Assembly (NCBI GenBank): GCA_963930775.1
Contig: OZ005690.1
Span: forward strand, 13,852,411 to 13,916,410
Direction: 5' to 3'
From: Cliona cf. orientalis
Lineage: Eukaryota; Porifera; Demospongiae; Clionaida; Clionaidae
Length of the DNA: 64,000 nucleotides
The position numbers were made by a program, and so were the translations under genes. Below, in pieces: positions 1 to 64,000 of this stretch (position 1 is the first letter of the stretch; every line of letters begins with the position of its first letter). The notes beneath the pieces were generated by a model. It saw nothing but the letters and a program-made list of their open reading frames with translations, did no database searches and was not told where the DNA came from.

Positions 1-544
1 CCATAGAATATGCATGAAAATCAAAGCTGACTCGATCCACACACGAAATCCTCCACATGTATGTAACATGTAATGCAGCATGTTGCAAATAAGTGCACAT
101 CTGATTCAGTATTTCAGTATGCATGTTGTATGCATGTCAAAATAGTAGTAGCATATTATAGTGCACGTAGCAGCCTGGAGTAAAAGGCAAATGAACATAT
201 TTCACATATGCATACAACAACATACTTTTTCCCCATACTGAAACTGTTACATTGATGTGCATTATTATTAATACGTCAAATAGGAATTTGTTCTGTCAAC
301 ATTTTGGCTATTGATCTGACTGGGTGTTTACGTTTACAGATTATTTTCTCAACTAAACATCACAACAAGCCAGTGAACATCTGGCAAAACTAATGACTGT
401 CCATGTGGGAGGATAAACACAGCATGCATTTCTGCAAGTGCATATGGCTTAGAATAATAATGTTCAAGGAACTTGCAATTTGGAACACACTGTTAGGTAA
501 ACTCTACATACAGAGACCCACAACAATTGCCCTATATACCAGGG
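1..544. other. Non-coding, AT-rich flank
   Basis: I see no exon, domain or structural RNA here. The open frames are short, have no splice context and resemble nothing recognisable. The sequence is rich in the ATGCATG words found throughout the window. Confidence 0.5.
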
Positions 545-685
545 GTGTTGATAACTTTTTGACCAGGGGGGGGCTGAACATTTCACATGACATTGTACGT
601 AGTGGCTGCATCTATTTGATAACACTTTGCATGTGCGTGCAATTAAATTAAATATGCATAGCTAACTCTATACCATTCTTCCCAG

Positions 686-724
686 GTGGCACAATCGGAA
701 TGCTCCAGATTGTGGGATTAATTG
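686..724 (+). pseudogene. Relic signal-peptide exon of the small membrane-protein family
   Basis: A 39-nt open segment sits between TTCCCAG and GTAAGG, with good acceptor and donor context and phase 1 at both ends. Its translation contains TIGMLQIVGLI, which resembles IGMFQVAAVILL in the signal-peptide exon (41023-41062) of the intact gene at 40957-42715. No other exon of that gene is recognisable next to it, so it is called a relic. The similarity is short and the call is tentative. Confidence 0.4.
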
Positions 725-877
725 GTAAGGATCGAGTTGTAGGGTGAGCTCAACAACAGCAATGGCTATCTGGGGGGAGGGTATATACGGATATAAAAAT
801 TCAAGCTTGAATTAATTTTCTTCCAATAATCGATCGAAATATGCTCCATGATATATCCATGAGAAGAGAAGCAAAGC

Positions 878-2848
878 CAGTGCCAGGTGTACACGCACGT
901 CTCTTAGAACAACTAGCTATATGGAAAATTCATGCATGCATGTATGCAAGGGAAAATTTAATTAGCAAGCTACATATTAAATTTGTAAACTTTTTACTAA
1001 TCATGGTAGCAGAATTAGATTATAAACAATAAGTTAATTATAATAACACATTCTCAGATCAGCTTGCTAAATGGTAATCCTACCTTGCAGTGCATGATAT
1101 TACTTTATAAGGAAGACCACCAGTTGCATCCCTATTCTTGTGTGCGTACCCGGTGCCATAAGGTATCAGCATCATCCATTGACTACAAGTACAGGCCGGT
1201 GTGCTTTCGATCCTCCTAATCAATATCCATAGCCAACTTGTGTCCTAGCTCCTTCTAAAAGATGTTATTTATATTCATATATATAGCACTAGTACTATTA
1301 TGCACTACATACTGAAGAATGAAGCAGTTCTCATGCAATTCTACTAAAATCTTGAAGTTGAAGTATCCTGAGGGTTTATATATTGTCTACAGCGGCCATA
1401 TGTCAAGCCTGTCCCCTACAAAGAGCGGAAGCCACACTACTAAAATTATAGCCAGTTGGTCTCTAATGTGGTCTATGTTACTTAATAACATGCTTGTATG
1501 TTATTGCAAGTGTTATTAGCTTCTGAACATCTTATACTAGCTCGAGCTCTCTCTCATCACTAACAATGAAAATTTTATATGCCTTGCAATAATATGAATT
1601 AATTAAGTAACACATTGAGGTAGACAACCATAATGCATGCTAATAAAGGTTGTCATAGACCAGTAGGCTATAAGTATACATGTGCACAATTATTAATTTC
1701 ATGCATACCAAGAAGGTATACCATACCATAATATACCATACGACATGCTTCCACTGTAAAAATCATCGACTGTGCAAAAGGAACTATAGCCACTGCTGTT
1801 GTTGAGCTCACCCTACAAGTCAATCCTTACCAGTTAATCCCACAATCAGGAGCATTCCGATTGTCCCACCTGGGAAGAATGGTATAGAGTTAGCTATGCA
1901 TATTAATTGCATGCATGCACACACACAAAGTGTCGTCAAATAGATGTGGCCGGCTACGTACAATTAATGTCATGTGAAATGTTCAGTCCCCCCCCCCCCC
2001 CCCCCAGACTGAGCTCTAAGTGCCAGGTGTACACACATGTCTCTTAGAATAATTAAGCTATGGAAAATTTATGCATGCATACAAGAGAAAATTTAATTAG
2101 CAAGCTATGTATACATATTATAATTTTGTAAACTTTATACTAGTCATGGCAGCAGAATTAGATTATAATTACTTTATAAGGAAGACCACCAGTCGCATCC
2201 CTATCCTTGTGTGCGTACCCCGTGCCATAAGGTATCAGCATCATCCCTTGATCACAAGTACAGGTGCACTTTATTCCTAATCTAGATCCATAGCCAATGC
2301 AACTTGTGTCCTAGCTCCTTCTAAAAGATGTTATTTATATTCATAGCACTAGTACTATATGCACTACATACTGAAGAATGAAGCAGTTCTCATGCAATTC
2401 TACTAAAATCTTGAAGTTGAAGTATCCTGAGGGTTTATATATTGTCTACAGTGGCCATATGTCAAGCCTGTCCCCTACAAAGAGCGGAAGCCACACTACT
2501 AAAATTATAGCAAGTTGGTCTCTAATGTGGTCTATGTTACTTAATAATATGCTTGTATGTTATTGCAAGCATTATTAGCTTCTGGATATCTTATACTCGA
2601 ACTCTCTCTCATCACTAACAATGAAAATTTTATATGCCTTGCAATAATATGAATTAATTAAGTAACACATTGAGGTAGACAACCATAATGCATGCTAATA
2701 AAGGTTGTCATAGACCAGTAGGCTATAAGTATACATGTGCACAATTATTAATTTCATGCATACCAAGAAGGTATACCATACCATAATATACCATACGACA
2801 TGCTTCCACTGTAAAAATCATCGACTGTGCAAAAGGAACTAATGGAGG
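878..2848 (+). repeat. Direct duplication of ~0.8 kb
   Basis: Sequence at about 878-1790 is repeated at about 2022-2840 with only a few per cent difference. Shared landmarks are GCCAGGTGTACAC near the start, 'CCTGAGGGTTTATATATTG' in the middle, and 'ATCATCGACTGTGCAAAAGG' at the end. The long identical open frames at 1319-1519 and 2378-2578 are simply the two copies of one non-coding segment and have no gene signature. Diverged relatives of the central part occur near 5740 and 43120. Confidence 0.8.
1831..1869 (-). pseudogene. Inverted copy of the relic signal-peptide exon
   Basis: This is the second copy of the 39-nt exon-like segment, carried on the opposite arm of the inverted duplication. 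It keeps the CCCAG acceptor and GTAAGG donor, and encodes TIGMLLIVGLT. Retention of both splice signals in both arms suggests that it derives from a real exon. Confidence 0.4.
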
Positions 2849-3840
2849 TATAATTATTATATAAAGATAATGGTAATTATAATGTTATAAATTAATTGAG
2901 CATGCATATCTTCTCTGGTAGGCTAAGCTTCTTCTGGTGCCGTTACTGATTGGTTTAATGGTGGTCACTTATGGTAGGTATCTAGATCGGTAATTATACT
3001 TCTCTCAAAACGTTGTTGCCTCATATCTCATTCGTGTTATAATTATGATCAAGGGCTTTTGGGGTCTATAAGCCCTTGGATGTGATCTAATCCCCGAGTC
3101 CTTGGTTTTCAGCATAATAGGCAACATACATTAATTGTAGATAGTAGTCTTAGAGTATAGATAGCAGGGGTTGGTCCCCACATTATGTAAGCATTGGAAT
3201 GGGACTTTGTGTTGCATCATTGGAATGGGAATATTAATTATAGGACATGCCTATACTATTATGACTGCTACTAATTTTAGAACATTCCAAATATGGATAA
3301 ACTATTTTTGTGATCACAATACATACACAATGCTGGCGAACACTATACAAACCATGAACATTGGGGTCACCAGTGGAATCAGATTTTATTCTTAGATCAA
3401 TCTATGGCTGCTACTTATTTAATATTGTCAATCGATAGACAATATTGTAAGTAGGAGCCATAGATTATCATTAACTAGAGCAATCAAAGTGCTTATTGGA
3501 GCAACTTGGTGTGGTATTATACTTGTGGGGTACCATAAAGGGGAGATTCCCTTAATATAGGCTGCTAACCATCATGCTAGCCTAGTGGTGATTTGAAGTG
3601 GATTGCATGGCCCTTTACAATTTGTAAAGGACCAATTCACTTGATCCACAATTACCGGTATTGTGGGCAATTGATTTGCAGTGTTAATTAATTATTACAT
3701 ATATATTATACAAGCATCACAGATTGAAAACTATGAGTGTCTGCAGATATGTACTAATTACAAATTGTACCTCCCCTCACTCCCTGGCCCCTCCCACTGC
3801 CACTAAATGTACCCGAGTGCTAATCATAATGATAATAAGA
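2849..3840. other. Non-coding stretch, no gene seen
   Basis: There are no credible exons. The segment has short inverted AT-rich motifs, for example GACAATATT on both sides of 3430, and ordinary unique-looking sequence. Confidence 0.4.
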
Positions 3841-3861
3841 AAGGTGGAAATGACAACATAC

Positions 3862-4196
3862 CAAACTCCACAAGGAGCAAAATGATGACAATCAGAATCT
3901 TGAGACTTTTTCCCTGCATTTTATACGATCATATAGGGACACATGCATAATATACCGTAAATCGCAAATATTAAATATTTCATGCGATAAATTTTCGTGT
4001 TATAATTTTCGGATAAACAACCCTGTATCACATTATTGTTAATATTGCGCATGTATTTTCGTGCGTTAAGGTTTCACACAATTAACCCAGGCTGTCTGAA
4101 AGTATTTTATATTCGCGATTTACAGTAATGCATAATACCTTATGAGTGTGCATACAAACAGCAATATGACCACTACGGTCAGGATAGCCATGTACA
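3862..4196 (-). pseudogene. Relic of the small two-membrane-segment gene (exons 4 and 5)
   Basis: Two minus-strand segments match the membrane exons of the intact gene at 40957-42715. The exon-4 copy (4196-4139) encodes VYMAIL and ends in CTCATAAG before a GT donor. It is 58 nt instead of 56, so the frame shifts. The exon-5 copy (3913-3862) is 52 nt as in the intact gene, keeps the TGCAG acceptor and GTATGT donor, and encodes LKILIVIILLL. A 175-bp inverted-repeat element lies in the intron between them. With the frameshift and no recognisable exons 1-3 or 6, it is a decayed copy. Confidence 0.6.
3953..4127. mobile_element. MITE with TACCGTAAATCGC ends
   Basis: TACCGTAAATCGC at the left is mirrored by GCGATTTACAGTA at the right, and the ends include TA dinucleotides typical of TA-targeting elements. 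The inside holds TTTTCGTG words that recur in the larger element at 29955-30413. It has no coding capacity and sits in the intron of the relic gene at 3862-4196. Confidence 0.65.
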
Positions 4197-4229
4197 CTGA
4201 TGATTCAGAACCTAAAATGGATGAAATGA

Positions 4230-5119
4230 TTATGCAGAAGGCACAAAAGCTTTTATATCATATTTTCTTACATTATACTAGTTATTCCTGTCCAGTGACC
4301 AATTAATTGATGTTCGACCTGAAGTCAAGTAGTTTCAAGAATTAATTACCGTAGATCTGGAAATTTTCGTGTAAAGAAACTTCCGTATGATAAATTTTCG
4401 TGTAAAAAATTTTTCGTATCAATATACACATGTGTAGCTGCTATAGGTTTTTTTGTTTGTACTATTACAGTATAATTATAAGATAAATTCTTAGTCACTG
4501 GACATATCTCTCACAAATGGAAGGGATCAAAACAGATAATGGTTAATCACGTAAGAATGATTACTCAAGGATTACTATGTTATGTCGATCAGTACATCTA
4601 ATTATAAGCTACTTAATTGCTATGTTTGTCCCACATGGTAAACCATTGGTTTCATCACAGATGTTCACTTGTGCTGTTGTGGTGAATTGTATGTTTGTAC
4701 AAACACTCACTGACAGTTAAATCATCAGTAATGGTACGTTCAATGACATGAGATCTGGATCTACAATATAATATTACGTGCACTTCTTTCATACACTGTC
4801 TTAAATTTGCGTAGTGTGGATAGTATGTTTTGGAAACAATTATAATTAAGTGTACGTTGCACTGTGCACCGGCCTTTCTTAAAGTTTATCCTATGAGAAA
4901 TAGAGGCCTCTGAGTGACCAATCAGATCATAATATTAATTTTGTTAAGAAAAAACTCTTCTAACGATGTACGGCTTAATATTGAATCTTGTTATAGCATA
5001 GAGCTACATGCATAATATATATTATAAGCACCCTCCAAATTAATCTGAAACAGACTGCTTTAGAGATGGAGCATTTTATAATTCCTCTATAACTTAATTA
5101 GAGTGCTGTGCATTAATTA
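4230..5119. other. Non-coding stretch
   Basis: No exon can be supported. Around 4347-4420 there is an ACCGTAGATCTGG...TTTTCGTGTAAA segment resembling half of a TTTTCGTG-type element. Confidence 0.4.
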
Positions 5120-6010
5120 AATAATCCTACCTTGCATAGAGGCTAAAACGTTAATAATATTATGGAAGACAATCAGTTGGAAGGATAATATCCAGCCTGT
5201 GCCATAAGGTGCCAGTATTATTTCTCAATCACATGTACTCTATCCAAAAAGATGATAATAGTATAGTGATTACAGTCCCAATACATTACTCCCATAGGCA
5301 AGAGTACGGATTACAGCTGTAATTGTACTCTTGCTCTGTAATTGGTACTCCTGCTATAGCCTGGGGCAAATTTTATACTATTATCAATTAATCACACACT
5401 TCAATCCTCGTACAATTAGGGCAGCAACAGTACTCTTACATGTACACGTACGGCCAAATAGCACCCGCTATCGCTCGTGCTATTACTGACCATACTCGTA
5501 CAAGTAAGAGTACTGATTACTGCCCTAATTGTACTCTGAAGTGTGTGATTAATTATACTAATATTATTCATAATAGCCAGATTGAGTATAATAATATGGG
5601 AATGTAACTATTATAGAATCCTGTTCACACTATTTTATAGCAGATATTTACCTTAATAATTATTAGTTCTTTTGTTTAGATTCTCAGCATTCAATTGATT
5701 CACTAGCTGACCAGTAATAAGACTATTCTCGGTTTTAGTCTAAAGTCTTGAAGTTGAAGTGGCCTGAGGGTTTTATAGTGTCCCCGTGGCCATCGTGAAT
5801 AACATAATATTATATTATGTCTAACCTAAATCTAGCCTATAGCCTGCACGAAGATTCCAGAGCGGAAGTATCTAGACTGTTTAGGATCTGATGTATGTGG
5901 TCTGTATTGCTTAGTAACATGTTGTTGTAAGCATTATGTAAAAACTTGTTATTAATAACGTGAGCCAGCTGGTTTAAATTTCTGAACGTCTTAGATTAAT
6001 TATTCTCTTA
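5120..6010 (+). repeat. Dispersed repeat, copy related to 42830-43280
   Basis: The segment contains the CTTACCTTGCAT, GTGCCATAAGG and CTTGAAGTTGAAGT...GGCCTGAGGGTTTTATAGTG landmarks shared with 1080-1540, 2150-2600 and 42830-43280. An internal near-palindrome at about 5395-5555 (TTAATCACACACTTCA against TGAAGTGTGTGATTAA) can fold back. It is non-coding. Confidence 0.6.
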
Positions 6011-6239
6011 TAATCACTAACATAATCACAAAATTGCTTGTACAATAAAGGTTGATATTTCTATTTTAGGGGCTTAGTTATATTTTACTGATAATCTTAC
6101 AGACTGGAATTTCCATCATATAACCTTGTAATTATTGGTTGAGGTATAATATAATAAATATAATATTATACATGAAATAATACAATGTGTGTGGCTATAG
6201 ACTAATAAGTGAAATTTGACCTACTTGGTGAATGGTACC

Positions 6240-6600
6240 ATTATGATACTGAATGTCTGATATGTTTTATTTTGTTTTTTTCCGAGCATCCATCAGTATG
6301 AGCAATAACAGCTGGCTAAAGCTCACATCAGTTATCACAATGAATGTTGTCCCCACTTAACTTGTCATTAAGTCAAAATTGTTGTGTGCACATGTATGTT
6401 ATGCTATGTGGGTGTGCAGGTGGTTACAACACCATGCACAAAAAACACAGTAAGTTATTTGAGTGTTTATGTATAGGCATGTGGTTAGATCTAAACAAGC
6501 CAACACCAGTGAACACAGTAAAGTACCACAGTATTTAATTATTAGTGATATGCACGTCCAGTCACTCATTAAGAACAAACCACTATACACACCACAAGTA
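6240..6600 (+). repeat. Dispersed repeat paired with 16860-17160
   Basis: The run from CCGAGCATC...CAGTATGAGCAA through ACACCATGCACAAAAAACAC to the AACCACTATACACACCAC end is repeated at 16860-17170 with small indels. The open frames on both strands are by-products of the repeat. Confidence 0.7.
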
Positions 6601-7200
6601 TTCTTGCTATCAGATCAGCTTAGCTAACCCTTGGTGTGGCTTACTTTATAATTATAGTGTTTAAGTAACTAATAATTGGATATTCTAAGCTAATTGCATG
6701 CTGTGTGCAGTTCCCTCCATGTATTCACTCACACTCTTCCTTGTGCAAGTAGACAATATATTATTTTGAGTTGAATGGCCTATTGGACAACAAATTAGTG
6801 TTATGAAACCACACTTCTATCTGAAAAACTATCCCAGTGCTAGCTAATGGTAGCCACCTGTGAGGGAACTATTATGTAATATCAAGGGTCATATACATGT
6901 TGAGTTGAATGGAGTATTGGCCAACAAATAATATCATGAAAGCACATGCAATCTGTAAGCTATAAAAATTTAATTATCCCAGTGCTAGCTAAATGCATAG
7001 CCACCTGTGAGGGAACTATTACATGTACGCCTTTCAGTTCTAACCTCAGTGATAGAAAACTTGCTTTGTAAGTTAATTTTATAACTATATATAAGTAGGT
7101 ATTCGCCTTAATTAAAGTTTACATAAGTAGAGTGTTCAGTTGAGTAGTTGCCTACTATTGCAAGTTATAGGTGAAAGTGCATAGGCTATTGTTACTGTAT
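6601..7200 (+). repeat. Internally repeated segment (two ~140-bp units)
   Basis: The landmarks TTGAGTTGAATGG...GGCCAACAAAT and CCCAGTGCTAGCTAA...GCCACCTGTGAGGGAACTAT occur twice in direct orientation here, again at 9440-9700, and in diverged form at 43560-43680. This is the start of a repeat block shared with 43380-43740. Confidence 0.65.
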
Positions 7201-7204
7201 GTGT

Positions 7205-7622
7205 TGTATAACAACGCAAATGCGATCCCAACCCGTTCGCGATACGCCGGTACGTACGCCACCGCGATCGCTGGATGATATGGATGGGAGGGGCTGGGAG
7301 GTCAGGGGATGGGTTGCGAATGATTAGCAGGGTTAGTGTGGGAGGGGCTGGGGATGGATTGCGAATGGTTAGCAGGGTTAGTCTCTAGGGTTTGCGTATA
7401 CGTGGACTGGAGGGGCTGGGAGGTCTGGGGCTGGGTTGTGTAGGGTTTGTCTGTAAAATAGTTGAAATAACGGCTGCCAGCAGCAACAACGGTGGTGGCC
7501 GAGTGGTTGGGCTCTTATGTATGGGACGGAATAGAGCGGGTTCAAATCTTGCCGTACACTTTGATTTTTTTTTCCCTGTCGAATTTTTCTAAGTGTTGAT
7601 AGATCGCATTTGCGTCGTAACA
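7205..7622. mobile_element. Inverted-repeat element with G-rich core and tRNA-like segment
   Basis: ACGCAAATGCGATC at about 7214 is mirrored by GATCGCATTTGCGT at about 7600. Inside, 7265-7450 is a G-rich direct repeat (GGGAGGGGCTGGG units), and 7490-7560 looks like a polymerase III promoter: box A TGGCCGAGTGG, box B GGGTTCAAATC, then a run of T. No clean cloverleaf or acceptor stem can be drawn, so I treat it as a tRNA-derived insertion or chance match within a MITE, not a tRNA gene. Confidence 0.5.
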
Positions 7623-7746
7623 TGTGTGTGCATCTGAATTCCCATAATAATATTATTATATTCAGCCTCCATGTCCCTGTGTAAACAACAACATGTATTT
7701 TCCCCATGCTGAAACTGTTGTTATAATATTGATGTGCTTATATCTG

Positions 7747-7975
7747 CAGTGCATTCCGTAGGTCGGGTTTTAATTGCGAGTATCTATTAATTGCGAATTA
7801 CGAGTTTTTCTATGTTTCGCAATTATATAGATTAGCTAACATAAACATGCACGTATACTACAGTACGGTACGGGGTCGTCCATCGCAATTATTGGATTCG
7901 CAATTTGGCCTGACTTGACTGGAACGCAATTATTAAACTACGCAATTAAAACCCGTCCTACGGTATAATAACACA
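7747..7975. mobile_element. MITE with CCGTAGGTCGGGTTTTAATT ends
   Basis: The left end CCGTAGGTCGGGTTTTAATT matches, inverted, AATTAAAACCCGTCCTACGG at the right. A second full copy lies at 42356-42573, in an intron of the small membrane gene, and a truncated inverted copy at 16140-16245. The shared interior includes TACAGTACGGTACGGGGTCG. The right end abuts a TA, consistent with TA target choice. It is non-coding. Confidence 0.85.
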
Positions 7976-7979
7976 AAAG

Positions 7980-9280
7980 ATAGATAGTGCATGTTTCGTG
8001 TGATAACATAATATTATCTCTCTTAATTAGAGTCTCAAATATCTCCCACGTCTGCTTGAGAATAATAATTATGTGCCACATGATACTGTAACATGATATT
8101 CAGATCTATCTAGACCTATAGATAGCTGATAAAAAAAAAAACATAACCGCATGCAGTGAACCACGACAAACATGTTTGTATGTTTCCATCTTTTACACTA
8201 CAGTGTCATAGGTACCAGTAATATTGGTGACAAAAATAATTATTCAGACGCCTAGACAGTATATAATACACATTCTGGAATGATTTCAACAAACATGTTT
8301 GTATAATGATTATATATTATGTTTGCATAATGTTATATGTTCCCATGGATCTACTATATAAAAAATCAAAATATTGAAAGTTTTCCTTAATAGGTAATCA
8401 TGCTAATCCACATAGCAAGCACACTCATTCTTATTATACCAACACTAGTAAAATAAGAATGATACCTGCATTTTTATTTGATACCTCCCTATACGTAGCT
8501 AGTATACTAACTTAAACAATAATATGGCACACACTTTAAGTTGATGAAAATAAATTGCTACACAAAAATTTCTAACAAAATTTTTGCAAACAAAATTAAC
8601 GCAAATTACAGTAAAAACAGTAATTTAAAACCAAACATGTTTGCATGATATTGCTTCCATCAACTAGAAATTAATGCTGGGTTAGGGATTCTTATATAAT
8701 AATTAATTAATTGAATGTGAGAAATTGTCTAAAAGCTCAAAAATGGACTAAAAATCAAACACCCTACTCTACCAAATCACTCCGCAAATTTTCAAAAATG
8801 TGAATTTTCTATTGCTCATGAAATGCATTTTAAACATGTTTTTGAGATTAGGTGGGCTAACTCAACAATTGTGGGTTAGCTAGGCCACTCTGGTTCTGAG
8901 CCCTTCAATTATTATGATAGCACTAATTTTGTCAAAAATCCGAGGGGAGTGGGGAGAGGGGTGGACTTTAGCCCCCTCAGCCCCACTGTTAACTATACTC
9001 TTGCCCTTATAAGTTAATATTATAACCTTTTAAATTAGAGTTATTAAAATTTTATGGCACATGGTCTATGTTAGGCTTGTATGTTATTGCAAGCATTAAT
9101 TAAGTATTATTATTATTAGCTTCTGAACACCTTATCCTGTCTCTCTCTCATCACTAATAACGAAAAAATGCATTGCAGCGTGAATTAATTAATAAGTACA
9201 TCAATAATAATTGCTTGCGTAGACATACATATGCATGCTCTTGCTGCTGAGAACAAATTTAATAATAATTAAACCACTAA
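7980..9280. other. Non-coding stretch with small dispersed repeats
   Basis: I see no exon. AACATGTTTGTAT words recur at 8170, 8290 and 8635. The segment near 8720-8890 (GAAATTGTCTAAAA...GTGGGTTAGC) has a relative at 46830-46985. Otherwise it is AT-rich filler. Confidence 0.4.
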
Positions 9281-11303
9281 TGTAACACCACAAGCATTCT
9301 TGCTATCAGCCTTGCTTTGGTGTGGTTTGTTGATTGCTACTAATTGGATGTTCTAAGCTAATTGCATGCTGTGTGCATAAGGTTAGCTCCCTCAATGTAT
9401 TCACTCCTACTCTTCCTTGTGCAAGTATACATTATATTATTTTGAGTTGAATGGTGTATTGGCCAACAAATTAATATTATGAAAGCACACTCCTATCTGT
9501 AAGACTACTACATGTATCCCAGTGCTAGCTAATGGTAGCCACCATTGAGGGAACTATCAAGGGCTTATAGACCCCATACATGTTGAGTTTTCAATGCATG
9601 GTGTTGGCCAACAAATAAATGTTATGAAACTACAATCTATAAGCTGCAAAATTATCCTAGTGCTAGCTAATGCATGCTTAGCCGCTTGTGAAGGAACCAT
9701 TTGCCTTTCAGTTCTAACCACAGTCACCGTGATAGAAAACCTTGCTTTGCACATACCACACTATAAGTATTACCAAGACAGCTTTACTGAAAGTTAATTT
9801 ACATAAGTAAAGTGTTCAATTGAGTTTTGCCTACTAAGTTTTAGGTGAAAATGTACAGCTGGCTATTGTGTGCACTGGAATTCCCATATATATATATATT
9901 CAACCTTCATTTCCTTGTGTAAATAGATCATTATTAGCACCATTGGCTAAATGGGGTGTTGGAGCAATAAAATTAATGGGTAATAATTAATATGAAAACC
10001 ATTTTCAACCACTAATTATGGGATTGACAATCCCATTATCTGCACACTCATGTTGAATCATGCATGGCCATCTATGGAGAAGCTGTGTCCTTTATCTAAC
10101 CTTGATAATTAAAAGTTGTCATTAGCAATTTCATGGACTCTTTTCTGATAAAAAACATAGTACTCCAACAGCTGTCTAGTCATCCATTAGACTATCATTC
10201 TGTGTGTGTTACATCTCAATTTCCTGACTGAATGTATAGCTATTGTGTGCATGCACCGGAATTCCCATATATTCAGCCACCATTTCCTTGTGTTAATTAT
10301 TAGCACCATGACTAAAGGGGATGTTGAAGCAATAAATTATTAGGCCATTGAGGTAACATGAAAACCTCATTTTCAACCACTAATTTTACCATAATATATT
10401 ATTTACTCCATTATCAGTACAGTGCTCATGTTGAATCATACATAGCCACCTGTGGAGGAACTGTATCCTTTTATCTATCTAACCTCAAGGATTAAAAGTT
10501 GCCGTTGGAAGCCATTTTTATATCCTTTCTGATAGTACTCCAACAGCAGCTGCCTATTCATCCCTTAGACTATCCTTGTGTGTGTACATGTCAATTTCCT
10601 GACTGAATGTACAGCTTCAGTACAGATGGATCCATCTGTTGTTCAAGAAACACTATCAATTCTAGTGTCACATGAATTGAATTTTTCCATTATAGTATAG
10701 CTGGCCTCATGATTAGTGTATGCTGTTTGTCCCATCTGAAAAGCACACACTTTCTGTTGCATGTGCTTTCTTACGCTGTCGATGCATTTGGTTGAGAAAA
10801 CTTTATCTTAGGTTGTGCAAACGAGCATTCAAATGTATTCCATATGCTGCATTTTCTAAAGCAAAGCATTGCTCTGTGATGGGTATACATAACACTCTCT
10901 TCAACTGTGCAATTTGGACAACATAAGGTTATTAATTCAGCACTGAAAGGCTAATTATGTTTTGATAATATTCCACTAACAAGGTCCCAAGATTTGGTGA
11001 AGAAACCAGATCCATCAAAGCACGGTGAACCTTTTCTAGACAAGTTTATCAAAAGTTGTGCAGAAATATCGAAATGGGATTATTGTTATTTTGTATTCAT
11101 CAAAAAAACTACGAGTATGATCGACCAATAACATGTACAAAAAATTTTATGTTTGACGCATTCAATATAAACGCGATACTGTATACAATAATATTATTAT
11201 AATATTGGAGTTATTATAATATCCAGCAAAGGTGACTTTCAGGATGCTAGCTATAGTGTAACAGTAACATAGTAATGCCGTAGAAATGCTGTTTGTTGTT
11301 TAA

Positions 11304-11465
11304 TCCATGTTTTTCAAACCTCGCTATGATGTTTTGAGGCTGTCCGGCGTCTGTTACTAATACAGTGATTCTCCTCAGCCAAAACACTGTCTTCCGTGTA
11401 TTATGAACCTGGAATCTTGTTAGGTCAACTGTAGGGCTGATGTTTTTCCCACTAGATACCGCTCA
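11304..11465 (-). repeat. Repeat segment with a conserved open frame (copy 1)
   Basis: On the minus strand this ~150-bp segment reads without stops as ...NISPTVDLTRF...TRKTMFWLRRITV..., with close copies at 19757-19915 and 44937-45105. The frame is kept in all three copies despite substitutions, and an acceptor-like CTAG precedes it. It may be a captured exon. I do not recognise the domain. Confidence 0.45.
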
Positions 11466-11837
11466 TTTCATCGTCAACAAGACACTAGTTAATAGACTAT
11501 ACATGGTGCGATATTGTAATAAAATAGTAAGTACCTATCTGTATTATATTATACTTGGACAGGGATGTATGAAACAGGTATAATTATTATACTAGAGTAC
11601 TAGAGTATTGCATTTTTTATACATGAGCACAGCCAACTTTAAGGCCGCTGTACTGTGCATGTGTGTATACCCATGTATTTACATGTGTTGTATGTGTACC
11701 CGTCACACATATATATTTGTTGACAGTTGCTTAGCAACCAAAGTTTTTATAGGCATTTTATCGGATATATGGGAAGGGGTTGGGTCATCATAAAGTAGGC
11801 CAATGATGAACAGAGGTCAACTACCAACAAAATAGTT

Positions 11838-11910
11838 ATCTGCCAGTAATTGGGGTGCATTCGACCATGCATCTCATGCACCCCAATTACTGGCAGATAA
11901 CTATTATGTA
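11838..11910. repeat. Hairpin repeat (copy 1)
   Basis: TAGTTATCTGCCAGTAATTG and its reverse complement flank a short loop (GGTGCATTCGACCATGCATCTCATGCACC), giving arms of about 30 bp. Equivalent hairpins lie at 17360-17435 and 37605-37678, each next to the AGTTGACCTCTGTTCATCA landmark. They could form foldback structures in RNA or DNA. Confidence 0.8.
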
Positions 11911-12499
11911 CATATCCATACTCACAATGCATGTGGGATATGTACATACACGTGTGACGGGCACACATACAACACATGTACTGGTACACAAAAAATTAAA
12001 GTTGGAAAAATTGATAATTGTACTGGATTGATACATGACCCCAGCTATGTGCCCCTGAAACTGAGACTATTACACAGAACTACGCCATGTGTGTAGCTTA
12101 AATTTTGGGTAATGGTCGGTAATAGTAGAACGCTGTCCATTAAAATGACTCACAGGCTAGGTTTTGAGCCAATTGGTAATGATCGTCAACGTTGCAAGCG
12201 CGGACCTATTCTCACATTCTCAATTCGGTGAATTCTTTGCCCGTGACTCCTGATTATTTGACGACCATTACCATCAATTTAATGGCATACTCGAAGCCAT
12301 TATTCATGTTAGTTAAATCATAGTGCGTAGTCTAAATTATCTATGGTTAAATCATGATCGATAGTGGTTGAGAAAAGTTTATGCTCTTCTGCATGTATAC
12401 AGCCGTTCACACTAGCTCCCCCACGCATTCTTTTCACCAATTTAATACTACAATAACAAACTAGTGTTCAGGCCAGATAGAGGTATGTCACAAGCACAA

Positions 12500-13740
12500 A
12501 GTGAGCAATTAACTGTAGAATGCTATTAATGGAGTCATTATTGTCTTCCACTAATAAAATTAGTGGTAATAGTTACTATGGAATTAGAATCTGTGACCAA
12601 CCTCCTCTGGAAGCTGGGAGTATCGTGAATCTGCATACCGTGGTCCCACCATTTAGCTACGTTTGGTAATGGTCGATACTGGTCGCAAGTAATCCATTCA
12701 AGTGACTCACTGGGTAGGTGTTCAGCCAAACAGGTAATGATCGTAAATGCTGCAAACGCATGGCACTAGCGCAGCAAATTATTAACCGCTGGAATGTGCT
12801 CAGTCACGGCATAGATTATATATTCCCCTCCCTAATCTATGGTCACGGCACGGTACCTAATCATATTCATAGCTGCAACAATTATTATTATCAACTTTGT
12901 GGTACATGGCCTGATATGGCAGCTAGTCGTCACATGATATTAACGTGAAATGAATGAAATGGAATGAGGTAAACAAGAGTTGAAAGGATCTATAGTCACA
13001 TCGAAGATAAAAGATATTATTTTCACAAATGGTAGGTTTCAAAGGGCTAGCTACATTATTAAATTTTGTTGATAGGTATTTGTGGACAGAGAAGGAGGGA
13101 GGGGCTATTCCAACACAAAGTCATTTAAAGTGGGTGTTTCGAAACTTGGTGGTGACCTTTGATAGCTAGGCTCTTAGGCTATAATTTTAGTATGTGGTCC
13201 CTATATAATACTTATTATGTATGGTTTATATGATAGTTAGATGTTGGTTTCGCATATTCTACGAAGCAGCGAAGCCGTGCGACTAGAATTGCGAAACCAA
13301 CATCTAACTATTTTGGTAGTAGTCACTATTGACCCGTTAACATACTAATGACCCTCTATCAATCACCTCTAACTATCCCACAATTTGGGGTTGAAGATTA
13401 TGTTGCTATGGTAACTGCTGCCAAGTACAGTTAGTATGTGCTCTGTGTTTTGTTTTGAACTGGGAATTGGCTTCCATATAAAAATCGCTACACTACTTAT
13501 TTTTGGACGGTACGTATGACCGTCCACGTGTCATCTTTGGTTATACTGGACCATGCAGGTATACATACATTCTTTGATCTTGATTCTTTCCTCTTTGTGT
13601 AGGCTTCATATGCATACTGCATCCAAGCACTTCTTTTGGCCTATGGTATGATTAATAATTATTATGACAGCCGAAATATTTGCTGTTTTCACTACCTACT
13701 CTAATAATTGATGAATTTTTATCCACTATCTTTTTATCCC
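12500..13740. other. Non-coding stretch
   Basis: No gene is supported. Degenerate GGTAATGGTCG motifs occur near 12665 and 12733. A minus-strand exon-like context is absent. A segment at 13599-13646 (TGTGTAG, then an open hydrophobic stretch CIQALLLAY, then GTATGA) could be a signal-peptide exon belonging to the orphan membrane exon at 15484-15617, but this is weak. Confidence 0.3.
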
Positions 13741-13749
13741 GTGTTAGAT

Positions 13750-14495
13750 CATAGCTGTAACAAATACTGCAATTTGATTGGCTACTGACAGGTATCTATA
13801 TCTCATAGTCACCTACAAGCTTCTCATAGTTACCTAGAAGTTTGCCCTCTGGCTCTAGCAATACAATCTAAACTTGTTAGACACTATTTAGTCGGTTTCT
13901 ATGTGAAGTTTAGAAGACCTCAGGGCTCTGATAGAACCCTCGCTTTGCTCGGGATTCTATATAGAGTCCTTAGGTCTTCTAAATCACATAGAAACCTCCT
14001 AAACAGTGTCTAACTAATATTTAATGATTATTATAATAAGATACAGGACCTTTAATTAGGCAAATATTTACTCCACCAAATTTAAATTTGTGGCAAATAT
14101 TTATATCCGGCAAATATGTTGGCTATATAATAGTTAGACACTGTTTAGGAGGTTTCTACATGATTTAGAAGACCAAAGGGCTCTATGTAGAATCCCGAGC
14201 AAAGCGAGGATTCTACTGACATAGTACTGAGCCCTGAGGTCTTCTAAATCACGTAGAAACCTCCCAAACAGTGTCTAACAACTTCAGATCCTAGCAACAA
14301 TGCCCATAGGCTTGACATATAAACTGCTGCCTAGCAACAATCCTAACCATAGGCAACAATTAATATAATTATTTTACAGGTTTATATGAAAAATTTACAG
14401 GCTTATAATAATGAGCTTTTACAGGTTTATATGAGAAATAGATACCTGTTCCTGACCAATCAGATAACAGTATTTGTTACAACTAGGATCTAAAA
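13750..14495. mobile_element. Two foldback elements with TTAGACACTGTTTAGGAGG ends
   Basis: Two hairpin cores (about 13878-14012 and 14130-14282) have arms starting GTTAGACACTGTTTAG and continuing through AGAAGACCTCAGGGCTC, with the loop near GAACCCTCGCTTTGCTCGGG. Each is joined to a tail with AATGCCCATAGGCTTGACAT and ends near ACCAATCAGAT...TTTGTTACAA. Further copies lie at 33675-34023 and 38628-38970. The arms are near-perfect, which implies recent or conserved activity. They are non-coding. Confidence 0.85.
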
Positions 14496-14929
14496 TCTAA
14501 TAATATTATTATACAATTTATTATAGGTGTGGTGATGGTCTCTAGCCATGTAGTACTGAACACCACAGAGTCAACAAGTTCTATGTCTGATGACATCCCT
14601 AAAGGCAATAATACATAATCAAACTACGTAGTACATGTATTTTTTCTGCTGCACTCTACGTATGACATACCGTATAATATTATAGCTGAAATATTGGCGG
14701 GAATTAAATTTGGCTGTTGAGCCCAAAATCTCTATTACAAGAATATTGGCGAATTTAAATTTGGCAGTTCGGCACGGAATTGCCATATGTATATTATATG
14801 CAAGTAGGAAAATTTTGGCGAATTTTAATTTGGCGGTTGTAATAATATTATTATTATAGACCGCCAAACTGCCAAATTTAATTTCCCGCCAAATTTTCCG
14901 GCTATACGGTAGCGCTATAGCTACTATAT

Positions 14930-15000
14930 ATGTAGCCTCGTCCTTCTATGTGGTGAACAGGCCTATTCTATTCACCACATAGAAGGATGAGGCTACATAG
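14930..15000. repeat. Hairpin with TAGCCTCGTCC ends
   Basis: TAGCCTCGTCCTTCTATGTG is mirrored by CACATAGAAGGATGAGGCTA around a short loop. A hairpin with the same outer TAGCCTCGTCC but a different stem lies at 20343-20420, which suggests that the shared ends define a foldback family. Confidence 0.8.
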
Positions 15001-15409
15001 TCACTTAACATGACGGCCCAGTATCTTAATTATTACCCTAGCATAAGGGCCCAGTATCTTAATTATTACCCTAGCATGACGGCCCAGTATCTTAATTATT
15101 ACCCTAGCATAAGGGCCCAGTATCTTAATTATTACCCCAGCATGACGGCCCAGTATCTTAATTATTACCCCAGCATAAGGGCCCAGTATCTTAATTATTA
15201 CCCCAGCATGACGGCCCAGTATCTTAATTATTACCCTAGCATAAGGGCCCAGTATCTTAATTATTACCCCAGCATGACGGCCCAGTATCTTAATTATTAC
15301 CCCAGCATGACGGCCCAGTATCTTAATTATTACCCCAGCATGACGGCCCAGTATCTTAATTATTACCCTAGGGTAATAATTAAGATACTGGGCCGTCATG
15401 TTAAGTGAT
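15001..15409. repeat. 33-bp minisatellite enclosed by its own inverted repeat
   Basis: There are eleven tandem units of 33 bp. Each contains CCCAGTATCTTAATTATTAC. The first eight alternate between ATGACGG and ATAAGGG variants, giving a 66-bp higher-order unit; the last three are all the ATGACGG form. The array is bounded by CACTTAACATGACGGCCCAG on the left and its reverse complement at the right end. Because the unit length is a multiple of three, both strands stay open for 132 codons. I treat those as artefacts, not proteins. Confidence 0.9.
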
Positions 15410-15483
15410 CAACACATGACAATAATAATATAATTATGTCTCTCTAGGCATTGATCTTTTTTATATATCTCTGATTGATGCAG

Positions 15484-15617
15484 GTTCAGATGGTGCCATC
15501 ATAGGCCTGAGTGTAGCCTTTGCATTTTCCTTTCTTTGGGCACTTGTTGCAACTGTTATCGGTGCTTTTGCATGGTGTATTGTCTGCGCTATTGTTAGAG
15601 GCTATGACGATGACTAA
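15484..15617 (+). CDS. Orphan terminal exon: membrane segment with short acidic tail
   Basis: After the acceptor GATTGATGCAG, a phase-1 exon reads SDGAIIGLSVAFAFSF, then a long hydrophobic stretch, then CAIVRGYDDD and a stop. This looks like the final exon of a type I membrane protein with a tail of a few residues, in the same phase as the receptor-gene last exons further right. Possible upstream exons are a hydrophobic segment at 13601-13646 and a Ser/Thr-rich segment at about 14527-14600 with only a GC-type donor. No Ig or FN3 exon lies between, so the gene is either tiny or a remnant. Confidence 0.4.
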
Positions 15618-15619
15618 TA

Positions 15620-16130
15620 AATTTAGTGTGGTAAGTGAATTCCCAATATAATTATAATTATATTATTGGCACTTATTAAATCAAGCGTGCACGCTCTGTA
15701 TGACTTCATTAGTTTTCGTACAATATTACATGTTACATGCAGCTCAGTGTCTTATACAAAGCATACATGTAAATGATTGATGATAATATTATTTGGAAAG
15801 AGAAATACCCAACAATCCATAAGATTTTATCATAATAATAATATTATTATTATACTCGTACCATCGATCATCACCTTGAGTATATTATGACATTGTGTAG
15901 TTGCGTATATATTATTATTGTGATGCTTCTTATAATATTCCTTGTATTGGCATAATTATAATAATAATATTATTATAATATATATATATTTATAATTAAG
16001 TGTCTGCAATTTAGTGCATGCATTGCTGTAGAGAAGAGATCACGCATGTATAATTATTAGTCATTGACAAACTAGAAACCACTAGGTGGCTCGATTGTGT
16101 TTGTGATGCATTAAGAATTTCGTAAGACAA
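15620..16130. other. Non-coding AT-rich stretch
   Basis: Palindromic TAATAATATTATTA tracts lie at 15835-15852 and 15958-15980. No gene is seen. Confidence 0.4.
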
Positions 16131-16139
16131 ATAATTGTC

Positions 16140-16245
16140 TATTACTGTAGGACGGGTTTAATTGCTTAGTTTAATGATTGTGTTTTAGTCAAGTCAGGCC
16201 AAAATTGCAATGGACGACCCCGGCCGCACCTGGTACTGTAGTATA
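16140..16245 (-). mobile_element. Truncated copy of the CCGTAGGTCGGG MITE
   Basis: TGTAGGACGGGTTTAATTGC through CAAGTCAGGCCAAAATTGCAA to TACTGTAGTATA matches the elements at 7747-7975 and 42356-42573 in inverted orientation, but it lacks one end. It is fused directly to a piece of the long repeat block (GTTAGGTCAACTGTAG). Confidence 0.7.
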
Positions 16246-16700
16246 CTTGTTAGGTCAACTGTAGAGCTGATGTTTCTCCCACTAGATTCCGCTTATTTCA
16301 TCGTCAACAAGATACTAGATTACAGACTGTACATGGTGCGATATTATAGTAAAATAGTAAGTGTCTGCTATACAGGGATGTATGAAATAATATATTATAG
16401 TCTAATTTTATGCTAAGAATACTTGAGCACAATTGACTTGAAGGTCATGCTATACTGTGTGTATGTGTGCGTATAATATTATGTGTTGATTGTGTGCAGG
16501 TGTGTGTGTGTGTGAGTGTGTGTGCACATGCACGCATATGTATGTGTGTATGTATAATATTATTATTCCTGGACCAAAATTAATATCTGCATACAGTACG
16601 AGGGGAAATGAGTGACGCCACATACTGAGGCCAGCTATATATGTAGGAGTATGGTCTAGATCTTTTTCCATTAAATACTAAAGCTATACTGCATTTTTGT
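16246..16700. repeat. Repeat-block fragment and TG microsatellite
   Basis: 16246-16400 matches 11425-11580 of the long repeat block. 16495-16555 is a TGTG-rich microsatellite. No gene is seen. Confidence 0.6.
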
Positions 16701-16859
16701 GTGTCATGTCAGGGCTAATAACTAGATCAAATCTGCATTGTTTAGGGTTTATGGCAGATACTTTTATATTCATAATAATTAATATAGGTATAGCCACAGC
16801 AAACTATTGCAAGCATAAACTCTGAGCTGCCCTGAAGAAGTATCCTTTAGGCTATTACG

Positions 16860-18240
16860 TATACAATGTGTTTTTGTTTTTTTTTTCCCGAGCATCAGTA
16901 TGAGCAACAACAGCTGACTAAAGCTCATGTCAGTTGTCCCCATGCACTTGTCAATTAGCCATAATTATTATGGTATGGTATGCTATGTGGGTGTGTGGTT
17001 ACAACACCATGCACAAAAAACACAGTAAGTTATTTGAGTGTTTACATATTATAGGCATGTGGTTAGGTCTAAACAAGCCAACACCAGTGAACATAGTAAA
17101 GTACCACAGTATTAGTGATATGCATGTCCAATTACTCGTCAAGAACAATTAAACCACTATACACCACAAGTAGTAAGTATCTATCTGTATTATATTATAC
17201 TTGGACAGGGATGTATGAAACAGGTATGATTATATACTAGTGTATTGCATTTTTTATACATGAGCACAGCCAACTTTAAGGCCGCTGTACTGTGCATGTG
17301 TGTATATACCCATGTATGTATATACATGTGTTGTATGTGTATACCTGCCACGCATATAATAGTTATCTGCCAGTAATTGGGGTGCATGAGATGCATGGTT
17401 GAATGCACCCCAATTACTGGCAGATAACTATTTTGTTGGTAGTTGACCTCTGTTCATCATTGGTCTACTTTATGATGACCCAATCCCTTCCCATAGCCGA
17501 CAAACTTTGGTTGCTAAGCAACTACCAACAAATACAATATGTACATATCCATGCACACTCACAATGCATGTACATACATGTGTCGAGCACACATACAACA
17601 CATGTACAAACATGGCACACAGAAAGCTGGAAAAAATTTTATGACTGATAATTGTACTGGATTGATACATGATCCCAGGTACATGCTCCCGAAACTGGGA
17701 TGGACTATTATACAGAACTGAGATGAGGGATATACGCCATGCACGCAGATTTGTGTAGCTTAAATTTTGGGTAATGGTCGGTAATAGTAGAACGCTGTCC
17801 ATTAAAATGACTCACAGGCTAGGTTTTGAGCCAATTGGTAATGATCGTCAACATTGCAAGCGCGGATCTATTCTCAACTCGGTGAATTCTTTGCCCGTGG
17901 CTCCTGATTACCTGACGACCATTACCATCCATTTTAATGGCCATGACCATACTTACTAACGAAGCTAAATTTCCATTATTCATGTTAATCATGATCGGTA
18001 GTGGTCGAGAAAAGTTGATGCTCTTCTGCATGTATACAGCCGTTCACACTAGCTCCCCCATGCATTCTTTTCACCAATTTAATACTACAATACTTTATAA
18101 ACTAGTGTTACTTGCAATTCAGGCCAGATAGAGGTGGGTGATGTCACATGCATAAAGTGTGCAATTAACTGTAGAATGCTATTAATGGAGCCATTATTGT
18201 ATTAGTGGTAATAGTTACTAGCTTAGGATATTAAAAATCT
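16860..18240 (+). repeat. Dispersed repeats: second copy of 6240-6600 plus part of the long block
   Basis: 16860-17165 repeats 6240-6600. From 17165 to about 18200 the sequence follows 11540-12540, including the hairpin (17360-17435, here in the opposite orientation) and the GGTAATGGTCGG...GGTAATGATCGTCAAC segment. It ends just downstream of receptor gene B1, so B1 is flanked by repeat DNA on its 3' side. Confidence 0.7.
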
Positions 18241-18274
18241 ATTTATCAGTCTAGAATCTGATATTCAGTATGGG

Positions 18275-19767
18275 TTATTTTACAATTGGTCCATAGGCAA
18301 CATTCTCTTTCAGTTCAACCAGGTCCTGATGTTCTGGTGTAGATCTCTGCTGTAATTCCTCGTATAGTGGTCCTGGGGTTGGTGGCAGTTGAGATCCTTC
18401 CTTGGCAGCATTCTCCTCATAATCAGCTGATGAATCTGATGCTGCTTTTCTTGCGGTACATGATCGCTTATGCTTATGACTAAACCAGCCACAGGCATAT
18501 CCAATGGAAAGAAATACTATTGAGCTTGTCACGCACACGGTAGCTATAGTTGATGAGAACACAGCTACTGTCAAATTAACAGATCGGGTCTGCACTGTGA
18601 CTGGATTTGTAACTTGTATGGAATCACTGGTGCTCACTAATAGTATTTGAGGGCATCTTTCTGTATAAAAATAACAATAATATAATTATTATGAAATCTG
18701 AGTTGCCAGCATGATGAATCTTTGGAGCTTACTATAGTTAAGTGCTCTGTGAACTACTTGACTTGTTCCACAGAGGGACGCCACAACACTGACATTATAT
18801 TTGATATTGTATGATAGAAGTAATTGAGCGCTGCTCGTTCCTGTGTAGTTGATAGCTCTCTCTGGAGCAACGTAGACAACATAGGATACACCATTATTAG
18901 CAACCCACTCCAGAGTTACAGCAACAAGGTTCATTTGATAATCTTCAGAAATGTTAACACTCGGAGTGACTATGTCATAATCATAAATTATATATCTAAT
19001 GAACACTTGACCATGCACTCAGTAGCTGCATAGTTGAAATTGTATATGGTAAAGGTCGTCAATATAGTGGTTTCACTTAACTGTACAGTTCGATGCCGGC
19101 GCCTCAGTCGTAGACTAGCCTCGGATCATTGGGAATCTGAGAGTGTCTCTGGACCTCGATAGTGACAAAGCTAAGAAGAACTCAACAGCACAGTACAGCT
19201 AGATTGGTCCGGCGGCACGCTACTCATGGTGTGTGCTATATATAGCGCAGGGCTATCTATATATATCCACAGGATTACGTCAGCCTAGAGAACGCGTGAA
19301 GTTCGGCCGTCGCTGCTCGTCAGAGAAGACAACACGCTGCTTGTAAGGTATTCGCTGGATACACGCGCAAGATACTCTATGTATTTCACTAAATTTCAAG
19401 TCCCAGAAGGGCTCCATCGAGGCCCTGAATTTTCTCATAATTACCTCATAGATTACCTCATAATTACCTAATAACTGCAAAAAAGTAAATTGTTACTGAG
19501 TGCATAATATTATCATGCCATAAATAATAAACAACTCACGTTGCCACTGTTATTTCTTGCTAGGATTAATAGCAGACTAGCATTAGCCAGGGATTGTCCA
19601 AAAGTTTCTGATGAACAGGTAATTACAGTTCCATTGAGATCAGCCGTTGTGTTAAGAGTGGACATTGTGGACATCAGTGATAGAGATAAACTTTCATTCA
19701 CGGACCTCGAGATATATAAGGTGGTCAATTGCCACTCCTCTGTCACTCCTCTGTCCATGTTTGTCAA
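18275..19767 (-). pseudogene. Receptor B1: Ig (half)-FN3-TM-tyrosine tail, 5' damaged
   Basis: The recognisable exons are half an Ig domain (about 19767-19552), FN3 (18969-18733) and TM/tail (18660-18275). The FN3 exon has LSYNIKYNV...SLCG like its relatives, and the TM exon joins it in phase. The tail carries ADYEEN, GPLYEEL and C-terminal ENVAYGPIVK, where VAYGPI fits an ITIM (V-x-Y-x-x-I). There is no CCP exon. The Ig exon starts abruptly at a dispersed repeat, so the first cysteine half is missing, and its donor (after NNSGN) leaves the wrong phase for the FN3 exon. A 491-bp MITE fills the intron. The 3' half could still be expressed from another promoter, but as it stands the 5' end is broken. 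Confidence 0.65.
19014..19504. mobile_element. MITE with TGCACTCAGTA ends (copy 1)
   Basis: The 11-bp termini TGCACTCAGTA/TACTGAGTGCA enclose 491 bp. An inverted copy at 27837-28346 shares nearly the whole interior, for example CGGCGGCACGC, GAACGCGTGAAGTTCGGCCG and GACGACCTTTACC. A diverged fragment lies near 24285-24390. This copy sits between the Ig and FN3 exons of B1; the other sits in an intron of B3. A little homology also runs past the left end (GAACACTTGACC), so the true boundary may be wider. Confidence 0.8.
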
Positions 19768-19915
19768 ACCTCACTGTGATGTTTCGAAGCTGCCCGGCGT
19801 CTGTTACTAATACAGTGATTCTCCTCAGCCAAAACATTGTCTTCCGTGTATTGTGAACCTGGAATCTTGTTAGGTCAACTGTAGGGCTGATGTTTTTCCC
19901 ACTAGATACCGCTCA
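19757..19915 (-). repeat. Repeat segment with a conserved open frame (copy 2)
   Basis: This is a copy of 11304-11465, minus strand, again open: NISPTVDLTRF...RRITVLVTDAGQLRNIT. It abuts the truncated Ig exon of B1 exactly where homology to other class B Ig exons stops. Confidence 0.5.
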
Positions 19916-19919
19916 TTTC

Positions 19920-20840
19920 ATCATCAACAGGACAAATATTATGAGACAAATAAAAACCAGCTCAGTGTATACGTATACATGTATACTGAGTTGCATGGCT
20001 GCATGTGTGCATATTAGCAAGTATGATGCGCATCATACATTGAATTGTGTATGTCCATGTGTACTATAATTAATGTATATAGTCGGTAACAGGCCATGAC
20101 TACAGCATGCATGAGCAAGTGCAAGATGCTATCGCTACTCCTGAATTGGCCTTTCAAGTTAATATTATGTGGCTTGAAGTAATATTTTTAATATTATTGT
20201 ACAATGCCCAAGCTCATCAATTAATCTTTGTGATTCACAGCCTCCAGTGATGGGTGCACTGATACACTAAAAGGCCACGGCATAATATGCATGTTCATTG
20301 TGTGTGTATGGATGCATGTGTGCCTGGGTGTGCACTATTATTAGCCTCGTCCCCAGGCGCCCCGATCTTTTCAACTGCACGCGAAATGAAAAGATCGGGG
20401 CACCTGGGGACGAGGCTACGTACACTATTATGATAACTTATTACAAGTCGGATGCATACAATGCATGCTGGCTTATCTAGAGCCTAGAGGCTGAATATTA
20501 TTATATCATACTATTATGGCTGCCACTCATGCAATGCAAATGTGATCCCCAACCAAGGGCATCATCACAAAGAGTACTGTTACTATATGGGCCCCAAAGA
20601 CTGCCTTGCCTTATATACATGTGCCAGGGCCATATATGCATACATCAAACAGTACCAGTTCCCATCACTGAAAGCCACAAAATACTATTTTGGGTAGAGC
20701 ACCCACTGCATGATAATAATGTAACTGATTTAGTTTGGTACTGGTCGTCGTATACACTTGTCAAGATAAATAACAATAAAAGTGGCTCACGGGCAAGGTT
20801 TGAGTGATGGCGCCATGGCATCGGTAATGGTCGACAACAC
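19920..20840. other. Intergenic, one strong hairpin
   Basis: Apart from the hairpin at 20343-20420 (TAGCCTCGTCCCCAGG arms), I see only GGTACTGGTCGTCG and GGTAATGGTCGACAAC motifs (20735, 20822) just before the next frame. No exon is recognised. Confidence 0.5.
20343..20420. repeat. Foldback hairpin with TAGCCTCGTCCCCAGG arms
   Basis: Arms of about 32 bp (TAGCCTCGTCCCCAGGCGCC... and its mirror) flank a loop of about 12 bp. The stem is GC-rich, in contrast to the surroundings. The outer 11 bases are shared with the hairpin at 14930-15000. Confidence 0.85.
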
Positions 20841-21197
20841 GTGCGCGTGCGCATGCGCAGGAGATACACGCTTCAGCTATTTACTTTCTATGGCGTCGTT
20901 TTATCTTCCATAGCTCAAGCAAAATCAAGTGAATGTAGTTGTTTGTCGATCCAAGACGCAGCACCGGGAAGTGAAGACTGGCACGGAGTTCTCTCGGTGG
21001 ACTATGAGTGGTGTAGATGTTGGTGTGCTCCATTTGGATTCATACCATGGTCAATTCAGTCCATCATGTCCATAGAAGACTTCCAATGTCATTCTCTTTT
21101 TCTTTTGTGCGTAATCATGGTTTTATGTGTTTTGAGTGTTATTTGTGCTTTGTGCACCCCCTACCAGGGGCTAAAATCAAATCAAATAAAAATCTAA
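20841..21197 (+). CDS. Possible single-exon cysteine-rich type I membrane protein
   Basis: An uninterrupted 118-codon frame has the layout of a small membrane protein: a basic start (MRVRMRRRYTL), a hydrophobic leader ending GVVLSSIAQA, a cysteine-rich middle (SECSC ... EWCRCWCAPFG), a hydrophobic segment LFLLCVIMVLCVLSVI and a short hydrophilic end. I recognise no family. The orderly signal-peptide/cysteine/membrane layout argues against chance, but the lack of introns and the adjacent repeat motifs leave doubt. A later ATG would give a shorter basic leader. Confidence 0.45.
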   Translation: MRVRMRRRYTLQLFTFYGVVLSSIAQAKSSECSCLSIQDAAPGSEDWHGVLSVDYEWCRCWCAPFGFIPWSIQSIMSIEDFQCHSLFLLCVIMVLCVLSVICALCTPYQGLKSNQIKI

Positions 21198-21199
21198 GC

Positions 21200-22045
21200 A
21201 CCACGTACTTATAGAATCATCATGATCAGTATACGCTATAATACTCCTGATAATGTACCTTAGTCCTATAGTCCTGTTTGAATACTTTTTACACCGCAGT
21301 ACCCATAATATTATTTCACTTTTTTGACGGACCGATAGGGAAGTCAGTTTTAATGTTCCGTTCAATTATCTGATTAAGTGTTGATTGCATTTGATGTCGA
21401 AGTCATTGAAACATTAATTGGCATTTATTTGATAGTCATAATAATAATATTATAATGTTTATTAAGGAGTGAGTTTAACAACTGGTAAAGATTATCATCA
21501 TTGCTATGATTGGTGCTATATCATAGAGGATCAGGGAAGGAGTTTGCATGCCACTGGTGACGAATCTTCACTGATATGATAGCCGTTCAGTATATTATAA
21601 ATAGTGATAGACCACGAAGACATATTATTATGCAACCACAAAATAATGTGGGCAAAGAATTGGTAATGATCACCAGAGAAAATGTGCACCGTTTGATAGG
21701 CCAATAATTTCATTAAAATTTTCATATTGTGTTCATACATGTACACAGGATAATTCCTCTGCACTTCTGGGTAAAATTAAAATTGTTTCTGGATTAGTAT
21801 ACATACAATGTTTCGATATCATCAAGTTATAATTAAGGGGTTAGGAATAATATTGTTATAAAGTTTAAGGTGGTATTATGTAGGCAATACATGATTGTCC
21901 ATTTGGCCTTATAATAGTACGCGTACGTGTACACTATCTATACATACAGGGTTTCTTATTGACTATAGTACCATCTATACCAGTACACACAATAATTCAG
22001 AAAATTATTAATTTTCATCATGAGCATAAATTTTAGCTGAGCATC
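21200..22045. other. Intergenic stretch
   Basis: I see no exon with splice context. It is AT-rich sequence between the small membrane frame and the 3' end of B2. Confidence 0.4.
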
Positions 22046-22051
22046 AAATTA

Positions 22052-24040
22052 TTAGGTGGCTGTGTATTTCAGTGGACCATAAGCAGCATTTTTCATCATT
22101 TCCATGTCTTGCTCAGCAGGAATGGTAGTATTGTCAGTTGATGATGAAGCATGAACTTGGCTTGGCTGTACTTGGGTGTCCTTAATGTCTCTCACTGTTG
22201 ACTGTTTGTACTTTTGCCACAGTTGACCGATTATGCATCCAAGTATGAAGAAAATTGTTACAAAAAGGATGACTGAAGAAACTGATGCTATGACTAGAGT
22301 ATTATGAGATTCTCTTGACTGTATTTCTGTAGACCCTGAACATAATATTATTATAAGCAGTATTGTTAGATGTTACCTAGGTAACTAGTGACAGAATATT
22401 CTCCAATACAGAGCAACATCAATATTACAGTCACAAACAGGTTCATGTCAGTGTACACAGTGACACTGTGGGCAACATGCTCAATGTAAAAGAATAGGTA
22501 CTAATTAAATTCCTATGTCAACATCTAACAAGTCAGTTAATTATATTATGGTAGCCATGCACTAGCTGTCTTGTATTGGCCAAGACAGATGCCTGCCATA
22601 TAACAATAACTTGCAATATCAATAATTCATATTATTATTAGACATAATAATACTGGTAATTTATAATCTGGTTATACTTACTGCAACTATATTGGTTGAG
22701 GTCTACACTCCATCTTCCATCACTGAGGCAAGATGCATTAAATATGTCATTAGGGGATTCATCACACCAGAATATCAGCTGAGATCCTTCAAGGGTGGAG
22801 TTGAATAACAAGGAAGCACCATTCCTCGCCAGAGGTATACCACAATCAGCTGGATGATTCATATAATAATTATTACACACTATGTACACACGTACACCTT
22901 AATTAAGCGCCCATGATATGTGTGCTTACCCGGGACACTACGGTAATTAGCTATTCAATATGAAAAACTTGATTACATCCCCAGTAGCTGCATCCAGGCT
23001 CCCATTCCCCATGCATGCATTCCGCATGATGTGTTAGCTCCAGTCCAGGAGGACAAGTGAACACATCTCTGTCATTAAGATCGAATGCCGGCTGCTATTA
23101 GATAATTAAAACTCACCATAACTTAAGGTTAAAGTTGTATTATCACTATTCTGTCCACAGAGAGTTGCTGTAATAGTTACATTATAGACTCTGTTATAGG
23201 ACAGCATCAATTGAAGTCTTGAACTTCCAGTGGAAGTTGAGGGTGCTTGTGGGATAATGTTGGTAGTGTATGTCACACCAGATTCTTCTTTCCACTCAAG
23301 GTCAACGGCAACACTATCGGCACTGAATGTTTCAATGCTGCTAATATTTAGTGGCTGTGAAAGTGCTGTGTGCATGCATAATAAGCTTACTTGGGTTTGC
23401 ACTTTAGCTATAGAACAAATCTGGAAAAATTGGCAACTGGGCAAATTAATGACCACCATTAATATGCATAGATGCTGTTAGTAGACTATAATATTATAAT
23501 TATGCATGCATTTATCTACATATGCATGCTATTACTATAGGACTAGCTGATTTGGGAGTGGCCTGTGGAAGAGGCTAAACCTGTGTATAATTACATGATC
23601 CCTGCTCATTGAATTAACTAACCATCAGCTCCACTTCTTATGACATGGATAGTAGACATCATTTGCAATCTAGTATTGTCATCAAACTCTGACGCACACC
23701 CAATTTTTGTACCATTCATATCAGTTGTGTTTGGAACAGATAAAAGTGAAATCAATGGGAGAGTTCCATTAATAGAAAGTCTTGAAATATTAAATGTGAT
23801 GCCTGCAATATCTATTGGTCGAGTGTATATCGGAGCTGTGTTACTAACAATCCTTGTTTCTGTACCACTTCCAGGTACTGTAACACTCCAGGTCAGAATA
23901 TCTATACTTGCATTGCAGGTGAAAATTAGCTGCTCTTGGGGGCAAACTGATACTCTTTCACGAGGTAGCAAAGACAAATCACTCTCTGCACCTATAATAA
24001 TTAACTATCAGTTTACTTATGCAAACTTTACCAATAATAA
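22052..24040 (-). CDS. Receptor B2: Ig-FN3-CCP-TM, short tail with one tyrosine motif
   Basis: The exons are Ig 23991-23623, FN3 23365-23117, CCP 22849-22682 and TM/tail 22335-22052, all joined in phase 1 with canonical splice sites. The Ig has CPQEQLIFTC...W...C; FN3 has LSYNRVYNVTITATLCG; CCP starts ADCGIPLARNG. A hydrophobic TM (LVIASVSSVILFVTIFF) is followed by a tail of about 60 residues ending MKNAAYGPLKYTAT. Ectodomain exons and introns are nearly identical to B3 on the opposite strand. The expected signal-peptide exon survives only in its 3' half (near 24040-24017, before GTAAAG). Upstream of that, homology stops at a TAATAATATTATTA tract and the frame runs into stops, so B2 may lack a start or use another exon. 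Confidence 0.8.
22985..23078 (-). pseudogene. Relic of a first CCP exon in B2
   Basis: Within the FN3-CCP intron, the minus strand reads FTCPPGLELTHHAECMHGEW, the second half of a sushi domain (Cys...Cys...GEWEPG). It has no usable acceptor and the upstream half is missing. Its position matches CCP1 of B4 and B6, so B2 descends from a two-CCP receptor. Confidence 0.6.
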
Positions 24041-24059
24041 GGCAATCACAGACATAATA

Positions 24060-26230
24060 ATATTATTATAATAGAGTACGTAAGGTTACAAGGCGCTATA
24101 TGTAAACCATTAATTTTATACGTTATGCTATACTCTACTATATAATATTGACCACATAATTTATGTTAACTGGGCAGGCATATACTATAGAATCCACATA
24201 GCAGGCAAGAAGCTGGAATTTAAGCTTGAATGTAAAAAATGACCAATATACTTGTGATAATAATCCCCATATGCAGTAGCAAGGTAATCTATGAGGTAGC
24301 TAATTATGAGAAAATTCAGGGCCTCAATAGAGCCTTTCAGTAAGGATGTAGAATATCTATCCAGTATAAGCTGCGTGCTACTTTCGCTGGTTGAATATCT
24401 TTGCTTATGTACGTATAATTATTATTTGCATTACACACCACTATGTGCAGCAGTACTAATAATTAGTTAAGGGTATTAATTATTTATACACTGTTAAAAT
24501 AGGGTGCTACGATATACTATAGCACCCCAGGCCATGTTTTAGTAGGGTGCTGCTGTAACTCCCCATCATAATAATATGATAGTGAACCATGGGGTTGCTT
24601 GTCTCATTAATTTTGGGCTCTAAAGGGGGGCGGAGTACTGGCATTAATTATGCACACCATCACTTCAAATGATACCTTTTCAAATTTTCATAAGTCTCTT
24701 GGCTACAATTTAGATAGATCGATGACTCTAAGTAAACCTATAATAATATTATTATACACTCTCTGGTTGTGGATGCCCTACAATTAAAATTGGTATACGT
24801 TCCTTCGGTTTCCCCTTTCTCGCTTTCCTGTAAGGCCTTCGTTTTCCCCCTTTCTCTTCTATAATATATTATTATGCACATGTTGCACACACAAGTGGTT
24901 TTGAAATTTAACGATAGACTGAGTTGCTGCATTTTTATGTGTCTTCATGATGGTAAAATCATAGCTACATGTTTGTTGAGCTCAAAGCAAGTCCTATGTG
25001 TCATATAATTATTGTGAAACAATTTTTTGTGTATGGAATGTTTTAATGCCAACCTTTTCACTCTACATGGTCTTCAAGAAGATTTCATGGCAGAACTAAC
25101 TTCTGAATCATGTAGGGACCTTTTATTGTTTGTGTGTCATTTTATCACTACAGCTGTAACTTCCTTCACTAATGTATATATGTAATTATTGCTTAAATAT
25201 TTCAGCCCAAAAGCTGTAGTGATCCTGCGCATGCATAGGGTGGGAGAATAGGGCCATAAGGTGTTGTGGTATAGCACTAAATGCTAGGACCCATAGGGTG
25301 TTGGTACAGTATCATCATTAGTGTAGCTATTAAACAGGGATGTTAGAATGATTCAGTCTGGAGTAATTATGTTCTAGCTGCTATTGCATGGTATCCAAAC
25401 TCTAGAGTTGCCTTTGTTTTTTAAACAACACCGTAACTGCATGCATATGACCATCAAACTCAAGCTTGTCCAGGTCTACTAGCTCTTCAACTGCATGATC
25501 ATGCATAGGTCAGCTATAAATAATTGCTGAATTGAAGTCTGCTGCAGTTATTATACTAGATATAGGGGATACACATTGTCAAACCGAGTATGAGAAAATA
25601 GACCATTATAAATTGCACAATACTAAGCCAAAATGCGGGGAAAATGAATATTCTTATTGGTCCTTGGGAAAATGTAGATTAATTTCTTGATATACATTTA
25701 TACTGCAACATGTAAAATGATATGAGCAAAAGTAAATAACATTTTGCTTGGACACATACAACTTATAATTAAAAATGCACTTTTCCAAATTTAATAATGA
25801 TTGTATCTATCTGACTGCATAACGTAACTCGGCTGTGTGGCAATATTTTTTCATGAAACTTGCACCATTGGATTCAGTACACATAGAACTATCAAATAAT
25901 ATTATAAAAACTCAGATTTTTTTTGAAGAATAATAAAATTATTGATAATGGTCTATACTATTTTCTCATAGCAGGTCACAGATCAAAGCCCTGGCCTTAC
26001 CACGTGCACTACAAATAGTGCTGAAGATTGTTATAATATTTAGAATAATCTTCAATAAGTATCCTTTGCGTCCGGCCACCATGATCATCCTTTCCGTAAG
26101 GTAGCACAGTGATTTTCCCTCGGATTGCAACCAATAATGTTCTGAATCAGCGCGTTCGCGACCACACCCCTCCCGTTAAATTTGCATTTAATAGCGAGTC
26201 AGAAGTGTCGCTTTCCAATTGGAACTATAT
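24060..26230. other. Spacer between the inverted receptor genes
   Basis: This is the centre of the B2/B3 inverted duplication, divergent 5' ends on both sides. It holds a MITE fragment (24285-24390), palindromic AT tracts (24055, 24740) and otherwise unique AT-rich sequence. No exon is recognised; an alternative first exon for B2 could hide here. Confidence 0.4.
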
Positions 26231-26238
26231 CGATAGCG

Positions 26239-29200
26239 ATGAAGTTTACATCACGCTTTATAACCTTATTCTATGTCTGCGATTGCCTCGTTATAGGTAT
26301 AAAAGCTTGCACATAGCTACGTAGTGAATATTAATACATGCAGATTTCGGTCTGATATACAATATTATAGGTGCAGAGAGTGATTTGTCTTTGCTACCTC
26401 GTGAAAGAGTATCAGTTTGCCCCCAAGAGCAGCTAATTTTCACCTGCAATGCAAGTATAGATATTCTGACCTGGAGTGTTACAGTACCTGGAAGTGGTAC
26501 AGAAACAAGGATTGTTAGTAACACAGCTCCAATAAACGTTCGACCAATTGATATTGCAGGCATCACATTTAATATTTCAAGACTTTCTATTAATGGAACT
26601 CTCCCATTGATTTCACTTTTATCTGTTCCAAACACAACTGATATGAATGGTACAAAAATTGGGTGTGCGTCAGAGTTTGATGACAATACTAGATTGCAAA
26701 TGATGTCTACTATCCATATCATAAGAAGTGGAGCTGATGGTTAGTTAATTCAATGAGCAGGGATCATGTAATTATACACAGGTTTAGCCTCTTCCACAGG
26801 CCACTCCCAAATCAGCTAGTCCTATAGTAATAGCATGCATATGTAGATAAATGCATGCATAATTATAATATTATAGTCTATAGACTAACAGCATCTATGC
26901 ATATTAATGGTGGCCATTAATTTGCCCAGTTGCCAATTTTTCCGATTTGTTCTATAGCTAAAATGCAAACCCAAGTAAGCTTATTATGCATGCATACAGC
27001 ACTTTCACAGCCACTAAATATTAGCAGCATTGAAACATTCAGTGCCGATAGTGTTGCTGTTGACCTTGAGTGGAAAGAAGAATCTGGTGTGACATACACT
27101 ACCAACATTATCCCACAAGCACCCTCAACTTCCACTGGAAGTTCAAGACTTCAATTGATGCTGTCCTATAACAGAGTCTATAATGTAACTATTACAGCAA
27201 CTCTCTGTGGACAAAATTATGGTGAAAATACGACTCTAACCCTAAGCTATGGTGAGTTTCAAAACACTGTTGCTATAATATAATAATATATACAATTAAA
27301 CTAATAAGAGTATACTTGATAAATGTGATAATTATTATAATACGGAGAGAGGGAGAGTGTCCTATTCTGTATACCCTAGTGTAATATTTAGTTAAACACT
27401 GTAATAGCCCCGAGGATACAAAGTTGTAGGGTTCTATCGCATAAAGATACCTGCTAATGACCAATCAGATTGTAGTGTTTGTTACAATTTACTATTATTA
27501 TGATCTACAAGCTATGACATAATTATTTCACACAATGTCATAATAATATTATTATACCTGTACCACTAGTATTATAGTAAAAGGTCATGAACTCATACAA
27601 CAGCAGTTGAACTGCAGTATAGGGAGTAGGATACTCTCCCTCTCTCTCTATTAGAATTTGGTATAATAATATTATGTTCCTATGGTAACAACATCTAATG
27701 TCACTAAGACCATTCTTCAGTAGAGCATCCATAGTCAAATCATGTTCAAAACCAACAAAACAGAGAGCTACCCTAGCCCACAATAATTTAATCAGTGTAC
27801 AATGCCTATATGGTATAACACTGGTATACCATATTATGCACTCAGTAACAATTTACTTTTTTGCGGATATTAGGTAATCATGAGGTAATCTAGGAGGTAA
27901 TTATGAGAAAATTCAGGGCCTCGATGGAGCCCTTCTGGGACTTGAAATTTAGTGAAATATGTAGAGTATCTTGCGCGTGTATCCAGCGAATACCTTACAA
28001 GCAGCGTGTTGCCTTCTCTGACGAGCAGCGACGGCCGAACTTCACGCGTTCTCTAGGCTGACGTAATCCCGTGGATATATATAGATAGCCCTAGCCCTGC
28101 GCTATATATAGCACGCACCATGAGTAGCGTGCCGCCGGACCAATCTAGCTGTACTGCGCTGTTGAGTTCTTCTTAGATTTGAAATTTTTCACTATCGAGG
28201 TCCAGAGACACTCTCAGATTCTCGATGATCCGAGGCTAGTCTACGGCTGAGACACCGGCATCGCCGGTATTTTACAGTGAAGTGAACCCACTATATTGAC
28301 GACCTTTACCATATACACCATTTCAACTCTGCAGCTACTGAGTGCATGGTCAAGTGTTCATTATAGTAACAATACCAAGTACCTTAGATGATTTCCACCC
28401 GCTCTGTGCTTAGACCTTGTTGGAAATCATCTATGGTATACATAGTAGTAACAAATACAGCAATCTGCATGATTGGTCAGCTGGAAGTCCATTAATTATA
28501 TTTCACTTAGAGATCTCTCAGTTCACTTATAGACCTCTTGGAGAGGTAGGTCTATTATTGGGCTGCCAAGGGAAAACGATGCACATGCAGTGCAACAGCT
28601 AGTAGACTAGTCTCCAGACTAAATATCATGGTTACAGTTGCTATAATATTACTTTAAATCAGTTAGAGACCTTATCCAATGGTCTCCATGCTCCTCAGGC
28701 CCTTAGTAGCACCCTCGCTTCACTCTTAAAACGTGTAGAGACCTTGGACTCATGCAGTCTCTAACTATTATTTATTATGACACTCTTATAATTATTATTA
28801 TTACTTTGTGCATACATGATAGGATTTAAAAGAAAATTATTAGCAGTCTAGATTCCGTATTCTGCTGACAGAAATGAAAGGCACTATTAAATGTAGCATT
28901 CACTTGTCCTCCTGGACTGGTACTCAGTGGACCTAGCACATAATATTTATTAAAATTGCATGCATGGAGAATGGGGATTGCATGGGAACCTGAAAGTATC
29001 CTGAGGACTCGAGTCAAGTATAAAGCTGATCTATAGTGCAGAAATATTACCCAATAATCGTATACATCGGCAAATCTCACCCAGATATCTCTTGTCAGTT
29101 GAGTGGAACCCACAAGGCAATAATTAAGGCTATTATGATAATCTTTAAATCATACTTATGTACATGATGATATGCACGCATGCATGGTTTTCAATAATTT

Positions 29201-31527
29201 TTATACTTATGAATCATCCAGCTGATTGTGGTATACCTCTGGCGAGGAATGGTGCTTCCTTGTTATTCAACTCCACCCTTGAAGGATCTCAGCTGATATT
29301 CTGGTGTGATGAATCCCCTAATGACATATTTAATGCATCATGCCTCAGTGATGGAAGATGGAGTATAGATTTCAACCAATATTATGATAATAATTGTAGT
29401 ACTCGTTCTCAAGGTATCCACTTAATAACTAGAAAAATTAGTCATACTTATACATAATACTAATTTTCTATTTTAAATCAGTGTTTCATAGTTTATCTAT
29501 CAGTGTGATCTTACTTCCACTTATGGTTGTTATGGGAGTCATTTTGATACTTCTAACAACAATTATTATTATTGTGGTTATGAAGAGGAGAGGTTTGTTA
29601 TCATAGTGTATAATGCAATATACTTTGTGATTATCATATTATTAAAATCATAGGATCACGCTCTAGAAAATTACAAGTGTAAGTCTTTATCTGCATACCT
29701 AAGATTTAATAATTTTATTCTTAAGCTCGATGCAGGGATACTGGGAGATCATCTCAAGACTATGATGCTACTAGTCACCATGTGCATGTATGTGGCTTTA
29801 CATAATAATAATAAATTATTCAGATTAAACTTTAATCTCAGTGTACACTTCCCCGGAGTGAGTACAGTTTAGTGCAATATTCGCCAGAAGAGCAGCAGTC
29901 AGACTCAAAGGTATTATTATGACATTAAGTGTGTACTGTATATATTATTAAGCTTATACCGTATGGCGGGTAATTTTCGTGGGGTCGCGGCTAATTTTCG
30001 TTATTTTCGTGATCGACTGGCAGTCACGAAAATTTCCACCCACGAAAATTAATGCCTACGGTACCGAGTCCGTGACGATGGGCGTGGTCATAAACATCGT
30101 GGCAGCGAAGCTATTATGAACAGTCCTAGTATTTGCAAGTGACAGTAGCCATTGTCATCCAGCTGATAGCGTCTTAGACACTAACATTCTTCTATCTCAT
30201 GCTATTAATTTTGTCCAAGTCTTTGTAGTAGTAACAAAGAAGATCGCGAGCGAGATCGAGCGCGTGTATCAATTACATCATCACTTTGCCGGGTGCCATG
30301 CCCCTGAACTGATTGCTGCCACGAAATTTAAAACCACGAAGATTAATTTTGGGGGCCTTTTCGGACTTTCCACGAAAATTAATACCCACGAAAATTACCC
30401 GCTATACGGTATATATGGATTTTAATATATGCGTCAATCTGAGTTGATAATGATGACCACATTGTATCTATAGGAGCCCAAATCATCTGATTCAAGAAAG
30501 AATTACCTTGTATACGCTGATATTGGTCCTGGATCTTTTAAAAAATCTTGCTTGTCTACAATTGATATTCAGAGTCATAGAGTTGAATATGCACAAGTAA
30601 ATCATGGTGCACGGGTTAAAAGTCAGAAATTGGAGTCCAGAAGTCATGATCAAATTGATAAACTAGTACAATCTGAATTAGGTACAAAAGTTATGAATAT
30701 AATATTGTTAATATTATTATAATATTCAATGATTATAAATTTCGATATATAGCAGTATATGATGTGCATATTATGTCATTTAGCTACTACCTCCCTGACC
30801 CTTTTCATGACATTGTGCATACAGATACCCTTCTCAACCTAGATAGCCTTCTGATTCAACTACAGGCTGAAGTTACTCCAAACTGGTATCAGTTTGGAGT
30901 AGCCATTGGAGTAGAGAAGAAGGTATTAGATAAATATCAACAATATCCACCCGAGCAGAGCATCATAGAGATACTTGATAACTGGTTGAGGAATCATGCT
31001 GGACAACCCACTTGGAGGGAAGTCGCTGAAGCTTTGAGAAAAGTTGGTCTACAAAAATTGGCTTTTGACATTGAGCGAGTTTATGACACAGGTATAAATG
31101 GTTATCATTTCTGTATGCATGCTTTGATTATGAATCTATATAGCTCTCGTTCTGTAATTTTATGTTGCATAAAGTTGTTTGCATGGGATGGTATTATAGC
31201 TATTAAAGTACATAGCTACTGCATAATTCAGATTTCTAATTGGATCTCTTGCAAAATGCATGCTTATAACTATTCATATTACATAAATATTATAATAGCT
31301 TAGCCAAGTAAGGACAGCTAGCTGAATATGTAAAAAGTCATATCCTTTTATTCTGCCAATTTGGTTATCTGAAAGCATAGTAATAATACTAAAAATGACA
31401 TAGCTAATTATCATGTTTTATAGGAAAGCTGCCAATAGAAGTAAATATGAACGAGGTACCGCAGGTCAGTGTGTCTAATTCAGCAGAAGAGTTACCTCCA
31501 CCAATACCACCAAGACTCTCAGACTAG
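26239..31527 (+). CDS. Receptor B3: Ig-FN3-CCP-TM with ITIM-like tyrosines and a Death domain
   Basis: There are eleven exons: 26239-26296, 26371-26739, 27000-27251, 29222-29413, 29482-29592, 29654-29678, 29736-29787, 29842-29910, 30474-30681, 30825-31091 and 31424-31527, summing to 568 codons with no internal stop. Signal peptide MKFTSRFITLFYVC; Ig about residues 25-142; FN3 143-226; CCP 227-290; TM about 298-323. The tail has Tyr345, SEYSLV (Tyr361), LVYADI (Tyr390) and VEYAQV (Tyr415), the last three fitting the ITIM pattern. About 446-532 is a Death domain (NWYQFGVAIGVEKKVLDKYQ ... IIEILDNWL ... TWREVAEALRKVGLQKLA), and the end is PPPIPPRL, an SH3-type ligand. It likely signals at the plasma membrane through both phosphatases/SH2 proteins and Death-domain adaptors (inference). 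Two MITEs occupy introns. Confidence 0.9.
27837..28346. mobile_element. MITE with TGCACTCAGTA ends (copy 2), in B3 intron 3
   Basis: This is the inverted counterpart of 19014-19504, with termini TGCACTCAGTA/TACTGAGTGCA. It lies in the long intron between the FN3 and CCP exons of B3 and is absent from the matching intron of B2, so it inserted after the B2/B3 duplication or was lost from B2. Confidence 0.8.
28399..28790. repeat. Diverged foldback element in B3 intron 3
   Basis: It contains GTAACAAATAC...ATTGGTCAG at 28448 and AGTTAGAGACC...CACCCTCGCTTCACTC at 28660-28770. These are the same landmarks, in the same order, as the foldback elements at 33675-34023 and 38628-38970, but much diverged. 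Confidence 0.5.
28890..29000 (+). pseudogene. Relic of a first CCP exon in B3
   Basis: GTAGCATTCACTTGTCCTCC reads VAFTCPPGLVLSGPST and then is interrupted by a TAATATTTATTAAAA insertion; CMHGEWG follows. It corresponds to the relic CCP in B2 (22985-23078) and to intact CCP1 in B4 and B6. Independent decay in both duplicates suggests that loss began before the duplication. Confidence 0.6.
29955..30413. mobile_element. MITE with TATACCGTA...GGCGGGTAATTTTCGTG ends, in B3 intron 8
   Basis: GCGGGTAATTTTCGTGGG at the left is mirrored by CCCACGAAAATTACCCGC at the right, with outer TATACCGTA/TACGGTATA. CACGAAAATTAATGCC and CACGAAAATTAATACC are internal repeats. It makes up most of the intron 29911-30473 that separates the first ITIM exon from the next. 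Confidence 0.85.
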
Positions 31528-31529
31528 TA

Positions 31530-32690
31530 TTAATTTTAACTATTAACATTGTGGTCATTAATATTAATAAATTCATATCATAATGTTATTAATATCATGA
31601 TCGATTTCCTACACGTATTATGCATGGCTACCGGCAGTGACTCAACATTTACGCTTTGCAGCTCACTTACCCTTGGTGTGGTTTGTTGTAGAGTTTACCT
31701 AGGCACTATTTGCAAAATTGCCAATGTTCCTTGTGAGCTGAAATTCACAGTATAAAAATTATCAAGGTCAGTGAGCCTCGGTGCATATAATAATTATGAT
31801 GTGACTGGTTGATAATAAAATTTAATTATAACTATTGACCTATTAGAGCCTATACGCACCTAGTCTTGTGAGCTACCCCCTCCTATGCAAAGAGAGAGAG
31901 TATACCTTGCGCTCAGGCCGGCCTATAGAGGTTATTCAAATGATGTCATCAATAGGGTTAAATTATTAATTATTATGCTTTTTAGCGATTTTTAGGAGCA
32001 TTCAGGGTAGTCCAAACAACTCAGATCTCAATTGCTAAAAGTTGACAGTTTATTTTTTTTTTTTAATTTCTCAAAGTTTGGCCTTTTAGCATCTGTAGCT
32101 ATGTGGCTATTGTGGGTGGCAAATTTTGCCACCCACAATACAAAGTCTATGTGAATAGCATAAATCAGCTGTTAGGAGTTAGGCCTCCATATTTTAGATT
32201 TAAGTTAGCTACCTGGGCTACCACTGTTATCTGAAAAAATTTGCGATGGTTAATTATGAATTTTAGAATGGCGCATCCATGGTTCATGAATTCATGATCA
32301 GTGCTGACGTCGTTGGAGGACAATTTACGGAGTTTGACTGAGTTTTCTTGCACGTGATGTGCATTCGAATATTCGTGTATAAAGTTAGTTACGTAGATAT
32401 AGATCTGGCGAAGAAACTGGAGGGCGCAATTATTGACGTGTACAGCAATTCATGGAGCTCGAGGTACGTGCAGCACTGGAAACGGTCATAATATGCACAT
32501 AAAGTTGATAATAATCATATGATTATTCATATTGATGTGGTGGTGGGAGTGCAAAACATAGATGGCGTGGTTTGTGTGTGTGGTGGCCCGTGGGAGAGAG
32601 TGACAGTGACTGACGTGCTGCCATTTTGGATCTTGATCGCTTGATTCCGGCAGAAGACTCTCTTGATGGGCCAATGCCAGATACTGCCAT
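31530..32690. other. Intergenic, 3' of B3
   Basis: AATAAA lies near 31567, about 40 bases past the B3 stop, and may be its polyadenylation signal. 32114-32140 is a short perfect palindrome (TGTGGGTGGCAAA/TTTGCCACCCACA). No gene is seen. Confidence 0.45.
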
Positions 32691-32700
32691 TGATTTCTCA

Positions 32701-33452
32701 AGGGGTGGTCACTACTATACCTGCTGTACTGACACCCGCGACTGCGCATTTTGATCCCGCTCACCTCCGTATACTGTAAAAAGTGGGCGTTCACCTCCGT
32801 AAACTATAATTTGATCAAGAAATCAAGAAAAATTTTTGGCATCAGTCAAGCCGTCAAGCTACATTTTTAGAGAAAACCAAGCGATCAAGGTAGCTTTCCA
32901 GCGGGAATCAAGCGATCAACGTCCAAAATAGGCCCGATCAAATTTTGATCCCGGTCGCGGGTGTCAGTACAGTAGGTATAGTAGTGACCACCCCTTGATT
33001 TCTTGATCAATTGCTAATAATTATTGATAGTTGCTGAGGTGAACGACCACTTTCTCATGGGTATAGATAGTTTTTCGTAGTGGGGGGGGGGGGGGGGGCT
33101 TGTGTTTCCACGCCCAATTTTGTGACCACTCCTACTATTATTAATATCACCCTAGCAGTGGTGTTATAGCTAAATAAATTAAGTGGCTCGTCCCTTTTTT
33201 TGCGAAAATTAGAGTATTATACCAAGGGCTTATCTAGCCGTGGCTTGATAAGCCGTTGATTGTACATAGTTTATAGTGAAAATCTGGAGAGGGGGGGGGC
33301 TTCAGCCTAGCCTCCCCCCTCCCCACCCCCCCCCCCCCCCCCCCATTGAATCATAGTATCTACACCCTTGTTTCTATAGTATACGGAGGTGAGCGGATCA
33401 AAATGTGCAGTCGCATGCAGGCATCAGTACAGCAAGTATAGTAGTGACCACC
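32701..33452. mobile_element. Nested inverted-repeat elements with GGGGTGGTCACTACTATACC ends
   Basis: GGGGTGGTCACTACTATACC...CTGACACCCGCGAC at 32702 is mirrored at 32946-32995 (GTCGCGGGTGTCAGTACAG...GTGACCACCCC), giving a 0.3-kb foldback. A further mirror of the longer end (to TCACCTCCGTATAC) lies at 33380-33452, giving an outer element of about 0.75 kb. A G run at 33081-33098 and a C run at 33329-33346 lie inside. The sequence TTGATTTCTTGATC borders it. Confidence 0.75.
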
Positions 33453-33674
33453 TTATCGCGTTAGCCAAGCGAACAGTGGCTTGCTCTCAAAAAGCGCCTC
33501 AGCTACATACAGCTAGTATACAGCACCAGAGAGCTGTATAGCTAGCACCATTTTTCAGTACGTACCATGATACTCTGTGCAGCCTCCAAAACACGCTACT
33601 CCCTTAGAGTGCAATCGATTTCCACCAATGGGCATGATAAGATGGAGCTTCATACATTCACATGGAATCCATCT

Positions 33675-34023
33675 ACATAATAGTTAGCCACTGTTTAGGA
33701 GGTTTCTATGTGATTTAGAAGACCGAAGGGCTCTGTGTAGAATCCCGAGCGAAGCAAAGGTTCTACTGAGCCCTGAGGTCTTCTAAATCACATAGAAACC
33801 GACTAAACAGTGTCTAACATGTTTAGATCCTAGCAACAATGCCCATAGGCTTGACATATAAACTGCTGCCTAGCAATAACCCTAACCATAGGCAAGAAAT
33901 TTTACATGATTTTCTACAGAGCTTTACATGATTTTCTACAGAGCTTACATGATTATCTATGAAGGATAGATACTTCAGTTTAACCAATCAGATCACAGTA
34001 TTTGTTACAAGTTGGATCTAAAA
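33675..34023 (-). mobile_element. Foldback element, TTAGACACTGTTTAGG family
   Basis: The hairpin core is 33683-33818, followed by GATCCTAGCAACAATGCCCA...CTGCTGCCTAGCAA and ending ACCAATCAGATCACAGTATTTGTTACAA. It has the same architecture as 38628-38970, in inverted orientation. Confidence 0.85.
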
Positions 34024-34029
34024 GTAGCT

Positions 34030-35480
34030 ATACCGTAGTTAACCGAATACAATACATGATCCAATTTAATGCAATAAATTAGTATTTTACGAATTCTCAT
34101 AACGTTTATTTATGAAGCGATTGACGACCTTTACCAGAAAAACGCAGGTTTTTCAAAATTGAATTCATTTTTTTTTCCATGTGTAGTATTAGATTAAGTA
34201 CGGCCGTCTATAAAAATTTAAGTGGCAGGAACAAGAGTACTAAAACAAGATGGAATTCAAAACTAATAGTGCATAGAAATCAGTCCAGTTGGCAATAAAC
34301 TAAAACAGCAGCTGCATAGCTAGCTACACACATGATCATGGGTGTGCGTTATTTAGAACTTGATTAATGGGTGTGGCATCTATTGCACTATGCATATATA
34401 AAATTATAATGATACATAGTGCTGTGGCCACTACTATGTATGCTCATAGAACACGATGGTCAAGGTTAGAAGTTCTGAAACTGTTCCATTCTAGTTTCTA
34501 GTTTTATAACGTATGTGAACATCTGAACCATCCCTACTTACAGAGTCTGCCGACCCTATGATATCAAGCTAGAGCTCTATAGAGCACATACATTGCATGC
34601 TGCAGTATCAATATCTGAGAGCTCCATGCCATGCCGCCAACAGCCTATTGATGACCTTTACCACCAGGTTGTGTGCAGGAGCAGAAATCACATGGTGGGT
34701 AGTCACGGTCCATGCATAAGAGTTGCCAACAAAATGAAGTATATTTGCAACGCGCATGGGCCTTGCCAATTAACAATTCGAAGCACAATTTGAACTCTCT
34801 AGAGCACATATTGTATACCCCTCACATGTTGTGATTCATCTGTAGCTGCAGCGTGCTCCTTTTTGCCTACAAATGTTGTGATAGTTTATGTGCATGAGCA
34901 GAGAGGCACATGCATCGCCTGCAGTAGGGTGGAGTCAATAGGTATGGCTAACAAAAACACTATGTTTGTGACACTCATGGGCCGGCCTTGCCAAACGATT
35001 CAAAGCATAATGAAGCCAGTTTTTCGATGACTTCAACAGAAGGGGTAAAGTAATCAGTCATGTCTGTCGTCTGTCAGATCTGGAGATCTAGGTGTCTGAG
35101 CGACTCGGTAGTACAACGAATCAATCGAACTTGGCAAAAAACTGGTTCAATTATTATTCATTGTTTCAAATCGATGTGCCATAGTTAATTGAATACAACA
35201 TATGATCCAATTTAACATGAGAAATTAGCATTTTACGAGTTCTCATAACATGTGCATAGCCACACCTATCAGCAGTACCATGTGCTTTCTGCTCATGCGC
35301 ACAACCTAGCAGAATATTATGCAGGTGAAAGTCATAAACAGGTTCACATGCTGGTGCAGGATGCCAGATGCAGCGCATGGGGTATGTGTTCTATAGAGCT
35401 CTAGCTATATTTCGACCATTCCATACCATATCGTATTGTGTAGCTAGCTCTCTGTTCAATACCCATGTATCACTTGACTC
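34030..35480. repeat. Intergenic with a diverged direct duplication
   Basis: 34036-34105 (GTAGTTAACCGAATACAATA...TTTTACGAATTCTCATAAC) recurs at 35178-35250. Both arms also share GAGCTCTATAGAGC words around 34573 and 35390. TTGACGACCTTTACC occurs at 34122 and TTGATGACCTTTACC at 34648. No exon is recognised. Confidence 0.5.
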
Positions 35481-35492
35481 ATCTACTTGCAG

Positions 35493-36914
35493 AGTCCACA
35501 TCAACGGAAGCAATGCAGTTATCAAATCTTTATTGGACTGATTATGATTTTAGTAGGTATGCACCTGTAACTTAATAAAAATTAATGTATATGCATGAGT
35601 AAACCATCCTACTATACAGCAGGTAATTTTGGCAAGCATTTATTAATTTTGGCGAAATGGCTCTCCAATAGAGTTTCCCACTATACAGTATATTGTGTGT
35701 GGGTGGGGTACACATTCTTGTACTAGACCAACTGACTATTTCTGCTATCCCAAGCATAAGTTGTTTGCTGAGTTCCATAATATTCATTATTATACTATCA
35801 CCCTTACATCTGTATGCAGTACCATGTTCTTGCCAAGAAATCAGTGCACTGGGTATTGAAGAGTCTCTGTGTCCAGGAGAAAGTATAATCCTAACTTGTG
35901 AGACACGAGGGTCCTCTACTATTGCATGGAGAAGTACGGACTATATTGGTGACATGAGTGACCAGCTAGAATTTAGTCGATTTAGCAGTACTGGAGTCCC
36001 AAACAATAGTCCAGTCTACAATACTACTACAGCCATACTCACTGCGAATCGTGAGGATAACGGAGTACGAGTATTGATATCCCAACTACACATTACAGTG
36101 AGATCCGATGTTTCATCTACTTCTGTAATCTGTGTCCGTGATAATGAAATGGAAGACATAGCTACTCTTCGCTTACTGAGTATGTTGCTCTCACAACTCA
36201 ACAATAATACAATTGGATGAGTAGATATATACACTATAAAGGGAAATGGAGATAAGCATTAAATTGTATAATCATATTATACATGATTTAATTCTTGTGG
36301 TATGAGACTCCGTTTAAGTATTAATAATTGACGATTGTTTCCAAATTTAACAACTATAATTCATTTTTACACTGTAATGATATATTTTTTTCAGGTGTTC
36401 CTGATAGGGTGAACATGATATCTAACCAAATACAGATCCTGAATTCAAGTCGATGCATAGTCCAGTATTCTTGGATTACTCCGAATAATGTTAATATAAA
36501 CAGTATAACCAATTTTACGATCACATTCAATGGTACCAGTGAAACTGTTGATCACACAGGAGAAAACCTGTACATCAAGGCACGATCTGTTTGTACATGT
36601 GCTACTCATACCATCAATATTGCTGCTGTTGATCGCTGTAATCAAACGAGCGATAGTAGTGATCATGTTATTAGCAGTAATCAAGTATCTCAGCTATATA
36701 CAGAATGTGAAAGTGACACTGACTCAATCAGTTCTGTAACAACGTTATCTGCAGAAAATGCCTCCTTCAGGGCCAAAGGTTAGAATAATTAATCATAATA
36801 TTTTTATTGGTTGATAATGAAATTCTTTGCTATGCAGGCTCGCAACTAATCACTGCTGTTACGTTTCTTATTGTGTACACGAGTGTATCTCTGATTGTAT
36901 TCCCAAATTATTAG
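35493..36914 (+). CDS. Receptor A1: Ig-FN3 with bare hydrophobic C-terminus
   Basis: The exons are a leader segment 35493-35556, Ig 35820-36179, FN3 36395-36778 and C-terminus 36838-36914, in consistent phase 1. The Ig has LCPGESIILTCETRGSSTIAW; FN3 has CIVQYSW and the cysteine pair CTCATHTINIAAVDRC seen in the other class A genes. The last exon encodes only SQLITAVTFLIVYTSVSLIV plus FPNY, so the protein is GPI-anchored or tail-less. The leader QIFIGLIMILV has no in-frame ATG in its exon. A tiny upstream exon like those of A3 and the small membrane gene is suspected (ATGGG before GTATGT at about 35376 is one candidate). Direct read-through from ATG 35693 is an alternative. Confidence 0.75.
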
Positions 36915-37400
36915 CCTAAGAAAAACTGAAATTAATGAGTATACTAACAGTAATGAAATACGTTGCTTTGTTGTTTATGTGTATTAACTATAATGTACAG
37001 CTGCTAGTAGATCAGTATTTTACTTAAATTGGGAGTCATTCTCTGCTAGCTGAGGAAGTCAATCATTATTATTGCATGCTTATTTCATTATCCACCTTGT
37101 TACCATCGATCATCCTGGGTACATGTGAGCTTTTATGGTGGGGGATGATGATAACCTAGATTCTGATAACTGCTACGTACTAATTTTAGAACTTCCCAAG
37201 TATGGACGAATCTATTTTTGCAATCACAACATTGCGTGTACATAGTAATTAATGTTCAGTATACTTAGAACAATAGTTGTTTCCTTGTGTATAAAGTGGT
37301 ACTGTAGCTATGTATTATATGTATGGTACAAGTACAAATGAGGTACATGATATGCACATGTAATTGCCATTCATAAAATTATATAGGTACTAGGTAGCAT
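36915..37400. other. Intergenic, 3' of A1
   Basis: AT-rich sequence without exons or clear repeats. Confidence 0.35.
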
Positions 37401-37760
37401 ATTGAGTCTATGCAAGGGTTGGGTAGTCACGTGAATGGTGTGTGGTATGTAGTAATTGGGGAATTCTAAAGGGAAAGGCTTAGTGTATATTTGTTGGTAG
37501 TTGTCTAGCAACCAAACTTTTTATAGGCAATCTGCCGGCTATGGGAAGGGGTTGGGTCATCATAAAGTAGGCCAATGATGAACAGAGGTCAACTACCAAC
37601 AAAATAGTTATCTGACAATAATTGGGGTGCGTTCGACCATGCATCTCATGCACCCCAATTACTGGCAGATAACTATTATGTATGTATATGCATGCAGCTG
37701 TTGTGATATACATACATATGCACACACAAAAATCTTTCTAGTATTAGAGGTGCAGTTGCT
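37400..37760. repeat. Fragment of the long repeat block with hairpin
   Basis: TTGTTGGTAGTTG...TAGCAACCAAA, ATGATGACCCAACCCCTTCC (as its complement) and the TAGTTATCTG hairpin (37605-37678) match 11720-11910 and 17360-17530. Confidence 0.7.
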
Positions 37761-38072
37761 GCTCTTAAGCTGGCATTAGCCGTTAACAGGACTACAATAT
37801 TAGAAACTCACACGGCCTCATTTTTGGAAACACAGCTAAGTGGTTTACAATAACAGTTTGGCTTTTTCTTTCTTCAGTATATCAACAGACTATATATCTT
37901 TGTTTGGTTATTGGAATTGTACAGTCACAAAAACCAAACGAACTACGTACAAGGGGCCAAATGATAGTCACTGCATGGCACCAAGAGTGCATATAATATT
38001 ATACCTATATGTCACAATGTCATGTATAGCCCTTCAACAAACACTCCACATGCAGAATTATAAATTAATTAC

Positions 38073-38400
38073 CTTGTGAGTGTGCAGTCAGTAATAAGAC
38101 CACTTGTGACCAGACTAGCCATGTAAAACTGATGAACCTAAAAAGTATGGAATAATTTTAATTTATGCCCTATACTACTTACCACTCTCGATCCATGCAT
38201 GTAACTAGCACTTAGGCAATTTAATACCACTTGGGACACTACAACAAGAACAAGATGATGTTGCTCACCATTAATTTAATCAATGGCCTCCTGGATTGTT
38301 TCAATGGTTCATTAGTCACAGGGTCAGCCTTGTCACCAACAGCAGTCACTGGTGCTGGTGTACATAAGCTGTTACTCATTTGAGCTTAGATGAATTATAC
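38073..38400 (-). pseudogene. Relic of the small two-membrane-segment gene (exons 3 and 4)
   Basis: The minus strand at 38395-38275 contains GTTGGTGACAAGGCTGACCC and GAGGCCATTGATTAAATTAA before GTGAGC, matching the ectodomain exon (41137-41253) of the intact gene. 38128-38073 matches its first membrane exon (TTTACATGGCT...CACTCACAAG, then GTAATT). Exon 4 is diverged and no longer encodes a clean hydrophobic segment. Decayed paralogue. Confidence 0.5.
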
Positions 38401-38627
38401 TTTACAGAGCTCTGAACGAATACTAACGCAGATACAAATATACCTGGTTCCGCCCCTTTTTCTACTACTCATCGTACGTATAACGTGCTATTCCATGAAT
38501 CTCAGAATCCTCATATCTGCTTGCTAGTGTGAATTTTTTTGTGGAGTGTTTCGGTCAAATTCATACACATGCATTGCACTGATATTAATATAATAATAGT
38601 GTTGGGTACGTTAATTCTTCTGCTTTA

Positions 38628-38970
38628 GATCCTAGTTGTAACAAATACTGTTATCTGATTGGTCAGGAGCAGGTATCTACTTCTCATATAAACCTGTAAA
38701 AAGCTCATATAAACCTGTAAAATTTTCATATAAACCTGTAAAAAAATTGTTGCCTATGGTTAGGAATGTTGCTAGGCAGCAGTTTATATGTCAAGCCTAT
38801 GGGCATTGTTGCTAGGATCTAAAGTTGTTAGACACTGTTTAGTTGGTTTCTACGTGATTTAGAAGACCTCAGGGCTCAGTAGAACCCTCGCTTCGCTCGG
38901 GATTCTACACAGAGCCCTTCTGTCTTCTAAATCACGTAGAAACCTCCTAAACAGTGTCTAACTATTATAT
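38628..38970 (+). mobile_element. Foldback element, TTAGACACTGTTTAGG family
   Basis: It starts near TAGTTGTAACAAATACTG and contains three direct CATATAAACCTGTAAA units (38680-38742). It then runs through GGCAGCAGTTTATATGTCAA into a hairpin of about 135 bp (38828-38964) with arms TTAGACACTGTTTAGTTGG / CCTCCTAAACAGTGTCTAA. Confidence 0.9.
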
Positions 38971-40950
38971 ATGCACTAGGTCGATGATTGCTCTGCTTCC
39001 AGCCTAGCTATATACTCTGCCATAGAAGCAAATCTGTGACACATGTACAAGTCATTCTCCATAGACAGGAAAGGTCAACTATGGCATCATAATAATATGA
39101 TCAGGCTACTGATCGAGGTAGATAAATTAAAGGGCATTGTGTCATGCAGCAAACAAGTGCTGATTGACAGCTGAAGTGTATTAAGCACTGAGCCATGGGT
39201 GTGCCAGAAACTTATACATGTATGTCCATTCAGCTCTGCCCACTAAAACTCCCTGGGCATCCTACTACATAAATTGTTTTTATTTTGTGGGCACGTAATG
39301 TAAGCAGTCATGCATAATTTTATACCCCATGCAGTGGTCTAGCTATAGGTACCATGCCCAAGCTCCAGTACTTGAAAGTTGCACCCATTATTACCTGCTG
39401 TGAGGAAAGTGACCATTGAATTTTGGGAGGAAGGCACCGGGTAATATTTTTATGTCCAGCTTTTAGCATATTATTGACTGTCAGTGTATTGGCACAAATT
39501 GAACACAGAGGCGACTGCACTGCAGTATAATTATATTATATATTTCTCCGTACATATAATATATACAGCAGACTACAATATTATGTCATACTGTAATGGT
39601 CCCTTTTCTCACAGCTGATATGGCTTCTTACCGACCTGATGATCTGACACCAATCCAAAACTATTAATAGCAATTAAGAAGACTGATTTTACAGAAACTT
39701 ATTATGCACGTCATCCTTGGACGTAAATTTGGATGGTATGAATATACGGTATGTCAGCTTATACTCGTGACGCCAGTATATACAGCGTACAGATCGAGGC
39801 TATCATCTTAAGAATTTGCTCTATGAAAATTATTGACCAACAGGTACTATTGAGGAATGAATAATGTTGCTATGAATTGATTTGACATGTCTCCCTTCAG
39901 TAGCTTCTTCTGGGGGCGTATTGTATTAATTGTCTTGTCTCTCGTGTAATAGAGTCCAGACACGAGACTTCCCCTACAATATCATTCATAGCCAGGCTCA
40001 AGATAACATGAATATTATCTATTCATGGTGTAATGGTCTAGCTGTACAATGAGTATATAATTATGGTGATCGACGCTTCTAAGCTTCTAGTTCAGTCCCT
40101 GATCTGTTACAGTGTTTTAGGTGTGATAAATTAATCCGTCTATTACTATAACAGCTACAGGTGAATTTACCCTGTCTTTTAGCTCTTAGACTAGTGTGTA
40201 GTTTCTGCATGTACATAGTAGGATTGATTAATGTCTTTGGTCAGCACATTCTTCTGTGGATGTTCCTGTACACACACTGTAGGTTGTGTGTACACTTGTC
40301 AACCACAAACAGGCTTCAGCTTATAGTGACCATATATGGTCATAATTCGGTTGCAGCCACGTGACATAGCCCGGGCCTGTCTCGCAATATTTGTGTTCCA
40401 TCGCAATTCATTTGCTGTATAGGGGAGAGTCCCTAGCTTATACATATTATCTAGACTGCAGATGTAGCCCCAACACGAGCCACACTGCAGGTCATGGTCG
40501 ATATGCCATGTAACCATCATCATCATTATCCTACTAGCACATGTGAACTTTTCTTGGCTATCAGTATCATGATATCCGGATCCCGTGATAATAATATTAT
40601 GGTCTTGCATGGCTGATTAAAACCATGTAAGTAATTTCAATTCCCAGGATACGTATATGCACATTTTATATCATTGCAATATTCGTAGGAGGGACCAATA
40701 ATTAACCTGAAAACATCACCATTCCTTGCTATTATGATTATTTACATGCATATATGGGGGCTTCAACTGATGGCTGCTTCTGACTGCTATTAAATGTCGC
40801 GCAGTCGCAAATAATATAGTGGGCCGGGATGACGTACATTCAAGATCCCAATTGCATGTGACATGTTAGGATTAACCGCATGACCGCATGTACATTATAC
40901 TACACTCAGTCATCAACGATATAAGTTTTAGCTAGCCAGTGTTTTGTTGC
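38971..40950. other. Intergenic stretch
   Basis: No exon with splice and phase support is found. Ordinary AT-rich sequence lies upstream of the small membrane gene. Confidence 0.35.
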
Positions 40951-40956
40951 GAAGCA

Positions 40957-42715
40957 ATGAAGGTATGTGTAAAGTGATACACATATACATTTGTGTATGA
41001 ACTTGAGCAATATTGTCTATAGATGATTGGGATGTTTCAAGTAGCGGCGGTGATTCTGCTCGGTAGGTTCCCTTAAATGGCGTTCTAGCCTGTTACTCTA
41101 TACCCTACGTAGTTCATATCTCGATGTATATTATAGCATGTAGTGTTGAGCTGTTGTTAGCTCGGTCATCAGCAGTGATTGCCGTTGGTGACGCTGGGAC
41201 TGACACTGTGACTAGTAAACCACGTGAAAACAATCCAGAAGGCCATGAAAATGGTAAGTATACAGCCATTGTTATTATGATAGTAGTGTTATTATGAAGT
41301 ATTGTGGGAAATTTTGTACTGTATAAGATTTGCAGTATTACTTTTTGTGGCTTTCAATATTCAGTGAAACATATTCACCTGTAGCAGGCTACCTTGAGCT
41401 CATAAGTGCTCACCAGTGGTGTATCTAAGGCAGCAGGGCCTAGCAGGGCAGAGGTCCTGCCAAAGTGCCCACTCTACTCCTCTGGCCAAAAACTTGGGGA
41501 AGAAGGGGTTAAACAAAAAAAATTCGCCCGGTTTGTATATACTTAGCAAAGAAAACACTTGGACTGAAAGTGAATTTGGAGTATATCGAGATGTATTTGA
41601 GTCATTAATTCCACTGATTCAAAAGGATAGTCCGTTCTTGTCTTTAATTGTTTACAGATTGTATGCCAGAATAATATACCGTCCAGAATGCACGTACCAG
41701 AATTACTCTCATGAGAGCTGATTTTTCAAAAATTTCCTGGAGGGGGCATGCCCCACAGACCCCCTAGTTTGGGTGTACAGTTGGGCCCCTTAAGCTTTGG
41801 GGCCCTACTATCACAAACTCTCTAGATATGCCACTGGTGCTCACCCATTGAATTTTTTTTATTTTCACTGAATCCAGTCTATGAAAATTTGACACCATAC
41901 ACTTATAATTATCGTACGTTGCTACAGTGTACATGGCTATCCTGGTCATATTTATCACCTTACTGACCGTTTGCACTCATAAGGTACGTATCATGCATTG
42001 TGCATGTGTCCATAATTATTATGATGGCTATGTGATATTATTATTGGTATTGTATAATGCAGGGTAGAGGTCTTAGGGTGCTGATAATTATCATCCTGCT
42101 CCTGGTATATTTTGGTATGTTATAATTAATCCCTCTTAGACTAAGTATATTCTGAACACTCTAAGGACAGTTTGATTTTTTTAAAGGAGGTGTCCTCATT
42201 TCAGAGGTATATCCTTATAGAGGGATTCCACTGTAGTTGATAATTAATTTTTGTCAAAATGAATGTATTGGGCAATGTAGCACTCAGGGTACATTCAATG
42301 GCAGTGGGAGCATGGGGCCAGGGGTATAACAGGATGTGATTAGGTATAATAATTACCGTAGGTCAGGTTTTAATTGTGAGTATCTATTAATTGTGAATTG
42401 GGAGTTTTTCTACGTTTTGCAATTAATAGATTTGCAAACATGAACGTGCACATATACTACAGTACGGTACGGGGTCGTCCATCGCAATTATTGGATTTGT
42501 AATTTGGCCTGACTTGACTAGATCAAGAACACAATCATTAAATTACGCAATTAAAACCCGTCCTACGGTATTAGTACTATCAAGAGTATTAGTACTATGT
42601 ATCTGTAGATGCATGACCATGCACACTCATAGTTTCAATCTAATTATAATATATTCACACTTTCATTATTATTATACTAGTGGTGCCTGTGGGAGATGAC
42701 AGTCCAAGCCACTGA
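40957..42715 (+). CDS. Small two-membrane-segment protein, 101 residues, six exons
   Basis: The exons are 40957-40962, 41023-41062, 41137-41253, 41928-41983, 42063-42114 and 42681-42715. Lengths sum to 306 nt with consistent phases and GT/AG sites. The first exon is only ATG AAG. The product has a signal peptide (MKMIGMFQVAAVILL), a hydrophilic loop of about 40 residues (AVGDAGTDTVTSKPRENN), a hydrophobic segment MAILVIFITLLTV, a basic linker THKGRGLR, a second segment VLIIIILLLVYF and a short end VPVGDDSPSH. I recognise no family. Relic exons at 686-724, 3862-4196 and 38073-38400 show that it is a multicopy family. Two transposable elements lie in its introns. Confidence 0.65.
41414..41836. 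mobile_element. hAT-type non-autonomous element with 8-bp target duplication
   Basis: CAGTGGTGTATCTA at the left and TAGATATGCCACTG at the right are terminal inverted repeats of the hAT type, flanked on both sides by GTGCTCAC, an 8-bp target-site duplication as expected for that superfamily. The inner plus-strand frame (...ESEFGVYRDVFESLIPL...) may be a transposase or host remnant. The element sits in intron 3 of the small membrane gene. Confidence 0.85.
42356..42573. mobile_element. MITE with TACCGTAGGTCAGG ends, in an intron
   Basis: This is the second full copy of the element at 7747-7975. It ends TACCGTAGG/CCTACGGTA, so a TA duplication is visible on both sides. It lies in intron 5 of the small membrane gene. 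Confidence 0.85.
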
Positions 42716-42829
42716 TCAAGAAGCCAGTGCTACTATATTTGCTGTACCAAAAGTACAAACACTCTGTTGTTGCTTGCTAAGTAATTACTTATACTTGTGT
42801 ACAATTAAATTGAATTTTCCCAAATTTTG

Positions 42830-45800
42830 GCGTGATTGAGGAAAATGCTTGTACCATAAGGTGTCAGCATTTTCCTCAATCACGTACACTCAAGATAATC
42901 ACATTAACTTTTATTTATGGCCAAATTGATTATTACAAGGGAGTGTAACTATATTTTAAATTTTTATGACATTGTATTATAATAGCAGAGGTTTACCTTA
43001 ATTAGTCCTAGGTTTTTAATAGATTAGAATAATATTATTTAATTTATTCTCTACCACACATCACACTAATTAAGTTATAATATATACAGACCAGCAGAGT
43101 AGTTTACTCTAAAATCTAGCGGCCTGAGGGTTTTTATAGTGGATCCTGTTGGCGATATGTAGCGTAGCTAGCTATCCTGTAGTAACAGCGGAAGTGTCTG
43201 TGGCACTGTTTAGGCTGTGGTCTATGTTGCTTAGTTAATAACATGTTGTTATAAGCAATTTCCGAATGTCTTAAATTCCCTTTAATCAAACAAGCGAACA
43301 CCAGTATTATACTGAAGTATCATGCACTAGTACTCTCTCAACAGTACTGGTGATATGCATGTCCAGTCACTCAACAAACCACTACACCTTTCTTGCTATC
43401 AGCCTTGGTGTGGTTTGCTAAGTACAGTTAACATTTGATTGTCTACTACATAATATAAGGATATTCTAAACAAATGAGGGATCAACTGCTTTATGCAATT
43501 CAATTCCCTCCATGTATTCAACCACAGCTTCCTCAGTGTGTAAATTTAGCACCATTGTGAATGAATGTGTAATGGCCAACAAATTAGTACAATCAAAGCC
43601 TCCTATTCATATCTATAGAACTATCCCAGTGCCTGCTTATGTATGGATAGCCACCTGTGAGGGAACTAGCCTTTCAGTTCTAATCTCAATTAAATTTGTA
43701 CCCATTAATCACTACATGTACTTATGTAAACTCTAAACTACATAATATTATATTATGCAAGTGAGCCAAGGCTGACAATATATACTTGTGGTGGGATTTC
43801 TAAACTATTGTGTACACATAATATTATTATTATTATATAATTATAAGCCTGACTATTAAAGCTGAAAATGTACACACTATTGTGTGCACTTGCTGCTGCC
43901 TAATCCCCATGTATTCATACTTCATTTCCTTGTGTAAATAGATGGATAGTTATTAGCACACACCATTAACTTAAATAGGGTGTTGAAGCAATAATTAGTA
44001 ATGTGAAAGCCTCATTTTCAACCACTAATTTGATCCCATTATCTGCTCCTATTGAGTCTGCATAGCCTAGCCTAGCCATGGCCACCTGTGGAGGAACTGT
44101 ACCTTTAGTCTATCCTCGACAATTAAAAGTTGCCATTGGAAGCCATTTCATATCTTTTCACAGTAAGTAATAGCTGCCTGCTCATCCATTAGACTATCAT
44201 CATGTGTCATGTCAACAGATCTAGATGGATCGATCTGTACTGACTGTATAGGGTCAGTACAGATCGATGGATCCATCTAGATCTGTTGTTTAAGAAACAC
44301 CTTCATCTCTAGTGTCATATGTACATTGAACTTTCCATTATAGTACAGCTGCATACCCTCATAATTAGTTTATGCTGTTTGTCCCATCTGAAAACCACAC
44401 AGTTTCTGTCACATGTGTTTTCTTGCACTGTCAATACATTTAGTTGAAAAAACTTTATCTTAGGTTATGCAAACTGACATTCAAATGTATTCCATATGTT
44501 GCATTCTCTAAAGCAAAGCGTGGCTCTGTGATGGATACATAACACCTTATTAATCCAGCACTGAATGTCTAATTATGTTTTGATAATATCCCACTGACAA
44601 GGTCCCAAGACTCTGTGAAGAAACGCGATTCTTCAAAGCACACGGTGAACCTTTTTCTAGACAAGTTTATCAAAGTTGTGCAGAAATATCGAAATGGGAT
44701 TATTGTTATTTTGTATTCATCTAAAAAAGCTACAGTATGATCGACCAATAACATGTGTACAACAAAGTAATCATTTTATGTTTGACGCATTAAATATAAG
44801 CGCAGATAATGTATACAATAATATTATTGTAATAATTATTGAGTTATTATAATATCTATCAAAGGTGACTTTCAGGATGCTAGCTATAATGTAACCGTAA
44901 CATAGAAATGCCATAGAAATGCTGTTTGTTGTTGAATCCATGTTTTTCAAATCTTACTGTGATGTTTGGAGGCTGTCCGACGTCTGTTACTGATACAGTG
45001 ATTCTCCTCAGCCAAAACATTGTCTTCCGTGTATTGTGAACCTGGAATCTTGTTAGGTCAACTGTAGGGCTGATGTTTTTCTCACTAGATACCGCTCATT
45101 TCATCGTCAACAACACACTAGTTGACAGACGTACTATACACGGCCGATGTGATATTATAGTAAAAATAATAGTAAGTATATCTGTCTGTATTATATACTT
45201 GAACAGGGATGTGAAATAGGTATTATTATTATACCAGTATATAATCTATACATGCATGAGCACAGCCGGCTTTAAGGCCACTGTACTGTGCATGTGTGTA
45301 TATACCCACATTGGTCGTGAGTGTGTGTTGTATGTGTGCATGTACATATCGATCCCATGTGCATTGTGAGTGTGTGTGTGTGCAAGCACAAACCAATCCC
45401 TGTATTAATTACTTGCACTCGTCCATGGCTTCATGATCAATTAGAATTTGATTTTGATCACTGCTTAGTTACGAGATCTGCTAGAATGCCAGCTGGCTCT
45501 TTATGAGACTAATCCACAGATTTACACCCCAGCTAAGCATAAAATGACTGATAATTGTACTGGATACACTACGTGCTGCTGAAACTGGGACTGTTATACA
45601 TAACTGAGATATGTTGCAATCTAAATTTTGGGTAATGGTCGGTAATAGAACGCTGTCCGTTAAAATGACTCACAGGCTAGGTATTGAGCCAAAGTTGGTA
45701 ATGATCATCAACATTGTAAGCTAGCTCGCGCTTGTGGAAGTAAATTAACCACAAAAATGTACACTAAGTCATGCCAATTGGTAGTGGTCGTCAAACTTGC

Positions 45801-45830
45801 GTGGCGCGAGTTAACCCTTTCTCCTCCCCC
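42830..45830 (+). repeat. Long non-coding repeat block, collinear with 5120-6010 and 9290-12480
   Basis: 42830-43280 follows 5120-6010 and 43380-45830 follows 9290-12480, with many indels. Within it, 44215-44285 is a perfect foldback (ACAGATCTAGATGG arms), and 44937-45105 is the third copy of the open-frame repeat (SVTDVGQPPNITVRF). No gene of its own is visible. Confidence 0.7.
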
Positions 45831-47400
45831 CAAGGGCCTGGGGTATCCACAACTGCCAACCTATGCAGTATCTATGACCTGATATCAGTGTGGAAAATGG
45901 AATTCAGATCTTGGTACATGGTATAATGATCATCCAATTATTTGATATCCCTCTCTCACTCTACGATCTGTGACATGAGATTTAGACCGTACAGTACTGC
46001 TCAAAGCTAAGTTTTAGCTGATTCATTCTGCTTCGCTAGCCGCTAATTGTATAGTGAATTCATATGCAATGAATTTCCTTGGAATCCCATGATTGAAAAT
46101 CACCTCTCATACTTAAAATTGAATTTTGTATTTGTGCTGACCTCACCATAAAAGGTCATTTGAACACAATAACATAATGACATTGCATTATTATCGTAAA
46201 CTACCATACTCTGACATTCCAGGATAGTCTACCTTACAGAGTCACTGTACCTGCATCCCCCATTGGCAAGTAATGCCTTCAAGCAAACTAAGACAGTAGG
46301 GAAAGGATAAAAATAATATTATATTATTAGACATGCACTAGTTATATTAATGTTATGCACGCAATGGCATAATTATAATGGTTATTAAATGTTCTTGTTG
46401 ACTCCGGTTCTCCAAATTTGTCGTGATCCACTAATTATATGCTTTTATTAAATTTAATGAATACTTAATTTCATTCATTGCCGATGGAATTCCCCACATA
46501 AGCAATCCTATCAGTATCGCCGACAAACAGTTTTGAACTGGGGAGAGGAATCGAAGAAGCTATATACTCAAACGTAAGTTAATTAATTATCTAATCTTGA
46601 TAAAGCCGCTGTCATCGTATGAATTATAGGTAGCTAGGGGGAGGAACACAATGATTGTAGACAAAACAAGTTATTAAATTTGATGGGTGTGGTAGCCAAG
46701 GCCAGCCGCATGTTGTATCCTAGCTGTTCTCTGAGCAAATTATCTGCATTTTTGGGACTTAGCATTAATTTTACCAGATGCAACAATAGAAAGGTCAAGA
46801 ACCAGAGTGGCCTAACCCCAAACTGAATGTGGAAAATTGTCTAAAAAGCTCAAAAATGGACTAAACCTACTCTACCAAATCACTCAAATTTTCAAAAATG
46901 TGAATTTTCTGTTGCTCATGAAATCATGTTTTCAAGATTATGGGGGCTAACTCAACATTTGTGGGTTAGGCCACTCTGGTTCTGATCGAGCTCTTCGTTA
47001 TTTATGTGCAACGTCATAGTACGCATAATAATATTATTGTTGTCCATACACAATAGTATCATGCGCTGTCACATGATAAGCATGAATAATCCAATTGGTA
47101 TGCCAGAGTGCCAGAAGTCAGAATCACCATGCAAAATGTTGCTTAAGGCACACAATAGAATTATCATAGACTATGTAAGCCACACACCATCCTCATCAAA
47201 GGTGGGGTATAGGGAAAAGACTATTACTATGCTGCATAATATAAAAAATATTAGTGTTACAGTAGCACTACTACGTGTATACACTAAGTTAAACATATTT
47301 TTTTACATATAATATGCGATTGTATTATACACATCACACACATACATATTACAACTTTAAGTTCTCTGTCAGACTTAACCTATCGATATCGTCACTGAGT
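45831..47400. other. Intergenic stretch, 5' of A2
   Basis: 46830-46985 is related to 8720-8890. The rest is AT-rich. The open frame at 47004-47312 has no domain or leader and I do not support it. Confidence 0.4.
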
Positions 47401-47408
47401 ATATAAGA

Positions 47409-48709
47409 ATGTATCAATTGCTGGAAGTGCTGAACGTACTCCTCATCACTGGTATAATAATTATACACACTCTAGCTCAGCATGTATCGCTTGTATTATT
47501 ATATACCCATATGCATGTCTATTATTTTCTCATCAGTATCTGTAGTTCTTGGAGAGCCAATTATTAATAGCACTCCACCTTTGGATGATGCACTATGCCC
47601 TGATCAACCTGTTAGTCTCACCTGTGAGACTCGTGGATCGCCAACGATCCAGTGGATTAGTCTTCAATACATTGACGCTGGTGGCAGTGCATTAGATTTC
47701 ATTGCTGCCAATGATGGAATTGGAGCTATAGCACGCAGCCCAGTCAACAGTAATAGCACAGCCACTCTCATCAACAATACTATGGAAAATGGAACACAAA
47801 TACTGGCATCTCAACTGAATATCACAACATCAGCTGAATTTCCAACAGCGAACATCTCATGTTCGGGTAGCGGGATGACTACTATTGCAATACAGATACT
47901 TGGTAATGGTTAACAACAAGTGTCCTTTTAATTATTTATAATTATTGATTAGCTACTAACAAGGGCTAATTTTGTAAGTACACAAATTAGGAGAACTTGT
48001 CCAAACAGTCTAGATACGAGGTACATGCATAATTATATTAAGTCCAATAAATTAATATGCATGCATTATACATTGGCATACCAATTGGAGTTCAATATAA
48101 TTATTATGTTGTATTATTATTATCCAGGTGACCGTGAAGTTCAAAATGTTACAGCTAACCAAAAGATTGACAATACTGGAGGTTGTCTTGTAGGTATCAC
48201 GTGGAGTCTACCACCCAACGTTGCTGAAGAGGACGTTTCGCAGTACCTAGTGTACGTGAATGGTACTAAATTGGACGAGCCTATATATATGCCTCCAGCT
48301 GCCTACCGTATGTGTAGCTGTGGCTCGTACGATATTAGCGTGAGTACTGTAGATCGCTGTGGTCGCACTGGTCAAAATTCATCCTTCATCACGGTGGACA
48401 ATTCAACTACTTTGCAGAGTCGCGATTGTGGCATTCTTATGACTCAGCCCACATGTCCGGAAAATACATGTACTCCTAGTGATGGTGAGAAATTTTGTTT
48501 TTTTCAGGAAATTTGAAGGGGATGTGAAATTTAATTATTGTATGTGACATCACATTTATTATTAATTGATATGCTCCATTTTTGTAGCTTCATGGCGTAT
48601 TGCAGTTGCAGCTGTGATCCCTATAATTGTGCTTAGTATCACTACCGCTGTTTTGGCATATCTACTCTTTCGGGAATGTCGAAGAAATCAACGTGAATTA
48701 GGTAAATAA
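47409..48709 (+). CDS. Receptor A2: Ig-FN3-TM with a short basic tail
   Basis: The exons are 47409-47451, 47537-47902, 48128-48484 and 48588-48709, giving 295 codons in frame. Signal peptide MYQLLEVLNVLLI resembles MMYQLLLTLIILL of B4. Ig (about residues 22-136) has LCPDQPVSLTCETRGSPTIQW; FN3 (137-255) has CLVGITW and CSCGSYDISVSTVDRCGR, with further cysteines in a stalk (CGILMTQPTC). The last exon is a TM (IAVAAVIPIIVLSITTAVLA) and FRECRRNQRELGK. Alternatively a donor at 48702 (TTAG/GTAAAT) could extend the tail into unseen exons. An ATG at 47482 within intron 1 could also start a read-through leader. It converges tail-to-tail with B4. Confidence 0.85.
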
Positions 48710-49470
48710 ATCTTACTCTAGCTATAATTATAATTAACTTAATTTGTAGGTTGAAGCATTGCCAAGTGTAGAAGTTCTATTATAATGAACTGCTACTGAA
48801 GTATTATATATAATTATATAATTATATTATATAACTATAATATTATTAGTATGTATATCTGAGTTCTAGTTCTACGTTTTAGCTGTATCCCACATAATTT
48901 ATTATTATATACTGCAACTGTCATGCCTGCCATAGTATTAGTACAAGTACGTATTTCTTTTTGTTTCTCTAGATAGCAGGATAAACTTTATGCTGTAGCT
49001 GTTTTCAGTTCTCTCATGCATCATGCACCAATCCCCAACCTTTGTGTACACATGTATATGTGTACATGCATGCATGTATTATAATATTATTTTAGTGTGT
49101 GTGTGCCATGGGCAAGAGTCTGTATTCGTGGAATATTGAAAACCATAATTTGTATATTATATTCATAACAATATTGTTGTAGCAAAAAAGTCATGATTTT
49201 GAGTTCCTAGCTAGCTAGCTAAAGCTCACAGCTGATGCCTATAACATTTATTTATTATAGTTGCATATGCCCTCCACTTTAAAAATAATTCTATTGCTCC
49301 TGGAAAGTTGTTTATCTCAAGACTATAATAATTATTTTTCCAATCATAATATGCATTGACATAAATAATCTTCCCAAATTCAGGGAAAGTGCAAACAAAA
49401 TACAACCCAGTTTTTGTCTTGACAATACCATTAATTAATACTTGTGCGTAATCGATATATACTAGACTAA
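48710..49470. other. Convergent spacer between A2 and B4
   Basis: AT-rich, with a palindromic TATAATTATATAATTATATT tract near 48810. No exon is seen; downstream tail exons of A2, if any, would lie here. Confidence 0.4.
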
Positions 49471-49472
49471 GT

Positions 49473-51704
49473 TTACTTTGAATCTGCTGGGCGATAGGCT
49501 GTATTCTTCTTTAACGCTACATGCTCTTGCTCAGATGGAGGTATCACTTCATCATACATTACTTTAGGCTTCTCCGTATTTTCTCCTTTCAAATTTTTCT
49601 CAGTAGGTGGCAGAACATCATCGTACATCACAACTGGACGTTTAGGTTTCTCTGGCAAGTCATCCGGCTTAGTCTCGGACCTACTTTTATCCGAATCTTG
49701 CTCGATCAATACATCATCGTACACAGCTATGGGACGGCTTATTGCCATTTTAGCTTGTTCAGAGGGTGGATGCATGTTGTAGTATGTTTCTCTGCATCTA
49801 GGAGAGGGTGTTGGCCTTCGTAGCACAACGCGTTTCTTTCTATTCTTTATCAGTTGACATTTTCGACGTGAGCGATTACAGCAGAGTCCAATCGTGAAGA
49901 AGAGAAGTGCAATAAGCACTGCTTCAGAAAATGCCACTGCTATAGCTATTTGGGCATCTTGACTGAGTATATTGTTATCTGTATTAAAATTAATAACACT
50001 GATTACTTCATGCTTTCCCCCTATTGTTACTACTCTGATCTAACCATGAAATTTGAATCTGATTCACTATGGTGACCCAGAAGGTCACTTGAGATTAATG
50101 ATTAAGAAATTTCAAAACCAAGGCTAACAATATTGCTATGGTGTTATATTATTACCTGACACAACTGCACAAAACTCAGCAGGATTCGGGTCCCATTCTC
50201 CTTGATTATTACAAACTGCTACTGTTATGTTCTCTTCTTCTAAATCATGTGCTGATGCCTGGCAGATAAAGTTCACAACGGCTCCATCAATTGTGCTGAT
50301 ATAGGGAAAGATAAGACCACTAGGGGGAGGAGATGGAGGACCACAGTTTGCTGCAGTAATTGTAAATTGTGAGATAGAAAACACTTGATAGTTTCAGGCT
50401 GATACTGGCATGGAATAATCGTAACTGCTAATAATATCCCAACACAAAGAAGTAATTATTAGTAGGCATGTATGTCTCTCACCTATGCATTTCACCTCCC
50501 GAGGGTCTGGTTCCCATACTCCATTCTCCATGCAAGTCGATCTATGTGGTCCACTGAATGTCTGTCCAGCTAGACAGCTAAATGTGGCATTAGTCTCAAT
50601 CACAGCTGGTTCGTTGTCCAGCAATACACTCACAGAATCATCAATCATTGGCAGATGGAGAGGATGAGTGCATTTGACTATACATGATACCAAGAGTATG
50701 TATTATTCTTATGTTCAATAATTAAGGATTACAATGGACACGCTCACCAAAATATAACACAAGCGTTGTAGTAGCATTTCTGTATCCACAGAGGGTAGCT
50801 ATAATGCTTACATTGTACTGAGTGTTGTACGAGAGTTGCAATTGAACTGTGGTATTTTCAATGAATGCAATATTTTTTGATTGTGGAATCGTGACAACAG
50901 TGTAGACTGTGATATTTCCCGGGCGTTCTGGGCTCCACTCTAAAAGCACTGAAATACTCTCCATTCCATTTTCCAGCACTTTCATTTCAACATCTGGAAC
51001 CTCTGGATCGGCTATAGAGAACAATAATAATGTCCAAATTATTCATTGCAAGTTAGTCACAATAATCTATCCAAAATTAATATAAGATGAATCATATTTT
51101 GTATTCTACTTCAACCTACTAATATGTGGATTGATAATACTCATTGTTGCCACAGATGTACTTGTTTCGACAAGTAAACTTCCAGGATCAGTACAGTTCA
51201 CCTTGACAGATCTTAGATTAAGCAATATGGTGGGTATAGTAAGTGTTGATATCAGTGGGTTCGAATTAAGAGCTGAATTTCTAGTAAAAATAAAGAAGTG
51301 TTGACTGATCATGAGTTGACGCATAGAGTTTATCTGGGTAGATGTAATTAATACTCTTCTGTTTATGCTTTGACCCATTGTTCCTGCTTCAAAGACTGTC
51401 ACATTCCATTCCAAGACACTAAAATTATTCGTGCTGCATTTGAATGATGGTTGACTTCCAGGACAAACCGATATATCTCCAGTAGGCGATAATAATACTC
51501 GAGACTCTATAATTGTAATAATTGTTGCCAAGAGTTATGATAATAATTATACTAGCTACATATATAGTATTATAGCAATACTAATTCTTAAGACATTAGC
51601 GTCTCATAATGGATCGATCTAGAGAACACCTTCATCATGCACTTGCACTTACCTGTGCGTATACTTAGTAAGATAATTAGCGTAAGGAGTAGCTGGTACA
51701 TCAT
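49473..51704 (-). CDS. Receptor B4: Ig-FN3-CCP-CCP-TM with repeated YDDV/YDEV tail
   Basis: The exons are 51704-51653, 51506-51120, 51011-50748, 50677-50483, 50350-50156 and 49978-49473, giving 532 codons. Signal peptide MMYQLLLTLIILL; Ig about 22-146 (CPGSQPSFKC...W...C); FN3 147-234 with LSYNTQYNVSIIATLCG; CCP1 235-299; CCP2 300-364; TM about 375-396. The cytoplasmic part has a basic stretch and then AVYDDV, VMYDDV and VMYDEV, the last two fitting the ITIM consensus. Each sits in a repeated module of about 35 residues (KP-V-YD-V-PP-E), and the C-terminus is KKNTAYRPADSK. This is the most complete class B ectodomain. It faces A3 head-to-head. Confidence 0.9.
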
Positions 51705-52260
51705 AAAGGTTATGACCCAACAAAATTGAAATCAGGATGGCATCATAATCAGTTGAAATGAGCAGCGTCTCCTGAACTGAATACACAATGATGCCAATAA
51801 CTAATGCATTCATATTAAACACAAATGTTTTCTATAACCTTGACTCATTTATGGATGCTATACTTGAGTGGTTACTTCTTGATTTGGTGATCTTTACCCA
51901 TCATGATTGGGGTCACTTTAATGCGACTGCATGCAAGAACTGAATGGAGTGGTATGGTATCGAGATTGGTCAAAACGGTCAAGCGGTGATCATTTAGCTG
52001 GACCATAGCCTCGAATCCAGGTTCTCTTTCCTCTCCCTCCGAAAGTAAGCCTGCATGTGTTCGAGGCTTAGCTGGACGGTCCGACCCCTATACATATATC
52101 TCCAGCACTGGCCGCTGGCCGCCGTTTATCGATACTAAGATCGAGGGCTATGCGTGCATGGTCTGGCCATTTCAGGATAGTGCCTATATCAGTATCATAT
52201 TATGGGAGTGACGCCCTTAACTTGTTTGAGAAGGACGAGAGTTCGATCCACGATTGAAAA
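51705..52260. promoter_or_regulatory. Putative shared 5' region of B4 and A3
   Basis: About 560 bp separate the divergent translation starts of B4 (minus) and A3 (plus). It is locally richer in GC than the introns. I see no confident TATA box or binding-site array, so the assignment rests on gene orientation only. Confidence 0.35.
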
Positions 52261-54080
52261 ATGCGAGTGAGTTTAATTGTCATTCAGGCTATATAGGTAG
52301 ATATCATCCGGTCATACTAAGAAATTGATAGCCGATTTTACTTCATACACAGGCTTATAGCAAGAACCAGCGTATTGATGTAGCACTCATAGCAATGATC
52401 ACAATAGGTATTAAATTATACAGTAGTAAACGAGAGATTTATACTTTTACAATTAAGCCTGATTAAATAAACCACATTTTGCAGGCACAGCTCTATCCCT
52501 ATCCACAATGGGTCATCAGTCAATGAAACTGTCCATTAAAACACCAACACTGTATAATGGCAGCTTTGTATGTTCGGGTGATAAAGTTACGTTTGTATGT
52601 GAGACCAGGGGATCCTCAACAATTGCCTGGAGCAGCGAGGAATATATCGGACCAGGTGGTGCTCAGCTAGTGTTTCCAGCTATAGGTATTCCTAGCTTAA
52701 CAAACCCAATGCGTGGGATTGGAGACACAATAGCTACTTTTACTGTCAACAAGCTAGAAGGAGGAGTACAAGTGCTTCAATCCACTCTTCGCGTTACTGC
52801 CATGTCGATGTACCCCAACCCTTTAGTGAAATGTATACACGGTGATGAGAGCAGTAGGGCTGCCAACTTTAGTGTGATTGGTAAGTACAGGTCCTCCAGT
52901 GGATTACATACCGGGGTAGTTTAAAGAGTCCTGATCATTATATAGGCAATAAAATTATGTGTTTGTCATTTCACTAATATACATGACAATTATACATCCA
53001 TGGCCAAGTTATTTTTGGCTCGTTTAATGCACTGCAGCATTCCCTTTGAAACTTAATTCGTAACGTAGGATTTCTTTAATATTTGGATTGTCATGTGCAC
53101 ATGTCCACTGATTTTATTGTCACAGATCAATGACATGTGATTGTCAACATAATAGACTAAGTATACTTGTATTATTGTTATAGACCAAATTTAGGGCTTA
53201 TAGACTAGAGGGCATGTGAGCAGGCACCTGGCAAAAGTAGTAGAAATCCTCAATATTATCATAATGCATAATGAAATCCAGACAGCAGCTGTGACTAATA
53301 TAATAATTAGTTGCAAACCATTATCTGTTGCTAGAGATAGGTACAAAGGATGCTATAGTACGGCAGTTACATGCCCTCCTCTCCTTTAGGAGTCTATATA
53401 TAAGTCTATAAGCCCTTGGCACCACATGCATTGTACTTGTGGTTCAGATTTCCATTCTGGTGTATTGATGCAGCTCCACCCAACGTACCAAGAAATGTAT
53501 CACTGACTGCAGAGCATACAGCTGAAAACTGTATCAAAATATTAATCTCATGGCGAGGTCCTGACAATCTTGCTGAAGCTCCTGTGAACAATTATACCAT
53601 CTCCGTAATTGGTACAGCTGTTACAAATGGCAGTGTGCAGTCACAATCGAAAATAATAGAGGCTGATGCTATCATCGAACCAGATAGAGACTTTTTGAGT
53701 TCATTCACTGTACCAAACTGTGGCAGATATTTGGTCATTATTCAAGCCACTAATGTTTATGGTTGTGAGAGTCCTATAGATCAAGAGGAAATAACACTTG
53801 AAGAGGATTGTGGCATCACACAAGACTTGGTTTGTATGCCTAGGCCTGAAGCTGATACAGCTGCTTTTAACAATCACTACAATAACAGTACACCAGCTGT
53901 TACAAACAATAGAAATGCCGCAGATAAACCTCAAGGTATACTATAATAGTGATTATTATTGTTAATATATTATGACTATAATAATTCTTTTTCTATACAG
54001 CTTCGATAGGTGTGACCATCTGTGTAATAACTGTCCAGGCCTTTTCTATAATGTTTATGGTGCATCTGGGAGGTGTATGA
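52261..54080 (+). CDS. Receptor A3: Ig-FN3-stalk with bare hydrophobic C-terminus
   Basis: The exons are 52261-52266 (ATG CGA, tentative), 52353-52407, 52485-52880, 53474-53935 and 54001-54080, giving 332 codons in frame. The leader is RIDVALIAMITI; its exon has no usable ATG, and the tiny first exon before GTGAGT fits in phase. Ig about residues 21-152 with TFVCETRGSSTIAW; FN3 has CIKILISW and CGRYLVIIQATNVYGC, followed by a stalk rich in Asn, Thr and Ala (residues about 275-306). The last exon is hydrophobic (TICVITVQAFSIMFMV) with no cytoplasmic tail: GPI signal or tail-less anchor. Divergent from B4 and followed by B5 on the same strand. Confidence 0.8.
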
Positions 54081-54528
54081 TGTTTGACATTTAAAACTGG
54101 GCACAGCTATACATGCAGTGTGTTTCTGCTACACATACACACAGATGTACAGAATACGAGTGTGTACCAGACTAGATGATGACTATAGGCATCAGATACT
54201 GTTAATTTTACAGCTTGTCACAAATGAGTGACTATTAGGCAGTTTTTAATTTTACACCTTGATAATGATGTGTGTGATGCTGATACAATAGGTATGCGTA
54301 GATTATCTTATTATGTTGCTGTAGTAAATCATAAAATTATAATGCATATTGTTGATCATGTACTGTGTGTCATATTAATATTATTATAAGTCATATAAAG
54401 CATACTCAGTCTGATCAATGGGTGCATGTAGAATAATTAATGCTACCAAGGCTGGTGACTATAAAGCAAAAGCCAAAATAAACATCAACCACATAATATT
54501 ATTCACACACTTGGATCTCAATGAGATC

Positions 54529-56760
54529 ATGGCATTTGCAGTAAAAGTGATTGTTTTTCGTGGTATACTGCTGAACTTATTTGGAGTGGGCCAAGGTAAC
54601 TATATTCATAGTTAATTGTATACTTGTACTTCAAATCTTGCATACCACACAAGTGAAATAGGCACCTGAGCTTGAAATACTATTCTGATTTGAAGTACCT
54701 AACTGACTTTGTGTATGTAGACTATTAGCCTATGATAGTGAGGTTGCATTGTTGAATTTGGATAAATAACACTCTGAAGTAGGCATTTGGTTCATCAATT
54801 TGAAATTGTACTCGCTATCACTCAATGACATACAATTTTTGAACCAAATTTTAATACCGATTTCAGAGTGCTATTTTACCCAAATTCAACATACAATCTC
54901 ACTATTACCAATCCATGTATAGAGGTTTAATGAAGAAATTTATATTATGTTAGCAACTATTTGTTCTGGTGAGCATGTTATACTGACATGCTTTTCAAAC
55001 ACGTCAAGTTTTCTTGCTTGGAACATCACTTTTCCGGATGAAACAAATCAAAGGTCTGAACTAAGATACATATCATCTACGGGCCATTCAACATGTCAAG
55101 CACCAAGAACTGCGCTTCACACTGTTTTTCAGTTTGTACGTACATCAATTGCTCCTCTGATCTCCACACTAGCCGTCTATAAGATGTCCTCTTCTTTGAA
55201 TGGAACAAGAGTGACCTGTCTCGATGCAGAAGACAATTACAGCACAATATCATCATCGGTCATCAATGTCACCCAAAACGGTATAGCTAAATTGACTTGA
55301 ATAATGATCTCATAATATTCTTGCTTGTTATAGCATATCTAGATATGTCCTGGCAGGTGGTTTTCAACACGTCAAGTTTTCTTGCTTGGTGTATACAGTA
55401 ACATGACCTATCTATAATAAATAGCTATTTAACTTCAGCTCTGAAGCAGATGACAATTATAATATTATTTGGGCATCAATGAAATAATATTATTATGGGA
55501 ACGGATATAATTATAACTAAACTATTGTGGTTTACTATTGTACCTTGAATATATCTGGAAGGATAGTATATAAGTTGATATTAGTACTTTATGCAGATAT
55601 ACGAGTCAAGAGTCCCTTTCTTGAGGCAAATGAACAACTTGGAACGGAAAATATTACAGTCATCTTGAGGTGGACTGAAGATAGAGGTGCTTTATATGAA
55701 AGTGTTGTCTTACCACAAGCATTCAAAATAATTAGCACTACAAGCATTTTACTAATTCTGCAATACAATGTACCATACAATGTGAGTGTTGCAGTCTCCC
55801 TTTGTGGGCACATCTCAATTGATACACTCAAATTAAATTATGGTGAGGCAACCTAGCTTGTTAATTCTATGCATGACGATATTTGTAATTTTAGTCACCA
55901 TAATTATTATACAGTTAAATGCAGTTATCCTCTTAATCTTCCATACAATGAATCTGTGACAATAGCAAGCTATAGGGAGCCAGCATTAGTAGGCTCAATG
56001 CTGCAATTCAGATGTAAAGATGGCCTCTTTCCAAGTGATATGCTCACTGCAGTGTGCTCGGAAGACGGAAGATGGTACCCTGATCCTACTAAACAGAATT
56101 GCACAATGTCATTAGGTATGACAATATAATTTGTAACATAGATCCACCTACATAATAATAATACGTACGATTATCAATAGAGTTCACAAATATTGCCATA
56201 TATGGGGTTATAAAGACTAAGTTTCTATTTCACAATCATACAATCGTACGATAAAGAAAAAAGTCCCACTAATAAGCATGTGAGTTACATTAAGCATGTG
56301 AGTATTGTATCAGGTACCGGTAGTCATAAGACACATTCATAGTAAGTTGGTAACTCTTAATAGTCAGGGGCTTGTAGAGCCACCAAAGGCGTTGAGGATA
56401 TAGTATACTTCATGACATTATTAAAATGCTACAATCATCAAACTCTTATTATTACAATAATTAATTATAATTGTAGGTCTTTCTAATTCGATGCTAAATT
56501 CAGAAACACTGATAGCAACCACTACTTCATCCATTGCTTCGTTTGTATTGGGCTCGCTAATATTCTATGTGGTTGGGTGCACCTGTGGCTATAGACTTAG
56601 ACACCAGCGAAACAGGATGCTGCGGCCACATGCTACTGAAGTAACTCGAGGGCCTGTTCAGCTTTATGAAGAAATACCACAGTTACGTATACAGCCATCA
56701 GTGAAAGATAACGAGGTTACACTGAATGAAAATTTAGCTTACGATTCTCTGCATCCTTAA
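54529..56760 (+). CDS. Receptor B5: Ig-FN3-CCP-TM with YEEI and LAYDSL tail motifs
   Basis: The exons are 54529-54595, 54954-55280, 55597-55842, 55915-56115 and 56477-56760, giving 374 codons in frame. Signal peptide MAFAVKVIVFRGILLNLFGV. The Ig (23-131) has a short first strand (ICSGEHVILTC, then SFLAWNITFP); FN3 132-213 with LQYNVPYNVSVAVSLCG; one CCP 214-280 (VKCSYPLNLPYN...RWYPDP). TM about 295-317, then a tail with VQLYEEI and NENLAYDSLHP, where LAYDSL fits the ITIM consensus. The CCP matches CCP1 of B4 (KCxxPLxLP), so CCP2 was lost here, the opposite of B2/B3. A foldback element lies in intron 1. Confidence 0.9.
54730..54908. mobile_element. Foldback element in B5 intron 1
   Basis: GATAGTGAGGTTGCATTGTT...CACTCTGAAGTAGGCATTTGG is mirrored, with mismatches, by CCAAATTTTAATACC...CAGAGTG...CAACATACAATCTCACTATT. 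The arms are about 75 bp. It ends some 45 bases before the Ig exon acceptor. Confidence 0.7.
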
Positions 56761-56769
56761 GCTAAAGTG

Positions 56770-58575
56770 TGCATGTGTACTTGACAATACATTGCAAGGT
56801 CAGGTTTTATCCAATATTTTTTAAAATGACTTATTAAGTTAGATTGTGCTGACTCAATCATCTGATATTGTGTGCATTCATTCTTATAATTATCACAGTA
56901 ATATAATCCTCTACTTTATTTGCTCATACACATTCACACACACTCACACACACGACATAGCCATAATGTTGGGTCACTACAATACCTCCATGGCAACTAT
57001 AACCACAATGTAGTACATGTATCCATGTGGTCATGCATGGAGTGGCCATGAGCATGCATGTGACCATAGTATGAACACATGGCCACAGTGTGGCCACTCG
57101 CCCCACACATAATAACAGTGCTCAGTCTGGTACTTCACTCCATTTCTGCTTGTAATCTTCACACGGTGCTAATATAATTAATTTCAACCTATAGCTAGTC
57201 ACTGAGCAAAGTTACCCAGCTGGATACGAGTCAGAGCTAGGCTACTGAGCTCCAATGGCTGTTACAGCACTAGAGAGCTGCAGGCAACCTAATTAGCTAA
57301 CCATGACATGTGGTTACACACCAAATTTAATCTGGCTGTTGGTGGTCAAAACATATACTGCACCAGTACTTATGGAGTTGACGACCTTTACCAACTCAAA
57401 TTCATAAGCAGTTATACTATAATTTTAATTATTCAAATAGGATATCCTCCATCAACACTGAAGAGGAAGCTACAGCTTTCAGTGCCTTAATTGTCTCCAC
57501 CCACATGCACCTATTGTCAGCTAGTATAGACATTCAAGCTGTACATAGCTGCTTGCAAAACATGGTTATAGGTGCAGGGTATGTAGTCAATAGTACCAGT
57601 ACCCTGTTCAGGTATAATGTATAAGGGATGTAGTCAATACTCCTGATATTGAACATGCACAGTAGTATACACAGTGAGCCATGCTATATGCATGCATGTA
57701 GCGGTGAGACCGAGGGTTCTGCACTCCTGTGCATTCATTTAAATTTTAAACTCTCCCCGGCCCATGAATTAAAATATATAATGTTGGGTAAACATGATGA
57801 ATAATAATAATATTATTATTATGATCAATAAAAATACGCCCCATCATCCATGTTTTGGAAAGGGGGTGGGAAAGATAAAATTAATGCAACACACACATCG
57901 CATTTACACACACACATTTTATGGCCAAGGAGTCTAAAAGAGCATGTTAATCTTGATTTGAGCAGAAGCAATATATCTCACAGTGGCATTGATCTTTTTA
58001 TATTTTGGTATGCTGTCTTGCAAGTAACTAGCAGACTAATTATTATTATATCAAGCAAGTGACTAATTTTTCAGTACAGTTATACAATAGGTGATTCACC
58101 ATTAAATTTGGTTCTAGATAGGTGATAATAAACAGCAATGTAACTAAAGGAGATAAGCTTTGCCCAGAAAAAGAGGTACTATCACTTTAAACACGTGGCT
58201 CAGATGAGCTGAGATGGGATAGCGATCAGTATAATAATATTATCCAGATATAATATTATATTTTATCAGTACTGATTTGGAAGGGACGATACGTAGTACG
58301 ACCATGAATTTCAGCAATAGTGCCAACCTTACCATGATTCAGAAGATGGAGAGCGGATGATCGTGGGGATGAGGATAGAATATAATATTATTATTATTCA
58401 CTGTACATGTGATTGACCTAGCACAATGGTTCAACCATCTAGCCAAACAATATAATTACTAATAAAAATATTGAGTGTAACATCTCTGGCTACTATTATA
58501 CACTAGTAATAATAATACAAAAAATGGATTACAGCTGTTGAGATCGATGTTGTTGCATCTGGTACGGGTCTCAGG
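56770..58575. other. Convergent spacer between B5 and A4
   Basis: It holds CACACTCACACACACGAC low-complexity sequence (56930-56955), CATGTGGCCA/TGGCCACAG repeated words (57000-57100), a TTGACGACCTTTACC motif at 57378 and a palindromic AT tract at 57800. No exon is recognised. Confidence 0.4.
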
Positions 58576-58580
58576 CTGGT

Positions 58581-59639
58581 CTAAATAATCAACATACCAC
58601 TCAAGAGGATCAACAGCAGAACCACAATAAACGGACCTGCTTTGTCAATAAACCTTATAATATTATAGCTAGGAGATCAGATATAATAATAATTACTTTT
58701 TTCACTTCTGTTTCCTCCACCTGTAGTTGTATCACATGCCACTGGACATTCCTCCAATTTATAAGGGACGCTTCTTGGGCCACCACGATCACATATATTC
58801 ACCTCACGAACAGTTATGTTGTGTTCCATACAGCCAGAGAGGAAAATAACAGAAGCCATTATTAGCCTATCATCAGAGGTACCACTGATTATTGTATCAT
58901 TAGACACATTCATGTGATTGGCGAAGATTTGATAATGTTGTATTTCATCTCCTGAAATATTGACTGAACTATGCCAAACAGCAGTAGCAATGCAATTGCT
59001 TGTTGCAGGATGTGGCACTTGAAATGCAAACAATTCTTCTGGTATACCAGGATCAGCTAGAATAGTGCCATAATTAAAATTATTAATTATTATGAATTAT
59101 ACATCCTTACCAACCACTTGAAATTCAATGGATCTACTTCTGTCATTCTGATTATCCCCAATACATGTGACGGAAGCCAATGTGTTTGGGTCCCGCATAG
59201 TAGTATCAATTTGGAGTGTCGATTCCAGCACATATTCTCCATTTTCCATACTATAGTTAGCTCGTGTAAGCTTAGCAATTGTTACAGTATTGCCATTAGG
59301 TTTCGGGATAGTTCTGCCTACATGATTCCCATATACAAATGTTAGCATTGAATTTCCCTGCCCAATGTACTCATCACTGCTCCAGGCAATGGACTGCGAT
59401 GATCCCCTAGTTGTACACGTGAACGTGACAATGATTCCGGGACAAACGAATCTGTTTTTGAGCAGGGCCGGATTAGTAGTAATATTGACACTAATAGAAT
59501 CTTGCTGTGCCTCTGTATATAATAACATGACATTGTGTACAAAGAATGCTTCGGTTTGTCAGATGAAATATTATTATCGTGTCAGTATCTTACCAATATT
59601 TTGAATACCGGTACTAGCCAAAACGAGAAACAGTACCAT
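58581..59639 (-). CDS. Receptor A4: Ig-FN3 with GPI-like hydrophobic C-terminus
   Basis: The exons are 59639-59594, 59512-59111, 59056-58697 and 58639-58581, giving 288 codons in frame. Signal peptide MVLFLVLASTGIQN; Ig about 16-149 with VCPGIIVTFTCTTRGSSQSI; FN3 150-269 with CIATAVW, CMEHNITVREVNICDRGG and ECPVAC. The final exon encodes only GPFIVVLLLILLSGMLII, a classic short hydrophobic end, so GPI attachment is likely (inference). It shares the TRGS-x-IAWSS-EYIG signature with A3. It lies on the minus strand between B5 and B6. Confidence 0.9.
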
Positions 59640-60300
59640 CTGAGCAATCTATAAAATTAAATGTTTAATAGTGCATAATATGACAGTCAGCCAGATCACG
59701 AGATAGAAAGTTATCCCCTTTTTCTTATGAGGAACTAAGTTTATTTATTATAAGATATTTACGGCTTAACAAATCTACTATAAGGGACTTGGGTACTATC
59801 TGCTGTGACTAATTAGCTACTCCTTAACAATTTCTAATTATGCGGCTAAATTATGTCCTTGTAGCTATTAAACTATATAGATATTATACACCTACATGTG
59901 TTCACAGAAATTATTATTATTTTGGCAGAAAAATTATTCTGAAATCGCCACAATATTATACAGCATGGCTAGGTGGTGTAGAGTATTGGGATGATCGAGC
60001 TTTATTATGCATGACATTGTATTGTTGAGCAGATCGGGCAAAGGTCGTCACGGTCATAATTATGTGCGTTCGCGTCAACCCACCCCCAAACCCCCCATAA
60101 GGATCTCTGATTTCGCGTGATTATGCGCAGTGCAGTAAGCTTACAGTGGCGCCGTTTTTACGGCTTTTCACACCGTTGAATTGATCATGCATGCTTTTAA
60201 AATCTATTTATGAATGGTTTACCTCGAAAAGTAGCCCGCCAAACACTCAAATTTTGAGAGATCGAGGCTGATCCCAAAGACAAACCCCCGCTAGTCATGA
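59640..60300. other. 5' flank of A4
   Basis: A 5' untranslated exon may splice at TTTATAG just before ATTGCTCAGATGG. No other exon is seen. GGCAAAGGTCGTCACG occurs at 60039. Confidence 0.35.
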
Positions 60301-60302
60301 TA

Positions 60303-60652
60303 CAGTGGCGTGTCCAGGATTTGAAGGAGGGAGGTGCTAAGCCAATCGCGCGCTTTGCGCGCGCGCAAAATTTTAAGCCACGCCCCAAAAACCGTTGACC
60401 ACGCCCCTCGCTAACGCGTTATTGAAGATAGCTGGCTGACAAAGAAGACTGTTTTGGCCAAGTAGCGACGAGAACGAGTTGTTTAGAGAGCGAATTTTAG
60501 AGGCCAGTAAGTTTATTGTTGGTTCTGGCTATCAATTGTCGATTATCAGCATAAACAGTTGCCACTGAGCTACTCAGCCTACTGATCTGGCTGTTGTGCC
60601 AGAGCTGAGGGGGGTGCTCGAGCACCCGGAGTCCCCCTTGGACACGCCACTG
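60303..60652. mobile_element. hAT-like MITE with CAGTGGCGTGTCCAGG ends
   Basis: CAGTGGCGTGTCCAGGA at the left is mirrored by CCTTGGACACGCCACTG at the right, a termini type common in hAT-like MITEs. The flanks share TGATA, but a full 8-bp duplication is not visible. A GCGCGCTTTGCGCGCGCGC tract lies inside. It is non-coding. Confidence 0.75.
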
Positions 60653-60659
60653 TGATACG

Positions 60660-61380
60660 TACCCAGCCCCTGACTACTTTGAATTGCCATAGCTGAACCA
60701 TAGATTATAATATCACCCTGCATCGATACATAATTTATGGATGAACAAGCCGAAGACTCACCATTGTTGCGGTTTATATTCGTCGATTGGCAATCAAATC
60801 TGCAGATAGACCTCCTGCGGTCATGCACTTAAAAATGATGATATTATTATACGATCGCTTGCATTATCAAAGAGTCTATGATAGATACAATGTAGATAGA
60901 ATCTGATAGATTTTTTATGTCACGAATTAATAATGCATTGGGCCAGAATGTGTCCCATGTTGATTAATTGTTGTTATTGTTATCACTTTCTAATTTCCTT
61001 TCCGGATTGGTTGGGAAATTTTTAGTTTATACACCATCAGCATCAACAACCAGAGTTTCATGGTATGTATTGCTTACGTATACAGTACTGAACTAATATG
61101 GAATCCTTGCAACATCACATTATACAATACCATACCACTTCTAGGCTATAGTTATAGATACTTTGTACTTATAGTCAAGAGCTTTATAATAATTATTATT
61201 ATACGTATCAAAAATAGACAGACGATGGGTTACAAGAAAGTAACGAGTTATTATATACGATCTAATTAGTATCTCTAGCTTTAATCACACTTAATTAAAA
61301 ACAATTAAGGCTCAAGCATCACTCCATCCCACACTTTGCACTGCTTCTCATTCAATAATGTACCAGCACTTGCTCCACTT
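60660..61380. other. Intergenic stretch, 3' of B6
   Basis: No exon with domain support. Unremarkable sequence between the hAT-like element and the B6 stop codon. Confidence 0.35.
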
Positions 61381-61958
61381 AGTAGTTACGGTGCCAGTTC
61401 ACACCGACCATACACTACATTACTCTTCAACTGAATTTCCTGCTTCAGAATCTCATCTTGTGACCGTGATATCGGCTGCATAATAGTTTCATACACAGGG
61501 CCAGGGGAGGAATTTCGTGGTGAATTTATGATGTCGTTGATAGTTATCTCTCGATTTGGTATCCTTCTGTATTTTCGACCACAGATACAGCCAATGATGA
61601 AAAAGATTGCTACCAGCACAGCAGCTGATGATGATGCAGTGGTAATTATAGCAATTAAATTGAGTCGTACTCGTCCTGCTGGCAACATGATGACTATGGT
61701 GATAACTATAATGAAGCCAAGTTGATCATAATAATACTAATTTTAATGATGTACCTGTGCATATATGATCTTCAGGATTAGGAATCCAAGTTCCATTGTG
61801 GTGACAGATAGCTATGAACTTGCCTCCTGGCGAAAATCCTTCCTTACAGCCAAAGCTTAACACTGAGCCTTCCAGTGTAGTTGTGTAATCTACTACAATG
61901 CTAGAGCTATTGATAAATGAATCCTGACAATCAGCTATAATAATAGTGCATGCGTGCA

Positions 61959-61961
61959 TGC

Positions 61962-61995
<34 letters not shown>
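61959..61995. repeat. GA microsatellite in a B6 intron
   Basis: A run of about 17 GA units in the intron between CCP1 and CCP2 of B6. Confidence 0.9.
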
Positions 61996-61996
<1 letters not shown>

Positions 61997-62408
61997 GGGG
62001 GGCAAGGGAGAGATAAAGAGAATCATGCTAAAGATTAACTTAGTGCATGGCTTAATTGTGACTGAACCAGGAATATGAATACCTTATACCTTTACACTCA
62101 ATATCTCTTGAATCTGGTTCCCAATTTCCATTCTCCATACATATTGACAAATTGGGTCCTGCTAAAACTCTTTCTGGAGATTTACAGCTAAAGCTCAGTG
62201 ATGTATTGACTTCAAACAGTCGATCATGAGCACTATTGGAAACATCAATCATCAGGTGCTCATCAACCAATATGTCGAGGAGATCAACACATCTAACTAT
62301 AATAATAATATTATTGTGTATTAGAAATGAACCAAAATTAAGTTTTGCTCACCATAATGTAAAGTCATGACATCAGTTGTGTTCTGTCCACAGAGAGTGG
62401 CCACAGTA

Positions 62409-63220
62409 CTCAGGTGCATTAAGGACTGGGACAGCCATTTTGCAGGACATTTTTGTGTTATGTTTGAGGTGTCATATCTCCCCAAATGTATATGTGACTG
62501 ACATCAAACCTTCACCATAAGTTAGATCAGGGACTCCTCTAACCGCAAGCCAACCTGAAGCCACGCCCACCAATTAACAGCACTGTTACGGCTTCAGCAA
62601 CACACCCACTAATTGAGCAGAAATCGAGAAAGGCGGTGGAGAAAAACTACTTGGATATTGACTTTTTTGCTCTTAACACAATTGTTACAATAGTATTAAC
62701 TAGTTCTGCTTTTGCAAAGCTGCCTGAACTAACAACTAAGAAACAATCAATAAAAACGTCCACTCACGATTGCTGAGACAACAATCTTCTTGAAATAACT
62801 CGAAGGATAAGTAACCAATTCGCTTTGCAAAAGCAGTATCTCATCTTTGTTATCCAAATTAACTAATAACCTTCGTTTGCCATCTTCTCTGGCAAGTTTT
62901 CTCCACCGCCTCGAGCTGCCTAGACTCTACTGCATAGCTGTATGGCTATGATTGTGGGCGTGTCCATAGGTCACATGACAAATCAACTTGTGCATCGTGC
63001 TATAGTACACATGGCAAACCTTTACTCAGGAAGGCGAACGGCTCTACAGTGTTTTTGTAAGTTGATCGAACCTTCATTAGACATTTTCTATCAACAGATA
63101 ACTCGGTTAGCGAGGGTAGCACAATAGTGTTATCAGGTCCACGTGATTAATTTGCATATGAATAGCTAATTAAGCGCATTGCGCGTAGCGCACACGGTCC
63201 CAGTCCTTAATGCACCTGAG
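62409..63220. mobile_element. 812-bp TA-target element inside the B6 FN3 exon
   Basis: Perfect 24-bp terminal inverted repeats (CTCAGGTGCATTAAGGACTG and onward) are flanked by TA on both sides (62407-62408 and 63221-63222), the signature of mariner-like or other TA-targeting MITEs. I see no transposase frame. An internal CTTTTGCAAAGC/GCTTTGCAAAAGC pair (62708 and 62821) and a GAGAAAGGCGGTGGAGAAAA / TTTTCTCCACCGCC pair form a second, inner foldback. Confidence 0.9.
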
Positions 63221-64000
63221 TATTCACAAGATACGGAACATTATAGGAAACTACTAGTTGAATTATTGAGTATTCGGTGATTATCATCAGTGGTTCTGGC
63301 ACTGTGTTCACATAGTATGTACTCAGATTATAGTGCAACATATTATTATCCATTTCTAAAGTAACAGTCACATTTTCATCACTAAATTTTTCGGAATTGA
63401 GTGTGACAGAAGGACTTATAGTTGTTGAACCTACATGATATTACATGTCATTAAACATTATTATATAGTACGCATGCATGTAATCATGACATTGTGTGCG
63501 GCGCACGCTGGGGCCAGCTTTGTACACTGGATATCATGCTACCAGCTATATTATTATATTATAGCAGGCTGGAATCTATAGATATACGACCTGAAGTTTC
63601 CCATTAAGTTACATCTACAGCTATAATAATTATATAATAGCAGAATTACCAATAACATCAATGGTAGTTGCAAAAATTGTTCTACCACCATGTGAACAGT
63701 TCACTCTGGTATCATTCAGTTGAATGGCTATATTTTCGATGATCATCGTTGATTTCAGTGGTGAAGTTGAAGTTCTTAGGAACTGAAATGCAGTGTTGCC
63801 CACAGTCAGTGGTGGCGCGCTGGCAATTCCCGTAGAAAGGATGTAACGTCTTTCAACGTGAGAACTGTGTGGAAACAAAAGTGACCAGAGAAGGGGTGAC
63901 TCACCAGCTGCTGCACTGCATGTTAGTACCACTTGACCTCCAGGGCATACAGATGATAATGTTGCCACTAATTTAATTTAAAACAGAATCAGCAGCAGGA

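Follow-up and report, generated by a model that had tools for sequence, protein, structure and literature searches.

A clustered family of sponge receptor-like genes predicted to join paired ITIM-type tyrosines and a Death domain in one cytoplasmic tail

Dozens of receptor-like genes in a sponge genome are predicted to carry paired ITIM-type tyrosines together with a Death domain in the cytoplasmic tail. One of them, B3, lies in the window, the 64-kb stretch of DNA analysed here, within which positions are given. Judged by its sequence relatives, B3 belongs to a large receptor family whose genes are clustered, and is not a lone oddity. The preliminary description had placed ITIM-like tyrosines and a Death domain in a single receptor tail, and this combination was confirmed by an intact spliced model, a Death fold and dozens of paralogues. 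It is a rarely seen combination and hints at an early receptor for immunity or self-recognition that might both restrain and trigger a response.

We found that B3 can be assembled from 11 exons between 26239 and 31527 of the + strand, separated by ten GT-AG introns and read in a single frame of 566 residues (Table 1). The ITIM consensus (S/I/V/L)xYxx(I/V/L) is matched three times in the cytoplasmic tail. This consensus is short: when the 242-residue tail was shuffled 20,000 times, about 3.5% of the shuffled sequences had three or more matches. Three matches in B3 alone are unremarkable; it is the family evidence that decides. The PPPIPPR of the last exon is one that we take to be class II SH3-ligand-like. 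By eye, the intron between exons 8 and 9 (approximately 29946-30420) has inverted ends (GGCGGGTAATTTTCGTGG ... CCACGAAAATTACCCGC) and resembles a small inverted-repeat element.

Table 1. Exons of B3 and the paired neighbouring gene, as positions in the window
Feature	Position	Strand	Basis
Exon 1, start codon and hydrophobic N-terminus (MKFTSRFITLFYVCDCLVI), likely signal peptide	26239..26296	+	splice/frame check; signal peptide by eye
Exon 2, Ig-like	26371..26739	+	C17, C26, W35 and C99 (exon numbering) identical in all 10 aligned sequences
Exon 3, FN3-like	27000..27251	+	resemblance to L072 exon
Exon 4, CCP/Sushi-like	29222..29413	+	homology to L068 exon
Exon 5, TM segment then MKRRG	29482..29592	+	by eye and hydrophobicity rule
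Exon 6, juxtamembrane	29654..29678	+	splice/frame check
Exon 7, juxtamembrane	29736..29781	+	splice/frame check
Exon 8, SEYSLV (Y359), first ITIM-like motif	29842..29910	+	splice/frame check
Exon 9, two-ITIM exon: LVYADI (Y388) and VEYAQV (Y413), 25 residues apart	30474..30681	+	splice check, family alignment
Exon 10, Death domain	30825..31091	+	PF00531 profile
Exon 11, C-terminal tail with PPPIPPRLSD	31424..31527	+	splice/frame check
Paired neighbour: Ig-like, FN3-like and CCP-like exons, different TM, short tail	22052..23991	-	DNA comparison to B3; first exon outside model

The Death domain was examined with the PF00531 profile, which scored 23.4 bits in the full protein (curated cut-off 22.6) and 28.1 bits in exon 10 alone. 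Exon 10 falls inside the Death fold, as had been proposed for this region. In a Pfam scan of the 566-residue protein at E up to 1, no ZU5 domain, no TSP1 domain and no TNFR repeats were found.

A genome of 217 Mb in 149 contigs was searched for relatives. With the B3 Death exon as query there were at least 148 matches (E limit 0.001); at least 114 of them had E up to 1.8e-9, and at least 53 of the 114 lay on contig C2. These counts are lower bounds because 150 of 548 candidates were scored. We examined 41 distinct Death exons, drawn from the Death-exon and ITIM-exon searches. A regular expression for two tyrosine motifs found the pair upstream in 37 of the 41 loci, and L061 (LVYVDI) was added by eye to give 38. 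As this set had been retrieved in part with the ITIM exon, the fairer figure comes from the best 30 loci of the Death-exon search, B3 included, which are its closest relatives and not a random sample of the at least 114: both ITIMs were present in 27 of the 30. The ITIM exon was truncated in L024 and L032, and none was found in L038.

The reverse search gave a similar picture. ITIM-exon matches were collected at 51 places, from searches at E up to 1 and E up to 0.5 plus pattern matches, the weakest of which may be chance. At 41 of the 51 one of the 114 Death exons followed within 5 kb on the same strand (two of these links span 1.5 and 4.1 kb), and for the other 10 no listed Death exon was found within 5 kb. 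A DNA pattern for VEYAxLNH-type codons occurred at 21 places, with none for the reversed control. Among the 10 places with no listed Death exon, L040 has a divergent one, and L046 and L060 have Death fragments only. On contig C1, L046, L058 and L060 each have an ITIM-pair exon, and any Death-like frame that follows it is fragmentary at most; it is possible that they form a branch that has lost or changed the Death domain.

We aligned 38 two-ITIM exons (mean pairwise identity 37%) to see which positions are held. The two tyrosines were the sole invariant columns and the pair accounted for 76 of the 88 tyrosines, in a set picked largely by the tyrosine regular expression, a choice that biases invariance, and the pN/pS of the motif hexamers, towards constraint. 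Since that expression had required the tyrosines, the profile was rebuilt with both tyrosine columns masked and run against all of the available DNA. With an E limit of 0.01 it recovered 46 distinct exons; 44 of these had tyrosine at both sites, and six of the 44 were outside the original 38. The two exceptions were truncated matches, L024 lacking the first site and L032 the second, and no other residue stood at either position.

The surroundings of the tyrosines are similarly restricted in the 38 exons. The first site mostly reads [LVI]-[VI]-Y-A-D-[IVL], with L, V or I at -2 in 35 and C, M and T once each; the second mostly reads V-E-Y-A-x-[LI], with V at -2 in 37 and I in one. At +3 every one of the 38 exons has I, L or V after each tyrosine, and the tyrosines lie 24-31 residues apart. 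Over the full set pN/pS was 0.30 and 0.25 for the two hexamers vs 0.72 for the remaining exon, and in a recent subfamily of 12 it was 0.16 and 0.21 vs 0.45; these values are uncorrected, and pS of the full set is near saturation (0.66-0.70). The claim of three ITIM-like tyrosines holds for B3 itself and, for the second and third, family-wide, but in the upstream DNA examined just 5 of the 41 loci, counting B3, had an SEYSLV-like motif. On the 3' side of the Death exon, 27 of the 41 loci had a PPxPP[RK]-type motif (the one in L067 was judged a plain proline run); on the opposite strand, taken over its whole length, the motif occurred at 1 of the 41.

B3 has one putative TM segment and would be a type I receptor. 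Its extracellular part had been described as Ig-FN3-CCP, although Pfam gave no match in any of the three exons. The CCP label stands by homology: the exon is 38% identical (pairwise E 2e-13) to one in L068 that scores 24.5 bits with PF00084 (Sushi; cut-off 20.7), B3's own exon being negative. The Ig and FN3 labels rest on weak resemblance. The FN3-like exon resembles one in L072 (32% identity across 75 columns, pairwise E 2e-8) whose own fn3 score, 21.0 bits, is below the cut-off of 25. The Ig-like exon keeps an invariant C-W-C pattern across 10 aligned sequences; its predicted model was poor, with no Ig among the matches listed. Elsewhere in the family, Pfam-positive Sushi exons lie 5' of the Death exons in L068 and L070, and Ig domains (E 2.5e-15) lie 5' of that in L075, the exons being assigned to these three loci by position and strand without splicing.

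Comparison of DNA within the window revealed a second gene whose ectodomain is nearly that of B3. Identity was 98.4% for the Ig-like exon, 95.6% for the FN3-like exon and 97.5% for the CCP-like exon, where the match covers 161 of 192 bases; a 901-base stretch that takes in an intron is 97.1% identical. The TM exon of B3 and the DNA of exons 6-9 had no blastn match in this neighbour at E 1e-5. Its tail is short, ends in NAAYGPLKYTAT and has neither the ITIM pair nor a Death domain. The neighbour and the 26371-29413 (+) part of B3 thus have a paired-receptor layout, with near-identical ectodomains, unrelated TM segments and tails, and inverted orientation. Matching ectodomains with unlike tails are the layout of vertebrate paired receptors.

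Three further receptor-like tails were noticed on the - strand of the window. At 49476-50039 a TM frame is followed by the repeats AVYDDV, VMYDDV and VMYDEV, and the family Death profile, run against the window, had no match at this tail. The others lie at about 18275-18660 (PLYEEL and VAYGPI) and 61389-61736 (PVYETI and VVYGRC).

We also searched the genome for signalling proteins. A gene of SHP2 type is present on contig C8 (9936138-9938107): partial SH2, SH2 and PTP matches follow in order within 2 kb, with VVHCSAGIGRTG, and the second SH2 matches PTPN11/SHP2 at E 2.6e-55. In total there were 103 SH2 matches and 186 tyrosine-phosphatase-type matches. Contigs C15 and C4 hold very many of the phosphatase-type matches, many in close succession. 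DED matches numbered 65 (E limit 0.001) and caspase-type matches 33 (E limit 1e-15), and on contig C9 DED, DED and caspase frames stand in a row. At L082 (G000:C9:269500-271000), with L077, DED, DED and caspase frames are followed closely by a separate Death-type frame. No FADD-type adaptor was identified. In L003 one long frame encodes a Death domain, then a TM-like stretch, then a P-loop-like region; the product may be an NLR-like Death protein in membrane form. One exon of the genome had silicatein alpha as its best PDB match (E 2.3e-26), the next being a cathepsin-silicatein hybrid (8.5e-20). Given the biology of silicateins, this indicates that the host is a sponge that makes silica, in all likelihood a demosponge.

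The explanation that we prefer, and to which we give about an even chance, is a clustered family of ITIM-pair and Death-domain receptors in which docking of an SHP2-type phosphatase restrains signalling and Death assembly is gated. Binding of a ligand or partner would cluster the receptor, and a Src-type kinase would phosphorylate both ITIMs. The phosphorylated pair would bind the SHP2-type phosphatase through its tandem SH2 domains and so restrain kinase signalling at the membrane, while clustered Death domains would nucleate a Death-fold adaptor assembly with a caspase or NF-kB-type output. The docked phosphatase may gate the Death-domain output, the two outputs competing or being ordered, and receptors with matching ectodomains and other tails, as in the neighbour, would compete for the same ligand. 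Phosphatase recruitment by the predicted ITIMs and a death or NF-kB output by B3 are candidate functions. The setting is likely immune or self/non-self recognition (allorecognition), a part of the proposal that we infer more weakly.

In vertebrate ITIM receptors, the SHP tandem-SH2 preference is for a hydrophobic residue at -2, I, L or V at +3 and comparable spacing. The hydrophobic -2, the I/L/V at +3 and the 24-31 residue spacing of the sponge pair fit this preference, which argues against a somewhat unlikely alternative, namely that activating or adaptor proteins (Src-type, or SHP2 in a positive role) bind the tyrosines through their SH2 domains and that both modules signal positively. In favour of such an arrangement, 'inhibitory' is a vertebrate label, the number of SH2 matches suggests that many SH2 proteins are available, and the proline motif could recruit SH3 proteins. 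In UNC5, according to the available text of PMC6080411, phosphorylation is required for the guidance function and SHP2 docks too.

The sequence YxxPhi is contained in each conserved ITIM, and the motifs might instead serve endocytic sorting and so control how much of a Death-domain receptor stands at the cell surface. We consider this quite unlikely. Sorting signals have no requirement for V or I at -2, a fixed context or narrow spacing, and the pair shows V/I at -2, near-fixed VEYA and YAD contexts and a narrow range of distances that sorting would not need. A precedent of a related kind is Fas, in which a tyrosine of the Death domain itself drives clathrin-dependent entry (PMC4778973, available text).

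Stops occur in the Death exon of some relatives (e.g. L057), which could suggest that B3 is a decaying, functionless copy, but B3 has no stop, its splice sites are intact, its frame is full-length and the motifs appear constrained across the family, which makes decay very improbable. As to the tail being one unit, the Death-exon junctions could be scored at 36 of the 41 loci; the acceptor was phase 1 at 33 of these and the donor at 34. In 32 of 38 cases a phase-1 donor followed the ITIM exon, the end of which had been trimmed by eye. The junction seems conserved and the Death exon looks internal. It is very likely that the Death and ITIM exons of B3 belong to the same gene, as the preliminary description had it, an assignment made at sequence level from the exon order and phase-1 splice sites shared across dozens of paralogues. 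That the Death exon was wrongly joined to B3 from an adjacent gene when the tail was modelled is barely credible given this common exon order with its phase-1 junctions and the in-frame joining of the B3 Death exon to its neighbours.

A wider and more tentative proposal, which we rate as rather unlikely, is that sponges evolved a large paired set of ITIM-gated Death receptors as an immune or allorecognition repertoire, with ITIM logic already in an early-branching animal. In clustered genes, shared ectodomains would be joined to different tails, either an ITIM pair with a Death domain or a short tail with a tyrosine motif, and therefore a ligand might be read as 'spare' or as 'kill/inflame'. 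If true, 'spare' (SHP-type docking) and 'kill/inflame' (Death-fold assembly) would be possible even in a single molecule, with inhibition and death or inflammation combined on one chain. This raises the question of whether a tyrosine pair gates a Death domain. A constrained multigene ITIM family in a sponge would extend ITIM logic to one of the earliest-branching animal lineages, and the B3 family offers named candidate genes for sponge self/non-self recognition.

Among known systems, LILRB, Siglec, SIRP and PD-1 carry ITIM-type motifs in tandem, similarly spaced and built on VxYAxL-like cores, and vertebrate paired inhibitory receptors have look-alike ectodomains and different tails encoded by neighbouring genes. 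We know of no Death domain in LILRB, Siglec, SIRP or PD-1. Their tandem ITIMs resemble the pair of B3; we note a likeness and claim no homology.

ITIM-type signalling has been argued to be common to recognition systems from cnidarians to mammals (PMC12065747, available text). The same text describes the allorecognition loci Botryllus FcoR, which has Ig and sushi domains, and Hydractinia Alr, with ITIM or related tyrosine tails (PMC12065747). The term 'Death domain' is absent from its text, and the tie to allorecognition is theirs and not that of the B3 family. In sponges, the available texts report Ig-TIR proteins, an Ig-CARD gene and Death-NACHT-LRR proteins (PMC6208332, PMC12909245, PMC8242945, PMC9505182), the gene with Ig domains and a CARD being from D. 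avara (PMC6208332), and Ig-domain receptors upregulated after grafting (PMC2248247). The Ig-TIR and Ig-CARD forms join Ig to an innate domain as B3 may do, but the domain is TIR or CARD and not Death, and no ITIM is described in the available text. Reviews covering both ITIMs and sponges do not, in their available parts, describe sponge ITIM receptors (PMC11999971, PMC2248247), and a literature title search of incomplete coverage returned nothing on the combination of ITIM and Death domain.

The closest precedents lie among Death-domain receptors. In UNC5, Ig domains occur together with a phosphotyrosine to which SHP2 is recruited and with a Death domain in the tail; TSP and ZU5 domains are present too (PMC6080411, available text). 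B3 shares with it, as far as that text goes, a putative Ig-like part, a putative SHP2 site and the Death domain, but differs in having a paired motif and no ZU5 or TSP1 in the Pfam scan. To our knowledge UNC5 has no paired ITIM exon and is not arranged as a tandem array of dozens of genes. In Fas and TRAIL-R, which like B3 have a Death domain, it is that domain itself that provides the link to SHP-1 (PMC4778973, PMC10967194), and TRAIL-R has no ITIM according to the available text of the TRAIL-R paper (PMC10967194); the Pfam scan of B3 gave no TNFR repeats. The preliminary statement that no standard receptor family combines these features is too strong for the signalling logic because UNC5 already unites Ig domains, an SHP2-recruiting phosphotyrosine and a Death domain, with Fas and TRAIL-R as further partial precedents, though it keeps some force for a tail with a paired motif in a protein without ZU5 or TSP1. 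The interest of the B3 family would lie in its scale, its apparent constraint and its sponge host, the ITIM and Death-domain combination itself having these partial precedents.
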